Positions 1 through 64,000 of a stretch of DNA of 64,000 nucleotides are shown here, piece by piece. Position 1 is the stretch's first letter. Each line of letters begins with the position of its first letter. The notes beneath the pieces were generated by a model. It saw only the letters and a list, made by a program, of their open reading frames with translations, was not told where the DNA came from and did not search any database. Source of the DNA: an uncultured Flavobacteriaceae bacterium (GTDB lineage Bacteria > Bacteroidota > Bacteroidia > Flavobacteriales > Flavobacteriaceae); the NCBI GenBank assembly GCA_947500525.1, contig CANMSH010000002.1, positions 558,001 through 622,000 on the forward strand, read 5' to 3'. The translations under genes were made by a program, and so were the position numbers.

Positions 1-774
1 GGGATTGCCGCCGCTGGCAATATTATCAATGATATTCAAGATATTGAAGCCGACATCATTAATAAGCCGAATAAAGTATTGATCACGAAACAGATAAGTA
101 AAAAAATAGCCACCACCTACTACTATGCATGTAATGCTTTTGGCATTGTTTTGGGGTTGTATATTGCTATTCATGTCAATCGTACTTCGTTTGTGGCTAC
201 TTTCATTGGTACTGCCCTATTATTGAATGTTTATTCAATGTCATTGAAAAAAAAACCTATTATTGGTAATATAGTCGTCTCTTTACTCATTTCCTTAAGC
301 ATTTTAATCGTTGGTTTTTTTGATATTATTCCGGCCATTTCAAAAGAAAACGGCATTGATCAATACCTTGCTTTTAAAGGGTTGATCGATTATTCTGTCT
401 TCGCATTCATGTTTAATTTTCTAAGAGAAATGGTTAAAGATGTAGAAGATGTAGAAGGTGATAAAAAATTAAATATGAAGACATTACCAATACTCATTGG
501 CACTTCTAAAACTAAATATGTCATTTTTGGCTTATCATTTATACCTTTGACATTAATCACTTACTACAGCTATGCTAATTTCGAGAAATTGCCCGTAGTA
601 TTGGCCTACATGCTTATTGTAGTTCAATTACCCTTTCTTCATTTTATGGCGAAACTTTTATATGCCGAAAACAAAAAACAGTATCGCTATTTAAGTAGAT
701 TGTTAAAACTTATTATGTTGTTAGGCATGCTGTCTATTATTGTTATATCATTATCTATTTATTATGCTGAATAA
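1..774 (+). CDS. UbiA-family prenyltransferase, 5' truncated by window edge
   Basis: The frame is open from base 1, so the N-terminus lies outside the window. The first visible residues contain the family's Asp-rich prenyl-diphosphate/Mg motif NDIQDIEAD (visible residues 10-18), and a second acidic motif, DVEDVEGD, follows around nt 440-465. The rest is a string of hydrophobic helices, as expected of an integral membrane prenyltransferase. Flavobacterial relatives beside maf are often named geranylgeranylglycerol-phosphate geranylgeranyltransferase; the true substrate cannot be read from the sequence. The 3' end overlaps maf by 11 nt, which suggests translational coupling. Confidence 0.85.
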   Translation, partial: GIAAAGNIINDIQDIEADIINKPNKVLITKQISKKIATTYYYACNAFGIVLGLYIAIHVNRTSFVATFIGTALLLNVYSMSLKKKPIIGNIVVSLLISLSILIVGFFDIIPAISKENGIDQYLAFKGLIDYSVFAFMFNFLREMVKDVEDVEGDKKLNMKTLPILIGTSKTKYVIFGLSFIPLTLITYYSYANFEKLPVVLAYMLIVVQLPFLHFMAKLLYAENKKQYRYLSRLLKLIMLLGMLSIIVISLSIYYAE

Positions 775-1345
775 AAAATTACAGCCATTTACAATTATTT
801 TGGCCTCAGGGTCTCCAAGAAGACAGCAGTTTCTAAGAGATTTAAATTTAGAGTTTATAATTAAAACAAAAGATATAAAGGAAGTCTATCCAAAATATCT
901 TCATGGTAAAGAAATTACAAATTATTTAGCGGAGCTAAAAGCAAGTGCCTTCGCCAAAGAGCTTAAAGAAAAAGAAATTTTAATAACGGCCGATACCATT
1001 GTGAGGTTTAATGGAAAGGTCTTAGGCAAACCATTAGATGAAAACAATGCCAAAGAAATGCTTCGAGAGCTTTCTGGACAAGCTCATGAGGTAATAACTT
1101 CAATATGCATTAAAACTATCAATAAACAAATTTTAATTGACGACGCCACAGATGTGTATTTTAAGAAGTTAACAGAAGATGAAATTAATTTTTATGTTGA
1201 AAACTATCGTCCTTATGATAAAGCAGGTAGTTATGGAATTCAAGAATGGTTGGGATATATTGGCGTTGAAAAAATAGTTGGTAGTTATTTTAACGTAATG
1301 GGATTTCCTGTTCATAAGTTCTATAAAGAAATGATGAATTTATAA
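764..1345 (+). CDS. maf: Maf-like nucleoside triphosphate pyrophosphatase
   Basis: This 193-residue protein has the Maf signature SGSPRR at residues 15-20, a DTIV segment with the likely catalytic Asp, and the GKxLGKP and AGSYGIQ motifs. Maf proteins hydrolyse non-canonical or excess nucleoside triphosphates to monophosphates and are cytosolic. A longer frame opens at 740, but the ATG at 764 gives the usual family N-terminus and a short 11-nt overlap with the prenyltransferase gene, so I chose it. Which triphosphate is preferred (dTTP/UTP or m7GTP type) is uncertain. Confidence 0.9.
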   Translation: MLNKKLQPFTIILASGSPRRQQFLRDLNLEFIIKTKDIKEVYPKYLHGKEITNYLAELKASAFAKELKEKEILITADTIVRFNGKVLGKPLDENNAKEMLRELSGQAHEVITSICIKTINKQILIDDATDVYFKKLTEDEINFYVENYRPYDKAGSYGIQEWLGYIGVEKIVGSYFNVMGFPVHKFYKEMMNL

Positions 1346-1394
1346 AAACAAAAACGCTACAATTTTTATTTTTGCTTCACAGATAATCAAACAG

Positions 1395-2348
1395 ATGAAA
1401 ACATACACATTTACAGAAAAAAAAGACACACGATCAGGTTTTGGAGATGGTTTGACCGAATTAGGAAGAACAAACCCTAATGTAGTAGCACTTTGTGCTG
1501 ACTTAATTGGGTCATTAAAAATGCAGGATTTTATAGATGAAAATCCGTCACGGTTCTTTCAAGTTGGTATTGCAGAGGCAAATATGATGGGGATTGCTGC
1601 TGGGTTAACCATTGGAGGTAAAATTCCTTTTACCGGCACATTTGCAAATTTTTCAACAGGTAGAGTGTATGACCAAATTCGTCAATCTATTGCATATTCT
1701 GGGAAAAATGTAAAAATTTGTGCTTCGCATGCAGGATTAACATTAGGGGAAGATGGTGCAACGCATCAAATTTTAGAAGACATTGGTTTGATGAAAATGT
1801 TACCTGGCATGACGGTTATCAACACATGTGATTATAATCAAACAAAAGCCGCAACAATTGCTATTGCTGATCATGATGGTCCTGTATACCTACGTTTCGG
1901 AAGACCGAAAGTACCAGTATTTATGCCAACAGATCAACCTTTTGAAATTGGAAAAGCTATCAATTTAACAGAAGGTAGTGATGTTACTATTGTGGCAACA
2001 GGACATTTAGTATGGGAAGCACTTCAAGCGTCAGAAGAGTTACACGAGAAAGGAATCTCTGCTGAAGTTATCAATATACATACTATTAAACCTTTAGATG
2101 CAGATGCCATTATAAAATCTGTGAGTAAGACAGGCTGTATTGTTACTGCCGAAGAACACAATCATTTAGGTGGTCTCGGAGAAAGTGTAGCACGAGTACT
2201 TGGGCAACACAGGCCAACTCCTCAAGAATTTATAGCAACAAATGACACCTTTGGTGAATCTGGAACTCCTGATCAATTAATGGAAAAATATGGGTTAAAC
2301 GCTGCAGCAATTGTAAAAGCTGTAGAAAAGGTAATGACGAGAAAATAA
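1395..2348 (+). CDS. Transketolase, C-terminal half (split transketolase subunit)
   Basis: The 317-residue protein matches the pyrimidine-binding and C-terminal domains of transketolase. It has IAEANM with the Glu that activates thiamine diphosphate, GEDGATHQ, and a C-terminal domain ending in the usual ESGTPDQLMEKYGL-type segment. Many Bacteroidota encode transketolase as two adjacent genes, with the N-terminal half just upstream. Here the upstream neighbour is maf and no N-terminal half is in the window. It should act in the non-oxidative pentose phosphate pathway with a partner from elsewhere, or be a DXS/transketolase-like enzyme of another role. Confidence 0.85.
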   Translation: MKTYTFTEKKDTRSGFGDGLTELGRTNPNVVALCADLIGSLKMQDFIDENPSRFFQVGIAEANMMGIAAGLTIGGKIPFTGTFANFSTGRVYDQIRQSIAYSGKNVKICASHAGLTLGEDGATHQILEDIGLMKMLPGMTVINTCDYNQTKAATIAIADHDGPVYLRFGRPKVPVFMPTDQPFEIGKAINLTEGSDVTIVATGHLVWEALQASEELHEKGISAEVINIHTIKPLDADAIIKSVSKTGCIVTAEEHNHLGGLGESVARVLGQHRPTPQEFIATNDTFGESGTPDQLMEKYGLNAAAIVKAVEKVMTRK

Positions 2349-2408
2349 CATCTTGACAACGCAACGATTGTCTTTATTTTCATCTTATAAATACTAAATT
2401 ATCATAAA

Positions 2409-3020
2409 ATGAAAAAGCTATTCTTTTATTGTTGCTTCTCATTCTTTTTAGTCTCGAACGCTCAGCTAGATGTTGGGATCAAAGCGGGATTGAATTACAA
2501 TTCATTGTCTGATTTAAATATTACTGGTGGTTTTGCTGGTATAAATGAAGATATCAATAGCGAAGGACAACTCGGGTTTCACGCTGGGCTATATGCACAA
2601 TTCGACTTTACAAAGTTCTATGTTAAAGGTGAATTATTGTACGTAGAGAATAGTAGTACCTATGATGATATGCGTGCACCATCATCTAAATTTAAATTAT
2701 CAACACTAGAACTACCTGTGTTGGTTGGATTCAAAGTTGCAGGACCTTTACGATTGTATGTAGGAACTTCTTTAGTCTATAATATCGATAGCGATTTTAC
2801 CGATTTCTTTGAATTTAATTTTGACAGAGAATTAAGTCTTGCATACAATATAGGCGCTTCCGTTACTTTTAATAAAATTAATATCGACCTGAGATATTCT
2901 AGTGGTTTCTCTGAGAATATAGCATCTTACTTAGAGGATATGCCATCTGATGGCTTTGGTTACACTTTGAATACTAGACCATCTCAGTTCTTACTCAGTT
3001 TGTCTTATAAAATAAATTAA
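2409..3020 (+). CDS. Outer-membrane beta-barrel protein (porin family)
   Basis: A 203-residue protein with a Sec signal peptide ending near residue 18 (SNAQ) and then GIKAGLNYNS, the typical first strand of PorT/OMP_b-brl proteins. Alternating hydrophobic strands and a C-terminal aromatic strand (FLLSLSYKIN) fit a small eight-stranded barrel in the outer membrane. It is a paralogue of the next gene, 65 nt downstream. Function is unknown; related proteins are abundant surface or assembly factors. Confidence 0.75.
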   Translation: MKKLFFYCCFSFFLVSNAQLDVGIKAGLNYNSLSDLNITGGFAGINEDINSEGQLGFHAGLYAQFDFTKFYVKGELLYVENSSTYDDMRAPSSKFKLSTLELPVLVGFKVAGPLRLYVGTSLVYNIDSDFTDFFEFNFDRELSLAYNIGASVTFNKINIDLRYSSGFSENIASYLEDMPSDGFGYTLNTRPSQFLLSLSYKIN

Positions 3021-3085
3021 CATTTAAAATATATTGTTGGCATCACTTTTGCTTTAAATGATTACTTAACAAAAAATCATTTATC

Positions 3086-3724
3086 ATGAAAAAAGTATTT
3101 GTAACAATACTAACCCTTACCTTATTTACAACTATTTCATTTTCACAAACAATTGATTGGGGTGCTAAAGCTGGTCTCAATTATAATTTCGGAGGTGACC
3201 TCTCTGAAGTACCAGCCAATATCGGCGACAGTTTCGAAGACGTAATTACCGGTGCTGACAGCAAAGCTGGTTACCATGTGGGGCTATGGGCAAAAATTAA
3301 AGTTTTAGGTCTTTATGTACGTCCAGAATTGGTGTATACCCAATTGAACAACACTTATGGCCCAAATACAGAAAATAGCAGGAACGAAGCTGATTTTAAA
3401 ACTAAAAAATTAGATATTCCTCTGTTGATTGGCGCTAAGATAGCCGGTCCGTTGCATATTTTTGCTGGCCCATCTTTTCAATATATTTTGGACTCGGATT
3501 TTGATGTAAACGATATTGATAACTTGGAAACAAATGATTTTAGCGTTGGTTTGCAAATTGGTGCTGGATTAGAACTCGGTAAACTTGGTCTTGATGTGCG
3601 ATGGGAGAAAGGTTTCTCCAATGACGCAGATGGTCGTTTTTTAAACACCAACTTCAATGTAGATAACCGACCTAATCAAATTATTTTCGGTCTATCATAT
3701 CGTTTTAATGAACGAAACAACTAA
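3086..3724 (+). CDS. Outer-membrane beta-barrel protein (porin family), paralogue of the preceding gene
   Basis: This 212-residue protein starts with a signal peptide (cleavage after about residue 20, SFSQ) and repeats the AKAGLNYNFGGDLS first strand seen in its upstream neighbour. The two share LDIPLLIGAKIAGPLHIFAG-type central strands and end in QIIFGLSYRF, so they look like a tandem duplication that has diverged. A strong terminator follows at 3740. Role unknown. Confidence 0.75.
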   Translation: MKKVFVTILTLTLFTTISFSQTIDWGAKAGLNYNFGGDLSEVPANIGDSFEDVITGADSKAGYHVGLWAKIKVLGLYVRPELVYTQLNNTYGPNTENSRNEADFKTKKLDIPLLIGAKIAGPLHIFAGPSFQYILDSDFDVNDIDNLETNDFSVGLQIGAGLELGKLGLDVRWEKGFSNDADGRFLNTNFNVDNRPNQIIFGLSYRFNERNN

Positions 3725-3739
3725 GACATTAATATGAAA

Positions 3740-3769
3740 GCTCCGTGATATCACGGAGCCTTTTTTTTT
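3740..3769 (+). terminator. Rho-independent terminator after the porin pair
   Basis: A perfect 10-bp inverted repeat (GCTCCGTGAT and ATCACGGAGC) is followed by C and nine T. It ends transcription of the two barrel genes before the convergent molybdenum hydroxylase operon. Confidence 0.9.
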
Positions 3770-3785
3770 GATAAACAGTATTTTT

Positions 3786-5984
3786 TCAAACAAGTCCTTC
3801 ATCCATTAACGGTAATTTCTTATATCGTTTTCCCGTTGCATTAAATATGGCATTTATCAAAGCCGGAGCAATCACAGGAACTCCAGGCTCACCCACTCCA
3901 GTAGGTTTATCTTGACTTTCTACAATTTCAACATTCACTTTCGGCGCATCCGAAATGCGCAACATCTGGTAGTCATGAAAATTGCTTTGTTCAACAGCTC
4001 CATTCTTGGCAGTTATCTTACCATAAAAAGCTAATGATAATCCAAACATGGCAGCACCTTCCATCTGCGCAGTAATTGTATTTCTATTTATAGCCGTACC
4101 ACAATCTATAACAGAATGAATACTATGCACTTTTAGATTATTCTCTTTAACTGAAACTTCAATAATTGAGGCTACATATGAATAAAAACTATAATGCACA
4201 GCAATTCCAATTCCATGATTTTTAGGTAATTTCTTGCCGTAATTGGCATTTTTTGCTGCCGTTCTCAATACATGTTTTAGTTTAGCGGAATCAAAATGAT
4301 AATCTTCTTGATTATTCTTTATAATTCTATCTGGGCCTATTAAATCTAGTCTGAATTGCAAAGGGTCTTTTCCTGCTTTTACTGCTAATTCATCGGCGAA
4401 CACATTTACAGAAAAACCTTGTATAATATTATACACAGAGCGTAACCAGCCAATCCTAACATGAGCTGGTGCCTTTACATTTTCACACCGAATGTTCTCA
4501 ATGGCATACGGAAGATTCGTCATTCCTTGTCCAAATTCAAAACCTGCGGCATACCCAGTATCTGGAGCAAACGTGGATGTGATTGACGGATATGCCGCTC
4601 TATGCAGCCACCCTGTAACTTTGTTATTTTCATCTAAAGCACCTTTCATATATTGAGCACTCACCGCATGGTAATAACTATGCTTAATATCATCCTCACG
4701 TGACCAAATTACTTGTACAGGTGCGTCAATAATTTTAGATAAAATCACCGCTTCTACGACAAAGTCAGGTTTCGATTTTCTTCCGAAACCGCCTCCTAAA
4801 AAAGTTACGTTAATAGTCACATTCTCAAGTGACGTATCCAAATAGTCGGCTACTTCTTTTCTAGTGGCTTGAGGCGCTTGTACTGGAGCCCAAACTTCAC
4901 AAATTCCATCATGCACCCATCCAGTAGCATTGGGCACCTCCATGGGAGCGTGCACCAAATGTGGTAAATGATACGTGCTCTCTACCGTTTGAGTAGCGTT
5001 CTTAAATTCTCTATCTATATTACCATCATTACGAATTTCCTTTCCCTTTTTCAGAACATTTTGTTCAATCATTGCATCATAAGATTCACTACTATATGTT
5101 TCATTCGCTCCATTATCCCATTCGATTAAAAGTGCTTCCTTTCCTTTTAATGCAGCCCAGGTATTGGAAGCGATGACAGCTACCCCGCCCAAAGGGCCGA
5201 ATGGTTTGGCAATTCTTGGAATTTCAACAACATCAAGTACTCCTTTTACTTTCAAAGCTTCATCTTTATTAAAACTTTTAACAGTACCAAAGGTAACAGG
5301 ACATCTTGCTACCGCTGCATATTTCATTCCCTCCAATTTAATATCTATCCCGTACTTAGGCTTTCCTGAAACAAAGCCTTTACTATCAATACTTTTCAAA
5401 CCTTTACCGATGTATTTAAAATCTGTAGGCTTTTTCAATACTGGATTTTCAGGAACTGGTACTTCTGAAGCCTCTTTTACCAAATCACCATAAAAAAGTT
5501 TATCGCCATTCTCGGTATTAATAACATAATGATTGTCTGCTTTAAGTTTATTGGCATCTATTCCCCACTTTTTAGCAGCGCCTGCAACTAACATTGCTCT
5601 TGCGGTTGCGCCCATTTTTCGCATAGGTTCGAACAAAAAACGAACACTACGAGATCCATCCGTGTTTTGATCCATAAATTTAGCATCTCCGGTGGCTTGT
5701 AAAACGCTCACTTTTTCCCAATCGGCATCCATTTCGTCAGCAATCACCGAAGTCAAGGAGGTGCGCACGCCATTACCCATTTCTGAGCGTGTTGCCAATA
5801 ATACTAGTTCACCATTGTCTTTCAACTGTATAAAAATGTTTGGTTCAAATATCGAACCATTAAAAGGTTTTTGTTCTTTATTTTCTGTAGAAGAAGGTAT
5901 TGAACAAGCGAAAATCAACCCTCCTGAGGCGAATCCAAGGCTTTTAATAAAACTCCTTCTCGTAACTATATGAATTGCACTCAT
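3786..5984 (-). CDS. Molybdopterin-binding subunit of a xanthine dehydrogenase/isoquinoline oxidoreductase-type hydroxylase
   Basis: This 732-residue protein has a twin-arginine signal (TRRSFIKSLGF) with a lipobox-like FACS, indicating Tat export with folded cofactor and possibly lipid anchoring. Later segments match the molybdopterin large chain: GGGFGRKS and, near the C-terminus, TGVGEPG, which contains the conserved catalytic Glu of the family. It lacks FAD or Fe-S domains, as in the two-subunit IorAB type. The Fe-S partner lies 2 nt upstream on the same strand. Substrate is unknown; N-heterocycles or aldehydes are possible. No third cytochrome c or XdhC-like gene is adjacent. Confidence 0.88.
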   Translation of the reverse strand: MSAIHIVTRRSFIKSLGFASGGLIFACSIPSSTENKEQKPFNGSIFEPNIFIQLKDNGELVLLATRSEMGNGVRTSLTSVIADEMDADWEKVSVLQATGDAKFMDQNTDGSRSVRFLFEPMRKMGATARAMLVAGAAKKWGIDANKLKADNHYVINTENGDKLFYGDLVKEASEVPVPENPVLKKPTDFKYIGKGLKSIDSKGFVSGKPKYGIDIKLEGMKYAAVARCPVTFGTVKSFNKDEALKVKGVLDVVEIPRIAKPFGPLGGVAVIASNTWAALKGKEALLIEWDNGANETYSSESYDAMIEQNVLKKGKEIRNDGNIDREFKNATQTVESTYHLPHLVHAPMEVPNATGWVHDGICEVWAPVQAPQATRKEVADYLDTSLENVTINVTFLGGGFGRKSKPDFVVEAVILSKIIDAPVQVIWSREDDIKHSYYHAVSAQYMKGALDENNKVTGWLHRAAYPSITSTFAPDTGYAAGFEFGQGMTNLPYAIENIRCENVKAPAHVRIGWLRSVYNIIQGFSVNVFADELAVKAGKDPLQFRLDLIGPDRIIKNNQEDYHFDSAKLKHVLRTAAKNANYGKKLPKNHGIGIAVHYSFYSYVASIIEVSVKENNLKVHSIHSVIDCGTAINRNTITAQMEGAAMFGLSLAFYGKITAKNGAVEQSNFHDYQMLRISDAPKVNVEIVESQDKPTGVGEPGVPVIAPALINAIFNATGKRYKKLPLMDEGLV

Positions 5985-5986
5985 AA

Positions 5987-6454
5987 TTATTTGATTGTAG
6001 TAGTATTTGTTAATTCAGCAGTTTTATGAATCGCTTTACGAATACGCTGGTAGGTACCGCAACGACATATATTACCGTTCATGGCCGTATCAATATCTTC
6101 ATCAGTAGGATTATTATTCTCTTTTAGTAATGCCAATGCCGAAATTATTTGTCCAGATTGACAATAACCACATTGAGCAACATTCATGTCGGCCCAAATT
6201 TCTTGGAGAACTTTATTCTCGTTCTCAACACCTTCAATAGTTAAAATAACAGCACCTTCTGCTTGGGAAACTGGAGTTAGACATGACCGTATAGGTTTCC
6301 CGTCAAGGAGAACCGTACATGACCCGCAAAGTCCTTTTCCACAACCATATTTCGTTCCTGTAAGACCTACACTATCTCGAATTGCCCACAACAATGGCAT
6401 TTCAGGGTCTGCGTCGATCTTATATTTTTTTTCATTTATTATCAATGTCGCCAT
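5987..6454 (-). CDS. (2Fe-2S)-binding subunit of a molybdenum hydroxylase
   Basis: The 155-residue protein has both cluster motifs of the xanthine oxidase small subunit: the plant-ferredoxin-type YGCGKGLCGSCTVLLDG, and the C-terminal CGYCQSGQ with NICRCGTYQRI. It has no export signal and presumably travels with the Tat-targeted large subunit in a hitch-hiker manner. It is the first gene of the two-gene operon. Length and motif order are standard for IorA/CoxS-type subunits. Confidence 0.92.
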   Translation of the reverse strand: MATLIINEKKYKIDADPEMPLLWAIRDSVGLTGTKYGCGKGLCGSCTVLLDGKPIRSCLTPVSQAEGAVILTIEGVENENKVLQEIWADMNVAQCGYCQSGQIISALALLKENNNPTDEDIDTAMNGNICRCGTYQRIRKAIHKTAELTNTTTIK

Positions 6455-6641
6455 AAGTTCGTTTTAAATCATAAAATTTGACCTTAAAGTTATCATTTAT
6501 TGACAGAAATACTTCACGAATAGATATTAAATTAAAAAATCTACATATTGATTCTGAAGACCTTGTAATTATCACTTGAATAAATATTGCGAAGCTCATA
6601 AAAAAAACCGCTAAAATTATGGTTCTAAAAATCTAATTTAT

Positions 6642-6649
6642 TACATTTG
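6642..6649 (+). promoter_or_regulatory. Bacteroidota -7 box for the tRNA-Ser/tRNA-Pro unit
   Basis: TACATTTG fits the TAnnTTTG element and lies 38 nt before tRNA-Ser. It is followed by GC and a C-rich patch. The same box-plus-C-rich arrangement precedes tRNA-Arg at 36166, which supports a shared stable-RNA promoter style. Confidence 0.55.
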
Positions 6650-6686
6650 CACCCGCACTTTTAGAAGTGCAGTTCATTAAAATTTA

Positions 6687-6773
6687 GGAGAGGTGCCGGA
6701 GTGGTCGAACGGGGCTCCCTGCTAAGGAGTTGTACCCGCAAGGGTACCGGGGGTTCGAATCCCTTCCTCTCCG
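6687..6773 (+). tRNA. tRNA-Ser (anticodon GCT)
   Basis: The acceptor stem GGAGAGG pairs with CCTCTCC, with discriminator G. The anticodon loop CTGCTAA sits on a CTCC/GGAG stem, and a long variable arm (GTACCC/GGGTAC) marks a class II tRNA. The T arm contains GGTTCGAATCC. CCA is not encoded. Confidence 0.97.
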
Positions 6774-6809
6774 CTTTTTTTGAATTTATCTGTTAATATA
6801 GATAACCTT

Positions 6810-6884
6810 CGGGGTGTAGCGTAGCCCGGTTATCGCGCCGCGTTTGGGACGCGGAGGTCGCAGGTTCGAATCCTGCCACCCCGA
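6810..6884 (+). tRNA. tRNA-Pro (anticodon TGG), island integration target
   Basis: The acceptor stem CGGGGTG pairs with CACCCCG and the discriminator is A. The anticodon loop TTTGGGA on a CCGCG/CGCGG stem reads TGG. The last 12 bases of the gene plus one more recur at 27205-27217, so the island has inserted here and rebuilt an intact tRNA at the left junction. Confidence 0.97.
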
Positions 6885-6885
6885 C
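6873..6885 (+). repeat. attL core of the tRNA-Pro island
   Basis: The 13-mer CTGCCACCCCGAC covers the T-stem/acceptor 3' end of tRNA-Pro and is repeated exactly at 27205-27217. Two further bases match if one C/T difference is allowed. Integrase sits 205 nt away, as expected for a tRNA-integrating element. Confidence 0.85.
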
Positions 6886-6907
6886 TTTTTAATAAATCAA
6901 TTAGTAA

Positions 6908-6943
6908 CAAAAACTTGATAATCGTATGATTATCAAGTTTTTG
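6908..6943 (+). terminator. Island-borne replacement terminator for tRNA-Pro
   Basis: A 16-bp perfect inverted repeat (6908-6923 with 6928-6943) around the loop GTAT carries A-tract and T-tract flanks. It lies 24 nt after tRNA-Pro, inside the island. It would end tRNA transcription after insertion has separated the gene from its original terminator at 27225. Confidence 0.85.
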
Positions 6944-6988
6944 TGGTTTTACGACTATCATTTAATTTGAATTGATTTGTTTAAAAAT

Positions 6989-7011
6989 GTTACCTATTCG
7001 GTTACCAAGTA
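6989..7011 (+). repeat. Left copy of the 23-bp island-end direct repeat
   Basis: The 23-bp sequence, which itself contains GTTACC twice 12 bp apart, recurs identically and in the same orientation at 27125-27147. An inverted GGTAACC follows at 7029. Placement between attachment core and integrase, and near the other core, fits arm-type binding sites for integrase or an excisionase. Confidence 0.8.
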
Positions 7012-7089
7012 TCAAATTATATTAAAAAGGTAACCGAGACAACTGATTTGACTTTTGTTTTTAATGTTTAATTCTTAAAACAAAAAAGT

Positions 7090-8289
7090 ATGACAAACAC
7101 GCACACCTTCAGTATTCTGTTTTGGTTAAAACTAGCAAATACCAAAAATGGAAAAGCACCGCTCTATGCTCGAATTACCGTAAATGGAAAACGAGCTGAA
7201 CTTTCTTTGAAAAGAAAAGTACTAATATCTCATTGGGATGCTCATAAGAATAAGCTTAAGGGATTGAGTGGTGAAATCAGATTAATCAACACTTATTTAG
7301 AGCAAGTCCATTCAAAACTTTTTGAATGTTATCGTAAACTACAAAATGAAAATAAACTGATATCTTCTCGAATTATCAAAGCTCATTTTTTAGGGACCAA
7401 TGAAAATCGTTATGCCCTATCTGACATTATTGAATATCATAATGAGCATATGAAAGATACCTTACGCTGGGGAACTCAAAAGAATTATTTCACCACTCAC
7501 AAATATCTTTTTTTCTTTCTTGAGCAAAAATTGAATACACCTGATATGTATTTATCTGAATTAAACTACAAATTCATTATTGATTTTGAGCGCTTTTTAA
7601 GACATCAAGAGTCGATGGGTAATAATACAGTCATGAAACACATAGAACGTTTGCGTAAGCTAGTGAATTTAGCTTTTAAAATGGAATGGATAGGTAAAGA
7701 TCCTTTTGTTAAATTCAAAGCTAAGTACATCAAAAAGGAAAGAGCTTTTTTGACCAGAGATGAATTAAACAATATCGAACAAAAAGAGTTTTCCATTTCT
7801 AGATTAGAACTTATTAAAGACTTATTTGTGTTTAGCTGTTATACTGGATTATCTTATGGCGATGTTATGAGCTTAACAAATGATAATATATGTATAGGTA
7901 TCGATAGAAAGCAATGGATATATTCTCAAAGACAGAAAACAAGTATTCTAGTTAAGATTTCGTTACTTTCTAAAGCATTAGAAATAGTTGAAAAATACAA
8001 GCTTCACCCCTCTTCTATTAATAAAGAAAGATTGTTTCCTACTATTTCTAATCAAAAACTAAATTCATACTTAAAAGAAATAGCAGATGTTTGTGGAATT
8101 AAAAAGAACTTGACGTTTCACATCGCCAGACACACCTTTGCAACAACAATAACCTTAAGCAATGGAGTGCCTATTGAAACGGTTTCTAAATTATTAGGTC
8201 ATTCTAAGATTACTACAACTCAAATCTATGCGAAAGTTATTGAGAGAAAAGTAAGTCAAGATATGATTCAGTTAGAAAAACGTATGTAG
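7090..8289 (+). CDS. Tyrosine recombinase (island integrase)
   Basis: This 399-residue integrase has an N-terminal arm-binding region, a SAM-like core-binding domain around residues 110-200, and a catalytic domain with H344-x-x-R347, H371 and the nucleophile Y380. The first catalytic Arg of the classical RKHRHY set is replaced by Ser255 in CYTGLSYGD, as known for Bacteroides IntDOT-type enzymes. It lies just inside the left junction and should catalyse recombination at the tRNA-Pro 3' end. Confidence 0.95.
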   Translation: MTNTHTFSILFWLKLANTKNGKAPLYARITVNGKRAELSLKRKVLISHWDAHKNKLKGLSGEIRLINTYLEQVHSKLFECYRKLQNENKLISSRIIKAHFLGTNENRYALSDIIEYHNEHMKDTLRWGTQKNYFTTHKYLFFFLEQKLNTPDMYLSELNYKFIIDFERFLRHQESMGNNTVMKHIERLRKLVNLAFKMEWIGKDPFVKFKAKYIKKERAFLTRDELNNIEQKEFSISRLELIKDLFVFSCYTGLSYGDVMSLTNDNICIGIDRKQWIYSQRQKTSILVKISLLSKALEIVEKYKLHPSSINKERLFPTISNQKLNSYLKEIADVCGIKKNLTFHIARHTFATTITLSNGVPIETVSKLLGHSKITTTQIYAKVIERKVSQDMIQLEKRM

Positions 8290-8407
8290 ATTTTAGGTAA
8301 AATAACTGTCGTGATTTGGTATTCAAGATGTGTGTCTGTGGACACATTCTTGTCTGCTCCCCTTGGTCGCAGAAATTAAAAAGTCTTGTATGAATAAAAG
8401 TAATCCG

Positions 8408-8498
8408 TTTTTAAAGTGATGGATTCAGAGGCTGGGTATCATTGACGCCTTTTTGTATAACTTCTTTATTAAGCTAGGAGAATCCGTTACTTTAAAAA
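8408..8498 (+). other. Long imperfect inverted repeat, possible structured RNA
   Basis: Bases 8408-8426 pair with 8480-8498 over 19 positions. The only two non-Watson-Crick positions become G-U pairs in RNA, which points to selection on an RNA fold. An inner AGGC/GCCT helix can form in the 53-nt loop. It could equally be the remnant of a small inverted-repeat element. Confidence 0.4.
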
Positions 8499-8573
8499 TG
8501 AACCAAATCCGCCCAAGCGGATGCGGTAGTTTTCACTCCTCTCAATTCAACATAAAAAGCAACATATTTTATG

Positions 8574-8649
8574 ATTTGCAGCAAATTTACAGTAAAAAAA
8601 CGCTTGTTTATAGGGGGTGCGAAAGGATTTACAGTAATTTGCTGCAAAT
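8574..8649. repeat. Paired ATTTGC-GCAAAT palindromes
   Basis: Two 13-bp near-palindromes (ATTTGCAGCAAAT at 8574 and ATTTGCTGCAAAT at 8637) are reverse complements of each other. Each is bordered on its inner side by TTACAGTAA, and a G-rich patch lies between. They may bind a dimeric protein or form a cruciform; their function is unknown. Confidence 0.45.
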
Positions 8650-9575
8650 GCAAATTCTGAAACATTCTATAACTACCTGTTTTTAAATGAATTAAGCTAT
8701 CGTAACATCACGTAGCGTGTTACCCTCTTGCTTCTCATTTTCGTTCGCCAAAAGCGAACAAAAACTCAAACAACCTGACTAAAAAGTCAGATGCTTATTT
8801 CTAAATAAAAAGTTATATAAATGTATCTAATTGACCAACAAAATCGAAATGACATTTGTTACCAAATACTTCGTTTTAGAGTTATTTTAAATGATTTTTA
8901 GTGGAAGTATAAATTTGAACGTCAACTTTCAAATGAAGAACCTACATCTATAATTAAAAAAGACCCTTGTTAATTAAAATGGTTAGGGTGGACTGGTATT
9001 AAAAGTGATTTACTTATTATACCTGGAGCGTTTTCCTTTTTTGATTTTTCTTTTGTTCCGTTTCCTTTTTGATGGTTTTGTTAGAATTCATAGTCCTAGT
9101 TTCGATTTACTTCCCATAGCGCCATCGCTGTTACCTTTTTTTGATGCCTGCTATAATTCAATATTCAGATTTGGTAAAACGTATAAAAAAGAGCGAGGAA
9201 CAAGCCTGGCTTTATGCCGTTGTCCAATAATGAATATTGTTGTTTTGCTATCAAAAAAAAGATGTCAATGATGAATATGTAAAATGCATAAAACATTGCG
9301 AAAAAAAAGCATAGGAGGTTGAACAAAATTTAAATAGAAGATAAATAGTTAATGACAATATTCCTACGTTAAACCACAATTTAACCCAATGAACAATTAG
9401 GTCTTTTTCTTTCAATTTTAATAAAACACTTTAAAGTATTATAATTTAATTAACTAATTAATATGCCAAACATGATTTATATTAGCCGATGTATAAAATC
9501 AGATTACTAGTCATTTAACCTTCTACATACATCTAAAATTGAATGAAACCATATTACAAATTGTAATTATTACAA

Positions 9576-10091
9576 GTGGATTATGAAACCTTTTTAAACG
9601 AAGCCATTTTTAAACCTTCAAAAATGAATCATACTGGCTATGTAATTCCAGATTGGGAAAATAATGAAGTTGCTAATGGCTTTTTAGATGGTAATGAAGC
9701 AAAAAAACCAAATGAAGAGAATTGGAGTGGCAATGGTCCATACCTCAATCTCAAAGGAAATGGAGGTATCTTATCAAGTGCCAATGATATGTTACTTTGG
9801 AGTAAAGCAATAAGAGACCGTACAGTACTTAATGAAGCAACAACATCTAAATATTTGTATCCTCATTTTGATGTAGATGCTGAAGATACTTACTATGGAT
9901 ATGGTTGGGGGATTAAAAATAACGACTCAGAGCATATGTTAGTTAGTCACAATGGAGGTAGTGATCTATTTGTTTCAGATATGTGGATCTATCCTAAAAA
10001 AGGAATTACAATAATTGTACTTAGTAATACATATGAAGATTATGTGTACTCAATTGCAAGAAAATTCTCAAAATTTTTACTAAAAAAATAA
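9576..10091 (+). pseudogene. C-terminal fragment of a serine beta-lactamase/PBP-type hydrolase
   Basis: The 171 residues match only the second half of the class C beta-lactamase/esterase fold: the SKMNHTGYV helix region, GILSSANDM and the KTG-equivalent SHNGGSD. The catalytic SxxK and YxN segments are absent, and the frame runs into a stop at 9564 with no hydrolase-like sequence before it. The apparent GTG start is therefore not a real gene start. It is a 5'-deleted remnant in the decayed left part of the island. Confidence 0.75.
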
Positions 10092-10116
10092 AAGTACCAC
10101 ACAATATCATAAAAAA

Positions 10117-10179
10117 ATGAAAAAAGCAAAAACAATCTTATTAATTCTAATACAACATAAAAATCCCGAACAGATTTAA
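10117..10179 (+). other. Truncated secretory start (20 codons)
   Basis: A 20-codon frame begins MKKAKTILLILIQ and stops at once. The start resembles a signal-peptide N-terminus whose gene has been lost. It lies between the beta-lactamase fragment and the LytTR regulator and probably marks a deletion scar. Confidence 0.3.
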
Positions 10180-10258
10180 ACTATTCGAGTCTTACTCTTG
10201 TGTATTTAAAACTTCTTCGTTTCCTCAATTTAAAATAGAAAGGAAGCGAATAAAGCAA

Positions 10259-10933
10259 TTAAAATTTACTTAGAACTATTTTTTTTAAACGTACACTTAT
10301 AGGAATTTTATAATCTCCAATAATAATTTGATTTTCTACAATTTTATCAACTTTATACTTAGATACGATATATGATTTGTGGGTTTGAATAAAATGATCT
10401 TCGGGTACTAAATCCTTAAAACTCTTTAAAGATATGTGCGTAACAATTGTCTCATTTGATGTTACTACTTTGATATAATTTTGCATTGATTCTGCAAATA
10501 GAATATCCTTTGTGTGTATCTTTTTAAGTTGTCTTTCACTTTTTAAAAACAGCATGTTTCGTTCATCCTTATGTCCATGATAACTGTTCACTTTATTAAC
10601 TGCCTGTAAAAACCGTTTAAAAGAAATGGGTTTTACTAAATAATCTAAAACGTTATACGTGAAGCTTTGTAAAGCATATTCTTTATATGCAGTGGTCATA
10701 ATAACTGAAGGAGATTTTTTTAAGCCTTTTAACCAATCAATACCTGATAGTATTGGCATATTGATATCTAAAAAAATTAAATCAATTTCATTTTTGTGTA
10801 AATAATGATTTGCTTGCAGTACATTTTTACATAGGGCGACAACATTTAAAAACGGAATCTCATTACAATAGCTTTGAATGCCTTCTCTTGCTATTGGTTC
10901 ATCATCGATGATTAAACAATTTAGTTGTTTCAT
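10259..10933 (-). CDS. LytTR-family response regulator
   Basis: The 224-residue protein has an N-terminal receiver domain (IIDDE, phosphoacceptor D56 in LDINMP, conserved K in LVKPIS) and a C-terminal LytTR DNA-binding domain from about residue 125. It is encoded 10 nt after its sensor kinase. A set of GTT-centred repeats at 22-bp spacing lies upstream of the divergent lipoprotein gene (12015-12067) and is a candidate target. Confidence 0.92.
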   Translation of the reverse strand: MKQLNCLIIDDEPIAREGIQSYCNEIPFLNVVALCKNVLQANHYLHKNEIDLIFLDINMPILSGIDWLKGLKKSPSVIMTTAYKEYALQSFTYNVLDYLVKPISFKRFLQAVNKVNSYHGHKDERNMLFLKSERQLKKIHTKDILFAESMQNYIKVVTSNETIVTHISLKSFKDLVPEDHFIQTHKSYIVSKYKVDKIVENQIIIGDYKIPISVRLKKIVLSKF

Positions 10934-10943
10934 GCTATTATTT

Positions 10944-11984
10944 CTATAAATCTATGTTCAAATTAACCATAAAATGTGAGTTCTCCTTGTGTATACTTAA
11001 TTCATGCCTTTCTGGATATATTAATGACAAGCGTCTTTTTACATTTATCAAACCTATTCCCCCAGCTGTGTTCTCACTAGTTATCTCATCAAAAGTATTG
11101 GTGCAATGTAGCGAAAGCTTACCTCCTACTTCTTTAATATGTATGTTGATACTATTATCTGAATCATTCGTGTGATTACTGCAATATTTAAAGGTATTTT
11201 CTATAATAGGAATTAATAATAATGGCACTATTTTTTTTGTACCATTCTCAAATTCTATATCGTAAGTTAGCTGAATGTCTGAACCCTTACGAGTTTTTTC
11301 CATCTTAATATATTGTAATACAAAGGCTAATTCTTTTTCTAGAATAATTTGAGTCCCGCTTTCATACAATTGATAACGTAGTAGCTCTGAAAACTGAAGC
11401 AAGGTATCTCTAGCCAATTCATTATTTTTACCTATTAAGTGGTATACACTATTAATGCCATTAAATAAAAAGTGAGGATTTAACTGTGCTTTTAGGTATT
11501 TTAATTCTGCTGTTAGCGATTCTTCTTTGAGCAGTTGTTTTTCCTTTTCAGATTTTTTGTGTGCTAGTCTAAAAATGTAATAAAAACCAGCGACACTATA
11601 GAATATGTTAATGGCTATGGTAACACTAAAATTATCACTAAACTCATCGGTATCATATATTTCAAATAAATCATAAAGTATATAATCAAAGTAGGTTTCA
11701 ATTAGAGAAATTACAACGATTATAGAGAAAGAAAGCACATAATATGTCGCTTTTCTATTGCGCATATGAATTTTTGGGACTAACCAAAACACTTGTAGGT
11801 AAAATAAGATAACATTGGAAATAAGCCCATACGTATAGGCAACGGCCAAGGTGTTATAACCAGATTCAGCATAATTTTCAAACCCATTCCAATCTGCTCC
11901 AATAACAAAAGCAATCAACACATAATTTAAGATCCAGATCAGCAGATGTAGCGCAATTTTCTGTATTGATTTGGTTGTACTCAT
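10944..11984 (-). CDS. LytS/YehU-type sensor histidine kinase
   Basis: This 346-residue protein has about four membrane helices in residues 10-145, a short coiled linker, and the His_kinase domain with H171 in LNPHFLFN. A C-terminal ATPase domain includes GIGLINVKRRL. It should phosphorylate the LytTR regulator encoded directly downstream. The signal is unknown; the sensor is all membrane with little periplasmic sequence. It diverges from the lipoprotein operon starting at 12136, which may be its output. Confidence 0.92.
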   Translation of the reverse strand: MSTTKSIQKIALHLLIWILNYVLIAFVIGADWNGFENYAESGYNTLAVAYTYGLISNVILFYLQVFWLVPKIHMRNRKATYYVLSFSIIVVISLIETYFDYILYDLFEIYDTDEFSDNFSVTIAINIFYSVAGFYYIFRLAHKKSEKEKQLLKEESLTAELKYLKAQLNPHFLFNGINSVYHLIGKNNELARDTLLQFSELLRYQLYESGTQIILEKELAFVLQYIKMEKTRKGSDIQLTYDIEFENGTKKIVPLLLIPIIENTFKYCSNHTNDSDNSINIHIKEVGGKLSLHCTNTFDEITSENTAGGIGLINVKRRLSLIYPERHELSIHKENSHFMVNLNIDL

Positions 11985-12014
11985 AGCTATATTTTGTTCA
12001 AAGAAACATATTAT

Positions 12015-12067
12015 TTAGTTGTTATAAAACAATTAGTACGTTCATCAATAAATACCAAACGGTTGTC
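12015..12067 (+). promoter_or_regulatory. Candidate LytTR operator (three 9-mers at 22-bp spacing)
   Basis: TTAGTTGTT, TACGTTCAT and ACGGTTGTC start at 12015, 12037 and 12059. The middle repeat fits the published LytTR consensus [TA][AC][CA]GTTN[AG][TG] exactly, and the 13-bp spacers fit the known 12-13 bp. A weak -7-like TCTCTTTG follows 31 nt later, before the lipoprotein gene. The adjacent LytTR pair is the natural candidate regulator. Confidence 0.45.
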
Positions 12068-12135
12068 AAATTACTATTTATCAAAGGGCTTTTACTCATC
12101 TCTTTGCTCAAAAATTATAAATAAAAATACAATTC

Positions 12136-13038
12136 ATGAAAAAAGTACCCTTAAAAATGACACCCCTGAACCGTTTTAATTTCGGAACTAACTTAATGTT
12201 ACTAGCATTTTTCACAATCTTTATATTCTCATGTTCTAAGGATGATGATGGGCAACCTCCAGTAGTTATTACCGAACTATCGCAAGAAATTAAAGATATA
12301 ATTTATTTCAAGGGAGACGAAAAAGCTTCTACAGTGCTCATCACCATACCAGGTGGTCCTGATACAGAATTTGCTACAGATCTAGTAGACCAATTTTCCG
12401 GACCTCTTAACCCAAAGGGTATTTTAACTGTAACTGTACATCAAGCACAAACATTAAACCCTGATATAGTGACTGGAAATGATATTACATTAACCCAAGC
12501 TAGTTCTTTTAATACAGAAAGTATAAAGATGCTTTCTAAAGTGACTAAGTATTTTAAAGATCAAGGTAGAACAGTGTATGTTTTAGGATTATCATTTGGT
12601 TCGTTTGTAACACAAGACCTCATTGCAAAAAAAGGAATAGATAGCGCTGATAAATATCTAATTATAACAGGCAGATTAGATATGAATGATGTTATTTGGC
12701 AAGCGGCCGCTGAAGGAAGAGAAGGATATTTTGAAAACGGCGTAACTCCAATACTAAAGGAAGACCTACCCACGACAGAGAAAGAAAGAAATCTTAATAG
12801 AATAAGTGCCGCATTCTCAATGAATAGATATACGCAACTTTTTAATAATATTTCGGACTTATCTAACGTAACATACATTTATGGAGAGATAGATCAAGCT
12901 GTCGGCAGTCTTACCACTAGTGAGGTTCAGTTTTTAGAGTCGAAAAATACCAACTTAATTGTTGGACCTGGAGATCATAATGCCACTCTAAATTTCTTAG
13001 TGCAAGGTTTTAAAGATGCCTTCGGAATAGTATTATAA
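12136..13038 (+). CDS. Lipoprotein with alpha/beta-hydrolase fold
   Basis: This 300-residue protein has a signal with a lipobox (FIFSC, Cys33) followed by an acidic SKDDD stretch, typical of Bacteroidota surface-exposed lipoproteins. The nucleophile elbow is GLSFG (Ser153), Asp is likely in YGEIDQ and His in GDHNATL. The substrate cannot be told. It starts a run of three same-strand genes, with two more hydrolases downstream. An internal ATG at residue 8 could also be the start. Confidence 0.65.
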   Translation: MKKVPLKMTPLNRFNFGTNLMLLAFFTIFIFSCSKDDDGQPPVVITELSQEIKDIIYFKGDEKASTVLITIPGGPDTEFATDLVDQFSGPLNPKGILTVTVHQAQTLNPDIVTGNDITLTQASSFNTESIKMLSKVTKYFKDQGRTVYVLGLSFGSFVTQDLIAKKGIDSADKYLIITGRLDMNDVIWQAAAEGREGYFENGVTPILKEDLPTTEKERNLNRISAAFSMNRYTQLFNNISDLSNVTYIYGEIDQAVGSLTTSEVQFLESKNTNLIVGPGDHNATLNFLVQGFKDAFGIVL

Positions 13039-13068
13039 TAATAGATAGGAACACCACAATCCAAAAAC

Positions 13069-13683
13069 ATGAAAAAATATAGTATTATTTTTCTACTGAC
13101 GTATGCCATAAATAGTCAAGCTCAACAAGGTAGAATCGACAGCTCTTCTTTTTTAGATAAAACAGAATTTAAGGTAGGTTATTACGGAAATTTATTATGG
13201 GATAATGGGCTTAATTTAGGTGCTGAATATGCATGGAAAGAAAAGAAAAAAGTAAAGGAAACTAAAAAAGGTCAAAAAACAATTACGCATCAATTTTTGG
13301 TTAATGGAAACTTGGGGTACTCGACGAATTTCGCTAACAAGACAGATAATGGGCTACACACTTATTATGGACTTATATGGCGAAGAACAAGTCCTAAAAG
13401 ATGGCAGTTCCAGGTAGAGTTAAATCCATTAGGCTATTATCGTTCTTTTCTACCTGAAACGTTCAAAGTAGACGGTGGTGATGTTTCTAAAGTTCGATTG
13501 CCTGGAAGAGGTTATTATACGCCAACAATTGCTTTTGGTATAGGGAGGCTTCGTAATGGGAAAAGGCGTTCTGGATGGTACCTCAATTTTAATTGTGCCT
13601 TTAGAACAAACTACAATGCTGGTGTATTACCAACCTATTCAATACAATATGGTCACCGCTTTAATTTTAAAAAGAAAAAATAA
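13069..13683 (+). CDS. Exported protein, probable outer-membrane barrel
   Basis: The 204-residue protein has a signal peptide ending near NSQAQ. It continues with amphipathic, aromatic-rich strands such as VGYYGNLLWDNG and YYTPTIAFGIG, ending in YGHRFNFKKKK. A small beta-barrel is plausible but no family is recognised. It lies between two hydrolase lipoproteins, and its last base is shared with the next ATG, so the three probably form an operon. Confidence 0.6.
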   Translation: MKKYSIIFLLTYAINSQAQQGRIDSSSFLDKTEFKVGYYGNLLWDNGLNLGAEYAWKEKKKVKETKKGQKTITHQFLVNGNLGYSTNFANKTDNGLHTYYGLIWRRTSPKRWQFQVELNPLGYYRSFLPETFKVDGGDVSKVRLPGRGYYTPTIAFGIGRLRNGKRRSGWYLNFNCAFRTNYNAGVLPTYSIQYGHRFNFKKKK

Positions 13684-14738
13684 TGAGACAATTTAAACGA
13701 TCATTCTTAAATTTAGTAGTTCTAGCAATTACAATATGTTCAGTAGCCTCTTGCTCAGATGATGAAAATCTTAATGATTTAGATGAAACCATCTTCGTTC
13801 GCCATAGAAATGCAGATATGCCTGCATACATAAGAGGAAATGCAAGTGAAAAGGTTTTTTTAATTACCTTAAATGGTGGACCCGGTGGCGTAGGATTAGA
13901 GTTTAGAGGTAAAGCCTTTAATGAAATAGAAAATCAGTATGGCGTTGTATATTTTGATCAAAGAGGATCTGGCAATTCGCAAGGGAATTACGATAAAGAC
14001 GAAATAAACATAGATATCATGGCAGAAGACGTATTAGCACTGGCAAAAGCGATGAAACATAAATTCGGCAGTGATTCACGTTTGTTTTTATTAGGACAAA
14101 GTTGGGGTGGAACATTAGGAGTAGCGACCTTAATAAAAGATCAAAGTGAGTTTAAAGGATGGATAGATGTAGATGGAGCTTATAACGCGGCTGGATTATA
14201 CGATTTATATTTAGAAACATTTACGACTACTGCAAACACCCAAATAGTATTAGGCAATAGTGTCGATTTTTGGGAATCTGTTTTAGAGCTTGTATCACAA
14301 GTAGATCCGATAAATAATGCCAATGATTTCTCAAAACTTAATAGAAAAGCTCCTGAGGCGGAGGCAAAATTAGCTAACGACGGTATCATAAATTCCGAGA
14401 ATACTGGAGTAGAAGGTAACGACCTAAACTTTGTATATAACCCTCGGATTAATCAATGGAACGCTATTCAAATAGGTAGTATAATAACAGGGGATCAAGG
14501 TCTATTTCAAACTACAGATCTTACGAGTCAACTTCCAAAAATAACGATACCATCTTTATTTATATCTGGTCAATATGACATGGTAGTGCCAATAGCATCA
14601 GCACAAACAGCCTTTGAAACCATAGGTTCAGCATCTAAAGAATTACTGATATTTAACAGATCGGGTCACTCACCTCCGTTTAGCGAACCCGATAGGTTTG
14701 CAACAGAAGTCCTTCGATTTATTAATGAACATAAGTAA
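13683..14738 (+). CDS. Lipoprotein alpha/beta-hydrolase, proline iminopeptidase-like
   Basis: The 351-residue protein has a lipobox at VASC (Cys24) and an acidic tail after it. It has NGGPGG at 64-69 (oxyanion loop of the proline iminopeptidase group), FDQRGSG, the nucleophile elbow GQSWGG (Ser140), and late Asp and His in SGQYDM and RSGHSPPF. It is likely an envelope-anchored esterase or peptidase. The start overlaps the preceding stop, showing tight coupling. Confidence 0.82.
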   Translation: MRQFKRSFLNLVVLAITICSVASCSDDENLNDLDETIFVRHRNADMPAYIRGNASEKVFLITLNGGPGGVGLEFRGKAFNEIENQYGVVYFDQRGSGNSQGNYDKDEINIDIMAEDVLALAKAMKHKFGSDSRLFLLGQSWGGTLGVATLIKDQSEFKGWIDVDGAYNAAGLYDLYLETFTTTANTQIVLGNSVDFWESVLELVSQVDPINNANDFSKLNRKAPEAEAKLANDGIINSENTGVEGNDLNFVYNPRINQWNAIQIGSIITGDQGLFQTTDLTSQLPKITIPSLFISGQYDMVVPIASAQTAFETIGSASKELLIFNRSGHSPPFSEPDRFATEVLRFINEHK

Positions 14739-14792
14739 AGTCTTGTGAGGACTTGTGTTTAAGGTTTGATATATAGAAAATATAAATGAAAG

Positions 14793-15665
14793 GTGAATAG
14801 AATTAACCAAAATATTATTTTAAAAGACGGTAGAAAACTTGGGTTTGCCGAATATGGAAAAGTGAATGGTTATCCAATTATTTATTGTCATGGCTCTCAA
14901 AGTTCAAGGCTTGAAATACACTATGACCATTCCTTTGCTATTGAGAATGATTTAAGAATAATTATAATAGACAGACCAGGACATGGTATATCAGATTTTA
15001 ACCCCAATGGATCTATTCTTGAATTTGCCAGAGATGCTAAACAATTAATTGCCCATTTAGAGATTGATAAACTCTCAGTTGCAGGAATGTCAGCCGGTTC
15101 ACCTTTTGCATTAGGAATGTCTTATCTATTGCCAGAAAACATTTATAAAACTTCAATAATTAGTGGATTTGCTCCTTATAATCAAGAAATTACAAAATAT
15201 CTTTCGAGTGAAGTTAAGATAATGCTTTACTTGGCAAAGACATTTCCTATTTTGTTTAAAGTATTAATTAAAATTCAAGCAAAACAAATAATTCATAAAC
15301 CTAAAAAAATTCTTAATGGATTTTTGAGAATCATGAGTGAACCTGACCAAAAAACATTAAAAAATCAGTTAGTCATAAATACTATTGAAAGTATGTTTAA
15401 AGAAGCTTTTAGAAATGGAAGTAAAGGAGTTGCTTATGAAATTTCCAATCTATTAGTCAGAAATTGGGAGTTTGACTTAAATGAAATTCAAGTACCGGTT
15501 ACTTTTTGGCAAGGAAAAAAAGATAATAACGTCCCTTTTGAATGGGCTCAATATATGTCGCATAAGATTAAAGGAGCAAACTTAAAAATATTTCCAGAAA
15601 AAGGACATTTATTAATATTCGAGCATGCTAAAGAAATATTTAAAGACTTAAAAAACATTGCCTAA
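14793..15665 (+). CDS. Cytoplasmic alpha/beta-hydrolase
   Basis: This 290-residue hydrolase has no signal peptide. It has YCHGSQSSR, IDRPGHG, the nucleophile elbow GMSAGS (Ser100), WQGKKDNNVPF with the acid, and GHLLIFEH with the base. The start is GTG at 14793; the nearby ATG at 14785 is out of frame and stops at once. The gene ends inside a cassette-like repeat (CTAACAATGTATAA). Confidence 0.82.
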   Translation: MNRINQNIILKDGRKLGFAEYGKVNGYPIIYCHGSQSSRLEIHYDHSFAIENDLRIIIIDRPGHGISDFNPNGSILEFARDAKQLIAHLEIDKLSVAGMSAGSPFALGMSYLLPENIYKTSIISGFAPYNQEITKYLSSEVKIMLYLAKTFPILFKVLIKIQAKQIIHKPKKILNGFLRIMSEPDQKTLKNQLVINTIESMFKEAFRNGSKGVAYEISNLLVRNWEFDLNEIQVPVTFWQGKKDNNVPFEWAQYMSHKIKGANLKIFPEKGHLLIFEHAKEIFKDLKNIA

Positions 15666-15678
15666 CAATGTATAAACA
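15662..15678 (+). repeat. Gene-end repeat, short copy
   Basis: CTAACAATGTATAAACAG-type sequence overlaps the stop of the hydrolase gene and matches the start of the longer copies at 18328 and, less closely, 22512 and 26027. See the cassette finding. Confidence 0.4.
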
Positions 15679-15753
15679 GTTTTAAAACAACAACTTACAC
15701 CAACCGATATAAAACATTTAATATCAATTTACAATAACTTAAAAAAAATTACA

Positions 15754-16230
15754 ATGAGAAAATTAAAATTAATTGCAATGGTAGTATTATTCACATTGCC
15801 TACAACTAATGTTTTTGCGCAAGACATAGAAAAACCAGCATTTGAAGTAAAAGTAATTACAAGCGTAGAATCTATTATACCTGATGGTTTAGGTAGATCA
15901 CGTTTAATTTCAGCAAATGATAAAAGAGACTATAAAAAATTTACTTCTTCACAAACAAAAGATGATAACACACGAAATAAATCAAAAAGAAAGGACATCA
16001 GGATGAAGGATTTCGAAGAAACAAAATTATTGAACTTTTATAGTGTAGCTGGGATACGTTTTCAAAATATAGCAGCAAATGATGCGCTAATTTCCTCAAA
16101 ATTAACAGTAATGCTTTCAGAAGGTTGGGATTTGGTATTCGTAACTAGTGCCGTAGAAAGTGATGCTGGTGAAAAGGACGGAAATGGTATTTTTATTACG
16201 CGCTACATCTTTAAAAGAAAATTAAATTAA
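15754..16230 (+). CDS. Exported protein with a DUF4177-like C-terminal part
   Basis: A 158-residue protein with a clean signal peptide (TTNVFAQ). The middle is charged and low in complexity. The last 60 residues (ALISSKLTVMLSEGWDLVFV, then ITRYIFKR) resemble DUF4177, a small domain of unknown function in which a GWELV-type motif is typical. Nothing more can be said about its job. Confidence 0.6.
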   Translation: MRKLKLIAMVVLFTLPTTNVFAQDIEKPAFEVKVITSVESIIPDGLGRSRLISANDKRDYKKFTSSQTKDDNTRNKSKRKDIRMKDFEETKLLNFYSVAGIRFQNIAANDALISSKLTVMLSEGWDLVFVTSAVESDAGEKDGNGIFITRYIFKRKLN

Positions 16231-16309
16231 CATTTTACAAAAACACATATGAATTAAGGTCAAGAATCCTTAAGTTTAGGTCATATCTCGAAATCACCCT
16301 TCTTAAAAA

Positions 16310-16996
16310 ATGAATACTGATATTAAATATATAAAAGAAAACTTTATTGAATCACGTGAATTATGTGAAGTTCTTAGGATATCTCAACAGGAATTAGAAA
16401 AATTAATAGAAGAACAGTTAATGCCTAATAGTTCTTATGAAATTAGCGTATCCTATAAAATTAATTCTTCTTTAGGTGATGAAAAGTTAATTACTGAGAT
16501 CGAAAAGTACTATTCGAAAAGCATTATAAATTTAATTCAGAAGAATAAAAACTTAAATAGCCCATCTGAATTCAAAGAATCGTTAAAAGCAGAATTTACA
16601 AGTACTTATATTAATAGTAACAATAATATGTATGGTTATGATAATATTATAGAAGAAAACGGGAAAATAAACATACAAAAATTAAGTGTTGTATTCGAAC
16701 AAGAATGGCAATGCTATCTAAAGGGAATTTATGGAATTTGTACATTAAATGCAACAGGAGCTGAAATCGCAAAAAAAGAAATAGTCGTTAAACGATTAAT
16801 TGACTTTAATAAAAAGCATGGTGATAAAAAATTATCAGATAATGACAGAGAAATACTCAATGAATTGAATACTGAATTTAATGAAGTTTCAAATTTATTC
16901 GCTCCATATCAACGTAAGAATAGTAGTCGAGGAAAATACCTTGATAGCCTACTAGAATTAAATTCGTTGTCTGAATTAATAAAAAATTACAGTTAA
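16310..16996 (+). CDS. DUF6058-like protein
   Basis: The 228-residue soluble protein opens with YIKENFIESRELCEVLRISQ, resembling a small helix-turn-helix or recruitment motif, and has VVFEQEWQCYLKGIYGICTL near residue 130. This matches my recollection of the DUF6058 family, which is sometimes found in natural-product loci. The FAD monooxygenase follows 173 nt downstream, so the two might act together. Recognition is by eye and moderate. Confidence 0.5.
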   Translation: MNTDIKYIKENFIESRELCEVLRISQQELEKLIEEQLMPNSSYEISVSYKINSSLGDEKLITEIEKYYSKSIINLIQKNKNLNSPSEFKESLKAEFTSTYINSNNNMYGYDNIIEENGKINIQKLSVVFEQEWQCYLKGIYGICTLNATGAEIAKKEIVVKRLIDFNKKHGDKKLSDNDREILNELNTEFNEVSNLFAPYQRKNSSRGKYLDSLLELNSLSELIKNYS

Positions 16997-17169
16997 CATT
17001 ATGAATATTTGACCAATGTGATTTGAGTAATATGACACAACTTAAAAGAATATCTTATTACAAAATCCATCTTTATAAATCTTATTAGAATGATTCCAAT
17101 TAAAACTCCAATTTATGGTGGAATTATTAATAAATTCTCATTATCCTTAAGTTAGCAATAATTAAAAAA

Positions 17170-18342
17170 ATGATAGATAATATTTCAATAATTGGAGGTG
17201 GAATTGGAGGATTAGTTACAGCATTATCTTTTGATAAATTAAATATATCTTATAATTTATATGAAAGAGCAGAATCTTTAAAAGAAGTGGGGGCTGGAAT
17301 ATGGTTATCACCAAATGCATTACAAGTTTTGGAATGGACTAACCCTAAAATGTTAAAGGAGATTCAAGATTCCGGAAATATTTTCAATCGGATTTTAGTC
17401 GCTGACCATAAACTAAATCCAATCTCTTACTCGAACCAAAGCTTTGTTCAAGAAAAATTTGGTTACAAGACAATGGCAATTCACAGAGGTAAACTACAGC
17501 AAATTTTATACAAATACGTAGCACAAGAAAATATTGAATTGAATAAAACCTTCAAAAACTATTTTCAAGAGAAAGACAAATTGCTAAAAGTTAATTTTAC
17601 AGACAGAACTTCGATTCAAACACAATCTATCATTGGTGCTGATGGAATTAACTCTAATGTTAGAAAACAATTATTTCCCGATAGTAAAATACGATATTCG
17701 GGACAAACCTGCTGGAGAGGAATTTCTGATTATAATTTAGACAATGATTTAGAATCAGTAGGTTTTACTTTGTGGGGTAAAAAATTACAATTTGGAGTAT
17801 CTAAAATATCAGATGGGAAAATATATTGGTTTGCTGTAAAATTGAGTGCACCTAATTTGAAAGATGATAAAGAGAATCTAAAGAATTCATTGACTAAAAT
17901 GTTCTCGGAATTCCACCCACTTGTCAATAATTTAATTGAAAACACACCAAATAAAAAAATCATTAGAGGTGACATTTCGGATCTAGAACTATTAAAACAG
18001 TGGAATAAAAAAAACATTTGCCTTATTGGTGATGCAGCACACAGTATGACTCCTGACTTGGGACAAGGTGGAGCTCAAGCAATAGAAGACGCATTTTATT
18101 TATCCAATTTCATAGAAAAAACAATAGATAAAGGAATTGCATATGACAAATTCTATACGTACAGAAAATCAAAAATTGAAAAATTAGTTAAACAATCTAG
18201 ATTCACATCAAAAATTGCAATAACAAATAGAGTTGTGGAAAAAATTAGAAATTCTATTCTAAAATATACACCTGAAACTTATATGCAAAAACAAATGATT
18301 GAATTGTACTCATTAGATAAAACTATTGCTAATAATGTATAA
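17170..18342 (+). CDS. FAD-dependent aromatic-type monooxygenase
   Basis: The 390-residue protein has the Rossmann GGGIGGL at residues 9-15 with an acidic strand end (LYERAE). It also has an IGADGINSNVR segment and GDAAHSMTPDLGQGGAQAIEDA, the flavin-binding fingerprint of the PHBH/salicylate hydroxylase/zeaxanthin epoxidase group. It should hydroxylate or epoxidise a small substrate with NAD(P)H and O2. The stop codon lies inside a cassette-like repeat. Confidence 0.9.
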   Translation: MIDNISIIGGGIGGLVTALSFDKLNISYNLYERAESLKEVGAGIWLSPNALQVLEWTNPKMLKEIQDSGNIFNRILVADHKLNPISYSNQSFVQEKFGYKTMAIHRGKLQQILYKYVAQENIELNKTFKNYFQEKDKLLKVNFTDRTSIQTQSIIGADGINSNVRKQLFPDSKIRYSGQTCWRGISDYNLDNDLESVGFTLWGKKLQFGVSKISDGKIYWFAVKLSAPNLKDDKENLKNSLTKMFSEFHPLVNNLIENTPNKKIIRGDISDLELLKQWNKKNICLIGDAAHSMTPDLGQGGAQAIEDAFYLSNFIEKTIDKGIAYDKFYTYRKSKIEKLVKQSRFTSKIAITNRVVEKIRNSILKYTPETYMQKQMIELYSLDKTIANNV

Positions 18343-18440
18343 AAAACAGCGGGCGTTTGTGCTTAATCGAAAGTTCAATAAATATTAACAAATTTCGCTA
18401 ATTATAAAATTTGGCATTTAAGAGAAAAGAAAAAATTACA
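18328..18440 (+). repeat. Cassette-like intergenic repeat, copy b
   Basis: The segment GCTAATAATGTATAA, then GCGGGCGTTTGTGCTTAATC and GAAAG, aligns with the longer copy at 22512-22714. Alignment continues through an AATTTGGCATTTAAGAGAAA block. It overlaps the stop codon of the monooxygenase gene. Confidence 0.6.
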
Positions 18441-18453
18441 ATAATTCTATTGA

Positions 18454-19026
18454 ATGGAGATCATAGAAAATTATATAAATAGACATGGAATAAATCTAGG
18501 AGATAATTGTAGGGATGCATTATGTCATTACTCGATTAAAAAATTAAAAAAAGGAGATTTCTTTATCAAAGAAGGAGCAATTGCTACTCATATTGGATTC
18601 ATTATTTCAGGAAAAATCATACATTATTACAATGTTGATGGAAAAGAACTGACGAGATGGGTGTCTATACAAAATAACTTTGTGACGGCTTTTATAAGTT
18701 TCATCAATGGCTCTAAAAGTTTAGAGAACTTAGCCTGCATAGAAGATGTAGAAATCATTCTTTACGATAAAAATTATTTTCAAAATACATTAATGTTATT
18801 TAAAGAAATAGAATTATTATGGAAACAAACACTAGAAACCAACATGATAGGTTACGAACATCGTATATATCAATTAATTACTACCAAAGCTGAGGAACGT
18901 TATCTAAACTTCAGAAAAACTTATCCTTGGTTCGAAAAAGAAGTCCCCCAGAAATATATAGCATCTATGTTGGGTATTGAACCTAGACACCTTTCTCGAA
19001 TAAGAAAAAAATTATCCTCCAGTTGA
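18454..19026 (+). CDS. Crp/Fnr-family transcriptional regulator
   Basis: This 190-residue protein has an N-terminal cyclic-nucleotide-binding-type beta-roll (KKGDFFIKEGAIATHIGFI, then GKIIHYYNVDGKEL). It ends in a short helix-turn-helix (YIASMLGIEPRHLSRIRKKL). The ligand residues for cAMP are not evident, as in most Bacteroidota Crp-like proteins. It precedes the Acg-type gene by 88 nt and may regulate it. Confidence 0.85.
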   Translation: MEIIENYINRHGINLGDNCRDALCHYSIKKLKKGDFFIKEGAIATHIGFIISGKIIHYYNVDGKELTRWVSIQNNFVTAFISFINGSKSLENLACIEDVEIILYDKNYFQNTLMLFKEIELLWKQTLETNMIGYEHRIYQLITTKAEERYLNFRKTYPWFEKEVPQKYIASMLGIEPRHLSRIRKKLSSS

Positions 19027-19114
19027 TATATGGACAAATGTCCTTTCTTTTTATTTTTATCTTCTTCACTTTTGCATTATTATCAACAATAATAATTCTT
19101 ACTAAATTTTCAAC

Positions 19115-20263
19115 ATGGATAGAAGAAAATTTTTATATGCTACTGGAGCAATTGTATCAGCTTCCGTTTTTTATTCCTACTCAAATTTCCTATCCCCATC
19201 AGATGGGAAAAAAGAATTAATAAGACCAAATCCTTCCGATTTTTCAAGACCAATAGAAAAAGCAATTGCTTATGGTATTAATGCTTCAAATCCTCACAAT
19301 ACTCAAGCATGGAAATTTAAAATGCTTACTGATACTTCAATGCTTCTATATATTGATAAAAACCGAATATTGCCAGCTACAGATCCAACTACACGTCAAA
19401 TACATATAGGGTGTGGTTGTTTTATTGAAACAGCCAACATTGGTATGACAAAGGAAGGATATAATACTAAGATTGAATATTTTCCTGATGGTTTTTATAA
19501 TATTTCATCTATTGGAAAATCACCTGTTGCTAAAATAACATTAATTGAAGATTCTGATGTTCAAATATCAGAATTATCTAAAGATATACTTACAAGAAAA
19601 ACATCACGACAGCTATATTCAAATCAAATTATTGATCCAGCTACATGGAGCGCTATACTCTTATTAATCAAAGAAAAGCAGAGTAGTTTTGAATTGATAA
19701 CAGAGAACAAAAAACTGGATATTATTAGACCCATATTAGCTGATGGAATGGAAATAGAGAGTTACACTTTTAGAACACATGAAGAGTCACGAAAGTGGTT
19801 TAGAGAGGATGATGAAAAAATAGCCGAAAAACGAGATGGAATAAATCTTCCAGGAAATGGAATTTCAGGAGTAAAAAAATGGTTTGCAGAACGTCAATTG
19901 AGAGGATTAAAAAAAGATGATTGGCATAGTAAAAAAATGAATGAATCTGCTCTAAAAATGCATAGAAAAAGAGTGAAAGAGTCACCAAATATAATCTCTT
20001 TAAAAACGACTACTAACACTCCTTTAGATTGGTTAAAAGTTGGACAAGATTATTGTAAGTTACAATTGGCTTGTATAATGAAAGGCTTTTATATGCACCC
20101 ATTAAGTCAAGTTTTACAAGAGTTTGAAGAAATGAACCCTTTACGAAGAAAGTTTGAAAAGGAAATGAATGTTCTAAAGAATGAAAAAATACAAATGGTT
20201 GTAAGAGTCGGAAAATCCAAAACACCATACCTGTCCTATCGAAGAAGAGTGAGCGAATTCTAA
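19115..20263 (+). CDS. Acg-type FMN-binding nitroreductase-like protein with Tat-like leader
   Basis: The 382-residue protein starts MDRRKFLYATGA, a twin-arginine leader. It contains SNPHNTQAWKFK, the conserved N-terminal motif of the Acg family, which binds FMN in a nitroreductase fold. Late residues (PHPLSQVLQEFEEM-like) also fit. Mycobacterial Acg is proposed to sequester FMN rather than catalyse; the role here is unknown. A 65-codon frame overlapping the start is a shadow. Confidence 0.75.
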   Translation: MDRRKFLYATGAIVSASVFYSYSNFLSPSDGKKELIRPNPSDFSRPIEKAIAYGINASNPHNTQAWKFKMLTDTSMLLYIDKNRILPATDPTTRQIHIGCGCFIETANIGMTKEGYNTKIEYFPDGFYNISSIGKSPVAKITLIEDSDVQISELSKDILTRKTSRQLYSNQIIDPATWSAILLLIKEKQSSFELITENKKLDIIRPILADGMEIESYTFRTHEESRKWFREDDEKIAEKRDGINLPGNGISGVKKWFAERQLRGLKKDDWHSKKMNESALKMHRKRVKESPNIISLKTTTNTPLDWLKVGQDYCKLQLACIMKGFYMHPLSQVLQEFEEMNPLRRKFEKEMNVLKNEKIQMVVRVGKSKTPYLSYRRRVSEF

Positions 20264-20474
20264 GAAGAAAAATTTAGGTAACAAAATATTGATAGGTTAA
20301 ATATAAAAGTGAGCTATTAGGTGAGTACTACTTTAGATTTAATTGTAAATATTTGTTTATAAGGCTATTATAAAAATATGGATAATCCCTCCGTTTCTTT
20401 GTCAAATTAATAAGTACTAGCTTAATAGTGCTAAGTAAAGACAAACCGTTATATCCAACCTAAAAAAAATAATT

Positions 20475-20503
20475 TGTAACATTTTGACATTCCTTGTATC
20501 TAA
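20475..20503 (+). promoter_or_regulatory. Candidate ECF-sigma promoter of the hydrolase/sigma operon
   Basis: TGTAAC (20475-20480) and TGTATCTAA (20495-20503) have the spacing and composition of ECF -35/-10 elements and lie 23 nt before the first ATG of an operon that encodes an ECF sigma factor. Autoregulation is the obvious inference. Confidence 0.45.
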
Positions 20504-20525
20504 ATGAAAATCAAAAGGAAACAAA

Positions 20526-21455
20526 ATGAAAAAAATACTAACAGTATTCGTATTTATAGTATCTACACTCGCAGCTAACTCTCAAACAATTTATTCAAAA
20601 GCATTTGGCAATCCAAATGATAAACCTCTACTCTACCTTCACGGTGGACCAGGATATAATTCTGTTGGTTTTGAATCAACAACAGCTCAAAAACTTTCGG
20701 AAAATGGTTTTTATGTCATTTCTTACGATAGACGTGGCGAAGGAAGGTCACCAGATAAAAATGCAAAATTCACTTTTAATGAAACTTTTGATGATATAAA
20801 TTTAATTTACGATAAATTCAATTTAACATCAGCAACGCTAATAGGACATAGCTTCGGTGGTGTAATTGCAACCTTATATGCAGAAAAGCATCCAAAGAAA
20901 ACTAAATCTATTATTCTCGTCTCAGCACCGCTCTCAATGCAAGAAACGCTTTCAACCATATTAAAATCATCAAAATCAATTTACATTAGCAATAAAGATT
21001 CAGTTAATCTTAACTATATAAATATGTTAGAAAAAATGGATAAAAGCTCTATAGAGTACAGTTCATACTGTTTTAGTCACGCTATGCAAAATGGATTTTA
21101 TTATCCAAAAGGGCCAACAGAAGAAGCTGTAAATATTTATAAAAAGTTCAAAACAGATAGTTTGCTTATAAAATATAGTTCACAAATGACTTATGAAGCT
21201 CCAAGAGGGTTTTGGGGAAACGAAAAATATACAACACTAGATATAAATGAAAATCTAAAACAAGTATTAAAGAATAGCACTCCTGTTTTTGGATTATATG
21301 GTAAAGATGATGGTCTGTTCTCAGAAATTCAAATAAGAAATATTGAAAATTTAATTAGTGAAGATAATTTAGAATATTTAAATAACTGTTCTCATAACCT
21401 CTTTATTGACCAACAAACTAAATTTATCAACGCTTTAAAAAAGTGGACTGAATAA
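20526..21455 (+). CDS. Exported alpha/beta-hydrolase, proline iminopeptidase-like
   Basis: This 309-residue protein has a signal peptide (ANSQ), LHGGPGYNSVGFE with the HGGPG oxyanion motif, SYDRRGEGRS, and GHSFGG with Ser109 as nucleophile. A late GKDDGLF and SHNLFIDQ supply acid and base. It is periplasmic by prediction, without a lipobox. It heads an operon with an ECF sigma gene whose ATG overlaps this stop by one base. Confidence 0.85.
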   Translation: MKKILTVFVFIVSTLAANSQTIYSKAFGNPNDKPLLYLHGGPGYNSVGFESTTAQKLSENGFYVISYDRRGEGRSPDKNAKFTFNETFDDINLIYDKFNLTSATLIGHSFGGVIATLYAEKHPKKTKSIILVSAPLSMQETLSTILKSSKSIYISNKDSVNLNYINMLEKMDKSSIEYSSYCFSHAMQNGFYYPKGPTEEAVNIYKKFKTDSLLIKYSSQMTYEAPRGFWGNEKYTTLDINENLKQVLKNSTPVFGLYGKDDGLFSEIQIRNIENLISEDNLEYLNNCSHNLFIDQQTKFINALKKWTE

Positions 21456-21928
21456 TGAATTTTGAAACTATTTATAAAATATATTGGCAAAAGGTTTTTA
21501 GGTTATGTATGTGCTATGTAAATGATATAGACGCAGCGAAAGATTTGGCTCAAGAAACATTTATTAAAGTTTGGAAACAACTACCCAAGTTTAGAAACGA
21601 ATCTTCAATTGGAACTTGGATATTTAGAATTGCCTCCAATACTTGTTTACGTCAAATTCAAAAAGAAAGCAAGATGCCTAAGTCTGAATTACCATTACAG
21701 ATTAGGGACGAAATTTCAGAAACAAACATAGAGAAGGATATACAGTTTTTGTATCAATGTATTTCAGAACTACAAGAAGTAGAACGAATCATCATATCAT
21801 TGGAATTAGAAGATATGAATCAAAAAGAAATAGCTGAAATTGTTGGTCTATCTGAAGGCAACGTTAGAGTTAAGATTCACAGAATAAAAGAAAAATTAAC
21901 ACAAAAATTCAAGAAAAATGGAAACTAA
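21455..21928 (+). CDS. ECF-type RNA polymerase sigma factor
   Basis: The 157-residue protein has region 2 (DAAKDLAQETFIKVWKQLPKF) and region 4 (LEDMNQKEIAEIVGLSEGNV) of sigma-70 ECF factors. It is coupled to the hydrolase upstream (1-nt overlap) and the membrane protein downstream (11-nt overlap). The operon promoter has an ECF-like motif, so self-activation is likely. Confidence 0.93.
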   Translation: MNFETIYKIYWQKVFRLCMCYVNDIDAAKDLAQETFIKVWKQLPKFRNESSIGTWIFRIASNTCLRQIQKESKMPKSELPLQIRDEISETNIEKDIQFLYQCISELQEVERIIISLELEDMNQKEIAEIVGLSEGNVRVKIHRIKEKLTQKFKKNGN

Positions 21929-22508
21929 TATAGACTTGAAAAAAATATGGAATAAACAAAAGGTAGAAACTCCAAAAGTAGAAATTCTTTATACTAAGGC
22001 AAATAAACTAAAAAGCAGAAGCTTTTTAAAGCTAATAGTAGTCAACATCACACTTGTACTAGCCATTACTTTTATTAGCTTTATTTGGTATTATTATCAA
22101 CCTGAATTAGTAACGACTAAGATTGGTATTATATTAACTATTTTAGCTATGATTATTTTTTTGCTACCTTTTAACAAACAGTTTTCTTTACTTACTAAGA
22201 ATAAGACAGAACCTAATAGTAAGGAATACCTTAAACAACTTATAAAGTTAAAAGAAATACAAGTATTCCAACAAACAACAATGTTAAGTATCTATTTTAT
22301 AATTCTTTCTTTAGGAATTGGGCTATATCTTTTTGAGTATGTTTCTAAAATGACAATCACTTGGGGAATAATCACCTATGCTATAACCATACTTTGGTTT
22401 GCGATAAATTGGTTTTATTTAAGACCTAAAACAATTACGAAACAGAACGCAAAACTTAATAAGCTATTAGTTGAATTTGAAAAATTGAATAACCAAATGA
22501 TTGACTAA
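21918..22508 (+). CDS. Membrane protein in anti-sigma position
   Basis: The 196-residue protein has a charged cytoplasmic N-terminus (about 35 residues, LKKIWNKQKVETPK) and four hydrophobic helices around residues 38-58, 68-85, 115-135 and 142-160. A charged tail follows. It overlaps the sigma gene, and Bacteroidota sigma genes are often paired with such proteins, so it is a probable anti-sigma factor. No zinc-finger anti-sigma motif is present. Confidence 0.6.
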   Translation: METNIDLKKIWNKQKVETPKVEILYTKANKLKSRSFLKLIVVNITLVLAITFISFIWYYYQPELVTTKIGIILTILAMIIFLLPFNKQFSLLTKNKTEPNSKEYLKQLIKLKEIQVFQQTTMLSIYFIILSLGIGLYLFEYVSKMTITWGIITYAITILWFAINWFYLRPKTITKQNAKLNKLLVEFEKLNNQMID

Positions 22509-22511
22509 AAG

Positions 22512-22714
22512 GCAACATATAACACTATATATAGCAAATTGGGCGATTAGTGTTTAATCGAAAGGTTGTTGTCTATTTGTAAAGTCGCCAAATCTTTTGA
22601 TTTGGTATTAAAAGAGAAAAATTAAAACAAAATATGTAAATTTGGCTTAGTGAGAATCCGAAAGACAGTGCTTATCCTCTGCCCTACGTTCCTTACATCA
22701 AACGTTGTGCAACA
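22512..22714 (+). repeat. Cassette-like intergenic repeat, full copy c
   Basis: The roughly 200-bp block begins GCAACATATAA, passes through GGGCGATTAGTGTTTAATCG and GAATCCGAAAGACAGTGC, and ends CAAACGTTGTGCAACA. It begins and ends with GCAACA. Related blocks lie at 18328 and 26027, always in the same orientation at gene ends in the island. The 95 bases between it and the next gene hold nothing obvious. Confidence 0.65.
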
Positions 22715-22809
22715 TTTTGAAAAACACTTTTAATGAGCCTTTAATATTCTAATTTTTAATCAAATCTTCGTTAAGGATTTATAAAATAACATTGCAATAA
22801 AATGAGCAA

Positions 22810-23937
22810 ATGGAATTATTCATAGACTTTATTTTAACAAGCGGTATAAGTGCATCAATATTAATTATCCCCTTATTGTTAAAATCACAAAAAAGAAACG
22901 AATTACCGCAAAAGCTGTTGGTTGTATTTTTTAGTATGCTACTGCTTGATTTAACTTATCATTACTCAGCAATACATGACATTTTAATACTTCGATATTT
23001 TACCTTTAATTTTAATGGTGTAACTGCATTGTTTTTAGGCCCCTTAATTTTCTTGTACGTTAAATCATTATTTGAAGACAAACCTAATTTTCTTAATAAA
23101 AATGTAATTCACTTTGTTCCATCAATACTGTTTATTACTTTCATTTCAACACCTATGTTAATTTCACTTGACAGAGGAAAAATGTTGTTTGGGTATTTAG
23201 ATATAATAGCAGAACATAGGCATGTAATGTTCTTAGTTTTTGACATCGTTTTGGTTCTTTATAGTATCTATACACTAATGTACTTTTTAAGATATAGAAA
23301 AACTCTAAAATTAAATTTCTCAAATTTATCCGAAGAAGATTTGGATTGGATAAAATATTTAATAGTAGGTGTTCTTTTAATTGCAACAGTTCATTTTTTT
23401 TTAGCGTTTTATAATATTTTTATTGAAATTGATTCTTTTGAAACAAAAAATATTAACATCATCTCAATATTTACATTAATACTATACTTAGGTTATCATG
23501 GTATCAGTCAATCTAAAATGTTAGTCCCTAATTTTTTAATCAATGAAGTAAACTTTAAAAAAGAAAACTACCTCTCTAATACAAGTAAGGAAGAATTACT
23601 ACAAATAGAAAAGCGATTAAAAGACGTATTAATACATGAAAAACCCTACTTAGATGAAAATTTAACACTAGCTAAACTGGCCTCATCAATCCCCATTTCA
23701 GATAAAAAACTCTCAATTTTCATCAATCAACATCTCGATACAACATTCTACGATATGATTAATAGTTATCGTGTAGCATCAGTAAAAGAAAAATTGGAGT
23801 CAAATAATTTCACCAACATTACATTATTGGGCATTGCGAATGAGTCTGGATTTAAGTCGAAAACCTCTTTCAATCGTATCTTTAAAAAAGAAACAGGGAT
23901 GTCACCTTCTGAATACAAAAAATCTTGCTTAAAATAA
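22810..23937 (+). CDS. AraC-family regulator with membrane N-terminal domain
   Basis: The 375-residue protein has about six to seven hydrophobic helices in residues 5-235, then a cytosolic AraC-type DNA-binding domain with two helix-turn-helix units (LTLAKLASSIPISDKKLSIF and GIANESGFKSKTSFNRIFKK). The ending MSPSEYKKS is typical. This membrane-tethered form is common in Bacteroidota. It precedes the thioredoxin/beta-lactamase fusion by 89 nt and is its likely regulator. Confidence 0.9.
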   Translation: MELFIDFILTSGISASILIIPLLLKSQKRNELPQKLLVVFFSMLLLDLTYHYSAIHDILILRYFTFNFNGVTALFLGPLIFLYVKSLFEDKPNFLNKNVIHFVPSILFITFISTPMLISLDRGKMLFGYLDIIAEHRHVMFLVFDIVLVLYSIYTLMYFLRYRKTLKLNFSNLSEEDLDWIKYLIVGVLLIATVHFFLAFYNIFIEIDSFETKNINIISIFTLILYLGYHGISQSKMLVPNFLINEVNFKKENYLSNTSKEELLQIEKRLKDVLIHEKPYLDENLTLAKLASSIPISDKKLSIFINQHLDTTFYDMINSYRVASVKEKLESNNFTNITLLGIANESGFKSKTSFNRIFKKETGMSPSEYKKSCLK

Positions 23938-24026
23938 GTACCACTGCTTCTACTGGAACGTTCGCAACAAATTAATTCTTTTCATTTGCAATAGACTTTA
24001 ATTAACGTTTTCAAAGTTTATTTTAA

Positions 24027-25922
24027 ATGAAAAATCAAATACTTAAAATTTTACTTGGAGTAATCACTTCAGTAATAATAATAGGATTATTATTCTATTT
24101 TTTCTTGTTCTTAAACCCATTAGGGATTTATCAATCAAACACATTGAGATGGATTCCAATTTTTATAGTTGGTGTTAGTTTCTATTGTAGTGGATTAATA
24201 AATAAAAATACAACTATAAAATTATTACCAATTTTGTCCATTCCACTCATACCTTTTAAACTATTCAATTTTACATATTTTCCATTTATAATACCATTAT
24301 GTATTGTAGCCGCTTTAGCTATAGTTTTAACAAACAAGCAGTTAAATTTAAAATACAGGAAATATGCATTTATTCCAATCGTAGGGATTTTTCTATACTT
24401 TCTATTCTCTCAGCCATTGATTATTGAAAAAAAAGACTTTGGTTATGACGAAAATGGTGAGTTAACAAATGCATTAGTGCTTTGGGATTTCTCAAAAAAA
24501 ACAGATTTAATATTACCTAATCATAATTTAATAGATATAGAGAATAATGATTTTAATATGAAAAAAATCTCAGGCAAAACTCACTTTGTAACCTTTTGGG
24601 CAACTTGGTGTCCACCTTGTATGAGAAACAAGCCAGAACTTGAAGAATTTAAGAAAAGTCTTTCAAACAATTCTGAAATTGAATTTATAGACATCTCTTT
24701 TGATGGCGACCGAAAAGATAAATGGCTACAATATATTGCAGAAAAACGACCTATGGGTATTCAATTATTATCGGAAGACGAACAAATAACTAGTAGAGAA
24801 TTAAATTTAGCTGGTATTCCAATGTACTTTATTGTGAAACCGAATGGCACCTATAAGAAATATGAATCATTTGCCGTTGCAAAGCAAATGCTTAAAAAAA
24901 ACACAAATAATCTTGCTATCCAAAAGAGTAAGAGTATAAAAAAGCTTGATACTTTTTTTAATTTAATCGCATCTAGTAATAAAGGAATGGGAAGCATTTC
25001 ATTCTTTCAGGATAGTGAGGAAATTTATCAAAAAACAATAGGTTTTTCTAATATTGAAAATCAAATCAAAGCTAATAAAAACACAAAGCATAGAATTGGT
25101 TCTATAACAAAAACCTTTACAGCGACAATAATTATGCAAATGGTCGAAGAAGGCAGATTGAATTTAAAAACAAAATTGAACACATTTTTTCCCAATATAC
25201 CTAATGCGTCGACCATTACTATAGAATCAATGCTACGACACCGAAGTGGGCTTTATAATATTACCGAAAAAAAAGATTTCGCAAGTTGGATGGAAAACCC
25301 TCAAACCCAAGAGCAAATGCTTAATCGAATCATTAAAAACGGTACGATTTTTAACGTTAATGAAAAAAGGGAATATTCGAACACCAACTACATATTATTA
25401 AGCTATATCGCTGAAAAAATTGATAAAAAGTCATTCAATTCTATTTTACAGTCAAGAATTATAAAACCTTGTAACTTACAGAATACTCACTTTGGAGAAA
25501 AAATTGAAATTAAAAAAAATGAAGCATCATCTTATGTAATGGAAAGCGAATGGAAATTGGCAACAGAAACCGATATGACTGTACCAATGGGAGCTGGCGG
25601 AATTATTTCAACACCAACAGATATAAACATATTTTATGACCAATTGTTTAATGGCACTTTGGTTTCGGACAAATCAAGAAGCGCTATGACTGCTATAATT
25701 GATGGATGGGGAATGGGATTGTCCCAGTTCCCATTTCCAAATAAATTGGCGTATGGTCATCCAGGAAGCATTGATGGATTTAGCTCAATTGCTGTCTATT
25801 TTCCTGGAGAAAGATTGGGAGTAACCTATATTACTAACGCTGAAGACTTGCCACTTCGAAATATCTTTTTTACTGCTCTGAACATTTATTTTGATGATAA
25901 GTTTGAAATTCCAAAATTTTAA
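24027..25922 (+). CDS. Membrane-anchored fusion of TlpA-like thioredoxin and serine beta-lactamase-type hydrolase
   Basis: This 631-residue protein has four membrane helices (residues 8-130), then a thioredoxin-like domain with WCPPC (C195, C198) and TlpA-style IPMYFIVKPNG. A class C beta-lactamase/esterase domain follows, with SxxK at S359-K362, the YSN motif at Y450-N452, and HPGSIDGFSS as the KTG-equivalent. All catalytic motifs of both halves are present. It may combine thiol-disulfide exchange with peptidase or esterase activity in the envelope. It is a probable target of the AraC regulator upstream. Confidence 0.85.
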   Translation: MKNQILKILLGVITSVIIIGLLFYFFLFLNPLGIYQSNTLRWIPIFIVGVSFYCSGLINKNTTIKLLPILSIPLIPFKLFNFTYFPFIIPLCIVAALAIVLTNKQLNLKYRKYAFIPIVGIFLYFLFSQPLIIEKKDFGYDENGELTNALVLWDFSKKTDLILPNHNLIDIENNDFNMKKISGKTHFVTFWATWCPPCMRNKPELEEFKKSLSNNSEIEFIDISFDGDRKDKWLQYIAEKRPMGIQLLSEDEQITSRELNLAGIPMYFIVKPNGTYKKYESFAVAKQMLKKNTNNLAIQKSKSIKKLDTFFNLIASSNKGMGSISFFQDSEEIYQKTIGFSNIENQIKANKNTKHRIGSITKTFTATIIMQMVEEGRLNLKTKLNTFFPNIPNASTITIESMLRHRSGLYNITEKKDFASWMENPQTQEQMLNRIIKNGTIFNVNEKREYSNTNYILLSYIAEKIDKKSFNSILQSRIIKPCNLQNTHFGEKIEIKKNEASSYVMESEWKLATETDMTVPMGAGGIISTPTDINIFYDQLFNGTLVSDKSRSAMTAIIDGWGMGLSQFPFPNKLAYGHPGSIDGFSSIAVYFPGERLGVTYITNAEDLPLRNIFFTALNIYFDDKFEIPKF

Positions 25923-26026
25923 TTTGTTATACTATTTTAGAATTCTTTAATCCTTTACGTTTATCTTTGATGGATTTGACATATAATTTCAAACTTATCA
26001 TCAAAATAAGTGCCAGATTAAACAAA

Positions 26027-26170
26027 AAACGTTGCACAACAATATATAAAAAATAACGGTTTATGTGCTAAAATGAAAATGAATTTTATAAATTTAAAGT
26101 CAGTTATAATTAGAAAGGTTAGTCCGTAAAATCCGCTACTTTTCGTATACAAGACTGTTGTGGTGCATTT
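26027..26170 (+). repeat. Cassette-like intergenic repeat, copy d
   Basis: The block starts AACGTTGCACAACAATATA, followed by AATAACGGTTTATGTGCTAA, and has AGTCCGTAAAATCCGCTAC near its end. Its first part aligns with the ends and starts of copies b and c. It separates the fusion gene from the next small gene. Confidence 0.5.
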
Positions 26171-26185
26171 GACCAAAATCGCGAA

Positions 26186-26590
26186 ATGAACAGGAATCAT
26201 AGAAATATATTAGCCGAAAATCTTCGACATTATCTATCCGGAACTATATCGAATTTTGAATTTATGTACAGAATTGAGCCAATTTATTCAACAAGCGATA
26301 AAGGAGTTCGAGCAATTGAAAGTGAATTTTGGTTTTGTTACGATGACTTAAGAGAACATAAAAATATCGGAAAAGACAAACTGACCGATGAAGCGGAAAA
26401 ACATATTAAACGATTTATTCTGTTTCTAAAATCGGACAACGAATACGAATGGAATGACCCAAAATTTCCTAATCCGATTAAATGGCTTTTGAATTTAATA
26501 ACGTTCGGAATTTATCCCAAAAAAGCTGAAGAAAAGGAAAATATTGAAATTGGAGACGAACAAGTTTGGTCATTTTTTGGACAAACATAA
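26186..26590 (+). CDS. Hypothetical protein, 134 aa
   Basis: The 134-residue soluble protein is rich in charged and aromatic residues (WFCYDDLREHKNIGKDKL, LKSDNEYEWNDPKFPNPIKW). There is no signal peptide and I recognise no family. It starts 16 nt after a cassette-like repeat and is followed 34 nt later by a truncated gene, as in a gene cassette. The reading frame looks genuinely coding. Confidence 0.55.
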   Translation: MNRNHRNILAENLRHYLSGTISNFEFMYRIEPIYSTSDKGVRAIESEFWFCYDDLREHKNIGKDKLTDEAEKHIKRFILFLKSDNEYEWNDPKFPNPIKWLLNLITFGIYPKKAEEKENIEIGDEQVWSFFGQT

Positions 26591-26624
26591 TTTGAAAAGG
26601 AAATTAACGAACCGAAATATCTAA

Positions 26625-26888
26625 ATGGATAAAGTAACATTAGAAACGGAATCTTATTTAGTTCGAGGAAAAGGAAATGAAAGATTCTTCCCTTTTTTAG
26701 AAATAGAATATAATGAAACAATTATTTACGAAAATGAGATTCCAAAATATTATTTATCATTTTCAAGTGAATTGGAATCAGCTAACGGTTTTGGGAACTG
26801 GTTTATGGAGGAATTACAAAAGAAATGTTGTCGAAGTCTAGGCTTCACCGTGTATACTAACATTAATCCTCTCTTTTGTTCTTTCTGA
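26625..26888 (+). pseudogene. Hypothetical protein, probably truncated at its 3' end
   Basis: The first 69 residues (to NWFMEELQKKCC) look like an ordinary soluble protein. The last 18 residues change character (GFTVYTNINPLFCSF) and run into AT-rich non-coding sequence. I read this as a gene cut by a recombination event close to the right end of the island. No family is recognised. Confidence 0.45.
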
Positions 26889-26968
26889 TTAAATATCAAA
26901 TTTATTAAAAGGTAAACTTAAGACATGTATAATTAATTACTACGGAATTCCTTCGCGGGAAACACCTT

Positions 26969-26989
26969 AAATCGCGAAGCGATTTTTTT
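26969..26989 (+). terminator. Terminator-like hairpin near the island's right end
   Basis: AAATCGC and GCGATTT pair around GAA, and the run of T continues to 26989. It would stop transcription from the truncated cargo gene before the junction. Confidence 0.65.
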
Positions 26990-27070
26990 GAAGTTTAATC
27001 GTTGTTTTCATACTTATACCCCTTAGGCTAAAAAAACTAAATTTTATTTATACTATTTTAATAGAAATTG

Positions 27071-27078
27071 TATATTTG
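27071..27078 (+). promoter_or_regulatory. Stable-RNA-style promoter box without a gene
   Basis: TATATTTG followed by GCCAACCTTTAAAAAGG closely resembles the box before tRNA-Arg at 36166 (TATATTTG, GCCATCCTTAAAAGG). Here only the 3' end of a tRNA (the right attachment core) follows, about 130 nt away. Confidence 0.4.
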
Positions 27079-27124
27079 CCAACCTTTAAAAAGGTAAATA
27101 AAAACAAAAGTTCTTATCAAATAA

Positions 27125-27147
27125 GTTACCTATTCGGTTACCAAGTA
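27125..27147 (+). repeat. Right copy of the 23-bp island-end direct repeat
   Basis: Identical to 6989-7011 and in the same orientation, 58 bp inside the right attachment core. Together the two copies bracket the island and are probably recombinase arm sites. Confidence 0.8.
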
Positions 27148-27204
27148 AATCTAATAAAATGTAACTTTTTGATTATTAAAAATATAGTGTGGTTTGATAA
27201 CATT

Positions 27205-27217
27205 CTGCCACCCCGAC
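27205..27217 (+). repeat. attR core of the tRNA-Pro island
   Basis: An exact copy of CTGCCACCCCGAC from the tRNA-Pro 3' end. The upstream bases are AT then T where the tRNA has C, so identity stops there. Chromosomal sequence resumes to the right with the old tRNA terminator. Confidence 0.85.
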
Positions 27218-27224
27218 CAATGAA

Positions 27225-27252
27225 AGCTGAACATATTTTGTTCGGCTTTTTT
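27225..27252 (+). terminator. Original tRNA-Pro terminator, displaced by the island
   Basis: AGCTGAAC pairs with GTTCGGCT (one G-T pair) around a 7-nt loop, and six T follow. It lies 8 nt beyond the right attachment core. Joining attL and attR in thought places this hairpin directly behind tRNA-Pro. Confidence 0.8.
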
Positions 27253-27387
27253 GTTTTTATGAGGTTTGAAATTGTTCAAGAACCGAAATAAAAATAAAGT
27301 AAGAAAAAGTAAAGCCTTTTAGATCTTATTGAGTAACGTATTTAAAATAAGATCATAAGTGATCCTTTTTACACTGCCCTCAACAAA

Positions 27388-27415
27388 AAAGCCTGACATA
27401 AATGTCAGGCTTTCT
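27388..27415. terminator. Terminator 3' of the 97-aa gene, possibly bidirectional
   Basis: AAAGCCTGACAT and ATGTCAGGCTTT pair around AA. A run of A on one side and T on the other would allow use in both directions. Confidence 0.85.
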
Positions 27416-27433
27416 TTTATTTGTTACTCATTT

Positions 27434-27727
27434 TTAGTTTAGTGAAAAACCTTCAAATTCAGCTACAATAATCTCTTCTGGTTCTGTAATTGATTCAATA
27501 AGGTTATCTACAAATTCATAGTCTAATTTCCTAAATCTATCTCTCGCATACGCATTAAATCCACTTTGCGGGCTCTTCACCTCTCTCAAAATCAAACCTC
27601 CATCGAATGGATTAAAACCAATGATTGTATAAATTTCATTTTCTTTAAGTCCACCTAATTGGAACATTCTTCTTTTTGCATTTAAGCAAACCACCTTATC
27701 TCCTATTTCGAATTTTGTATTTTTCAT
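27434..27727 (-). CDS. Conserved hypothetical protein, 97 aa
   Basis: The small soluble protein starts KFEIGDKVVCLNAKRR, a beta-strand pattern like SH3 or KOW-type barrels, then NEIYTIIGFNPFDGGLILRE, with an acidic tail. Similar short proteins occur in Bacteroidota genomes and phages without known function. It stands alone between two terminators. Confidence 0.6.
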   Translation of the reverse strand: MKNTKFEIGDKVVCLNAKRRMFQLGGLKENEIYTIIGFNPFDGGLILREVKSPQSGFNAYARDRFRKLDYEFVDNLIESITEPEEIIVAEFEGFSLN

Positions 27728-27840
27728 TATGCTTTTTCTTTCTTTTCAATAAAATTAAAACAAAATAGCTCTAAATAAATAAAATTTAGTTCTAATGAAG
27801 TTATCTATCGATTAATGGTATATATCTAAAGACGAACTGA

Positions 27841-27872
27841 AAAAAAACCGCCCTATGAAGTTCATAGGGCGG
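27841..27872 (-). terminator. Terminator of the first DUF2911 gene
   Basis: CCGCCCTATG and CATAGGGCGG pair around AAGTT. The A-run at 27841-27847 becomes the T-run in the minus-strand transcript. Confidence 0.9.
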
Positions 27873-27950
27873 GCACTCATCTCATGATATCGTATCTAAG
27901 GTTTAGATATATCGATGTCTAGCGCTCTCATGTATATTATGATGAAAATA

Positions 27951-28553
27951 TTATATCTGTTCTGTTAATTGACTTTTGTCATTATTGTATTTTGAAGCTA
28001 CTGTTCCCTTTTTTTCTAATTCTAATGGGATCTTAACTCTTGTTGTATCCCAACCGAGTATCATTTGCAATGCGTCTTTATGTTCTCTAAAGCTAATTGA
28101 AAAGACTTCTAACTCTTCTGCCTTACTTGAGTTTACTTTTACTCGAGCTACATCGAATACTGGATCGTATTGAAACGCTCCTAAAACATCTAAGTTTGAA
28201 CTCAAAATTATCTCCCACTCTTTTTCACCTGGTATTGTATATAATACATATGTACCCGCAGCTACTTTCACACCACCAAAAACTATATCTTGATAAAATC
28301 GAACTTCAGTCGCTTCATTTGCTCCGGTTCTCCATATCTCATTATAAGCCACTGTATTCCCAAATACTTTAGCCTCCTTTTTTGATGGCCTACCATAAAG
28401 CACCTTAACTACAGGAGGTGTAACCATACTTTCTCTGTAATAAGAGATATCATGTGGGATTTCATCTAGTTTAATAAAATTTTGGGCTTTAATACTACTT
28501 GTAAATAGCATTATCATACAAGCAACTACGACAGTGAGATTTGACTTTTTCAT
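27951..28553 (-). CDS. DUF2911 family exported protein (paralogue 1)
   Basis: The 200-residue protein has a signal peptide (SSIKAQ) and the DUF2911 core: VKVLYGRPSKK, IWRTGANEATEVRF, GTYVLYTIPGEKEWEIILSS and QYDPVFDVARV. The family is abundant in Bacteroidota and has no established function. Two paralogues lie at 37309 and 38026. This copy alone is preceded by the 21-bp-phased repeat array (28671-28721) rather than the ECF-type motif, so the paralogues answer to different regulators. Confidence 0.9.
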   Translation of the reverse strand: MKKSNLTVVVACMIMLFTSSIKAQNFIKLDEIPHDISYYRESMVTPPVVKVLYGRPSKKEAKVFGNTVAYNEIWRTGANEATEVRFYQDIVFGGVKVAAGTYVLYTIPGEKEWEIILSSNLDVLGAFQYDPVFDVARVKVNSSKAEELEVFSISFREHKDALQMILGWDTTRVKIPLELEKKGTVASKYNNDKSQLTEQI

Positions 28554-28633
28554 CTTTTTTTCTTTTTCTTTCTTTCTTTTTAACTTACCATTATTAGCAA
28601 TTATAATTGATAAGTAACATTTAATTGATACGT

Positions 28634-28641
28634 CAAAAGTA
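28634..28641 (-). promoter_or_regulatory. -7 box of the DUF2911 gene (array A promoter)
   Basis: In the direction of transcription this reads TACTTTTG, fitting TAnnTTTG. It lies 29 nt downstream of array A. There is no good -33 TTTG, which fits an activator-dependent promoter. Confidence 0.6.
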
Positions 28642-28670
28642 AACTCTTTTAGGCTTGTTTTTTTAGATAT

Positions 28671-28721
28671 TCGTTTACTGAGTCTCTTGTGTCGATGAAT
28701 GGTATTCTTTCATCGATGAAT
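28671..28721 (-). promoter_or_regulatory. Array A: three 9-bp repeats at 21-bp spacing before DUF2911 paralogue 1
   Basis: On the + strand TCGTTTACT, TCGATGAAT and TCGATGAAT start at 28671, 28692 and 28713. Nine-bp repeats with 12-bp spacers are the known geometry of LytTR-domain operators. The LytTR regulator encoded at 29132 is the nearest candidate. Confidence 0.75.
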
Positions 28722-28742
28722 AGATATCCTAAAGAAAAACTT

Positions 28743-28775
28743 AAAAAAAATAGCTCTAATCTTATCGATCAGAGC
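28743..28775 (-). terminator. Terminator of the candidate ncRNA
   Basis: GCTCTAATC (28753) and GATCAGAGC (28767) form a 9-bp stem with one wobble pair. Eight A on the + strand give a T-run in the minus-strand transcript. No protein gene lies upstream of it on that strand before 29132. Confidence 0.75.
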
Positions 28776-28996
28776 AATGATATATTAAATCTTCGTATTT
28801 TATTTGAAGATGTCTCCACTAAAATAGTATGATGACAGTAAGGTCTAAAAAATAGTTAAGGAGATTAGTATAAAAATACTCCTCTCCTTTTCCCCCAACT
28901 ATGGCGCGACGCGCCTAAAATAAAGAAAGGTGGTTATTAAACCTAAAGCACCCCTACTTCCCTTTCTTTATATCCTTTTAACTATTATGAAAATTA
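28743..28996 (-). ncRNA. Candidate structured small RNA under the array C promoter
   Basis: The minus-strand unit is bounded by a TAnnTTTG box with its repeat array and by a terminator, about 254 nt in all, and contains no ATG-initiated frame of note. It can fold an 11-bp stem (28920-28930 with 28961-28971), a GC-only hairpin GGCGCG/CGCGCC (28903-28915) and an AGTAT/ATACT hairpin inside GGAG/CTCC (28860-28887). The start is inferred as 7 nt after the box. No known RNA family is recognised. Confidence 0.45.
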
Positions 28997-29002
28997 ATAC
29001 TT

Positions 29003-29010
29003 CAAAGATA
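29003..29010 (-). promoter_or_regulatory. -7 box of the candidate ncRNA
   Basis: It reads TATCTTTG in the minus direction and lies 30 nt beyond the first repeat of array C, nearly the same distance as at the three sister promoters (29 nt). Confidence 0.55.
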
Positions 29011-29040
29011 TAGAGAACAAAGACTATAGTAGGATATAAT

Positions 29041-29112
29041 TCGATTAATGCAAACAATGTGTCGGCAAATGGCAATTTTAGTACGATAAATGAAACATTG
29101 TCATTTCTGAAT
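29041..29112 (-). promoter_or_regulatory. Array C: four 21-bp-phased repeats before the candidate ncRNA
   Basis: TCGATTAAT, TCGGCAAAT and ACGATAAAT start at 29041, 29062 and 29083. A weaker TTTCTGAAT at 29104 continues the exact 21-bp phase. The array lies just behind the stop of the LytTR regulator gene. Confidence 0.7.
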
Positions 29113-29131
29113 ACGGTAATAAAAGAAATGT

Positions 29132-29842
29132 TTAGAGCAAATTAAGACGTGTCATGAGTTCGGTTCTATTTGACCGACTTACAGGAACAACATCTTTTCT
29201 AATAAGAACGCTGTTGTCTTCAATATCAATAATTTCATTCGTATTGATAATGAAAGACCTATGCACTTTTAGAAAAAGATTTGCAGGTAGTTTATTCTCA
29301 ATTTTTTTCATTGTTGAGTGTACGGTATAATTCTTAGTATCAGTTTTAATAAGAATATAATCGCCTTTTGCCTCAATTAAATAGATACTTGCTAAGCCAA
29401 TTTTCACCAATCTTCTATCTATATTCACATACAAATCGTCTTTAGACTCATCTTCTTTGGCTACTGTAACTACATTTTTTTTCACAGTAACTTTGGATGC
29501 CTTTTCAATTGCTTTTTGAAAACGTGGTAATTCTATAGGTTTTACCAAATAATCAATAACGCAATCATATTCAAAAGCTTCAATGGCGAAATTTTTATCA
29601 GATGTTGTAAGTATTATTTTCGGAGGGTTCTTTAATGTTTGAATAAAATCAAAACCACTAAAATTTGGCATATGAATATCTAAAAATATAAGATCTACGT
29701 CATCAACTTGATTCAGATATTTCATACCCTCGATGGCACTAGGAAATTGTTCTACAACTTCCAATCTATTATCATTTGAACAAAACTGATTAATTATCAA
29801 TCTAGCTGTTGCATCATCATCTATAATTAGACATTTCATCAT
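29132..29842 (-). CDS. LytTR-family response regulator, probable regulator of the phased arrays
   Basis: The 236-residue protein has a receiver (IIDDD, phosphoacceptor D55 in FLDIHMP, K in LVKPIE) and a LytTR DNA-binding domain from about residue 135 (LYLIEAKGDYILI, FLKVHRSFIIN). It is the last gene of the signalling cluster, 4 nt after the HPt gene. It probably receives phosphate through that protein. Four promoters with LytTR-like repeat geometry surround it, including that of its own operon. Confidence 0.93.
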   Translation of the reverse strand: MMKCLIIDDDATARLIINQFCSNDNRLEVVEQFPSAIEGMKYLNQVDDVDLIFLDIHMPNFSGFDFIQTLKNPPKIILTTSDKNFAIEAFEYDCVIDYLVKPIELPRFQKAIEKASKVTVKKNVVTVAKEDESKDDLYVNIDRRLVKIGLASIYLIEAKGDYILIKTDTKNYTVHSTMKKIENKLPANLFLKVHRSFIINTNEIIDIEDNSVLIRKDVVPVSRSNRTELMTRLNLL

Positions 29843-29846
29843 TAAA

Positions 29847-30164
29847 TTATAAATTATTTAAGAAGTTAGATATATTGTTTAGCACATTGTTAAACTCTGA
29901 TGTCAACGATTTATTATTATTACGAAGATTATTTTCATAATTAACCGCTAACTCATAGCCTTTCTCCAAGCCTAAGATACTAAATTTATGTTTAAGTTTA
30001 TGTACAATCTCTGCGGCGTCAATCATTTCTTCAGATTCAATACTATTTATAAACTGCTCTTTCTCTAGTGGAAATTCTTTCTTGAGAACATCAATTAACT
30101 GCGATTCAAAATCTGTATCTCCTTGAGACAATTTATATAGATAGTTAAGATTTGGTTGTTCCAT
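29847..30164 (-). CDS. HPt (histidine phosphotransfer) domain protein
   Basis: This 105-residue all-helical protein has AEIVHKLKHKFSILGL, the HPt motif, with His55 as the likely phosphate carrier. A stand-alone HPt protein joins hybrid kinases to separate regulators. Here it lies between a PAS kinase and a LytTR regulator, each within 5 nt. Confidence 0.85.
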   Translation of the reverse strand: MEQPNLNYLYKLSQGDTDFESQLIDVLKKEFPLEKEQFINSIESEEMIDAAEIVHKLKHKFSILGLEKGYELAVNYENNLRNNNKSLTSEFNNVLNNISNFLNNL

Positions 30165-30167
30165 GAT

Positions 30168-32078
30168 TTAAAATTTCTTTAAGGTAAAAAAGATCTTTGT
30201 ACCTATTCCTAATTCAGATTCTGCATATACTTCTCCTTCATAAGCGTCAACAATTTTTCTCACAATAGACAACCCTATTCCAGAAGAATCATGTTTATTA
30301 TCTAACTTTTGAAAAACCTCGAATATCCTTTTAAGATATTCTTCTTTTATTCCATTACCATTATCTTCAACACAAAATTTCCAGTACTTTCCGAAATTTT
30401 CGCAACTAATGTTGACTTTTATTTCAGCTTTATCATTGTATTTAATTGCATTGTGAATCAAATTTTGGAATAATTGTAAAAAGCGGTATTTATCTCCCTT
30501 AATCGTAGGTAGTTCATTCACAATATTTACGGTTGCTCTATCTGGTATGTGCAACATGCTAGAAATTTCTTCTACCAACTTATTCAAATCAATAAAATAC
30601 AATTCCGTATTATCATAATTTAACGAGGAATACACTAGAATTCCTTTAATTAGGTTTTCCATCCCTTCAACAGTACCTCTTATTAAATCTAGTGCTTCTA
30701 CACCTTGGGCATCTAAGCTATTTTTATAATCCTCTTTAAACCAAGAGACTAGGGTGTCAATTTTACGTAATGGCGCCTTTAAATCGTGAGAAACCATATG
30801 CGCATAATCTTGTAATTCTTCATTACTTTTACCTAATTCATTCAGTAATTTATCTTTTTGAGATTCTAATCGTTTTAGATGGGTAATATCCAAGTGCCCC
30901 ACAATATATCCGATCACTTCTCCGTACATATTATAATTTGGAGATACACTAATTAACCAAAAGCGTTTACCACTATTTCCTGTTTCAAAGTCGAACTCTA
31001 ATGATTCTGATTTTCCTTCTTTAACTCTCGTTTGAAGTTCCTTTAAAAGTTTAATAACATTTTTATTAGGAAATAAATCACGAACCCGATGCCCCAGTAC
31101 TTCTTCTTCTGTCTTACCGTACATTTTCAACAGACGCTTATTGATAGTTTTAATAGTATCAAACCCATCAATTTCGACCAATCCGAGATTTGTATTATTG
31201 ATAATACTTTGGTATTTGTATTTTTCCGCTTGGATATTTTTATCGTAGCGCTTTTTTAAGGTAATATCTCTGTAGGTCCATAAATGACCATTATAGATAC
31301 CATCTATAAATATGGGAACGAAATCACGCTCCAAAATAGTTCCATCTTTCATGACTAATTCATCGCCATAAACGGGCTTTCTATTTTCGGAAATTAGTTT
31401 AATTTTTTTGACAAACTCTTCTTCTTCTACAAATAAATGTTTGCTTTGTTCGGCCGAATTCGAGCAATCTTGACCTCTCAACAATTCGGGCTCTAAAGGT
31501 ATTTTGAAAAGTTCACAGAATTTTTTATTCGTACTTAAAATGATACTATTTTCATCTTCTAGTAGAACAGCATTATTTTTATCTAAGATTAACGTTTCTA
31601 ATCTTTTTTCAGATTTTATAAGATCTTGTTCTTTTTTATGTGATTCTGTTATATCTCGTACAATCCCTTGTGCCGCTATTGGTTTTTTATCATCATCGTA
31701 AATAACACTTGCATTAACACTCGCATATTTTATAATATTATCCTTTGTCTTAATGAAAAGGCGGAAACTCGTTATTACTCCTTCATTTACCAGTTTTTTA
31801 TACGATTCTGAAATTTTAGCGAAATCAGAAGGCAGCGTAGTTTGCATTAAATTAAAGGCTTCTTTATTTATGTCATAACCTAACATCTCTTTGGCCTTAC
31901 CGTTCATTTTAAGAACTTTACCAGTCAAATCAATCATTAAATATGCATCAGCCAAGTTCTGGAAAATAGCATTAAATTCTGCGTGTTGTTTGTTGAAATT
32001 ACGTTCAAGAAGCTTTCGCTCTTCTCGCTCTTTCAATAAAGCATTTTGCAGGTTCTTTAATTCAATAGTTTCCATCAA
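30168..32078 (-). CDS. Multi-PAS sensor histidine kinase
   Basis: The 636-residue soluble kinase begins with a coiled coil (about 1-35), then three to four PAS domains (about 40-150, 155-270, 285-400). A dimerisation domain with SHDLKAPL follows (phospho-His near 430), then an ATPase domain with DNGNGI and GIGLSIVRKIV. It has no membrane segment, so it senses a cytoplasmic signal or partner. It is 6 nt downstream of the single-domain receiver and 3 nt upstream of the HPt gene. Confidence 0.93.
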   Translation of the reverse strand: MMETIELKNLQNALLKEREERKLLERNFNKQHAEFNAIFQNLADAYLMIDLTGKVLKMNGKAKEMLGYDINKEAFNLMQTTLPSDFAKISESYKKLVNEGVITSFRLFIKTKDNIIKYASVNASVIYDDDKKPIAAQGIVRDITESHKKEQDLIKSEKRLETLILDKNNAVLLEDENSIILSTNKKFCELFKIPLEPELLRGQDCSNSAEQSKHLFVEEEEFVKKIKLISENRKPVYGDELVMKDGTILERDFVPIFIDGIYNGHLWTYRDITLKKRYDKNIQAEKYKYQSIINNTNLGLVEIDGFDTIKTINKRLLKMYGKTEEEVLGHRVRDLFPNKNVIKLLKELQTRVKEGKSESLEFDFETGNSGKRFWLISVSPNYNMYGEVIGYIVGHLDITHLKRLESQKDKLLNELGKSNEELQDYAHMVSHDLKAPLRKIDTLVSWFKEDYKNSLDAQGVEALDLIRGTVEGMENLIKGILVYSSLNYDNTELYFIDLNKLVEEISSMLHIPDRATVNIVNELPTIKGDKYRFLQLFQNLIHNAIKYNDKAEIKVNISCENFGKYWKFCVEDNGNGIKEEYLKRIFEVFQKLDNKHDSSGIGLSIVRKIVDAYEGEVYAESELGIGTKIFFTLKKF

Positions 32079-32084
32079 TTTAAT

Positions 32085-32498
32085 TTACTTGATGATCAAC
32101 TTATTAATACTCCAATAGTCAAGTAACATTTCCATTTTTAAAACGTACTCTTCATATTTCAATGGTTTAAGCACATAGCCCGCGATGCCAATTTCATAAC
32201 ATCTTTTAAGATCTTTATAATTACTCGACGTTGTTAAAATAATTACAGGAATATACTTTAACTCTTCGTTCTTCTTTAGCTCTGTTAGAAATTCGATACC
32301 GTTTACTTTCGGCATGTTTAAATCGAGTAAAATGATACTCGGCAAATTATCCTTCTGAGTTAAAATTTCTTGCGCTTCTTCTCCGTTATTAGCTTCAATC
32401 ACCTCATGATTGATCTCAAACTTTGAAAGCACCCTCCTGAACTTCATCACCTCAATGGTATCATCTTCAATCAGTAATATTTTTAATGGTGTCAGCAT
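32085..32498 (-). CDS. Single-domain response regulator
   Basis: The 137-residue receiver has acidic LIEDD, phosphoacceptor D59 in LLDLNMP, TTSS and K in VLKPLK, and no output domain. It resembles CheY/Rcp-like receivers that act by protein contact. It is the first gene of the sub-operon that follows array D. Confidence 0.92.
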   Translation of the reverse strand: MLTPLKILLIEDDTIEVMKFRRVLSKFEINHEVIEANNGEEAQEILTQKDNLPSIILLDLNMPKVNGIEFLTELKKNEELKYIPVIILTTSSNYKDLKRCYEIGIAGYVLKPLKYEEYVLKMEMLLDYWSINKLIIK

Positions 32499-32521
32499 AT
32501 TCGCAAATTTAACTTAGCCAA

Positions 32522-32529
32522 CAAAATTA
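32522..32529 (-). promoter_or_regulatory. -7 box of the receiver/PAS kinase/HPt/LytTR sub-operon
   Basis: It reads TAATTTTG in the minus direction, 29 nt from array D. A second TAAATTTG lies closer to the ATG but would leave almost no leader, so this one is preferred. Confidence 0.55.
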
Positions 32530-32558
32530 ATTGAATATCACAACTTTTATCAATAATA

Positions 32559-32609
32559 TCGATAAATCTATATCTAAGTTCGTTAAACAGTCGAAAAGTG
32601 TCGGTGATT
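32559..32609 (-). promoter_or_regulatory. Array D: three 21-bp-phased repeats before the receiver gene
   Basis: TCGATAAAT, TCGTTAAAC and TCGGTGATT start at 32559, 32580 and 32601. They sit in the only sizeable gap (138 bp) of the signalling cluster. They imply a promoter for the lower four genes, with feedback from the LytTR protein. Confidence 0.72.
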
Positions 32610-32636
32610 GGTTTTTTTGTGGAAGCAAAAAAGAGT

Positions 32637-34169
32637 TTATTTCTTAAAATACTCATAAACTACATGTATTAATTCTTCGGGAGTATAAGGTTTAGATACA
32701 ACTTCTAAAAAGCCTAAATTAATATATTTTTTTATATCCTCTGTATTTGTATTCGCAGTAAGTGCTATAATTGGTGTAGTTGCATTCAACTGAGTAAATA
32801 AATGCCTTTCTTTAATCAGCTCTGTCCCAGATTTATTAGGCATATGAATATCTAAAAGAATAATATCAAAAGTTTTGTTTTGTAACGCTGACAATGCCTC
32901 TAATCCATCATTTACTAAAGTTGTATTCGCACCTTCTTTGGATAATATATGCGCCACGATTACATGATTTAATTCATCATCATCTGCATACAAGATTTCA
33001 GCTCCGTTTAAATCTTGTTTTTTAATTTCTAGTTGTTGAGAGTTAACCTCGGATTTTTGACCTTCTGCTATATTTTTAAACGGAATTTGAATCGTAAATG
33101 TAGTGCCTACATCTATCTCACTTTTTACAGTAGTTTGGCCATTCATTGATTCTACCAATCGTTTCACTATCGTCAGCCCTAAACCTGCACCTCCATGAAT
33201 GCGATTATCGCTTAACTCAATCTGCTCGTATTCATTGAAAATCTTACCTACCTGGTCCTGACTCATACCGCGACCGGTATCTGTTAAATCAAATTCAATT
33301 CTTGAAGTTTCCTTTGAAGTTGATATAACCCGTACCTTAAGACTAATACTGCCTCTTTTTGTGAATTTAAAAGCATTGTTAAGTAAGTTAGACAAAATTT
33401 GAGTCAATCTTACGGCATCTGCCATCACTATTGCGGGTATTTCATCTGAAATTGTGCTCACTAGAAGAACCTTACTTTCTTTATAAAGTAACTCGAAGTC
33501 TCTAACACATATCTCAACTGTCTCTTTTATGGAAGTTGGTTCTAACACGAGCTCTAATTTACCTGCTTCGATGCGTGATATATCTAAAATATCATTTACA
33601 ATTACTTTTAGATTGTTCCCAGCCATTAAAAGCGATTTAACATAACCTAAAGTTGAAGGACATGAAGAATCATTGGCAATAATATTTGCATAGCCTAAAA
33701 TCGCGTTTAACGGGTTTCTAATTTCGTGGCTCATCATGGCCAAAAAACGAGATTTTTCTTCTGTCGCCTTTTCAGCAGCCCTCCTAAGTATCGCTAATTC
33801 TTTATTTTGACGATCAATTTGATGTTTTACAATGGAAATTTCATTTCTATTTTGATTTAATTCTCTTACATATTCGTATACATTTGTGCGATTAATGATT
33901 AAAACAGAAACAAAGTCTTCATCTCTAAACAACTCAACATCAACACTATAATCCCGATCTTTCGAGTTAAGAAACATAGCGTCCATCTTAAACCACTCTT
34001 CCAATGGTAAGCTATCAAGCGTAGACTCTAAAAAAGGACAAGTTTTATATACAGAATCACCTATTTTAAATTTATCAGTAACAAAAAAACCAGCATCTAT
34101 ACCAGTAATAGTACCAGAAAAGTCAACTGTAATTTGTATGAATCTATCTTGAATTTTAGCTGGTAGCAC
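32637..34169 (-). CDS. Hybrid histidine kinase with C-terminal receiver
   Basis: The 510-residue soluble protein has a PAS-like N-terminal domain (about 1-105), a coiled coil, SHEIRNPLNA with His148, an ATPase domain (DTGRGM, GAGLGLTIVKRLV), and a receiver from about residue 393 (LLDIHMPNKSG). It needs a phosphotransfer partner, and the HPt protein encoded three genes downstream fits. The gene begins 5 nt after the GTPase gene, suggesting joint function. Confidence 0.93.
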   Translation of the reverse strand: MLPAKIQDRFIQITVDFSGTITGIDAGFFVTDKFKIGDSVYKTCPFLESTLDSLPLEEWFKMDAMFLNSKDRDYSVDVELFRDEDFVSVLIINRTNVYEYVRELNQNRNEISIVKHQIDRQNKELAILRRAAEKATEEKSRFLAMMSHEIRNPLNAILGYANIIANDSSCPSTLGYVKSLLMAGNNLKVIVNDILDISRIEAGKLELVLEPTSIKETVEICVRDFELLYKESKVLLVSTISDEIPAIVMADAVRLTQILSNLLNNAFKFTKRGSISLKVRVISTSKETSRIEFDLTDTGRGMSQDQVGKIFNEYEQIELSDNRIHGGAGLGLTIVKRLVESMNGQTTVKSEIDVGTTFTIQIPFKNIAEGQKSEVNSQQLEIKKQDLNGAEILYADDDELNHVIVAHILSKEGANTTLVNDGLEALSALQNKTFDIILLDIHMPNKSGTELIKERHLFTQLNATTPIIALTANTNTEDIKKYINLGFLEVVSKPYTPEELIHVVYEYFKK

Positions 34170-34174
34170 GGGCG

Positions 34175-34660
34175 TTATTTTAATGATTGTTGTCCTAATA
34201 ATTTAAACGCATCTTCTACATTTTCATTTTCCTTAGCACTCGTTATGAAATCAATTGTAACGTCTACCTTTTCAAGCAAGATATGTAGCTTATCAGCCGT
34301 CATTAAATCTCTTTTATTACCAATGACAACAATATTTTTTAGACCCGATAGCTCTTTTACCATATCTATTTGTTTTACTATATTTATGTAGGTTTCTTCC
34401 CTACTTAAATCAAAAACAAACATAGCAGCGCTGGCCCCTAAAAAATACGCTTTAGGCACAGTTTGATCACCATTTGTACCCGCAACATCCCAAATAAGGA
34501 GTTTTAATGATTCCTTATTGGTTTGTATAACTTTGGTACTTACTCTTACACCAATAGTACTTATGTAGTCTTCAGAAAATTCATTATGGACAAACCTCCT
34601 AATCAAAGAAGTTTTCCCAACGCCAAAATTACCAACTAACAATACTTTTTTTGAAATCAT
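34175..34660 (-). CDS. Ras/Rab-like small GTPase
   Basis: This 161-residue GTPase has all G motifs: P-loop GNFGVGKT (10-17), switch-I Thr35 in STIGV, DVAGT (58-62), NKRD (115-118) and TSAKE (140-144). The Gln that follows DxAG in Rab/Ras is Thr62, so intrinsic hydrolysis may be low and partner-dependent, as in MglA-type GTPases. There is no C-terminal Cys for a lipid. It is encoded between the longin-like protein and the hybrid kinase. Confidence 0.93.
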   Translation of the reverse strand: MISKKVLLVGNFGVGKTSLIRRFVHNEFSEDYISTIGVRVSTKVIQTNKESLKLLIWDVAGTNGDQTVPKAYFLGASAAMFVFDLSREETYINIVKQIDMVKELSGLKNIVVIGNKRDLMTADKLHILLEKVDVTIDFITSAKENENVEDAFKLLGQQSLK

Positions 34661-34687
34661 ACAAGTTAACTTAGTGTCACTAAAAAT

Positions 34688-35497
34688 TTATCCTTCAATC
34701 AAATGCTCAACTATTAATTTATTCAACTTTTTTTCATTCTCTAAATTAGACCTATTGTCGAATATAATTTCAGTAAAATTGTGGATTTTATTATTGAGTT
34801 CTTCTTTAAAATCTAATGTCTGAACTCCCGAAATTGCGATGGCAATATAAATCGTATTGAAATTATATAAAGTAATATGAAATGTTTCAAACTTGATATC
34901 TTCTAAATCTTGTCCTTCTTTTGAAAAGGCATCTTCGGCAAAAGACTTAATTGCTGTTAACATGCCCGAAACCATATCCTTGTTAGCGATGTTTTCTGTT
35001 GAACGATTTCCTAAAAGAATACCCGAATTTTTTTCTATGATGAAAATTTCTTCTAAAACTGGCTTAAATGCATCTTGCAATGCAGCGTCCCCTTCATTTA
35101 CTCCACTGACTTTTCTTTTAAAGTAATCTTTAAAAGAAAATGTACGTTTTACACTTTTATTTATATTATCAGAAAGCTTCTTGATTTCAACGACTATTGC
35201 CTTTTTAATCAATTTTCCAATTATGGGATATAAAGCATCTACTACTTCGTCTTGTGAATCTCTAATCTGGGTTTTTATGGTATCTGTAATTACTTCACCA
35301 AATTCTACCGGAAAATTCTCCCGTAACTCATTTAGTTTCGCATCTATCAAAGGATCTACACGTGACGCGACTTTTTCGCGCATGACAATTTCTTCACTTA
35401 GCGCATTGAACTTCTCTCTATCATCTTCTAGAAGCAATTCTCTAAGTAACTCAAAACGATTCTCTTTTTTTAAATTATCTTGAGGTGAATTCTTCAT
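34688..35497 (-). CDS. GTPase-associated protein with longin/roadblock-like C-terminal domain
   Basis: The 269-residue protein has a helical N-terminal region with IRDSQDEVVDALYPIIGKLI (about 88-107), a segment I recall from OmpA-type proteins of cyanobacteria and Bacteroidota. The C-terminal domain (about 160-250: EIFIIEKNSGILLG, MVSGMLTAIKSFAEDAF, IYIAIAISG) has the strand-helix pattern of longin/roadblock GTPase partners. It would be the MglB-like regulator of the adjacent GTPase. There is no membrane segment or OmpA peptidoglycan domain. Confidence 0.65.
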   Translation of the reverse strand: MKNSPQDNLKKENRFELLRELLLEDDREKFNALSEEIVMREKVASRVDPLIDAKLNELRENFPVEFGEVITDTIKTQIRDSQDEVVDALYPIIGKLIKKAIVVEIKKLSDNINKSVKRTFSFKDYFKRKVSGVNEGDAALQDAFKPVLEEIFIIEKNSGILLGNRSTENIANKDMVSGMLTAIKSFAEDAFSKEGQDLEDIKFETFHITLYNFNTIYIAIAISGVQTLDFKEELNNKIHNFTEIIFDNRSNLENEKKLNKLIVEHLIEG

Positions 35498-35854
35498 TTA
35501 TCCCTGTAACATCGCAGCTATTTTCTCTAAAGCTTTTCCTAATTTTTTCCTGTCAGCCTTCGTTTCCTCTAGTCGAGCTATTTTTTTATCAAAGCTTTCA
35601 GCCATTTTACGAACATCTTCGTTCGATTTTTGAAGCGCATCAATTTTACTTTCTAATCGAGAAGCTAAATCTATAAGATCCTTATTCGTACTTTCTTTGA
35701 GCGCAGAAATTTGATTAGAAACCTCAGTAAAGTCCCTATCATATTGTTGTATATTCTCTCCAAAGATTAAATCTCTTACGGCCGCTAACCTATTATCCGC
35801 AGTCGAATTGGAAGTCACATTGTTCGTCGTCTTTTTGTTATTCTGTTTAGCCAT
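35498..35854 (-). CDS. Coiled-coil protein, first gene of the GTPase cluster
   Basis: This 118-residue protein has a polar N-terminus and then a long heptad-type coiled coil (about 40-115: VSNQISALKEST, LASRLESKIDALQKS, KKIARLEETKADRKK). It abuts the longin-like gene with no gap. It may scaffold the GTPase system. No enzymatic motif is visible. Confidence 0.7.
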   Translation of the reverse strand: MAKQNNKKTTNNVTSNSTADNRLAAVRDLIFGENIQQYDRDFTEVSNQISALKESTNKDLIDLASRLESKIDALQKSNEDVRKMAESFDKKIARLEETKADRKKLGKALEKIAAMLQG

Positions 35855-36272
35855 CTTAAAATATTTGTAGGTTTTCTTTTGTACTCTAATAACGCAAAAT
35901 CTCTCTTTTAGTATTCATTTCGTATTATAAAGTCCTCTTGAAGATAAATGTTATCAACACTTTATTAACAAATATAAATAAAAAAAGTAATGTATTACTT
36001 AAACTGATATAACTTACTTTATAAGAAGTCTTTGCATGCTGCTTTTTTTAAAAACAACGTACAATCATTCTTTCTATTTTTTATTTACAATAAAGTACTT
36101 TTTTAACCATCAAATAGAAATGCCAAAAAACTTTAAATTTATGTATCTCATTTTATCAAAAATTGTATATTTGCCATCCTTAAAAGGAAAATAAAACACA
36201 CGTTCATTTAAAATTTATTTATTGTTTCGATGTATTTGTAAACATGAATAAAAATATACTAATTCAAATATT
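35855..36272. other. Intergenic region upstream of the GTPase cluster and tRNA-Arg
   Basis: No gene is seen in these 418 bases. The right part holds the tRNA-Arg promoter box. A single TCGTATTAT near 35920 resembles one unit of the phased arrays, but no second unit is in phase, so I do not call an array here. Confidence 0.6.
36166..36173 (+). promoter_or_regulatory. -7 box of tRNA-Arg
   Basis: TATATTTG fits TAnnTTTG and is followed by GCCATCCTTAAAAGG. It lies 99 nt before the tRNA. Confidence 0.55.
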
Positions 36273-36346
36273 GGTCGCGTAGCTCAGCTGGATAGAGCAT
36301 CTGCCTTCTAAGCAGACGGTCATAGGTTCGAATCCTATCGCGATCA
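36273..36346 (+). tRNA. tRNA-Arg (anticodon TCT)
   Basis: The acceptor stem GGTCGCG pairs with CGCGATC (one G-T pair), with discriminator A. The anticodon loop CTTCTAA gives TCT, and the D arm AGCTCAGCTGGATAGAGC and T loop GTTCGAATC are standard. Confidence 0.97.
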
Positions 36347-36355
36347 CAGATATAT

Positions 36356-36386
36356 AACCTCAAAGACTTGTGCTTTGAGGTTTTCT
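36356..36386 (+). terminator. tRNA-Arg terminator
   Basis: AACCTCAAAG and CTTTGAGGTT form a 10-bp stem with a 7-nt loop, ending in T. Confidence 0.85.
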
Positions 36387-36420
36387 GTTTTTAGAAAGTT
36401 AGTAAAACGTATTTCATAAA

Positions 36421-36450
36421 AAAAATCTAAAGTAATTACTTTAGATTTTT
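36421..36450. terminator. Palindromic terminator of the ECF sigma gene
   Basis: A perfect 15-bp inverted repeat (AAAAATCTAAAGTAA with its complement) with A- and T-rich ends lies just behind the minus-strand sigma stop. It can work in both directions. Confidence 0.75.
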
Positions 36451-36481
36451 TGGTTTGTTTAGCGATTTATATCTTGACAGA

Positions 36482-37066
36482 TTATCTTGTTAAAATCATA
36501 TTATTTTCATTTATGATTTTTCTCATATTTATAATTGCATAGCGCATTCTACCTAATGAAGTATTAATACTGGTTCCTGTGTTTTCTGCTATTTCCTTAA
36601 AGCTCATGTCTCTGTATATACGCATGGTGAGTACTTCTTTTTGTTCTTTTGGTAACTTCTCCATTACTTTACGTACATCATTATGTATTTGATCTTTTAT
36701 GGTTTTCTTTTCAACATTCAACGATGCATCACTAATGACAGAGAAAATATCGAATTCGTCTGTATTTTTGAATATTGGTTTTCGACTTGCTTTTCGAAAA
36801 TGATCCATCACTAAATTGTGAGCAATTCGCATCGCCCAAGAGACAAATTTTCCTTGTTCATTATACCTCCCCGCTTTTAGCGTATTAATGATTTTAATAA
36901 ATGTATCCTGAAAGATATCTTCGGTAATTTCTCGATCGAGAACTTTAGAATAAATTAAACTGTAAATTCTTTGTTTGTGGCGTTGAATTAAAATTTCTAA
37001 TGACTTTTCATTACCGTTAATGTAATTGGCGACTAAGACGTTGTCGTCTAATTTTTGATTTTGCAT
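36482..37066 (-). CDS. ECF-type RNA polymerase sigma factor, under array B
   Basis: The 194-residue protein has region 2 (ITEDIFQDTFIKIINTLKAG) and region 4 (YRDMSFKEIAENTGTSINTS). No anti-sigma gene is next to it; terminators bracket it. Its promoter carries three 21-bp-phased repeats like those near the LytTR operon, so it may pass that signal on. It and the sigma at 43226 are the two candidates for reading the YAGGA/TTGT promoter family nearby. Confidence 0.93.
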   Translation of the reverse strand: MQNQKLDDNVLVANYINGNEKSLEILIQRHKQRIYSLIYSKVLDREITEDIFQDTFIKIINTLKAGRYNEQGKFVSWAMRIAHNLVMDHFRKASRKPIFKNTDEFDIFSVISDASLNVEKKTIKDQIHNDVRKVMEKLPKEQKEVLTMRIYRDMSFKEIAENTGTSINTSLGRMRYAIINMRKIINENNMILTR

Positions 37067-37116
37067 AATTCCCTTATTTTATTTGATTAATGACTAGTTT
37101 TCCAACTAATACACTA

Positions 37117-37124
37117 CAAAACTA
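37117..37124 (-). promoter_or_regulatory. -7 box of the ECF sigma gene (array B promoter)
   Basis: It reads TAGTTTTG in the minus direction and lies 29 nt from array B. The leader to the ATG is about 45 nt. Confidence 0.6.
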
Positions 37125-37153
37125 TACTTCTTATTCGCTGAAAAGCTTGTTTT

Positions 37154-37204
37154 TCGGTGAGACCGCCGAAAGTATCGATGAATGGAAATCTTTTATCGTT
37201 TATA
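37154..37204 (-). promoter_or_regulatory. Array B: three 21-bp-phased repeats before the ECF sigma gene
   Basis: TCGGTGAGA, TCGATGAAT and TCGTTTATA start at 37154, 37175 and 37196. The central unit is identical to two units of array A, more than 8 kb away. Confidence 0.72.
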
Positions 37205-37228
37205 AGAAAATAAGGTGTTATTCAACAA

Positions 37229-37249
37229 AAGAACCTCACATTTTAGCGA
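37229..37249 (-). terminator. Weak terminator of DUF2911 paralogue 2
   Basis: ACCTC and GAGGT pair around an 11-nt loop, extendable by two weak pairs. The minus strand then reads TCTTTTGTT. Confidence 0.4.
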
Positions 37250-37308
37250 GGTCTTAGACAAATTAATTCAAATAACTATTTTTAAACTTATGAGGTATTT
37301 CTTTCTTT

Positions 37309-37890
37309 TTATATATTCGCGTATTGCTTTTGACCGGTAAAATCTAACTGAATTTTTGCTCTAGTAACGCCCCATCCAAACATCATTGCTATTTTATTCG
37401 TTGCAATTTTTCTAAACCCTATAGAAAAAGTTGGTACCTTTTCGGCTCTTTCAACTGGAACTATTACCCTAGCAACGTCGAATATCGAGTTATATTGATC
37501 TACATCGAGAACGTCAGTATTGTTGCTTAAAATTATTTCCCACTGATCCTTATTGGGGATTGTAAAAATTGCATAGGTTCCGGCCGCAACTAACTTATTG
37601 CCAAACATCACATCTTTGTATAATTTAATTTCAGTTGCTTCATTTGCTCCCGTAATCCATAGTTGATTATAGGGAACCTTTGCACCAAAAATTTCAGTAT
37701 TTTGATTATGAGAAGGTCGACCATATAACACTTTCACTAAAGGTTTTGCTACTTTAGACGCTCTATAATAGGTAATATCATGAGGCGCTTCATCTAACTT
37801 TTTAAACTCTTGCCCGCTAGAAGATAAGGTATAGAGTATTGCTGCAACTAGAATAATTAATAATCTTACATCAAATGATTTTTTCATCAT
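37309..37890 (-). CDS. DUF2911 family exported protein (paralogue 2)
   Basis: This protein of about 193 residues has signal peptide LYTLSSSGQ and the family core (VKVLYGRPSHN, LWITGANEATEIKLY, QYNSIFDVARV). The frame is open from 37926, but the adjacent Met codons at 37890/37887 give a normal signal peptide and leave the ECF-type promoter (37917-37946) upstream, so I start there. Function unknown. Confidence 0.88.
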   Translation of the reverse strand: MMKKSFDVRLLIILVAAILYTLSSSGQEFKKLDEAPHDITYYRASKVAKPLVKVLYGRPSHNQNTEIFGAKVPYNQLWITGANEATEIKLYKDVMFGNKLVAAGTYAIFTIPNKDQWEIILSNNTDVLDVDQYNSIFDVARVIVPVERAEKVPTFSIGFRKIATNKIAMMFGWGVTRAKIQLDFTGQKQYANI

Positions 37891-37916
37891 TTTATCTTTA
37901 ATTCGTTTTCCTTTAT

Positions 37917-37946
37917 TATAAAACAATCGATCACTTAAAATTCCTA
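37917..37946 (-). promoter_or_regulatory. ECF-type promoter motif, copy 8 (DUF2911 paralogue 2)
   Basis: In the minus direction it reads TAGGAA, 14 nt, TTGTTTTATA. It is weaker than the other copies (A after GGA) but keeps the exact spacing. Confidence 0.5.
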
Positions 37947-37969
37947 CAACTATATAACCGGATACTAAA

Positions 37970-37999
37970 AATGCCCAAACTATTTAAAGTTTGAGCATT
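37970..37999 (-). terminator. Terminator of DUF2911 paralogue 3
   Basis: AATGCCCAAACT and AGTTTGAGCATT pair with one mismatch. The minus strand ends with a short T-run. Confidence 0.65.
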
Positions 38000-38025
38000 C
38001 TCTTCTTCCCTTTTTATTTAGCGCA

Positions 38026-38634
38026 TTAATCCATTACTTTTTTCGTAACAGTTGCTTCATAAGTTGAAGCATACAACTCTTTTGTTTTAAATCCTAATGG
38101 TACATTTACTCTAGTTGCTCCCCATCCTAATGTCATCGTAACTTCATTTTTTGTTTGTTTTCTAAAGGTAATTGCAAATGTTTCAATGTCTTCCCCTTTA
38201 CGTACTGGTACTTTCATTCTAGCTACATCAAACATAGCATCATATTGAAAAGCTCCCATCACATCAGTATTACTACTTATAATTACTTCCCATTCGTCTT
38301 TGTTAGGAATTGTATACAGTACATACGCTCCTGGCTCAATCACTTTATCTCCAAATACCACCTTATCATAGAATTTAATTTCCGTGGCTTCATTGGCACC
38401 CGTTCTCCATAATTGATTAAAAGGAACCTCAGTTCCAAAAACTTCTTTATTTCCATTATGTGATGGTCTTCCGTAAACAGCCTTCACTAAGGGTTGTGTA
38501 ATTCTACTTTCTCTATAATATGAGATATCATGTGGTACTTTATCTACTTTCACAGATCCTTGTGCAAACGCAGGTACACTAGTTATGATACTTAAGGCTA
38601 GTACGATTGTATATTGGTTGATTAATTTTTTCAT
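38026..38634 (-). CDS. DUF2911 family exported protein (paralogue 3)
   Basis: The 202-residue protein has signal peptide SVPAFAQ and the family core (VKAVYGRPSHN, LWRTGANEATEIKF, GAYVLYTIPNKDEWEVIISS, FQYDAMFDVARM). It is closer to paralogue 1 than to paralogue 2 in several segments, yet shares the ECF-type promoter class with paralogue 2. Function unknown. Confidence 0.9.
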   Translation of the reverse strand: MKKLINQYTIVLALSIITSVPAFAQGSVKVDKVPHDISYYRESRITQPLVKAVYGRPSHNGNKEVFGTEVPFNQLWRTGANEATEIKFYDKVVFGDKVIEPGAYVLYTIPNKDEWEVIISSNTDVMGAFQYDAMFDVARMKVPVRKGEDIETFAITFRKQTKNEVTMTLGWGATRVNVPLGFKTKELYASTYEATVTKKVMD

Positions 38635-38668
38635 TTGGCTATTTTTTTAAACTACTTTCTCTTTCATA

Positions 38669-38698
38669 ATAAAGACAACCATCTATTTAAAAATCCTG
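38669..38698 (-). promoter_or_regulatory. ECF-type promoter motif, copy 7 (DUF2911 paralogue 3)
   Basis: It reads CAGGAT, 14 nt, TTGTCTTTAT in the minus direction, after a T-rich stretch, 35 nt before the ATG. The rest of 38699-38886 is AT-rich with no gene. Confidence 0.7.
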
Positions 38699-38886
38699 AA
38701 AAAAAAATGAACTTTTTTTAAAATAAACCTTAAGTTACTGATAATCAATATTATAAACTATAATTTATTTTAAATATTTACCATTCATCTATCTCCTTTT
38801 TATAAAGAACTTTAAAAACATCTCTTTACAGATCAACCTTATCGTAATACTTTATACCTCTAAAATATTCTATATAGTCCAAAATA

Positions 38887-38919
38887 AAAACACCCCAACC
38901 ATGGTGGTTGAGGTGTTTT
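38887..38919 (-). terminator. Terminator of triplicated gene, unit 1
   Basis: AAAACACC, C, CAACCA pairs with TGGTTG, A, GGTGTTTT around TGG. One C-A mismatch breaks an otherwise full stem. Confidence 0.85.
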
Positions 38920-38975
38920 AAACTCCCCTTTATGCTATTAATTGTTTAAATCCAATTTACAATTGCATGCTGTTT

Positions 38976-39377
38976 TTAGTTGTTCATTGCAACACTCTCT
39001 TCAGACGATGAAGATGCTAATTCGCGCGCTGCTGATATCTTTATTCTAGATGTAATTACAAAATTCGAAGTATACAAACGAATGTTATAATTTCCTGCTG
39101 CTACTTTTGACTTTGCTATCTTACATGTAGTACTATCATTAGACGCCGTATAGATAGGCTCATTTGTTTGTGCATCTAATATTTGATATTTATAAAAAGC
39201 GTCAGCAGCTTCTAATTTAACGTTCTCATCATTACTATTGTCATAAACAGTCAAAGCTACAGTTCCATCTGGAGCCATTGTTACATATTTTAAACGTTTT
39301 GTTTCTGATTGGTTGGTTTGTGCAAAAGCTGCAAAACTTAAAAGGAATACTAGGATTGTGATAGTTAATTTTTTCAT
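38976..39377 (-). CDS. Small secreted protein, tandem copy 1
   Basis: The 133-residue protein has a signal peptide ending AAFAQ. A beta-rich domain follows (VALTVYDNSNDENVKL, YKYQILDAQTNEPIY, GNYNIRLYTSNFVITSRIKI), resembling Ig-like or sorting-type sandwiches of Bacteroidota secreted proteins, with a Ser/Glu-rich tail. It is one of three nearly identical genes at about 753-bp intervals, each with its own promoter motif and terminator. The function is unknown; high dosage seems favoured. Confidence 0.85.
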   Translation of the reverse strand: MKKLTITILVFLLSFAAFAQTNQSETKRLKYVTMAPDGTVALTVYDNSNDENVKLEAADAFYKYQILDAQTNEPIYTASNDSTTCKIAKSKVAAGNYNIRLYTSNFVITSRIKISAARELASSSSEESVAMNN

Positions 39378-39419
39378 GGCAATTTTTTTTGGATTATTGT
39401 AATTTCTTTCTCTTTCACT

Positions 39420-39449
39420 ATAAAGACAACTACACTTTTAAAACTCCTG
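39420..39449 (-). promoter_or_regulatory. ECF-type promoter motif, copy 6 (tandem copy 1)
   Basis: It reads CAGGAG, 14 nt, TTGTCTTTAT in the minus direction, 43 nt before the ATG. Confidence 0.75.
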
Positions 39450-39641
39450 AAAAAAAAGAGCTTTTTTTTGAGAAATTCATAAAATATGGATTATCAATAA
39501 TCATAAAACCCCATACATAACTGTATATTCCAAATAAAATTGCCAATTATATAAAATAATATGTCTTTATACCTCTTGATTAATACATTACTCTAGATAT
39601 ATACCATAGTATCAAAGTCACTATTTAAATTTCGATAATAA

Positions 39642-39674
39642 AAAATACCTCAACCATGGTGGTTGAGGTATTTT
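39642..39674 (-). terminator. Terminator of triplicated gene, unit 2
   Basis: The stem keeps full pairing although the base pair C-G of units 1 and 3 is T-A here (TACC with GGTA). This is a compensatory change between the copies. Confidence 0.88.
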
Positions 39675-39729
39675 AAACTCCCCTTTTGCTATTAATTGTT
39701 TTAATCCAATTTACAATTGCATGCTATTT

Positions 39730-40131
39730 TTAGTTGTTCATTGCAACACTCTCTTCAGACAATGAAGATGCTAATTCGCGTGATGCTGATATCTTTATTC
39801 TTGATGTGATTACAAAATTAGAAGTATACAAACGAATATTATAATTTCCTGCTGCTACTTTTGACTTTGCTATCTTACAAGTAGTACTATCATTAGACGC
39901 TGTGTAGACAGGCTCATTTGTTTGTGCATCTAATATTTGATATTTATAAAAAGCGTCAGCAGCTTCTAATTTAACGTTCTCATCATTACTATTATCGTAA
40001 ACAGTTAAAGCTACAGTTCCATCTGGAGCCATTGTCACATATTTTAAACGTTTTGTTTCTGATTGGTTAGTTTGTGCAAAAGTTGCAAAACTTAAAAGGA
40101 ATACTACGATTGTTATAGCTAATTTTTTCAT
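39730..40131 (-). CDS. Small secreted protein, tandem copy 2
   Basis: This 133-residue copy is the most diverged of the three, with differences in the signal peptide (AITIVV, ATFAQ) and V for I before YTASN, but the same mature domain. It lies 353 nt from each neighbour with its own promoter motif and terminator. It has no sign of decay. Confidence 0.85.
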   Translation of the reverse strand: MKKLAITIVVFLLSFATFAQTNQSETKRLKYVTMAPDGTVALTVYDNSNDENVKLEAADAFYKYQILDAQTNEPVYTASNDSTTCKIAKSKVAAGNYNIRLYTSNFVITSRIKISASRELASSLSEESVAMNN

Positions 40132-40173
40132 GGCAATTTTTTTTGGATTATTGTAATTTCTTTCTCTTTCACT

Positions 40174-40203
40174 ATAAAGACAACTATACTTTTAAATCTC
40201 CTG
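40174..40203 (-). promoter_or_regulatory. ECF-type promoter motif, copy 5 (tandem copy 2)
   Basis: It reads CAGGAG, 14 nt, TTGTCTTTAT in the minus direction, 43 nt before the ATG. Confidence 0.75.
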
Positions 40204-40393
40204 AAAAAAATAGCTTTTTTTGAGAAATTCATAAAATATGGATTATCAATAATCATAAAACCCCATACATAACTGTATAATTCAAAAAAAATTGCCAATC
40301 ATATAAAACAATATGTCTTTATAGATCTTCATCAATAAATTACCTTAGGTGTATATTATCGTATCAAAGTCACTATTTAAATTTCTATAATAA

Positions 40394-40426
40394 AAAACAC
40401 CTCAACCATGGTGGTTGAGGTGTTTT
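40394..40426 (-). terminator. Terminator of triplicated gene, unit 3
   Basis: AAAACACCTCAACCA pairs fully with TGGTTGAGGTGTTTT around TGG. Confidence 0.9.
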
Positions 40427-40482
40427 AAACTCCCCTTTATGCTATTAATTGTTTTAATCCAATTTACAATTGCATGCTATTT

Positions 40483-40884
40483 TTAGTTGTTCATTGCAAC
40501 ACTCTCTTCAGACAATGAAGATGCTAATTCTCGCGCTGCTGATATCTTTATTCTAGATGTGATTACAAAATTAGAAGTATACAAACGAATATTATAATTT
40601 CCGGCCGCTACTTTTGACTTTGCTATTTTACATGTAGTACTATTATTAGATCCTGTATAGATAGGCTCATTTGTTTGTGCATCTAATATTTGATATTTAT
40701 AAAAAGCGTCAGCAGCTTCTAATTTAACGTTCTCATCATTACTATTATCGTAAACAGTCAAAGCTACAGTTCCATCTGGAGCCATTGTCACATATTTTAA
40801 ACGTTTTGTTTCTGATTGGTTAGTTTGTGCAAAAGCTGCAAAACTTAAAAGGAATACTAGGATTGTGATAGTTAATTTTTTCAT
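40483..40884 (-). CDS. Small secreted protein, tandem copy 3
   Basis: The 133-residue copy has a signal peptide identical to copy 1 and two differences in the middle (YTGSNNS for YTASNDS). It is the promoter-distal end of the array on the + map, followed by unrelated sequence. Function unknown. Confidence 0.85.
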   Translation of the reverse strand: MKKLTITILVFLLSFAAFAQTNQSETKRLKYVTMAPDGTVALTVYDNSNDENVKLEAADAFYKYQILDAQTNEPIYTGSNNSTTCKIAKSKVAAGNYNIRLYTSNFVITSRIKISAARELASSLSEESVAMNN

Positions 40885-40926
40885 GGCAATTTTTTTTGGA
40901 TTATTGTAATTTCTTTCTCTTTCACC

Positions 40927-40956
40927 ATAAAGACAACTACACTTTTAAATCTCCTG
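40927..40956 (-). promoter_or_regulatory. ECF-type promoter motif, copy 4 (tandem copy 3)
   Basis: It reads CAGGAG, 14 nt, TTGTCTTTAT in the minus direction, 43 nt before the ATG. The 170 bases beyond it hold no gene. Confidence 0.75.
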
Positions 40957-41127
40957 AAAAAAAATAGTTTTTTTTGATAAAATTACATAATACGATAAAT
41001 ATCAGATATTTAAAATTAGTTTTCATGTTTGATGTCGGGACCAATCAATGAGACTCAACGAAGCTCATAACATGTTCACTCTATCTAGAACCATCGTCAA
41101 AACAGCATCTTTGAATTATAGTTAACA

Positions 41128-41164
41128 TAAAAAAACTCCATTCACAAAAAATTGAATGGAGTTT
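41128..41164 (-). terminator. Terminator of the FN3 lipoprotein gene
   Basis: AAACTCCATTCA and TGAATGGAGTTT pair around an 8-nt loop. The A-run at 41129-41135 gives the minus-strand T-run. Confidence 0.88.
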
Positions 41165-41187
41165 AGAAATATTATCGTTAATTCAAG

Positions 41188-43122
41188 TTATGGACATGAT
41201 CTTGTTGTAAAGATTAAAATCTTTTCTCCTGAGTTTAATTCAATAGTCGTTGCACCATCAGCCCGTACTACTATTGTAACCGACCAGCTTGCATTGAATC
41301 TTTCCATATTATCATCAGCTAAGCCTGGAATTGTCATCCTAAACATCACTCTTCCTTGTGAGTTACTAATTATTTCCCAAGTCCCTGAAAATGTTTGTCC
41401 TGAGAGTGTATTCTCCATTATTAAGGTGCCATCATTCATAAAATTGAAAATAAAATTTGAAACTTCATTCGTTTCGTCATCGTCATCATCTTCAAAACGT
41501 TGTATGGTCCAATTGGAACATGTTGTTAGCACATCTTCTATCGCCAATACTTGTGAGGCAGGTAAAGTTCTCTCAATAATGCTAGCACTTAATGAAGATG
41601 CATTATTCTCGGCATCTTTCGCTAATACAGCAAAGGCATATTCAGTATCAGATTCCAGACCTTTTACATCACAAAAGGTAGTCGTTACATATTTGAAAAA
41701 AGCACCATTTATATATACATCATATCCTTCAACACCAACATTATCTGTAGATGCATCCCATGAAAGTTCGGTACTTGAACTAGTTGTATTGTTAGCAACA
41801 AGATTTAAAGGAACACTTGGTGCCTCTGTATCTCCTGCAGATGCTAATGTAGTTATAGCAACAACATTACTTGACGCCGAATTATTGCCTGCGGCATCAA
41901 TTGCAATAACATTAAAAGAATACGAAGTATTTGGCGTTAAACTTGAGACTTCAAATATAAGTTCATCAGTCGTATCCAACAGGATCCCATCTCGGTAAAC
42001 GTCATAAGCTATGACTCCTATGTTATCAGTTGCGGCATCCCATTGCAAAGTAACCATGGTCTGTGTAATATTAGAAGCTATCAAATTTGTTGGACTAAAC
42101 GGTGCTGTTGTATCGCTAGAAGCCAATGTTGTAATGATTACACTATTACTTTCTACAGATGCATTACCAGATGCATCTCGTGCATTTACTGTAAATGTAT
42201 AAGACGTTGCAGGGTCTAGGTTATTTATGGTAATAGAGTTTGCTGAAGTAGAGGTATTAAAAATACCATTAATATATACTCCATAATTCGAAACACCAAT
42301 ATTATCCGTAGAGACATTCCAGCTTAAATCTACAGAATTTTCGGTAATATTGGTCGCTATTAAATTCGTTGGTGTAGAAGGGTTTTGAGTGTCGTCGAAA
42401 TCGTTATCAAAATAATTAAAATCATCATCTTCGTCACAACTATCTTTAACGCTATCAACAAGTATTTCTAATTCGCTTAAAGAATTGACCGTCTCTCGTG
42501 TATCATCAGATAAAATCAACGTTACTGGAAAGTTTAAACTCGCCACATCATCAACACTTAAATCTTTAATAAAATTAAATAGCTCATTGTCATTATTTAT
42601 ATCTACCTCACTGGTTTGTTCGGTAATAGTGCTGTAAACAGAAAAACTCACCGGATATAAAAAGTCTATACACTCAATATCACTATCATCTTCATTCTCG
42701 CCATTACATGTACTAGAAAGTGCATCGAATTCATTTTGATTTGATAAGATCTCTTCGCTGTAATCGGCTAAGATGACTGTAATAGGAAAGTTAAACTCAA
42801 TTACATCAGTATCAACAGTCGATTGATCAAAAATAGCTCTCACTACATCATAATCTTCATTAGCATCTATCATCACCTCTATTCCATTGGCAAAAACTGT
42901 AGTAGGTAATTTTAAACTAAAACAATTTGCAAAATCAACGATATTATCATTAGACCCATCATTTAACGTAATGTCTCTTATCAGTCCTGCAACAACAGAA
43001 TTATCATCAATAATACTGTTTTCATTATCTGGTGAAGTCACAATCGTCTCATATCTACATGACGTACATAGAGTAATCATAAAGACAACAAATAATAAAT
43101 GTTTTGTTATTTTATTTCTCAT
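41188..43122 (-). CDS. Lipoprotein with three fibronectin type III domains
   Basis: The 644-residue protein has a signal with lipobox TSC (near residue 22) and an acidic region of unknown fold with three similar strand motifs (about 30-240). Three FN3 domains follow (about 243-332, 334-425, 428-518; SWNVSTDNIGVSNYGVYING is typical). A C-terminal lipocalin-like domain (WTIQRFEDDDD, FSGTWEII, EKILIFTTRSC) ends the protein. It is probably a surface protein for adhesion or glycan binding. It diverges from the sigma/fecR locus and has the same ECF-type promoter motif. Confidence 0.82.
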   Translation of the reverse strand: MRNKITKHLLFVVFMITLCTSCRYETIVTSPDNENSIIDDNSVVAGLIRDITLNDGSNDNIVDFANCFSLKLPTTVFANGIEVMIDANEDYDVVRAIFDQSTVDTDVIEFNFPITVILADYSEEILSNQNEFDALSSTCNGENEDDSDIECIDFLYPVSFSVYSTITEQTSEVDINNDNELFNFIKDLSVDDVASLNFPVTLILSDDTRETVNSLSELEILVDSVKDSCDEDDDFNYFDNDFDDTQNPSTPTNLIATNITENSVDLSWNVSTDNIGVSNYGVYINGIFNTSTSANSITINNLDPATSYTFTVNARDASGNASVESNSVIITTLASSDTTAPFSPTNLIASNITQTMVTLQWDAATDNIGVIAYDVYRDGILLDTTDELIFEVSSLTPNTSYSFNVIAIDAAGNNSASSNVVAITTLASAGDTEAPSVPLNLVANNTTSSSTELSWDASTDNVGVEGYDVYINGAFFKYVTTTFCDVKGLESDTEYAFAVLAKDAENNASSLSASIIERTLPASQVLAIEDVLTTCSNWTIQRFEDDDDDETNEVSNFIFNFMNDGTLIMENTLSGQTFSGTWEIISNSQGRVMFRMTIPGLADDNMERFNASWSVTIVVRADGATTIELNSGEKILIFTTRSCP

Positions 43123-43144
43123 AAATCTTTAAATGCATTCTATA

Positions 43145-43174
43145 CTATAAACAATTAAGTAAGCTAAACTCCTA
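43145..43174 (-). promoter_or_regulatory. ECF-type promoter motif, copy 9 (FN3 lipoprotein)
   Basis: It reads TAGGAG, 14 nt, TTGTTTATAG in the minus direction, in the gap shared with the sigma gene. Confidence 0.6.
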
Positions 43175-43225
43175 TTCAAATAATAATTTTTTATATTTTT
43201 GACATGTTGCTAAGCTCAAATTTAT

Positions 43226-43744
43226 GTGCACATTATGAATAACTCCGTTTGCGAAGAAAAAGTATATGCTGGTATATATAAAGACTACTCTAAAGATTTA
43301 CACAATTATCTCTATTATAAATATGGAGATCAATTTGATGTAAATGATAAAGTTCAAGAAGCATTTATAAAATTATGGGATAAGTGTAAAGAAGTCTCTC
43401 TAGAAAAAGCGAAGGGTTTCGTTTTTATGGTGGCCAAAAATATGATGCTCAATGAAATTAAACATCAAAAAGTAGTTTTAAAACACCAGCAACAATCAAA
43501 ACCTAAAGACTATACAAATGAAAATCCTGAATTTTTGTTAGAAAAAGAACAATTCTATCAAAAATATCAACGAGCTCTTTCAAAATTAAGTGAAGAACAA
43601 CGTACGGCTTTTCTCTTAAATAAAGTAGAAGGAAAAAAGCATCAAGAGATCGCTGACATGCTTAATATTACTAAGAAAGTTGTTGAATATCGAATTTATT
43701 CTGCCTTTAAATTAATCAAGGAAGAAATAAAAGAATTAAAATAA
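43226..43744 (+). CDS. ECF-type sigma factor of a FecR/TonB-receptor locus
   Basis: The 172-residue protein has region 2 (DVNDKVQEAFIKLWDKCKEV) and region 4 (KHQEIADMLNITKKVVEYRI) as in Bacteroidota FecI-like factors. fecR and a TonB-dependent receptor follow on the same strand. The 216-bp gap to fecR holds three copies of an ECF-type promoter, whereas none is seen before this gene. It is the leading candidate to read that motif. An alternative ATG at residue 4 exists. Confidence 0.93.
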   Translation: MHIMNNSVCEEKVYAGIYKDYSKDLHNYLYYKYGDQFDVNDKVQEAFIKLWDKCKEVSLEKAKGFVFMVAKNMMLNEIKHQKVVLKHQQQSKPKDYTNENPEFLLEKEQFYQKYQRALSKLSEEQRTAFLLNKVEGKKHQEIADMLNITKKVVEYRIYSAFKLIKEEIKELK

Positions 43745-43756
43745 TTTATTTTTTTT

Positions 43757-43786
43757 CAGGAGTTTTTAAAAGGTAGTTGTTTTTAT
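43757..43786 (+). promoter_or_regulatory. ECF-type promoter motif, copy 1 (fecR)
   Basis: CAGGAG, 14 nt, TTGTTTTTAT, preceded by eight T. It begins 13 nt after the sigma stop. Confidence 0.75.
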
Positions 43787-43837
43787 GTTGAAAGCAATAT
43801 TTAATTTAATCTCGGAATAAATAAATTATATTTTTTT

Positions 43838-43867
43838 CAGGATATATTAAAAGTAAATTGTTTTTAA
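43838..43867 (+). promoter_or_regulatory. ECF-type promoter motif, copy 2 (fecR)
   Basis: CAGGAT, 14 nt, TTGTTTTTAA, 81 bp after copy 1. Confidence 0.65.
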
Positions 43868-43913
43868 ATAAAGAGTCATAAAAATAACACTCTAAAAAAA
43901 GTTTATTTTTTTT

Positions 43914-43943
43914 CAGGAGTTTTTAAAAACAAATTGTTTTTAT
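43914..43943 (+). promoter_or_regulatory. ECF-type promoter motif, copy 3 (fecR)
   Basis: CAGGAG, 14 nt, TTGTTTTTAT, 76 bp after copy 2 and 17 nt before the fecR ATG. A start from this copy would leave a very short leader. Confidence 0.75.
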
Positions 43944-43960
43944 AATAAATACCATAAATA

Positions 43961-44875
43961 ATGGATCAAGAAGAATTAATAAAAAAATGGTTGTCTGACG
44001 AACTTTCTCAAGCCGAAGCTGCTGAGTTTAAAAGTTTTGACGACTATGATTTGAACACAGAAATACTTGAAGGAGCAAAGCAATTTAAGGCCCCAGAATT
44101 TTCTGTTGAGGATAGTTACGAGGTATTAAAATCTAAATTAAATACTACTGAAAAGCCTCAAGAAAAACCTGTTATAAAATTAAACACTTTTAGAACCTTA
44201 TCTAGAATTGCTGCCATATTTGTGATCGGTTTAGGGGTGTATTTTATGGTTTCCTCTAATGACTTAACAACTGTTAAAACATTGGCTAGTAAACAAACTA
44301 CATTCGAATTACCTGATGCTTCTTCGGTTACGCTTAACGCGGCATCGACCATTGCTTATGATAAGAAAAAGTGGTCATCGAAAAGAGAAGTAAAATTAGA
44401 AGGTGAAGCCTATTTTAAAGTAGCTAAAGGCGCGAAGTTTGATGTGATTACCGATGAAGGCACAGTGAGTGTTTTAGGTACTCAATTTACTGTAAACAAT
44501 CGTAAGAATTATTACGAAGTGAAATGCTTTGAAGGTATTGTAAGCGTTACCACAAATGGGGTTACTGAAAAGCTAACACAAGGAAAAACGTTAAGGGTAG
44601 CTGGGAAAAAAGTTTCTTTAGATGTTATAGATAATGTAGAACCAGAATGGCTGAACAATAAAAGTAGTTTTAACAGCGTTCCTCTATACCAAGTCATAAA
44701 TGAGTTTGAAAGACAGTATAATGTTACTATTGATGCCCAAACAATCGATACAACACTTGTATTTACTGGCGGATTTGTTCATACTAATTTAGACCAAGCA
44801 TTAAAATCAATAACGATACCACTTGATTTATCTATTAAAAAGAAAAGTTCAACTAAAATTACCTTATCTAAATAA
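43961..44875 (+). CDS. FecR-family anti-sigma/sigma regulator
   Basis: The 304-residue protein has a cytosolic N-terminal region (about 1-80), one membrane helix (about 85-105, IAAIFVIGLGVYFMVSS), and a periplasmic FecR domain (TFELPDASSVTLNAAST, KREVKLEGEAYFKV, GTQFTVNNR). It ends with a secretin/TonB-type short domain. It should relay the state of the TonB receptor to the sigma factor. The downstream receptor frame overlaps its last 53 bases. Confidence 0.93.
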   Translation: MDQEELIKKWLSDELSQAEAAEFKSFDDYDLNTEILEGAKQFKAPEFSVEDSYEVLKSKLNTTEKPQEKPVIKLNTFRTLSRIAAIFVIGLGVYFMVSSNDLTTVKTLASKQTTFELPDASSVTLNAASTIAYDKKKWSSKREVKLEGEAYFKVAKGAKFDVITDEGTVSVLGTQFTVNNRKNYYEVKCFEGIVSVTTNGVTEKLTQGKTLRVAGKKVSLDVIDNVEPEWLNNKSSFNSVPLYQVINEFERQYNVTIDAQTIDTTLVFTGGFVHTNLDQALKSITIPLDLSIKKKSSTKITLSK

Positions 44876-47369
44876 AGGATATGGAAGCATACTTGCTTCG
44901 ATATTCTTTATTTTTTTTATTCACACTTCTTTACATAGTCAAAGTCAAAAAACAAAAAGACCGTTAATTGAGATCCTCACGCAGTTAGAAAAAACTTCTG
45001 GATTTCAATTTACTTATGCCAACAGTACCGTTGAAAACATAAAAATAGTTCCTCCACCAGAGACTTTTACCTTCGAAAAACAGATACTTTACCTAGAGAG
45101 AAAAACTGGTTTAGATTTCGAATTTCTTAATGATAATTTCATCGCAATAAAGATTAGTGATGAAATTATTTCTATTTGTGGTTATATACTAGATAGTGAG
45201 ACAAGTATGCCTTTGGAAGCAGTTGCTATCATTGGCAACAAACAACAATTGATTACTGACGCGTACGGTTATTTTAAAATCGAGGCTGGACTAGCTGAAA
45301 ATATTGAAATAAGATACTTAGGTTTCAAACCTATATCTATCGCAGCCAATTCAGTTAGTGATTCATCATGTGAAAATATTTATTTAGAACCAGATGTTGA
45401 ATCGTTATCTGAAATAGTACTATCCAATTTATTTGCTAATGGTATTGATAAAGTCGCTGATGGTTCAGTGAATATAAACTTCTCTAATTTTGGAATTTTA
45501 CCAGGTTTAATTGAAACTGATGTGTTACAAACCATTCAAGCATTACCAGGTATACAAAGTGCGAATGAAACCGTATCTGACATTAATATAAGAGGTGGTT
45601 CCAACGATCAAAACTTAATACTATGGGATGGTATAAAAATGTATCAATCAGGGCATTTTTTCGGATTAATATCTGCCTTAAACCCTCAAATAACACACGA
45701 CGCAGTTGTCATTAAAAACGGTACTTCTGCTGAATACAGCGATGGTGTTGCTGGTACTATTGCCATGAAAACAGATCGAAAAACGACTGGAGCGTTCAAC
45801 ACAAGCATTGCTTCTAACTTTATAAATGCCGATATTTTTACCGACATTCCTACAAACAACAACTCTTCTCTACAGATAGCTGCTAGAAAAGGAATTAGCG
45901 ATCTTGGAGCTACGCCAACCTATCAAAATTATTTCGAGAGAATTCAACAAGACACAGAAGTTCAAAACTTTGTGGATGGAGATGCAACATTCGATTTCTA
46001 TGACACTAGCCTTAGATGGTTATATGATATTTCAAGTAAAGACGAACTAAGAGCAAATTTTATTTATATAGATAATGGATTGTCTTTTTTAGAAAGTGCA
46101 GAAATTAATGGTGCTTTAACATCTCGCGCCAGTAGACTTGAACAAAATACGCTAGCAGCAGGTTTACACTATAAGAGAATTTGGAATTCGAATCTAACAA
46201 CCACTATCAATTTGACTAATAGCGAGTATAAATTAGGAGCGAACAATGTAAATTTACAACAAGCCAATAGACTCATGCAAGTGAATAAAGTTGAAGAGAC
46301 ATCTTTAAAAGCGAATACATGGCTGACTATTAATGACGAAATATCATTGTTAAATGGTTACCAATTCACTGAAACAGCCGTGAACAACTTGACGGATGTA
46401 GATGATCCGCTTTTTATTCGACTAGTACGTGAAGTTATTAGAGAGCATGGTTTATATTCTCAATTCGATTATAAAAATGACAGGACTAATGTAAAAATTG
46501 GTGCTCGTTATAACTATATTTCTAAATTCAAAAAGCATCTTGTAGAGCCTAGGATTAGCGTAAATCATAAACTTACCGATGCCATAAGTGTAAATGCCTC
46601 TGGAGAGTTTAAACATCAAAACACCATGCAAATCATCAACTTTCAGAATGATTTTTTTGGTGTTGAAAAGCGCAGATGGTTCTTATCCAATGATACAAAA
46701 AGACCCGTCATACAAAGCAAACAAGTGTCATTAGGAACAAGTTTATCTAATGATGGTTGGCTCATTAACCTTGAAGGATATTTCAAAAATGTAAACGGTA
46801 TTTCGGCGCAAAGCCAAGGTTTCTTGAATGATTATATCTTTAGCGATGCTATAGGATCTTATGATGTATATGGAGTTGAGTTTCTATTAAATAAAAAGAT
46901 CAATAAATTCAGCACATGGTTGAGCTATACGTATGCCAACAACGAATATACCTTTGATGATTTAAGAGAAATTAATTTTCCGAACAATATAGATATAAGA
47001 CATAGCATGACTTTTGGTATTTCTTATATCGTGAATGATTTTAAACTTTCGGGAGGAGTGAACTGGCATACCGGTATACCAACCACAGAACCTGTTGCCG
47101 GAAATGAATTTGTAAATGATCGTATTAATTACGAACCTGCCAATAGCAGTAACCTCAACGACTATTTTAGAGTTGATCTCTCTGCTACCTATAAATTCAA
47201 TGTAACTAAAAAGATCAAAGCGCAAACCGGACTTTCTGTTTGGAACACTTCTAACAATCGAAATATAATTAGCAGGTATTATAATGGTGATGAAGCCAAC
47301 GGCGTGAATGCAATTACGAAAAACGCCTTAGAACTGACACCAAACTTTAGTTTTAGAGTACTTTTTTAA
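44823..47369 (+). CDS. TonB-dependent outer-membrane receptor with signalling domain
   Basis: The frame gives 848 residues. After a signal-like helix (SILASIFFIFFIHTSLHSQ) comes a secretin/TonB short domain (ILTQLEKTSGFQFTYANSTV), a carboxypeptidase-like domain (about 115-185), a plug (TIQALPGIQSANETVSDINIRGGSNDQNLILWDGI) and a beta-barrel ending in FSFRVLF. The short N-terminal domain suits contact with FecR. No ATG lies before the signal peptide; TTG at 44823 inside fecR is the best start. Substrate is unknown, and no SusD partner is adjacent. Confidence 0.88.
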   Translation: MIYLLKRKVQLKLPYLNKGYGSILASIFFIFFIHTSLHSQSQKTKRPLIEILTQLEKTSGFQFTYANSTVENIKIVPPPETFTFEKQILYLERKTGLDFEFLNDNFIAIKISDEIISICGYILDSETSMPLEAVAIIGNKQQLITDAYGYFKIEAGLAENIEIRYLGFKPISIAANSVSDSSCENIYLEPDVESLSEIVLSNLFANGIDKVADGSVNINFSNFGILPGLIETDVLQTIQALPGIQSANETVSDINIRGGSNDQNLILWDGIKMYQSGHFFGLISALNPQITHDAVVIKNGTSAEYSDGVAGTIAMKTDRKTTGAFNTSIASNFINADIFTDIPTNNNSSLQIAARKGISDLGATPTYQNYFERIQQDTEVQNFVDGDATFDFYDTSLRWLYDISSKDELRANFIYIDNGLSFLESAEINGALTSRASRLEQNTLAAGLHYKRIWNSNLTTTINLTNSEYKLGANNVNLQQANRLMQVNKVEETSLKANTWLTINDEISLLNGYQFTETAVNNLTDVDDPLFIRLVREVIREHGLYSQFDYKNDRTNVKIGARYNYISKFKKHLVEPRISVNHKLTDAISVNASGEFKHQNTMQIINFQNDFFGVEKRRWFLSNDTKRPVIQSKQVSLGTSLSNDGWLINLEGYFKNVNGISAQSQGFLNDYIFSDAIGSYDVYGVEFLLNKKINKFSTWLSYTYANNEYTFDDLREINFPNNIDIRHSMTFGISYIVNDFKLSGGVNWHTGIPTTEPVAGNEFVNDRINYEPANSSNLNDYFRVDLSATYKFNVTKKIKAQTGLSVWNTSNNRNIISRYYNGDEANGVNAITKNALELTPNFSFRVLF

Positions 47370-47370
47370 A

Positions 47371-49428
47371 TTACTCTGGATACTCAATGCGTAAATGGTA
47401 AATATTATTTAGCTTTTTCTTAAGTACCTTTTTTATCATCTCTATTTCTTTGAACGTAATGTCAGCATTCATAAACTGATCATTTTTCATTTGTCCAGAC
47501 ACAATTTTCTCAATTAAATCATCGATCAATTGAGCGGTTGGTTCTTTAATACTTTTAGAAGCTGCCTCAGCCGCGTCGCTCATCATTAAGATGGCCGTCT
47601 CCTTTGAAAAAGGGATAGGTCCCGGGTAAGAAAAGTCTTCAATATCAACGAAATCAGGCGTAGATTCTTTTTGTTTCATATAAAAATAATAGACTTGACT
47701 TGTTCCGTGATGTGTACGTATAAAATCTATAATTCTATCTGGCAGACCGTTCTTCTTGGCCAATTCTATACCATGAATTACATGATTAATAATTAAACTA
47801 GCACTATCTTTTGGTGTTAATTCGTCATGCGGGTTAACACTCGTTGTTTGATTTTCTGTAAAGTACATAGGATTTGCAAGTTTGCCTATATCATGGTATA
47901 ATGCACCTGTTCTAACTAACATCGCATTTGCTCCAATTTCATTGGCACAAGCTTCTGCCAAATTAGCTACCTGCATAGAATGTTGAAAAGTTCCTGGTGC
48001 TTTCTCTGCCAATTCTCTTAGTAGTTTCGAATTCGTGTTTGATAATTCTAACAATGAAACATCAGAAATAAGTCCAAAAGTTTTTTCATAAATTAAAATC
48101 AATAATAACGACAAAAATGACAAAACACCATTGAGGGCTACTAACCCAAAATATTCAAAATTGAGTTTATCTGTATTTCCTTCCTGTATTACAGAAAAGG
48201 CAAAATACGCCACCATGTAGACCAAGGTAATTTGACTAATCGAAATAAAAAGATTTGCTCGCTTGTACAGCTCTGAAACGGTCAAAATAGTTACAATACC
48301 CGCTATAATTTGTAAGAAGATAAACTCAAAGCTATTGGGTACAATAAAACCAAGTAACAACACCGTCAAAACATGGGTAAAAAGACCTAAACGTGCATCG
48401 AAAAAGGCTTTTAAGGTAATCGGCAATATAATTAACGGAACCACATATAAATATTCTACCTTATATCGAACCACCATAGTCACTAATAATACCATCAACA
48501 AAACGTTGAAAAAAATAAACGTCACTTTGGTATTATCTTCAAAAACTTCGGGTCTATACTGTTTGATAAAAAGTAACAACATTAATAGCGCTAATGCTAT
48601 GAGGAGAATATAACCAAAAACGATCCAATTATAATTCGATTCGCTCCAAAGTTGTGATCTATATTCATTCTTCAAAGAATTAAGTATCTCATATTTTCTA
48701 CCTTCAATTACATCTCCTTTTGATATAATACGTGCTCCTTCAGAAACCAATCCTTTGGTATAAGAAATATCGTTTAATTCTTTCTCGTATACTTTTTGCG
48801 TAAACTCTTCATCAAAATAAACATTTGGCTCTAAAACATCCGCAAAAACAGTTCTAAATTGGGTTTTTAATGCAGCATAATCACTATTATCATAATAGTT
48901 ATCAATAAGAGATTTTACCTCGACTTGATTCACTAGTTTATCAAAAACCAATTGTTTTACCTCATTGCCATCTCTAATATTGATTAGTTGTTTGGGCTCC
49001 GCAATTTTCGAGTCATCTTTCTCTAAAAAACCATCTTTATAGATTTTATTTAGCAACTGTTCTCCGAAACGTATTACTCTTCTTCTACTATATTTTTCAA
49101 AAACACTGTCGGGTATTTTATCGGCGGCAACCTGCAAATAATTACTTTTCACCCTACCAAAAACACCTTTATTATACTTAAAGTAAAGTTGCTTTCGTTC
49201 TTCAATTGCTTCTTTCTCTTTTTCAATTTCTTCACTCGATTTCTGAATCGCAAAATCGAATGGTGCAAATTTATTATCGAGCTGCCATATTTTTCCTTTC
49301 TGAATGTCTAATCCGAATCCACCGCCTTTCGGAAAAAGGTAGACTATCGCAATCGTTGTTATGATGAACAGGAAGACTTTATATATAAGGGAGTGATTTT
49401 GATAAAGTCTATTTATAAAATCTTTCAT
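47371..49428 (-). CDS. 7TM-HD phosphohydrolase (PgpH-type)
   Basis: The 685-residue protein has an N-terminal helix, a large extracytoplasmic domain (about 35-265), seven membrane helices (about 270-455), and an HD domain with HSMQVANLAEA and YHDIGKL (HD pair near 511). Relatives hydrolyse cyclic di-AMP (PgpH of Listeria). It is convergent with the receptor gene, 1 nt apart, with no terminator seen between. Confidence 0.92.
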   Translation of the reverse strand: MKDFINRLYQNHSLIYKVFLFIITTIAIVYLFPKGGGFGLDIQKGKIWQLDNKFAPFDFAIQKSSEEIEKEKEAIEERKQLYFKYNKGVFGRVKSNYLQVAADKIPDSVFEKYSRRRVIRFGEQLLNKIYKDGFLEKDDSKIAEPKQLINIRDGNEVKQLVFDKLVNQVEVKSLIDNYYDNSDYAALKTQFRTVFADVLEPNVYFDEEFTQKVYEKELNDISYTKGLVSEGARIISKGDVIEGRKYEILNSLKNEYRSQLWSESNYNWIVFGYILLIALALLMLLLFIKQYRPEVFEDNTKVTFIFFNVLLMVLLVTMVVRYKVEYLYVVPLIILPITLKAFFDARLGLFTHVLTVLLLGFIVPNSFEFIFLQIIAGIVTILTVSELYKRANLFISISQITLVYMVAYFAFSVIQEGNTDKLNFEYFGLVALNGVLSFLSLLLILIYEKTFGLISDVSLLELSNTNSKLLRELAEKAPGTFQHSMQVANLAEACANEIGANAMLVRTGALYHDIGKLANPMYFTENQTTSVNPHDELTPKDSASLIINHVIHGIELAKKNGLPDRIIDFIRTHHGTSQVYYFYMKQKESTPDFVDIEDFSYPGPIPFSKETAILMMSDAAEAASKSIKEPTAQLIDDLIEKIVSGQMKNDQFMNADITFKEIEMIKKVLKKKLNNIYHLRIEYPE

Positions 49429-49631
49429 TTATTTTAGTTGCTATGAGTCTCAAATCTACATAATTTTATTGTATTGCTTCATTTAGATAGCTCAACACGA
49501 TAAGATAACCTTAAATCATAGCCTTAAGTCTTAATTATACCTTAGAGATTGCTAAAATTTAATTAAATTCGCATCATTCAAAACAATCATAAAATAGCCT
49601 GAGCTATTTAACTATATAAAATACACTAAAC

Positions 49632-50807
49632 ATGAAAGAAGTAGTCATTGTTTCTGCTGCAAGAACGCCAATTGGTAGTTTTCTTGGTGCATTATCAACA
49701 GTACCCGCACCAAAATTAGGTGCAATTGCAATTAAAGGTGCTTTAGATAAAATTGGGTTAGATCCTGCATTGGTAGATGAAGTATTGATGGGTAATGTTG
49801 TACAGGCCGGAACCGGACAAGCTCCTGCTAGACAAGCTGCAATTTATGCTGGATTACCAGACACAACACCCTGTACAACGGTTAATAAAGTATGTGCTTC
49901 GGGAATGAAAACGGTCATGCAAGCTGCTCAAGCAATTGCGTTGGGTGATGCTCAAATTATTGTTGCAGGAGGAATGGAAAACATGAGTTTAATACCTCAT
50001 TATTACCATGCGCGTAGTGCAACAAAGTTTGGCCCTACCACACTTATTGATGGAATGCAAAGAGATGGTTTAGTAGATGTTTATGACCAGAATGCTATGG
50101 GAGTTTGTGCGGATGCCTGTGCTACAGAATATGAGTTCTCAAGAGAAGATCAGGATGCCTATGCTATTCAATCGTATAATCGTTCAGCAAAAGCTTGGGC
50201 AGATGGTAAATTTAATAATGAAGTCGTACCTGTAGAAGTGCCTCAACGTCGTGGAGAACCGATTGTCGTTTCTGAAGATGAAGAGTTTAAAAATGTCAAA
50301 ATGGAGAAAATTCCTTCATTAAGACCAGCTTTTTCAAAAGAAGGAACTGTTACTGCGGCTAATGCTTCAACAATAAATGACGGCGCCGGGGCGATGGTAT
50401 TAATGTCTTTAGAAAAAGCGCAAGAACTGGGCCTAAAACCACTTGCCAAAATAAAGAGTTATGCCGATGCCGCTCATGAACCTAAATGGTTCACTACTGC
50501 ACCAGCAAAGGCCTTGCCAAGAGCATTAGATAAAGCTAAATTGAGTTTAGATGATATCGATTATTTCGAATTCAATGAAGCGTTTTCTGTTGTAGGATTA
50601 GCTAATATGAAAATACTTGGATTAAACGATTCTAACGTAAATGTAAATGGCGGTGCTGTTTCATTAGGCCACCCTTTGGGATGTTCTGGGGTGCGAATTC
50701 TAATAACATTATTGAACGTATTAGAACAACAAAATGCCAAATTAGGTGCAGCTGCTATTTGTAATGGTGGTGGCGGTGCTAGTGCTTTAATACTCGAAAG
50801 ATTATAA
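49632..50807 (+). CDS. Acetyl-CoA C-acetyltransferase (thiolase)
   Basis: This 391-residue protein has the acylation Cys88 in NKVCASGMK, the GHPLGCSG His near 349, and the second Cys in CNGGGGASA near 379. It interconverts two acetyl-CoA and acetoacetyl-CoA or acts in beta-oxidation. It is standard in length and is followed 8 nt later by an unrelated peptidase gene. Confidence 0.95.
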   Translation: MKEVVIVSAARTPIGSFLGALSTVPAPKLGAIAIKGALDKIGLDPALVDEVLMGNVVQAGTGQAPARQAAIYAGLPDTTPCTTVNKVCASGMKTVMQAAQAIALGDAQIIVAGGMENMSLIPHYYHARSATKFGPTTLIDGMQRDGLVDVYDQNAMGVCADACATEYEFSREDQDAYAIQSYNRSAKAWADGKFNNEVVPVEVPQRRGEPIVVSEDEEFKNVKMEKIPSLRPAFSKEGTVTAANASTINDGAGAMVLMSLEKAQELGLKPLAKIKSYADAAHEPKWFTTAPAKALPRALDKAKLSLDDIDYFEFNEAFSVVGLANMKILGLNDSNVNVNGGAVSLGHPLGCSGVRILITLLNVLEQQNAKLGAAAICNGGGGASALILERL

Positions 50808-50815
50808 TTTTGTAG

Positions 50816-51586
50816 ATGAATTACGGTATTTGTAATCTAAGTGTAATCCCTTTACGGATTGAACCGAACGATAGGAGCGAAATGGTTTCTCAAGTTTTGT
50901 TTGGTCAACACTTTAAAGTCATTGATAAATCGAAACAATGGCGCAAAATTCGCTTATCATATGATAAATATGAAGGTTGGATAGATGAAAAACAATATAT
51001 CGAAATTAATAAAGAATACTATCAAGAGTTAGACAAGGAAACAATTAGAGTAACGTCTCAGTTAGTCAATTTTATTTCTGATGCTAAAAATGAATTAATT
51101 CCTGTTGTTCTTGGGGCAACGCTACCTTCTTTTAAAGATGGAACCTTTAAATTAGCTGAAAAAGAATATACATTTGATGGTCAAGTTACCATCGGAAAAG
51201 GAACAAAAGAAGCGATAGTTAAAACCACCTTTCTGTATTCAAACGCTCCTTATTTATGGGGAGGCAAAACTCCATTTGGAATCGACTGTTCTGGTTTTAC
51301 GCAAATGGTTTATAAGCTTAATGGTATTAAGTTATTAAGAGATGCTTCTCAACAAGCCAGTCAAGGAGAAGTTTTGAGTTTTATTGAAGAAAGTGAACCC
51401 GGTGATCTTGCTTTTTTTGACAATAAAGAAGGAGAAATTATTCATGTAGGAATTATTATGGCTAATAACTATATTATTCATGCCAGTGGTCGTGTTCGCA
51501 TAGATCGACTTGACCAGAGTGGTATTTTTAATGAAACCTTAAAAAAGCATACACATAAACTACGTGTAATAAAAAAGATATTTTAA
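50816..51586 (+). CDS. NlpC/P60 (C40) cell-wall peptidase with SH3 domains
   Basis: The 256-residue protein begins with an SH3-like domain (IPLRIEPNDRSEMVSQVLFG, WRKIRLSYDKYEGWID), then a linker, then the C40 domain with APYLWGGKTPFGIDCSGF (Cys158), IIHVGI (His near 206) and HASGRV. It should cut peptidoglycan stem peptides. No signal peptide is visible, which is common in this Bacteroidota group but leaves export unexplained. Confidence 0.9.
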   Translation: MNYGICNLSVIPLRIEPNDRSEMVSQVLFGQHFKVIDKSKQWRKIRLSYDKYEGWIDEKQYIEINKEYYQELDKETIRVTSQLVNFISDAKNELIPVVLGATLPSFKDGTFKLAEKEYTFDGQVTIGKGTKEAIVKTTFLYSNAPYLWGGKTPFGIDCSGFTQMVYKLNGIKLLRDASQQASQGEVLSFIEESEPGDLAFFDNKEGEIIHVGIIMANNYIIHASGRVRIDRLDQSGIFNETLKKHTHKLRVIKKIF

Positions 51587-51590
51587 ATAA

Positions 51591-51619
51591 AAAAAACCTG
51601 CTTAAAGCAGGTTTTTTTT
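51591..51619. terminator. Bidirectional terminator between convergent genes
   Basis: AACCTGCT and AGCAGGTT pair around TAA, with six A before and eight T after. It serves the peptidase gene and the TPR gene. Confidence 0.9.
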
Positions 51620-51636
51620 CGTTTTTTACTTATTTC

Positions 51637-52929
51637 TTATTCTCTATTAGCATCCCAAATCGCCTTCATTTCTTTATACTTATCGTCCATTCCAACGTTT
51701 TCATATAAACTCATTAAGGTTCTTGTTAATTCAATATCTTCCTTACCATTCTTCGCTTTTTTCAAGGCGAAAGCTTTTTCATAATGAGGGATTACTTCTT
51801 TATACAATTCTGATTGTTTTGCTTTAATAGCATCGTACTTTTTAAAATTGCTTAAGTTGTTGTTCATCTCTTCAACTAACGTCTTATCTTTTTCAAGTAT
51901 TACAGAACCTAAATTTAAATAGGCGTCAGAATAGTCAGGATCTAATTCAATAGCCTTTTTATAATTCGCTTTTGCTTCTTCTGCTTTACCTTGCTCTTGA
52001 TTAATCACACCAACATTAAAGTATAAAACAGGATTCTTTGGATCTTCAGCAATCGCTTGCTTCATCACATTTGCAAACTCATCCTTCTTCCCTAGTTTTA
52101 AAAATATATTTCCTTGCGTAAGAAGCATATCCATGTCTTTCGGGTCTTGTTTTCTAGCCTCATCTATGGCAGCTAACGCTTCTTCGGGCTTTCCATTATC
52201 TGCCAATATCAGTGCAATATTTTTAATAATAGACGCTTTCTTTGATTTAGATACATTTACTTGAGGATCTTTATACTGTTTCGTTTTGATCATTAAGTCC
52301 ATTTGAGTTTTAGATCCAAAATTTTCTTTTTGACCATTTTCAACATTTGTAGCAGAATATGTAGTCGCAATACCTGAGTATCCGATATCTTTTAATGTTC
52401 TAAAATGCTTTAAAGCAGTATCATAATCTTTATCTAAGAAAGCCGCATTCGCCGCATACTCTAAGAAAGTGGTATCTTTTTTACTTAATAAATAGGTTTG
52501 ATACATCCCTTCCTTAGCCGATTTATAATCTTTATTTTGATAATCTTGTACACTTTTCGTAGAAACATCACCAATCAATTGGTTTAACATAGGTTCAGCT
52601 TCCTTCGAATATTTCGGTTTCCCAGCTTCTTTTTCGTAAGCAATCAAATCTTGAAAGGCATTCGCAGCCGTTTGATATGATTCTTTAGAGTTTGCCGGGT
52701 TCTTCTTTGCAAGATCATAATAGGTCTTAGCTTTTAAAAAGTAAAATTTGGCTTTGTACTTTTTTGCATCTGCGCTTGCTATAAGTCCTTCCGCTTTATC
52801 TACCGCTGTTTTTGCGGTAACAGCATCTCCACTTTTCAATGCTTTCTCTGCTGCCTTCAATTCATCTTTTTGTGCAAATGTTGACATGCCTATGAATACA
52901 GCCAACATCATTAATCCTAATTTTTTCAT
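51637..52929 (-). CDS. Tetratricopeptide-repeat exported protein
   Basis: The 430-residue protein has a signal peptide (MSTFAQ) and several TPR units. The clearest are at about 240-345 (ALILADNGKPEEALAAIDEA, PVLYFNVGVINQEQGKAEEA, DAYLNLGSVILEKD). It is encoded 16 nt after gyrA on the same strand, as in many flavobacteria. It is probably a periplasmic scaffold of unknown function. Confidence 0.88.
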   Translation of the reverse strand: MKKLGLMMLAVFIGMSTFAQKDELKAAEKALKSGDAVTAKTAVDKAEGLIASADAKKYKAKFYFLKAKTYYDLAKKNPANSKESYQTAANAFQDLIAYEKEAGKPKYSKEAEPMLNQLIGDVSTKSVQDYQNKDYKSAKEGMYQTYLLSKKDTTFLEYAANAAFLDKDYDTALKHFRTLKDIGYSGIATTYSATNVENGQKENFGSKTQMDLMIKTKQYKDPQVNVSKSKKASIIKNIALILADNGKPEEALAAIDEARKQDPKDMDMLLTQGNIFLKLGKKDEFANVMKQAIAEDPKNPVLYFNVGVINQEQGKAEEAKANYKKAIELDPDYSDAYLNLGSVILEKDKTLVEEMNNNLSNFKKYDAIKAKQSELYKEVIPHYEKAFALKKAKNGKEDIELTRTLMSLYENVGMDDKYKEMKAIWDANRE

Positions 52930-52945
52930 TTTGGTAATAATTTAT

Positions 52946-55468
52946 TTATTCTTGATTGTTTGTTTGTTCATCTGACTCGTTATTTTCAATTTCCGTGCCA
53001 TTTTCCAATTCTTGGCTTTCCTCCTCTTCTTCTTCATGCATCACCTTTGCCACGGCGGCTATCGAATCATTTCCTTTAATATTAATTAATTTCACACCTT
53101 GGGTAGCTCTTCCCATAACTCTAAGGTCGGCTACAGCCATACGAATTGTAATACCTGATTTGTTAATGATCATCAAGTCATCCTCATCAGTTACATTTTT
53201 AACGGCTACTAAATTACCAGTTTTTTCTGTAACATTAATTGTTTTGACTCCTTTTCCACCGCGATTTGTAATTCTATAGTCCTCTAAACTAGAGCGTTTA
53301 CCATATCCATTTTCAGAAACAACAAGAATATTACTATCCATATCATTAACAGAAATCATTCCAATCACTTCATCATGTTCTCCAGCTAACGTAATTCCAC
53401 GAACACCCGATGCGTTTCTTCCCATTGGTCGCGTTTTCGCTTCTTCAAATCGAATCATTTTACCAGACTTAGCACCAATCATAATTTGACTGTTTCCATC
53501 CGTCAATTTCGCTTCCAACAACTCATCACCTTCTTTGATTGTAATCGCATTGATACCATTCGTTCTTGGTCTTGAATATTGCTCTAAGGATGTTTTTTTA
53601 GTCTGACCTTTTTTAGTCACCATAACAACGTAATTACTATTCACATAATCTACGTCTTTTAAATCCTGAGTGCAAATGAAAGCTTTTACTTTATCGTCTT
53701 GTTCAATATTAATTAAGTTTTGAATTGCTCTACCCTTCGATGTTTTACTTCCTTCAGGGATTTCATAAACACGCATCCAAAATACCTTACCTTTCTGCGT
53801 GAAGAATAACATGTACTGGTGATTCGTAGCAACAAATAATTGCTCTAAGAAATCTTGATCTCTAGTCGCTGAACCTTTCTGACCGCGTCCTCCTCTATTC
53901 TGAACTTTATATTCGTCTAAGTTTGTTCTTTTTACATATCCTGCATGTGAAATAGTTACTACAACTTTAGAATCTGGAATCATATCTTCAATACTTAGAT
54001 CACCACCAGCGTATTCGATATTAGATCTTCGCTCATCACCATACTTCGCTTTTACCTCAAGCAGTTCCTCCTTAATGATGGTCATTCTTCGAGATTCATC
54101 TGCCAAAATATCTTTTAAATCTTCGATCAATTTCATGATCTCTTCATATTCTGTACGTAATTTATCTTGTTCTAAACCAGTAAGCTGACGCAGTCTCATT
54201 TCTACGATTGCTTTAGCTTGTATTTCAGATAATTCGAAACGTTTCATCAAAGAAGCACGCGCCTCATCGGCATTCTTAGAAGCACGGATTAACTTAATAA
54301 CTTCATCTATATTATCAGAAGCAATAATTAAACCTTCTAAAATATGAGCCCTTGCTTCCGCCTTTGCCAACTCGTACGTTGTTCTACGAACAACTACTTC
54401 ATGCCTATGATCAACAAAGTGTTTAATTAAATCCTTAAGATTTAACATCTCTGGACGTCCGTTGACTAAAGCAATATTATTAACACTAAAAGATGTTTGT
54501 AACGCAGTATACTTATATAATTTATTTAATACTATATTCGGAATTGCATCTCTTTTCAAAACATATACTAATCGACGTCCTTTTCTGCTCGTCTCATCTC
54601 TTAAAGAAGCAATACCTTCAATTTTCTTATCATTTACTAAATCGGCCGTCTTTTTCATTAAATCAGCCCCATTCACTTGATAAGGTAATTCTGTAACTAC
54701 AATGCATTCTCTTCCATTTACTTCTTCGAACGAAGTTTTTGCACGCATTACAATTCGTCCGCGACCTGTATGAAATGCATCCTTAACACCATCATAACCA
54801 TAGATTGTTCCTCCAGTAGGGAAATCAGGGGCTTTGATATGCTGCATTAACTCATCGATCTCTATTGCATTATTGTCAATGAATGCTACAGTGCCATCAA
54901 CAACTTCAGATAAATTATGAGGCGCCATGTTTGTAGCCATACCAACCGCAATACCCGAAGCACCATTCACCAATAAACTTGGAATTCGTGTAGGTAATAC
55001 TGTTGGTTCTTGTAAAGTGTCATCAAAGTTTAATCGATGATCTACAGTATCTTTCTCAATATCCGCAAGCATATCTTCAGATATTTTGCGCATTCTAACT
55101 TCTGTATAACGCATTGCGGCAGGACTATCACCATCTGGTGAGCCAAAATTTCCTTGACCATCAACCATTTCATATCGCATACTCCAATCTTGTGCCATAC
55201 GCACCATTGCGTCGTACACCGAAGTATCTCCATGTGGGTGATACTTACCTAATACCTCACCTACAACTCTAGCCGATTTTTTATGAGCACCAGTTGCTCT
55301 TATTCCTAATTCATGCATTCCAAATAGCACTCTTCTGTGTACTGGTTTTAAACCATCTCTAACATCTGGTAATGCTCTTGAAACAATCACTGACATTGAA
55401 TAATCAATGTAAGATGACTTCATTTCATCTTCAATATTAATAGGAATTAATTTTTCGCCTTCCGCCAT
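52946..55468 (-). CDS. gyrA: DNA gyrase subunit A
   Basis: This 840-residue protein has the catalytic Tyr121 in AAMRYTE and the quinolone region HGDTSVYDA, where Thr82 and Asp86 correspond to Ser83 and Asp87 of E. coli. A GyrA box-like [11 protein letters not shown] and the C-terminal DNA-wrapping blades end in an acidic tail. It introduces negative supercoils together with GyrB. The resistance-determining positions look wild type for this phylum. Confidence 0.96.
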
Positions 55469-55691
55469 ATACTTTTCTTTTAATTTTAATCGATTTTATG
55501 ATGCAGCAATATACAATAAATCGAAATTTTGTTCAGAAAAAACAACGTGTTTTATTAACATAATTTATTAACAATCTGGCTTTGCAAACAGCTTGTTTTT
55601 CATGCCATTAAGTCATTCTTAGCACTTGGGCATAACTTTTGTAATTAAATATGAAAAAAATCTACTAATTTTACATCAATAAATATATTTT

Positions 55692-58241
55692 ATGGACGAC
55701 AATTTTTCACCAAAGGTTAAAGATGTTATTGCTTACAGTAAAGAAGAAGCTTTAAGATTAGGGCACGATTTCATTGGGACCGAACATCTCATGCTCGGCT
55801 TACTGAGAAAAGCAAACGGAGAAGCTATAGATATTTTAACTACGCTAGATGTAGATTTAGATATGCTGCGCAAAAAAATTGAAGGCTTGAGCCCTGCAAA
55901 CCCAAATACCGAAGTTGGCAACGACAAAAAGAGTTTACACCTTACGAAACAGGCAGAGAAAGCATTAAAAACAACTTTTTTAGAAGCCAAATTATATAAA
56001 AGTAAAGCTGTTAGTACAGCACATCTACTCTTATGCGTGCTGCGTAATGAGAATGATCCAACCACAAAGTTGCTAAATAGATTCGACATTGATTATAATG
56101 AGGTAAAGAATATTTTTAGTCAGTTATTTCTAGAAGATGACATTTCCATTCAACCGAAAGCTGAATCTCAAAATGATGATGAGTTCGAAGAACCAAAACA
56201 AAATCCGTTTGACGGTGGAAGTGGGCAAAAAAGTCAGTCTGCTAAAAAATCGAAAACACCCGTTTTAGACAACTTTGGTCGCGATCTAACACAAATGGCA
56301 GAAGACGGTAAGTTAGATCCTGTAGTGGGACGTAAAAAAGAAATAGAGCGTATTTCTCAAATCTTAAGTCGCCGTAAAAAAAACAATCCAATACTAATTG
56401 GAGAACCTGGGGTTGGTAAATCGGCCATAGCCGAAGGTCTTGCCCTACGGATCATGCAGCGCAAAGTATCTCGTATCCTATTTAACAAACGTATCGTTTC
56501 GTTAGATCTTGCAAGTTTAGTTGCCGGAACAAAATATCGTGGTCAATTTGAAGAGCGAATGAAAGCCTTGATGAATGAACTCGAGAAAAATGATGATATC
56601 ATTTTATTTATTGATGAAATTCACACGATTGTAGGCGCAGGAGGAGCTACCGGCTCTCTTGATGCTTCAAACATGTTTAAACCGGCGTTGGCCAGAGGTG
56701 AGATACAATGTATAGGAGCCACCACTTTAGATGAGTTTAGACAAAACATCGAAAAAGATGGTGCTTTAGAGCGCCGTTTTCAAAAGGTTATGGTAGAACC
56801 AACTTCAGTTGAGGAAACCATTCAAATCTTAAATAACATCAAAGACAAATATGAAAATCATCACAATGTGATTTTTACCGAAGATGCCATAGAAGCATGT
56901 GTTAAGCTCACAAATAGATATATGACAGATCGATTCTTGCCAGACAAAGCTATTGACGCTTTAGATGAGGCAGGTTCAAGAATTCATATTACGAACATCG
57001 TAGTACCAAAACAAGTACTTGAATTAGAAAAACAGTTAGAAGATGTTAGAGAGCTGAAAAACACGGTAGTTAAAAGTCAAAAATATGAAGAAGCTGCACG
57101 CTTACGTGATGACGAAAAACGCATCGAAAAAGAATTAGCAGCAGCTCAGAGAGCTTGGGAAGATCAGTCAAAATTAAACAAAGAAATAGTTACCGAAGAC
57201 AATGTAGCTGAAGTTGTTTCAATGATGACAGGCATTCCTGTGAATAGAATTGCTGAAGCTGAAAGTGCTCGTTTGGCCGATTTACATAATCTTATTGAAA
57301 ACAAAGTCATTGGTCAAAATGAGGCTGTGGCAAAAGTTGTGAAGGCTATTCAACGTAATCGCGTGGGTTTAAAAGATCCGAATAAACCAATCGGTTCGTT
57401 TATCTTCTTAGGTCAAACAGGTGTCGGTAAAACGCAATTAGCAAAAGTGTTAGCGCAAGAATTATTTGATTCTTCTGACTCTCTTGTTCGAATTGACATG
57501 AGTGAATATATGGAGAAATTTGCCATTTCTCGGTTAATTGGGGCGCCTCCAGGGTACGTTGGATATGAAGAAGGGGGGCAATTAACAGAGAAAATACGTC
57601 GCAAACCGTATGCTGTTGTTTTATTGGATGAAATAGAAAAAGCACATCCGGACGTATTTAACATGTTATTGCAAATTCTTGATGACGGTTTTATCACTGA
57701 TAGTCTCGGACGAAAAATTGATTTTAGACATACGATCATTATTATGACTTCCAATATTGGAGCACGTCAATTAAAAGATTTTGGTACAGGTGTAGGATTT
57801 GGTACTGCCTCTAAAAAAGAACAACAAGATGCCAATGCAAAAAGTGTCATAGAAAATGCACTTAAAAAGAGTTTCGCACCCGAATTTTTAAATAGAATCG
57901 ATGATGTCATTGTATTTAATGCCTTAGAGAAAGAAGATATTCATGCGATTATTGATATTGAGTTAGAAAAACTTTTAAAACGCATCGATGGTTTAGGATA
58001 TAAACTTATATTGAGTGACAAAGCCAAGGATTATATTGCTGAGAAAGGTTTTGACAAACAATATGGTGCTCGACCACTTAAGAGAGCAATTCAAAAATAC
58101 ATTGAAGACGCTCTAGCGGAGGAAATCGTAAACTCAAAATTAAAGGAGAACGATAGTATCTTTATGGATCTCAATGAAAAAACCGATGAGCTTACCATAA
58201 AAATAAAAAAGGCGAAAAAGACAGCCGAAGAAAAAGAATAA
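55692..58241 (+). CDS. clpC: ATP-dependent Clp protease ATPase subunit ClpC
   Basis: The 849-residue protein has the Clp N-domain (two repeats, 1-150), Walker A GEPGVGKS (237-244), a middle UVR-like region (about 420-480), a second Walker A GQTGVGKT (574-581), and the ClpB D2-type C-terminal domain. The middle domain marks ClpC rather than ClpB. It unfolds substrates for ClpP. It diverges from gyrA across 223 bp. Confidence 0.95.
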
Positions 58242-58250
58242 GTTTTGATG

Positions 58251-58280
58251 ATCCCTCCTATTTTTGGAGGGATTTTTTTT
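58251..58280 (+). terminator. Terminator of clpC
   Basis: ATCCCTCC and GGAGGGAT pair around a 7-nt loop, then T-run. It lies only 8 nt before the next ATG (58288), so the next gene must have a promoter inside or beyond this structure, or rely on read-through. Confidence 0.88.
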
Positions 58281-58287
58281 AGTTAAT

Positions 58288-58758
58288 ATGAAAAAATATA
58301 TTTTTATCACCCTCTTCTGTTTAGCAATGATCTCTTGTAATGTTCCAAGTGAAAATAATCAACAGAACATATCGCTTGAAAAAGAAAAAATTAAGGCTAC
58401 CCTGATTGATATGTGGGATGCTATCGAACAGGGAGACATCGATCGCTATGCCAGTTATGTACATGAAGACTTCACGCAGTTTGGCGAGTATGATTCGGTA
58501 CTACGTTCTGGCAAGGCGGCTGAAATAAAGGGTATAAAAGACTGGATAGATAGCTCTACTGCAATCCATACAGAAATGCGAGATCCTAAAGTTACTATTT
58601 ATGGAAATTTAGGGTATATAACCTATTATTGGTCAGATTCTGGATCTACGAATGGTAAATCTTTTGCCACCAAAGGTAAATCGACACGAATTTTTTTAAA
58701 AGAGGGCAATAAATGGCAATGTATTCATGGCCACTATACGTTACTTTCGATTGATTAG
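58288..58758 (+). CDS. Lipoprotein with SnoaL/NTF2-like fold
   Basis: The 156-residue protein has a lipobox ISC near residue 17. An NTF2-type domain follows (TLIDMWDAIEQGDIDRYASYVHEDFTQFG, ending GNKWQCIHGHYT), as in SnoaL-like or DUF4440 proteins. A longer frame opens at 58264, but MKKYIFITLF at 58288 gives a proper signal. No catalytic assignment is possible. Confidence 0.8.
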   Translation: MKKYIFITLFCLAMISCNVPSENNQQNISLEKEKIKATLIDMWDAIEQGDIDRYASYVHEDFTQFGEYDSVLRSGKAAEIKGIKDWIDSSTAIHTEMRDPKVTIYGNLGYITYYWSDSGSTNGKSFATKGKSTRIFLKEGNKWQCIHGHYTLLSID

Positions 58759-58807
58759 TACTTTTTTAATATCTTAGCATAGTTAAAGATCATTTGTCAT
58801 AATTATC

Positions 58808-58990
58808 ATGTCTCATCAGAAAACACTACAAGATAGAATAGTAAATGAAATTGAAAGTACATATAGCTCTCTTGCTAAATGTAAAGACTCAACCAAAGGT
58901 CGTATCGAATTAATTGAGCACAAACTAAAATCACTCAAAATGATGTTGGCAAAAGTTGATGGTCAAGATGAGAAAAAGCCATTCAACTAG
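58808..58990 (+). CDS. Hypothetical protein, 60 aa
   Basis: A small charged helical protein (IVNEIESTYSSLAKCKDSTKGRIELIEHKLKS is helical by pattern) without signal or known family. It is short but starts with ATG and has a coding-like composition. It precedes the Atl-like gene by 54 nt and might form an operon with it. Confidence 0.5.
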   Translation: MSHQKTLQDRIVNEIESTYSSLAKCKDSTKGRIELIEHKLKSLKMMLAKVDGQDEKKPFN

Positions 58991-59044
58991 ATTATTCCTA
59001 ATTGTTTATGGCTAAATTTTGATTGTTTTTTTAGGATCTAAAAC

Positions 59045-59513
59045 ATGAAAAAATCTTGGAGAGCATATATAAATAATGTTGAAGAAAAAATTCATACCAT
59101 AACGCCTGAATGGGAAAAGAAAATGGGCAAGGGTAAAATATTAATTCCTAAACCATTAGACATTGAACGAATTATAAAAAGAACCAAAAAAGGTGAACTA
59201 TTAACTACAGATATAATTCGGGAATGCTTAGCTAAAGAAAAGAAAGTGCTACTCACAGCTTCTGCTCCAACTAAAATTTACTTAAAACATATTTGCATTA
59301 GCCTCAGAAGAGGAAATGGCGCAAGGAAAAAAGAATAGTACTCCATATTGGAGAGTTTTATTACCAAAAGGATTGATTAATGAAAATTTTCCTGGTGGTT
59401 TCGAAAAACAGCAGGAACTATTACGATCTGAAGGTCATGAAATAGAGTTGCACGGAAAAAGAAAGAAAGTTCCTAAGGTCGTTAGCTATGAAAAGTCATT
59501 GCTTCAATTATAA
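59045..59513 (+). pseudogene. Atl/MGMT-like DNA-binding protein gene, frameshifted
   Basis: The first part (frame from 59045: KKSWRAYINN, GKGKILIPKPLDIERIIKRT, IIRECLAKEKK) and the second (from about 59286: IFALASEEEMAQGKKNSTPY, WRVLLPKG, FPGGFEKQQELLRSEGHEI) together match one family of about 155 residues, which I recall as MGMT-family (Atl-like) proteins. Each frame alone lacks half of it. The shift lies at about 59270-59290, close to an A-run. It could be a real mutation, programmed slippage or a sequencing error. Confidence 0.7.
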
Positions 59514-59545
59514 GCAGCACAGCACTATGAAGCAATATTATTAAA

Positions 59546-61057
59546 TTAGTGATATAACTCTTCTTTATCGATAGTCAAATTTTGAATAAACGCGATTGCT
59601 TTTACAATATCATGATGTAATACCCTATCCTCTTCCACGAAAGAAACGTCTTCTCGAAACATGTTTACAAAAGATTCTAAAAAATCAGAAGATTTTAAGG
59701 GTTTTCTAAATGACAAGGCTTGAGAAGCGTTCAATAATTCGATTGCCAAAATTGTTTCAACATTATCAACTACTTTTTTCGCCTTCGTTGCGCTATTTGC
59801 CCCCATACTCACATGATCCTCCTGACCATTACTAGAAACAATAGAATCTGTAGAAGCAGGGTTGGCCAGTTGTTTATTCTGACTAACAATACTCGCCGCA
59901 GTATATTGAGGAATCATAAAACCAGAATTTAACCCAGGATTTGAAACCAAAAAAGATGGTAATCCTCGTAATCCAGAAACCAATTGAAAGGTTCGTCGTT
60001 CCGAAATATTTCCAAATTCAGCTAGTGCAATGCTAAGGTAATCTAGCGCCAATGCCAATGGTTGACCATGAAAGTTTCCTCCAGAGATAATCACATCTTC
60101 TTCGATAAATATATTGGGGTTATCAGTGACCGAATTGATTTCTGTCTCTATAGTTTTCTTGACAAAATCTAAGGTGTCCTTACTCGCGCCATGCACTTGC
60201 GGCATACATCGAAAGGAATAAGGATCTTGCACATGCTTCTTCTCTTGTGATAAAATCTCACTGCCATGCAAGAATTCTTTGATGCGATGTGCCGTTTTCA
60301 ATTGCCCATTATGTGGTCTTACTAAATGGATCAACATATGAAAAGGTTCTACTCTTCCATCAAAAGCATCTAAGGATAATGCTCCAATAAGATCCGCTAA
60401 ATATGATAATTTAAATGCCTTTTGCAAGATCCACACGCCATAGGCGCTCATAAATTGAGTGCCATTCAATAATGCCAAACCCTCTTTAGACTGCAGTTCT
60501 ATTTTATTCCATTTAAAACGATCAAGAAGATCTTTACCACTAATAATTTCGTCTTTATAATACACCTCTCCCTTTCCAATCAAAGGCAGGGCCAAATGTG
60601 CAAGTGGTGCAAGGTCGCCCGAGGCTCCCAACGACCCTTGGGTATATATAACAGGAACTACATCATTGTTATAAAAATCTATCAATCTATTCACTGTGGC
60701 CAATTGAGCACCCGAATATCCATAACTCAGAGATTGAATTTTTAATAATAACATCAATTTCACTATTCCTTGAGGCACCCTCTCTCCTGTTCCACATGCA
60801 TGCGACATTACTAAATTCTCTTGCAAAGAAGTTAAGTTACTCGAAGCAATTTTCACATTATAGAGTGCACCAAAACCAGTATTAATACCATAAATTGGAG
60901 CAGTATTTTCAGACATTTTATCATCTAGATATTTTCTGCACTTCTTTATCTTGTGGATAGATTCATTTGAAAGCTCTAATAATTTATTATGAGTTATAAC
61001 CTCCTGAATTCCAGGTAAATTTATAGGTTTCGAATTGATGTAATGTATTTCTGACAT
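59546..61057 (-). CDS. hutH: Histidine ammonia-lyase
   Basis: The 503-residue protein has the ASG triad (145-147, in GSLGASGDLAPLAH) that forms the MIO cofactor, YGINTGFG near 56-63, and GNFHGQPLA, NPAS and QEDHVSMG later. It deaminates histidine to urocanate. No other hut gene is adjacent. Other MIO ammonia-lyases are possible, but motif order fits HutH best. Confidence 0.93.
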   Translation of the reverse strand: MSEIHYINSKPINLPGIQEVITHNKLLELSNESIHKIKKCRKYLDDKMSENTAPIYGINTGFGALYNVKIASSNLTSLQENLVMSHACGTGERVPQGIVKLMLLLKIQSLSYGYSGAQLATVNRLIDFYNNDVVPVIYTQGSLGASGDLAPLAHLALPLIGKGEVYYKDEIISGKDLLDRFKWNKIELQSKEGLALLNGTQFMSAYGVWILQKAFKLSYLADLIGALSLDAFDGRVEPFHMLIHLVRPHNGQLKTAHRIKEFLHGSEILSQEKKHVQDPYSFRCMPQVHGASKDTLDFVKKTIETEINSVTDNPNIFIEEDVIISGGNFHGQPLALALDYLSIALAEFGNISERRTFQLVSGLRGLPSFLVSNPGLNSGFMIPQYTAASIVSQNKQLANPASTDSIVSSNGQEDHVSMGANSATKAKKVVDNVETILAIELLNASQALSFRKPLKSSDFLESFVNMFREDVSFVEEDRVLHHDIVKAIAFIQNLTIDKEELYH

Positions 61058-61195
61058 ACTAAAATTGCTCTATTCAAAAGTCAGTAAACGAAACAATATT
61101 TCCAAATAATACCGAATATAAATACAAAAGCATATACTATTTTCAAAAAAAAACGTTTATATAAGACACGCTAAACTAAATTAAATCAACTAATT

Positions 61196-61717
61196 ATGAG
61201 GAATTTTTTATTATTTATCGTAGTTATTGGAACCCTATCCTTTACCATAAGTAGCAAAGTTTCTGAAAACAAAGAGAATAGTATCATTGCTGGAAAGTTA
61301 TCACCACAGTTCCTGTTTGAAAATACGGAAGGAAGATTGATTGAATCAAATAACTTTATTGGCAAATTTGTATATATCGATATTTGGTCAACACAATGCA
61401 CTCCATGTACAAAGGAATCTGGTGTGATTGAAAATCTAAAAAAAGTATACTCAAAAAATATCGAATTTGTTAGTATTTCTGTTGATCATTATGCAGATAA
61501 GGATAAATGGAAAAAATACATTTTAGAAAATAAACTTACTGGAAATCAATTAATTACAGATAAAGGCTGGTATTCAAGCTTTATTCGCGCTTACAATATA
61601 AAAACTATTCCGCGCTATATATTAATCGATCCAAATGGAATGATTGTAGATACCCATGCACCAAGACCTTCACAGAAAAAATTGCATAAATTATTTAAAA
61701 AGCTAATGATTCAGTAG
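61196..61717 (+). CDS. Exported TlpA-like thioredoxin, 173 aa
   Basis: The protein has a signal-like N-terminus, then a thioredoxin fold with active site CTPC (C68, C71). The Trp that normally precedes the first Cys is Gln (STQC). The IPRYILIDPNGMIV cis-Pro segment is intact. It resembles the C-terminal half of its downstream neighbour, with the same ending (DAPRPS-like HAPRPS), so the two are paralogous. Confidence 0.85.
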   Translation: MRNFLLFIVVIGTLSFTISSKVSENKENSIIAGKLSPQFLFENTEGRLIESNNFIGKFVYIDIWSTQCTPCTKESGVIENLKKVYSKNIEFVSISVDHYADKDKWKKYILENKLTGNQLITDKGWYSSFIRAYNIKTIPRYILIDPNGMIVDTHAPRPSQKKLHKLFKKLMIQ

Positions 61718-61821
61718 TCAAAATGCTAAGTCAACTTTTACAGTAAGCAGTTTAAAAGTATTACCTTGTATGGTGAATAAAAAATAATTAAAAGCTTACT
61801 TTTGTAAGACAAACAATTATC

Positions 61822-62841
61822 ATGAAAAATAGTTGCCTCTTACTCATTCTATTTCTACTTATTATTTCTTGCGAAGAAAAAGTTGATCCATCGACATACA
61901 CTTCATTGTCTGGAACCATTTCAAATACAACGGATGAATCGATTACAATTGCCAACCGCGGATATAGTAAAACAATTTCTTTAGATGCTTCAGGTAAATT
62001 CAGTGATACTTTGCATTTGAAAGATGATTTTTATGTACTTAAGAATGGTACATCAAATGTTGTTTTAGAACTTAAAAAAGGGTACAATTTGGATATAAAT
62101 TATAACGCCGATAAACTTGTAGAAACTCTAACATTCTCTGGTTTAGGCGCCGTTTCTAACAATTATTTTGCAGATAGAATTAGGCTTCAAGAAAGTGATG
62201 GGTTTCAAGATTTTAACGCTTATTTCATTTTAGACAAACCTGAATTTGAGAAAAAAGTAAACGATGTACAAAAAACACTTGCGAACTTACTAAGCAATGC
62301 ACCAGGATTAGATTCGGTTATTGTTGAGAATGAAAAACGATCAAATCAACAATTATTGTCGTTTCTTCGTGGAAGTTATAACCAAAAGCATGAAATATTG
62401 ACGAAGCTCGCTACTGGTATGCCTTCCCCTACTTTTACGTATCCTGACATTAATGGCCAAAATGTATCATTGAGTAGCTTGAAAGGAAAATATGTTTACA
62501 TCGATGTTTGGGCAACTTGGTGCGGACCATGCAAAGTACAAATACCATATCTCAAAGAAATCGAAAAGACCTATGAAAACAAAAACATTGCTTTTATTGG
62601 ATTGTCAATTGATACGCAAGAAAATAAAGGTAAATGGGAGTTAATGGTAAAAGAACGTGCTTTAAGTGGCCTTCAATTGCTCGCAGATAAAGATTGGAAA
62701 TCTACTTTTGTACAAGAATATTATATCTCTGGAATCCCAAGATTTATTCTTATTGATCCTAAAGGAAATATTGTTTCTGCAGATGCTCCAAGGCCGTCAG
62801 ATCCAACTTTGATTAAGTTATTTGATCGATTGCAAATTTAA
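61822..62841 (+). CDS. Lipoprotein with TlpA/ResA-like thioredoxin domain
   Basis: The 339-residue protein has a lipobox SC (Cys17) and an N-terminal beta domain (about 25-110, GTISNTTDESITIAN) like DUF4369. A linker follows, then a thioredoxin domain with WCGPC (C234, C237) and IPRFILIDPKGNIV. It is probably an envelope thiol-disulfide oxidoreductase. Its stop is 2 nt from the convergent NAD(P)HX gene, with no terminator seen. Confidence 0.9.
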   Translation: MKNSCLLLILFLLIISCEEKVDPSTYTSLSGTISNTTDESITIANRGYSKTISLDASGKFSDTLHLKDDFYVLKNGTSNVVLELKKGYNLDINYNADKLVETLTFSGLGAVSNNYFADRIRLQESDGFQDFNAYFILDKPEFEKKVNDVQKTLANLLSNAPGLDSVIVENEKRSNQQLLSFLRGSYNQKHEILTKLATGMPSPTFTYPDINGQNVSLSSLKGKYVYIDVWATWCGPCKVQIPYLKEIEKTYENKNIAFIGLSIDTQENKGKWELMVKERALSGLQLLADKDWKSTFVQEYYISGIPRFILIDPKGNIVSADAPRPSDPTLIKLFDRLQI

Positions 62842-62843
62842 TT

Positions 62844-64000
62844 TTATACGTGCGTTGTAGAATCGTCACTATCTTGCTGATTTTCGTGAACTTCATTAGC
62901 AGCTCCAGGAGGCATATCCTTCTTAAATAATTCTTTAAAAGCAGAAGATAGAAAGGTCAATATATCAGAAGCTATAAACGTTTCATATACTTCGTTCATC
63001 ATGGCAATGTCTGCCGTAGAACCGTGTAAATAAACTCCTACAACACTCGCTTCGAAAGCATCATATCCTTGGGCCATAAGTCCAGTTATCATACCAGTTA
63101 AGACATCTCCACTACCTGCAGTAGCCAATGCGGGGTTGCCAGTGGAATTGAAATAACAAATTCCTTTATGTGATATTGCCGTGTAAGCACCTTTGAGAAC
63201 AATCGTTATCTCATATTTAGTCGTTAAGTCATTCAACTTATGCAATCGGTCGAAATCATTTTTACATGCCCCTACTAAACGTTCGAATTCTTTAGGGTGT
63301 GGAGTCAACACTGAGTTCTTCGGAATTAATTTTAATAGTTTCTTATCTTTTGCTAATAAATTAATGGCGTCAGCATCAATAACTAATGGTGTTTTGTTTT
63401 TTTTCAAAAACTCTATAAAGCCATTTGCGGTTTTAGAACCAGTTCCTAAGCCTACACCAATGCCTATGACAGTTGCTTTAACTTTAGGTTTGAAATTAGC
63501 CACTTCATTGAGCAAATCCACTTCTACCATTGCCTCTGGTATAGCAGTTTGAAGAACATCATAACCACACTTAGGTATGTAAGCAGTTACTAAACCACTA
63601 CCTATCTTTAATGCTGCTTTTGTAGCTAAAACAGTGGCTCCTATCCTGCCGTAACTGCCACCAATAATAAGTGAATGTCCAAAGCTTCCTTTATGAGAAA
63701 ATTTCGTTCTATATTTATAAAGCGACAGTACATTTTCTTTTCCAATAATATGATTTCTGGTCTCAACATTGTACATGTACTCAGCATCTAAACCAATATT
63801 TATTACTTCCCAAGAATTAATATATTCTTGATTTTCGGGTAATAAGAATGATAATTTCGGAGATTGAAATGTTAATGTATGATATGCCTTAATAACTGCT
63901 TCTTTGTCTTCAACAGACTTCTCAGCGTACAAACCAGAAGGCACATCAATGGAAAGCACATACGCATTGGTGTCATTAATATGTTGAATAACCTCTTTTA
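62844..64000 (-). CDS. nnrD: Bifunctional NAD(P)HX epimerase/dehydratase, N-terminus beyond window
   Basis: The reading frame stays open to the window edge, so the start is missing. The visible start (SIDVPSGL) is the end of the epimerase domain. The dehydratase domain follows, with KGSFGHSLIIGGSYGRIGA, TPHPKEFERL, KGAYTAI and the GNPALATAGSGDVLTGMI signature. The enzyme repairs hydrated NADH and NADPH. The C-terminus has an acidic, Ser-rich tail. Confidence 0.92.
   Translation of the reverse strand, partial: KEVIQHINDTNAYVLSIDVPSGLYAEKSVEDKEAVIKAYHTLTFQSPKLSFLLPENQEYINSWEVINIGLDAEYMYNVETRNHIIGKENVLSLYKYRTKFSHKGSFGHSLIIGGSYGRIGATVLATKAALKIGSGLVTAYIPKCGYDVLQTAIPEAMVEVDLLNEVANFKPKVKATVIGIGVGLGTGSKTANGFIEFLKKNKTPLVIDADAINLLAKDKKLLKLIPKNSVLTPHPKEFERLVGACKNDFDRLHKLNDLTTKYEITIVLKGAYTAISHKGICYFNSTGNPALATAGSGDVLTGMITGLMAQGYDAFEASVVGVYLHGSTADIAMMNEVYETFIASDILTFLSSAFKELFKKDMPPGAANEVHENQQDSDDSTTHV

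Follow-up and report, generated by a model that had tools for sequence, protein, structure and literature searches.

Which regulator connects a group of surface-protein genes to the TonB-receptor signaling locus beside it? The question is raised by a 64,000-nucleotide stretch of DNA (hereafter, the window; positions 558,001 to 622,000 of contig CANMSH010000002.1, assembly GCA_947500525.1) from an uncultured Flavobacteriaceae bacterium. According to the original prediction, a nine-copy motif of the ECF promoter type, with identical spacing in every copy, defines a local regulon there.

The pattern YAGGA-N15-TTGTYTT has eight exact matches in the window, all at 37920-43940, while 100 dinucleotide shuffles gave 0.08 matches on average and never more than 3. 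One mismatch (the final T is missing) sets apart the ninth copy, which precedes the FN3 lipoprotein gene. Thus, the predicted number of nine holds with eight exact copies and one imperfect one, and the N15 spacing is the same in all nine. The T-run said to precede most copies was also found, with seven or eight T among the eight bases before YAGGA at 7 of 9 sites and four T at the sites of DUF2911 gene a and the FN3 lipoprotein. These same two sites have T instead of C before AGGA. The nearest site lies 20 to 45 nt from the start codon, which is ATG in every case (29 nt for DUF2911 gene a, 37 nt for DUF2911 gene b, 45 nt for each of the three secreted-protein genes, 25 nt for the FN3 lipoprotein and 20 nt for the last copy before fecR). 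General ECF promoters have GGA at -35 and GT(C/T) at -10, about 17 nt apart. Judged by sequence only, the GGA-N15-TTGTY of the window, and of 80 related loci described below, fits this rule.

The nine copies are not all separate observations. The sites of the secreted-protein genes recur every 753-754 bp in units about 95% identical (over about 595 bases compared), each with its own terminator. Because the units are near-identical repeats, we count their three sites as one event. The three sites before fecR may be local duplicates. The genome scan proposed as a check returned 19 matches in the whole genome (3.59 Mb) versus 4 for the reversed pattern, and from these counts we conclude that the motif is not a generic feature of AT-rich DNA. 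Eight of the 19 are at the sigma locus, five are intergenic elsewhere and six (L001, L011, L012, L013, L017 and L018) are inside or antisense to ORFs; the latter were put down as probable chance matches for that reason.

Table 1. Genes and motif sites of the sigA locus (window coordinates)
Feature	Position	Strand	Basis
DUF2911 secreted protein a	37309..37890	-	Pfam PF11138, 2.3e-36, scanned from longer ORF start 37926
Site TAGGA-N15-TTGTTTT, upstream of DUF2911 gene a (ATG at 37890)	37920..37946	-	pattern match
DUF2911 secreted protein b	38026..38634	-	Pfam PF11138, 1.9e-40
Site CAGGA-N15-TTGTCTT, upstream of DUF2911 gene b	38672..38698	-	pattern match
133-aa secreted protein 1; terminator 38887-38919	38976..39377	-	no Pfam family at E<=0.001
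Site upstream of secreted protein 1	39423..39449	-	pattern match
133-aa secreted protein 2; terminator 39642-39674	39730..40131	-	repeat unit
Site upstream of secreted protein 2	40177..40203	-	pattern match
133-aa secreted protein 3; terminator 40394-40426	40483..40884	-	no Pfam family at E<=0.001
Site upstream of secreted protein 3	40930..40956	-	pattern match
FN3 lipoprotein, three FN3 domains	41188..43122	-	Pfam FN3; homologues at 79/80 loci
Ninth site TAGGA-N15-TTGTTTA, divergent from sigma, upstream of FN3 lipoprotein	43148..43174	-	one mismatch
ECF sigma factor sigA, proposed motif reader, 172 aa	43226..43744	+	Sigma70_r2 + Sigma70_r4_2 above cut-off
Site 1 upstream of fecR	43757..43783	+	pattern match
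Site 2 upstream of fecR	43838..43864	+	pattern match
Site 3 upstream of fecR, ATG 20 nt on	43914..43940	+	pattern match
FecR anti-sigma factor/transducer	43961..44875	+	FecR + FecR_C
TonB-dependent receptor	44823..47369	+	Plug above cut-off, CarbopepD_reg_2 just below

The candidate reader of the motif, sigA, is encoded among these sites and is a short protein with sigma-70 regions 2 and 4, as expected of an ECF sigma factor. It scored 106.2 bits against TIGR02985 (Sig70_bacteroi1), under the curated cut-off of 126.4, and 47.6 bits against the FecI equivalog NF041727, far under the curated cut-off of 260. The source genome holds 23 Sigma70_r2 matches (22 over the cut-off) and only two FecR genes. 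The second FecR gene adjoins sigB, which is the closest paralogue of sigA (58% identical). Another ECF sigma factor encoded in the window (36482-37066) was considered as the reader and set aside as a distant sigma (22% identity to sigA, E 0.016). The receptor of the window gave no STN domain match at E<=5, and its orthologue in genome G009 has a FecR_C-like match at residues 28-91 (8.4e-5, just under the cut-off). A sequence search for DUF2911 relatives of solved structure returned none at E<=1. In the FN3 lipoprotein, the three FN3 domains sit between parts that match a shorter lipoprotein of relatives.

Conservation was followed at 80 loci, the best 80 of 87 that were confirmed in a search with sigA. 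Their records are mostly assigned to Flavobacteriaceae or its genera (among them Aureibaculum flavum) and a few only to Flavobacteriales or Bacteroidetes. The strict pattern YAGGA-N15-YTGTY was found in the sigma-fecR interval on the + strand of 54 of the 80 loci and on the - strand of none; within 400 nt upstream of sigma, it occurred on the - strand of 51 loci and on the + strand of one. Many of the misses are Aquimarina records that read AAAGGA at the same place. With the relaxed pattern GGR-N15-KTGTY, which was picked after inspecting these misses, a site reading towards fecR was present in the sigma-fecR interval of 80/80 loci (opposite strand 0/80), and a divergent site within 300 nt upstream of sigma in 74/80 (+ strand there 1/80). 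When the spacing was set to 5-14 or 16-25, the relaxed pattern matched at most 8 loci in the sigma-fecR interval and at most 5 at the divergent position. The loci are mutually related and were selected by sigma similarity, and they do not amount to 80 independent trials. Even so, a single spacing in a fixed direction is hard to explain except as a promoter.

The gene content of the 80 loci separates a core from what surrounds it. At 79 of the 80 loci, a homologue of the FN3 lipoprotein is encoded divergently from sigma, and usually a site lies no more than 100 nt from its listed start. FecR homologues were present at 79 loci and receptor homologues at 74. From these counts, we take sigma, FecR, the receptor and the divergent lipoprotein as the core. 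DUF2911 genes were found at at least 2 of the 80 loci and the 133-aa protein at at least 2, both lower bounds, as at most 6 kb on each side of sigma were covered. DUF2911 as a core member is thus unsupported; the copies in G004 lie at or beyond the edge of the covered stretch L204. The DUF2911 and 133-aa secreted-protein genes look like lineage additions. All seven genus genomes with a close sigA have a DUF2911 gene (Pfam) downstream of at least one site; in G008, the gene is about 270 nt from its site. None of the listed sites belongs to a second DUF2911 gene in G004 (L165:2161-2766). No clean site precedes the lipoprotein gene directly divergent from sigma in G002 and G004, and the relaxed match there may be due to chance.

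We also examined a structural model of the lipoprotein, using an orthologue rather than the protein of the window itself (40 orthologues, mean pLDDT 84.4, pTM 0.55). The modelled protein matched no Pfam family at E<=5, and the model gave no Foldseek match at E<=0.001. Further structure comparison of residues ~242-355 retrieved small beta-barrels (11 chains with Z 8 or more, best Z 9.8), among which were lipocalin-like proteins, ToxS and DUF4847. In the model, the C-terminal part of the orthologue therefore resembles a small beta-barrel of the kind found in lipocalin-like and other proteins.

Across 17 genus genomes, the sites fall into two dialects. The C-type (class A), TTTCAGGA-N15-TTGTYWT, gave 44 matches and no reversed-control match. 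Of these, 37 come from the seven genomes whose sigA is close (77% or more), 4 from three whose sigA is more distant (67-70%) and 3 from the seven without sigA. One C-type site lies in G006, where the only match is sigB-like, and G007 and G009 have a nearly identical site; another lies in G005, where no sigma of this kind was found in an assembly that is 87% complete. The T-type associated with sigB, GGTAGGAA-N14-TTGTTNT, gave 88 matches versus 2 in the reversed control, dispersed over the genomes. This divides the predicted local regulon: the C-type dialect of sigA is indeed local, with 29 of the 37 matches in the seven close-sigA genomes at the sigA locus, but the core motif is common to the FecR-linked sigma family and the sigB sites are dispersed.

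The base before AGGA was then compared with residue 155, in the recognition helix, for 107 distinct sigmas. At the divergent site, sigmas with Tyr155 had C in 62 cases, G in 2, T in 1, A in 1 and no site in 11; those with Lys had T in 9 and no site in 5, all 15 with Asn had A and the one with Gly had C. The single Tyr case with T is the FN3 lipoprotein site of the window. At the fecR site, Tyr155 went with C in 68 cases, A in 6, G in 1 and no site in 2, Lys155 with T in 10 and no site in 4, and Asn155 with A in 14 and G in 1, while the one Gly155 sigma had none. The four Lys sigmas lacking a fecR site (L097, L101, L102 and L103) read GGTAGGA but carry CTGT where the search pattern requires TTGT. 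When the helix was left out in building a tree, residue 155 required three changes on it, the minimum for four states, and with so few changes the agreement between residue and base could reflect common ancestry.

The sigB-type sites have their own set of downstream genes. In G000, G002 and G004, they precede the sigB-side fecR, a TetR-type regulator, mscL, a structured RNA element, a long secreted-like protein (622 aa in G000), two further secreted-like proteins (~240 and ~256 aa) and a ~54-aa ORF, whose site in G000 is AGTTAGGAG. Counterparts were matched by start sequence, with Pfam assignments for G000 only (mscL and TetR). Separately, the L014 site is followed, in its reading direction, by an ORF of 53 aa. 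A PorP/SprF gene follows a sigB-type site in G009, and the PorP/SprF site is present in G007 too; in G000, gldL follows a sigB-type site lacking GG. The sigB-side FecR of G000 lacks FecR_C. No receptor was found after the sigB-side FecR in the stretches read of G000, G002, G004 and G016; one follows it in G008 and G009.

The RNA element is about 55 nt long and lies downstream of several sigB-type sites. In 21 related sequences, from which the structure was itself derived, 89.1% of cells pair and the covariation score reaches 0.397; slid controls stay at or below 42.9% and 0.118, respectively. Against 500 shuffles, 3 of 5 measures were above all 500; the number of pairs changed on both sides was equalled in 38 shuffles and that of further pair types in 255. 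A model of the element matches 64 of 149 family genomes at E<=0.001. Among 30 loci from the model search, a sigma-54-like TGGYAY-TTG box is present within 75 nt upstream in 20 and on the opposite strand in none. These are 20 of the 28 loci from other genera, the remaining 8 having no pattern match; the two Aureibaculum-group loci have an ECF-type site in place of the box. No Rfam family matched the element at its gathering score (L015, L016), and the Rfam matches by E-value (three loci, five loci and part of L299) were all below it.

Three other explanations of the window sites were weighed. A chance or repeat artefact would be easiest to obtain in DNA such as the window (32% G+C), where six of the nine copies are in local repeats or close together; it is contradicted by the shuffles, the reversed-pattern controls and 80 partly independent loci, and we consider it hardly conceivable. 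The motif could also be the operator of a transcription factor, as binding of a protein other than RNA polymerase is compatible with the sequence alone. Against this stand the fixed orientation towards the gene (80/80 versus 0/80) at one spacing only, a core that is not palindromic and the agreement of a base with the sigma recognition helix, which make an operator highly improbable. The nearness of the motif to sigma was not counted in this comparison, since the loci were chosen for holding the sigma gene.

A question of a different kind is whether sigB rather than sigA serves the two T-type window sites (37920 and 43148), or whether both sigmas read all nine. The two sigmas are 58% identical, AGGA-N15-TTGT is common to both dialects and the DUF2911 gene a site reads TAGGAATTTTAA, as do several sigB-type sites. 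However, the sigB pattern is marked by GG before TAGGAA, which neither T-type window site has, and genomes without sigA yield few class A sites (3 matches in seven genomes). Use of the window sites by sigB is therefore an unlikely but not a negligible arrangement. We conclude that the window sites are very probably promoters of the FecR-linked ECF sigma factor sigA. This reading, and with it the promoter claim of the original prediction, is strongly supported by orientation, exact spacing, conservation at 80 loci and the agreement between recognition helix and base.

Sites, spacing, orientation, conservation, gene content and the residue-base agreement are read from the sequences. By analogy with FecI/FecR systems, we infer binding, transcription, start points, ligand release and a damping feedback. 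In the proposed circuit, AGGA would be the -35 core and TTGTY the -10 core, with exactly 15 nt between them. FecR would keep sigA at the inner membrane, and sigA would be released when the TonB-dependent receptor binds a ligand or lets one through. Free sigA would then transcribe fecR and the receptor gene from three promoters, the divergent lipoprotein gene, and the lineage additions, namely the two DUF2911 genes and the three secreted-protein cassettes. Since sigA would not transcribe itself from such a site, induction would yield more anti-sigma factor and receptor, by which the circuit may be damped and re-armed.

We further propose, tentatively and with slightly more doubt than confidence, that the FecR-linked ECF sigmas of Flavobacteriaceae form a family with a natural promoter code. 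A fixed AGGA-N15-TTGTY core would be preceded by C, T or A as set by Tyr, Lys or Asn at sigA position 155, and paralogues might thus avoid cross-talk. SigA would govern a local surface regulon and sigB a dispersed one that includes a captured structured small RNA, which in most of the other genera examined lies downstream of a sigma-54-like promoter.

In Bacteroides polysaccharide utilisation loci, an ECF sigma and an anti-sigma factor are linked to a SusC-like transporter (PMC11501099). The pairing of sigma and anti-sigma with a transporter is alike in both systems, but no polysaccharide-degradation family was found at cut-off among the proposed targets in the window. For the ECF sigmas of B. 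thetaiotaomicron, no promoter motif was reported to be known in 2020 (PMC7366714). The promoter classes of Flavobacterium psychrophilum, from the same bacterial family, include SM5 (TAnnTTGY) and the ECF-type SM6 (CGT), which precedes type IX secretion genes and also the putative regulatory RNA Rfp11, while a sigma-54 motif precedes Rfp36 (PMC9723704). These are likewise promoters of alternative sigmas, but neither box, as described in the text of that study, corresponds to AGGA-N15-TTGTY, and its main text does not mention FecR (PMC9723704). Our literature search recognised no paper describing the motif; the 2021 ECF reclassification and the EcfO papers were outside its scope, and a published motif for this sigma group is possible.

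Few promoter sequences of FecR-linked ECF sigmas from Bacteroidota were present in the literature found. An exact conserved code would allow the candidate targets of such a sigma to be listed from any genome, and it carries a prediction of one residue and one base. It also offers a regulatory context for the DUF2911 proteins, for a lipoprotein with no Pfam family assigned to its modelled orthologue and for a structured RNA lacking a match at an Rfam gathering score. A common, little-studied surface signaling system would thereby become directly testable.

The FecI/FecR/FecA system of cell-surface signaling resembles the sigA locus in having an ECF sigma factor, FecR and a TonB-dependent receptor side by side, an arrangement seen in the window and reflected in the FecR and receptor homologues at the related loci. 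The FecI sigma is not under its own promoter, and sigA is alike in this respect. The sigA system differs in that its sigma lies far under the FecI equivalog cut-off, in that fecR is placed behind the motif, in its separate promoter code, and in the conserved divergent lipoprotein as a fourth member.

A structured RNA element of about 55 nt, which lies downstream of several sigB-type (TAGGA) sites, has two helices that covary and loops that are invariant (GAAACATA..TAA / CTAAAAAGAAAC) across the genome of origin (G000) and the family loci. It had no match in Rfam at gathering score. The element is preceded by sigB-type sites in Aureibaculum-group genomes and, in other genera, by a sigma-54-like box (20 of the 28 loci read). 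An additional copy in G000 lies directly 5' of another sigma-70-type gene, and a 290-aa sigma gene adjoins this copy.

Features outside the window (C, contigs of G000; L, individual loci)
Feature	Position	Loci
Structured RNA element	C6:166572-166724; C6:168491-168642	L015, L016, L189
Structured RNA element, family loci		L284-L339
Additional RNA element copy	C1:661594-661661	
Paralogous sigB/FecR locus	C1:106890-108075	L180
TAGGA-N15-TTGTTAT	C3:15682-15718	L059, L190

At the locus of sigB, the paralog of the window sigma factor, FecR is without a FecR_C domain, and no receptor gene was found downstream in the stretch read. The counterparts in genus genomes G008 and G009 have a longer FecR, and a receptor is present. 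The number of proposed ECF promoter sites upstream of fecR differs across the genus, with three in the window (43757-43940), two in G002 and G004, and one in G007, G008, G009 and G013.

Because the lipoprotein comprises about 357 aa in many relatives, the FN3 domains of the window lipoprotein (41188-43122) look like an insertion. In some relatives, a second small lipoprotein gene adjoins it.

The TAGGA-N15-TTGTTAT sequence in G000 is flanked by a lipoprotein-like gene and gldL (GldL_N). This position hints at a possible connection with gliding/type IX secretion.
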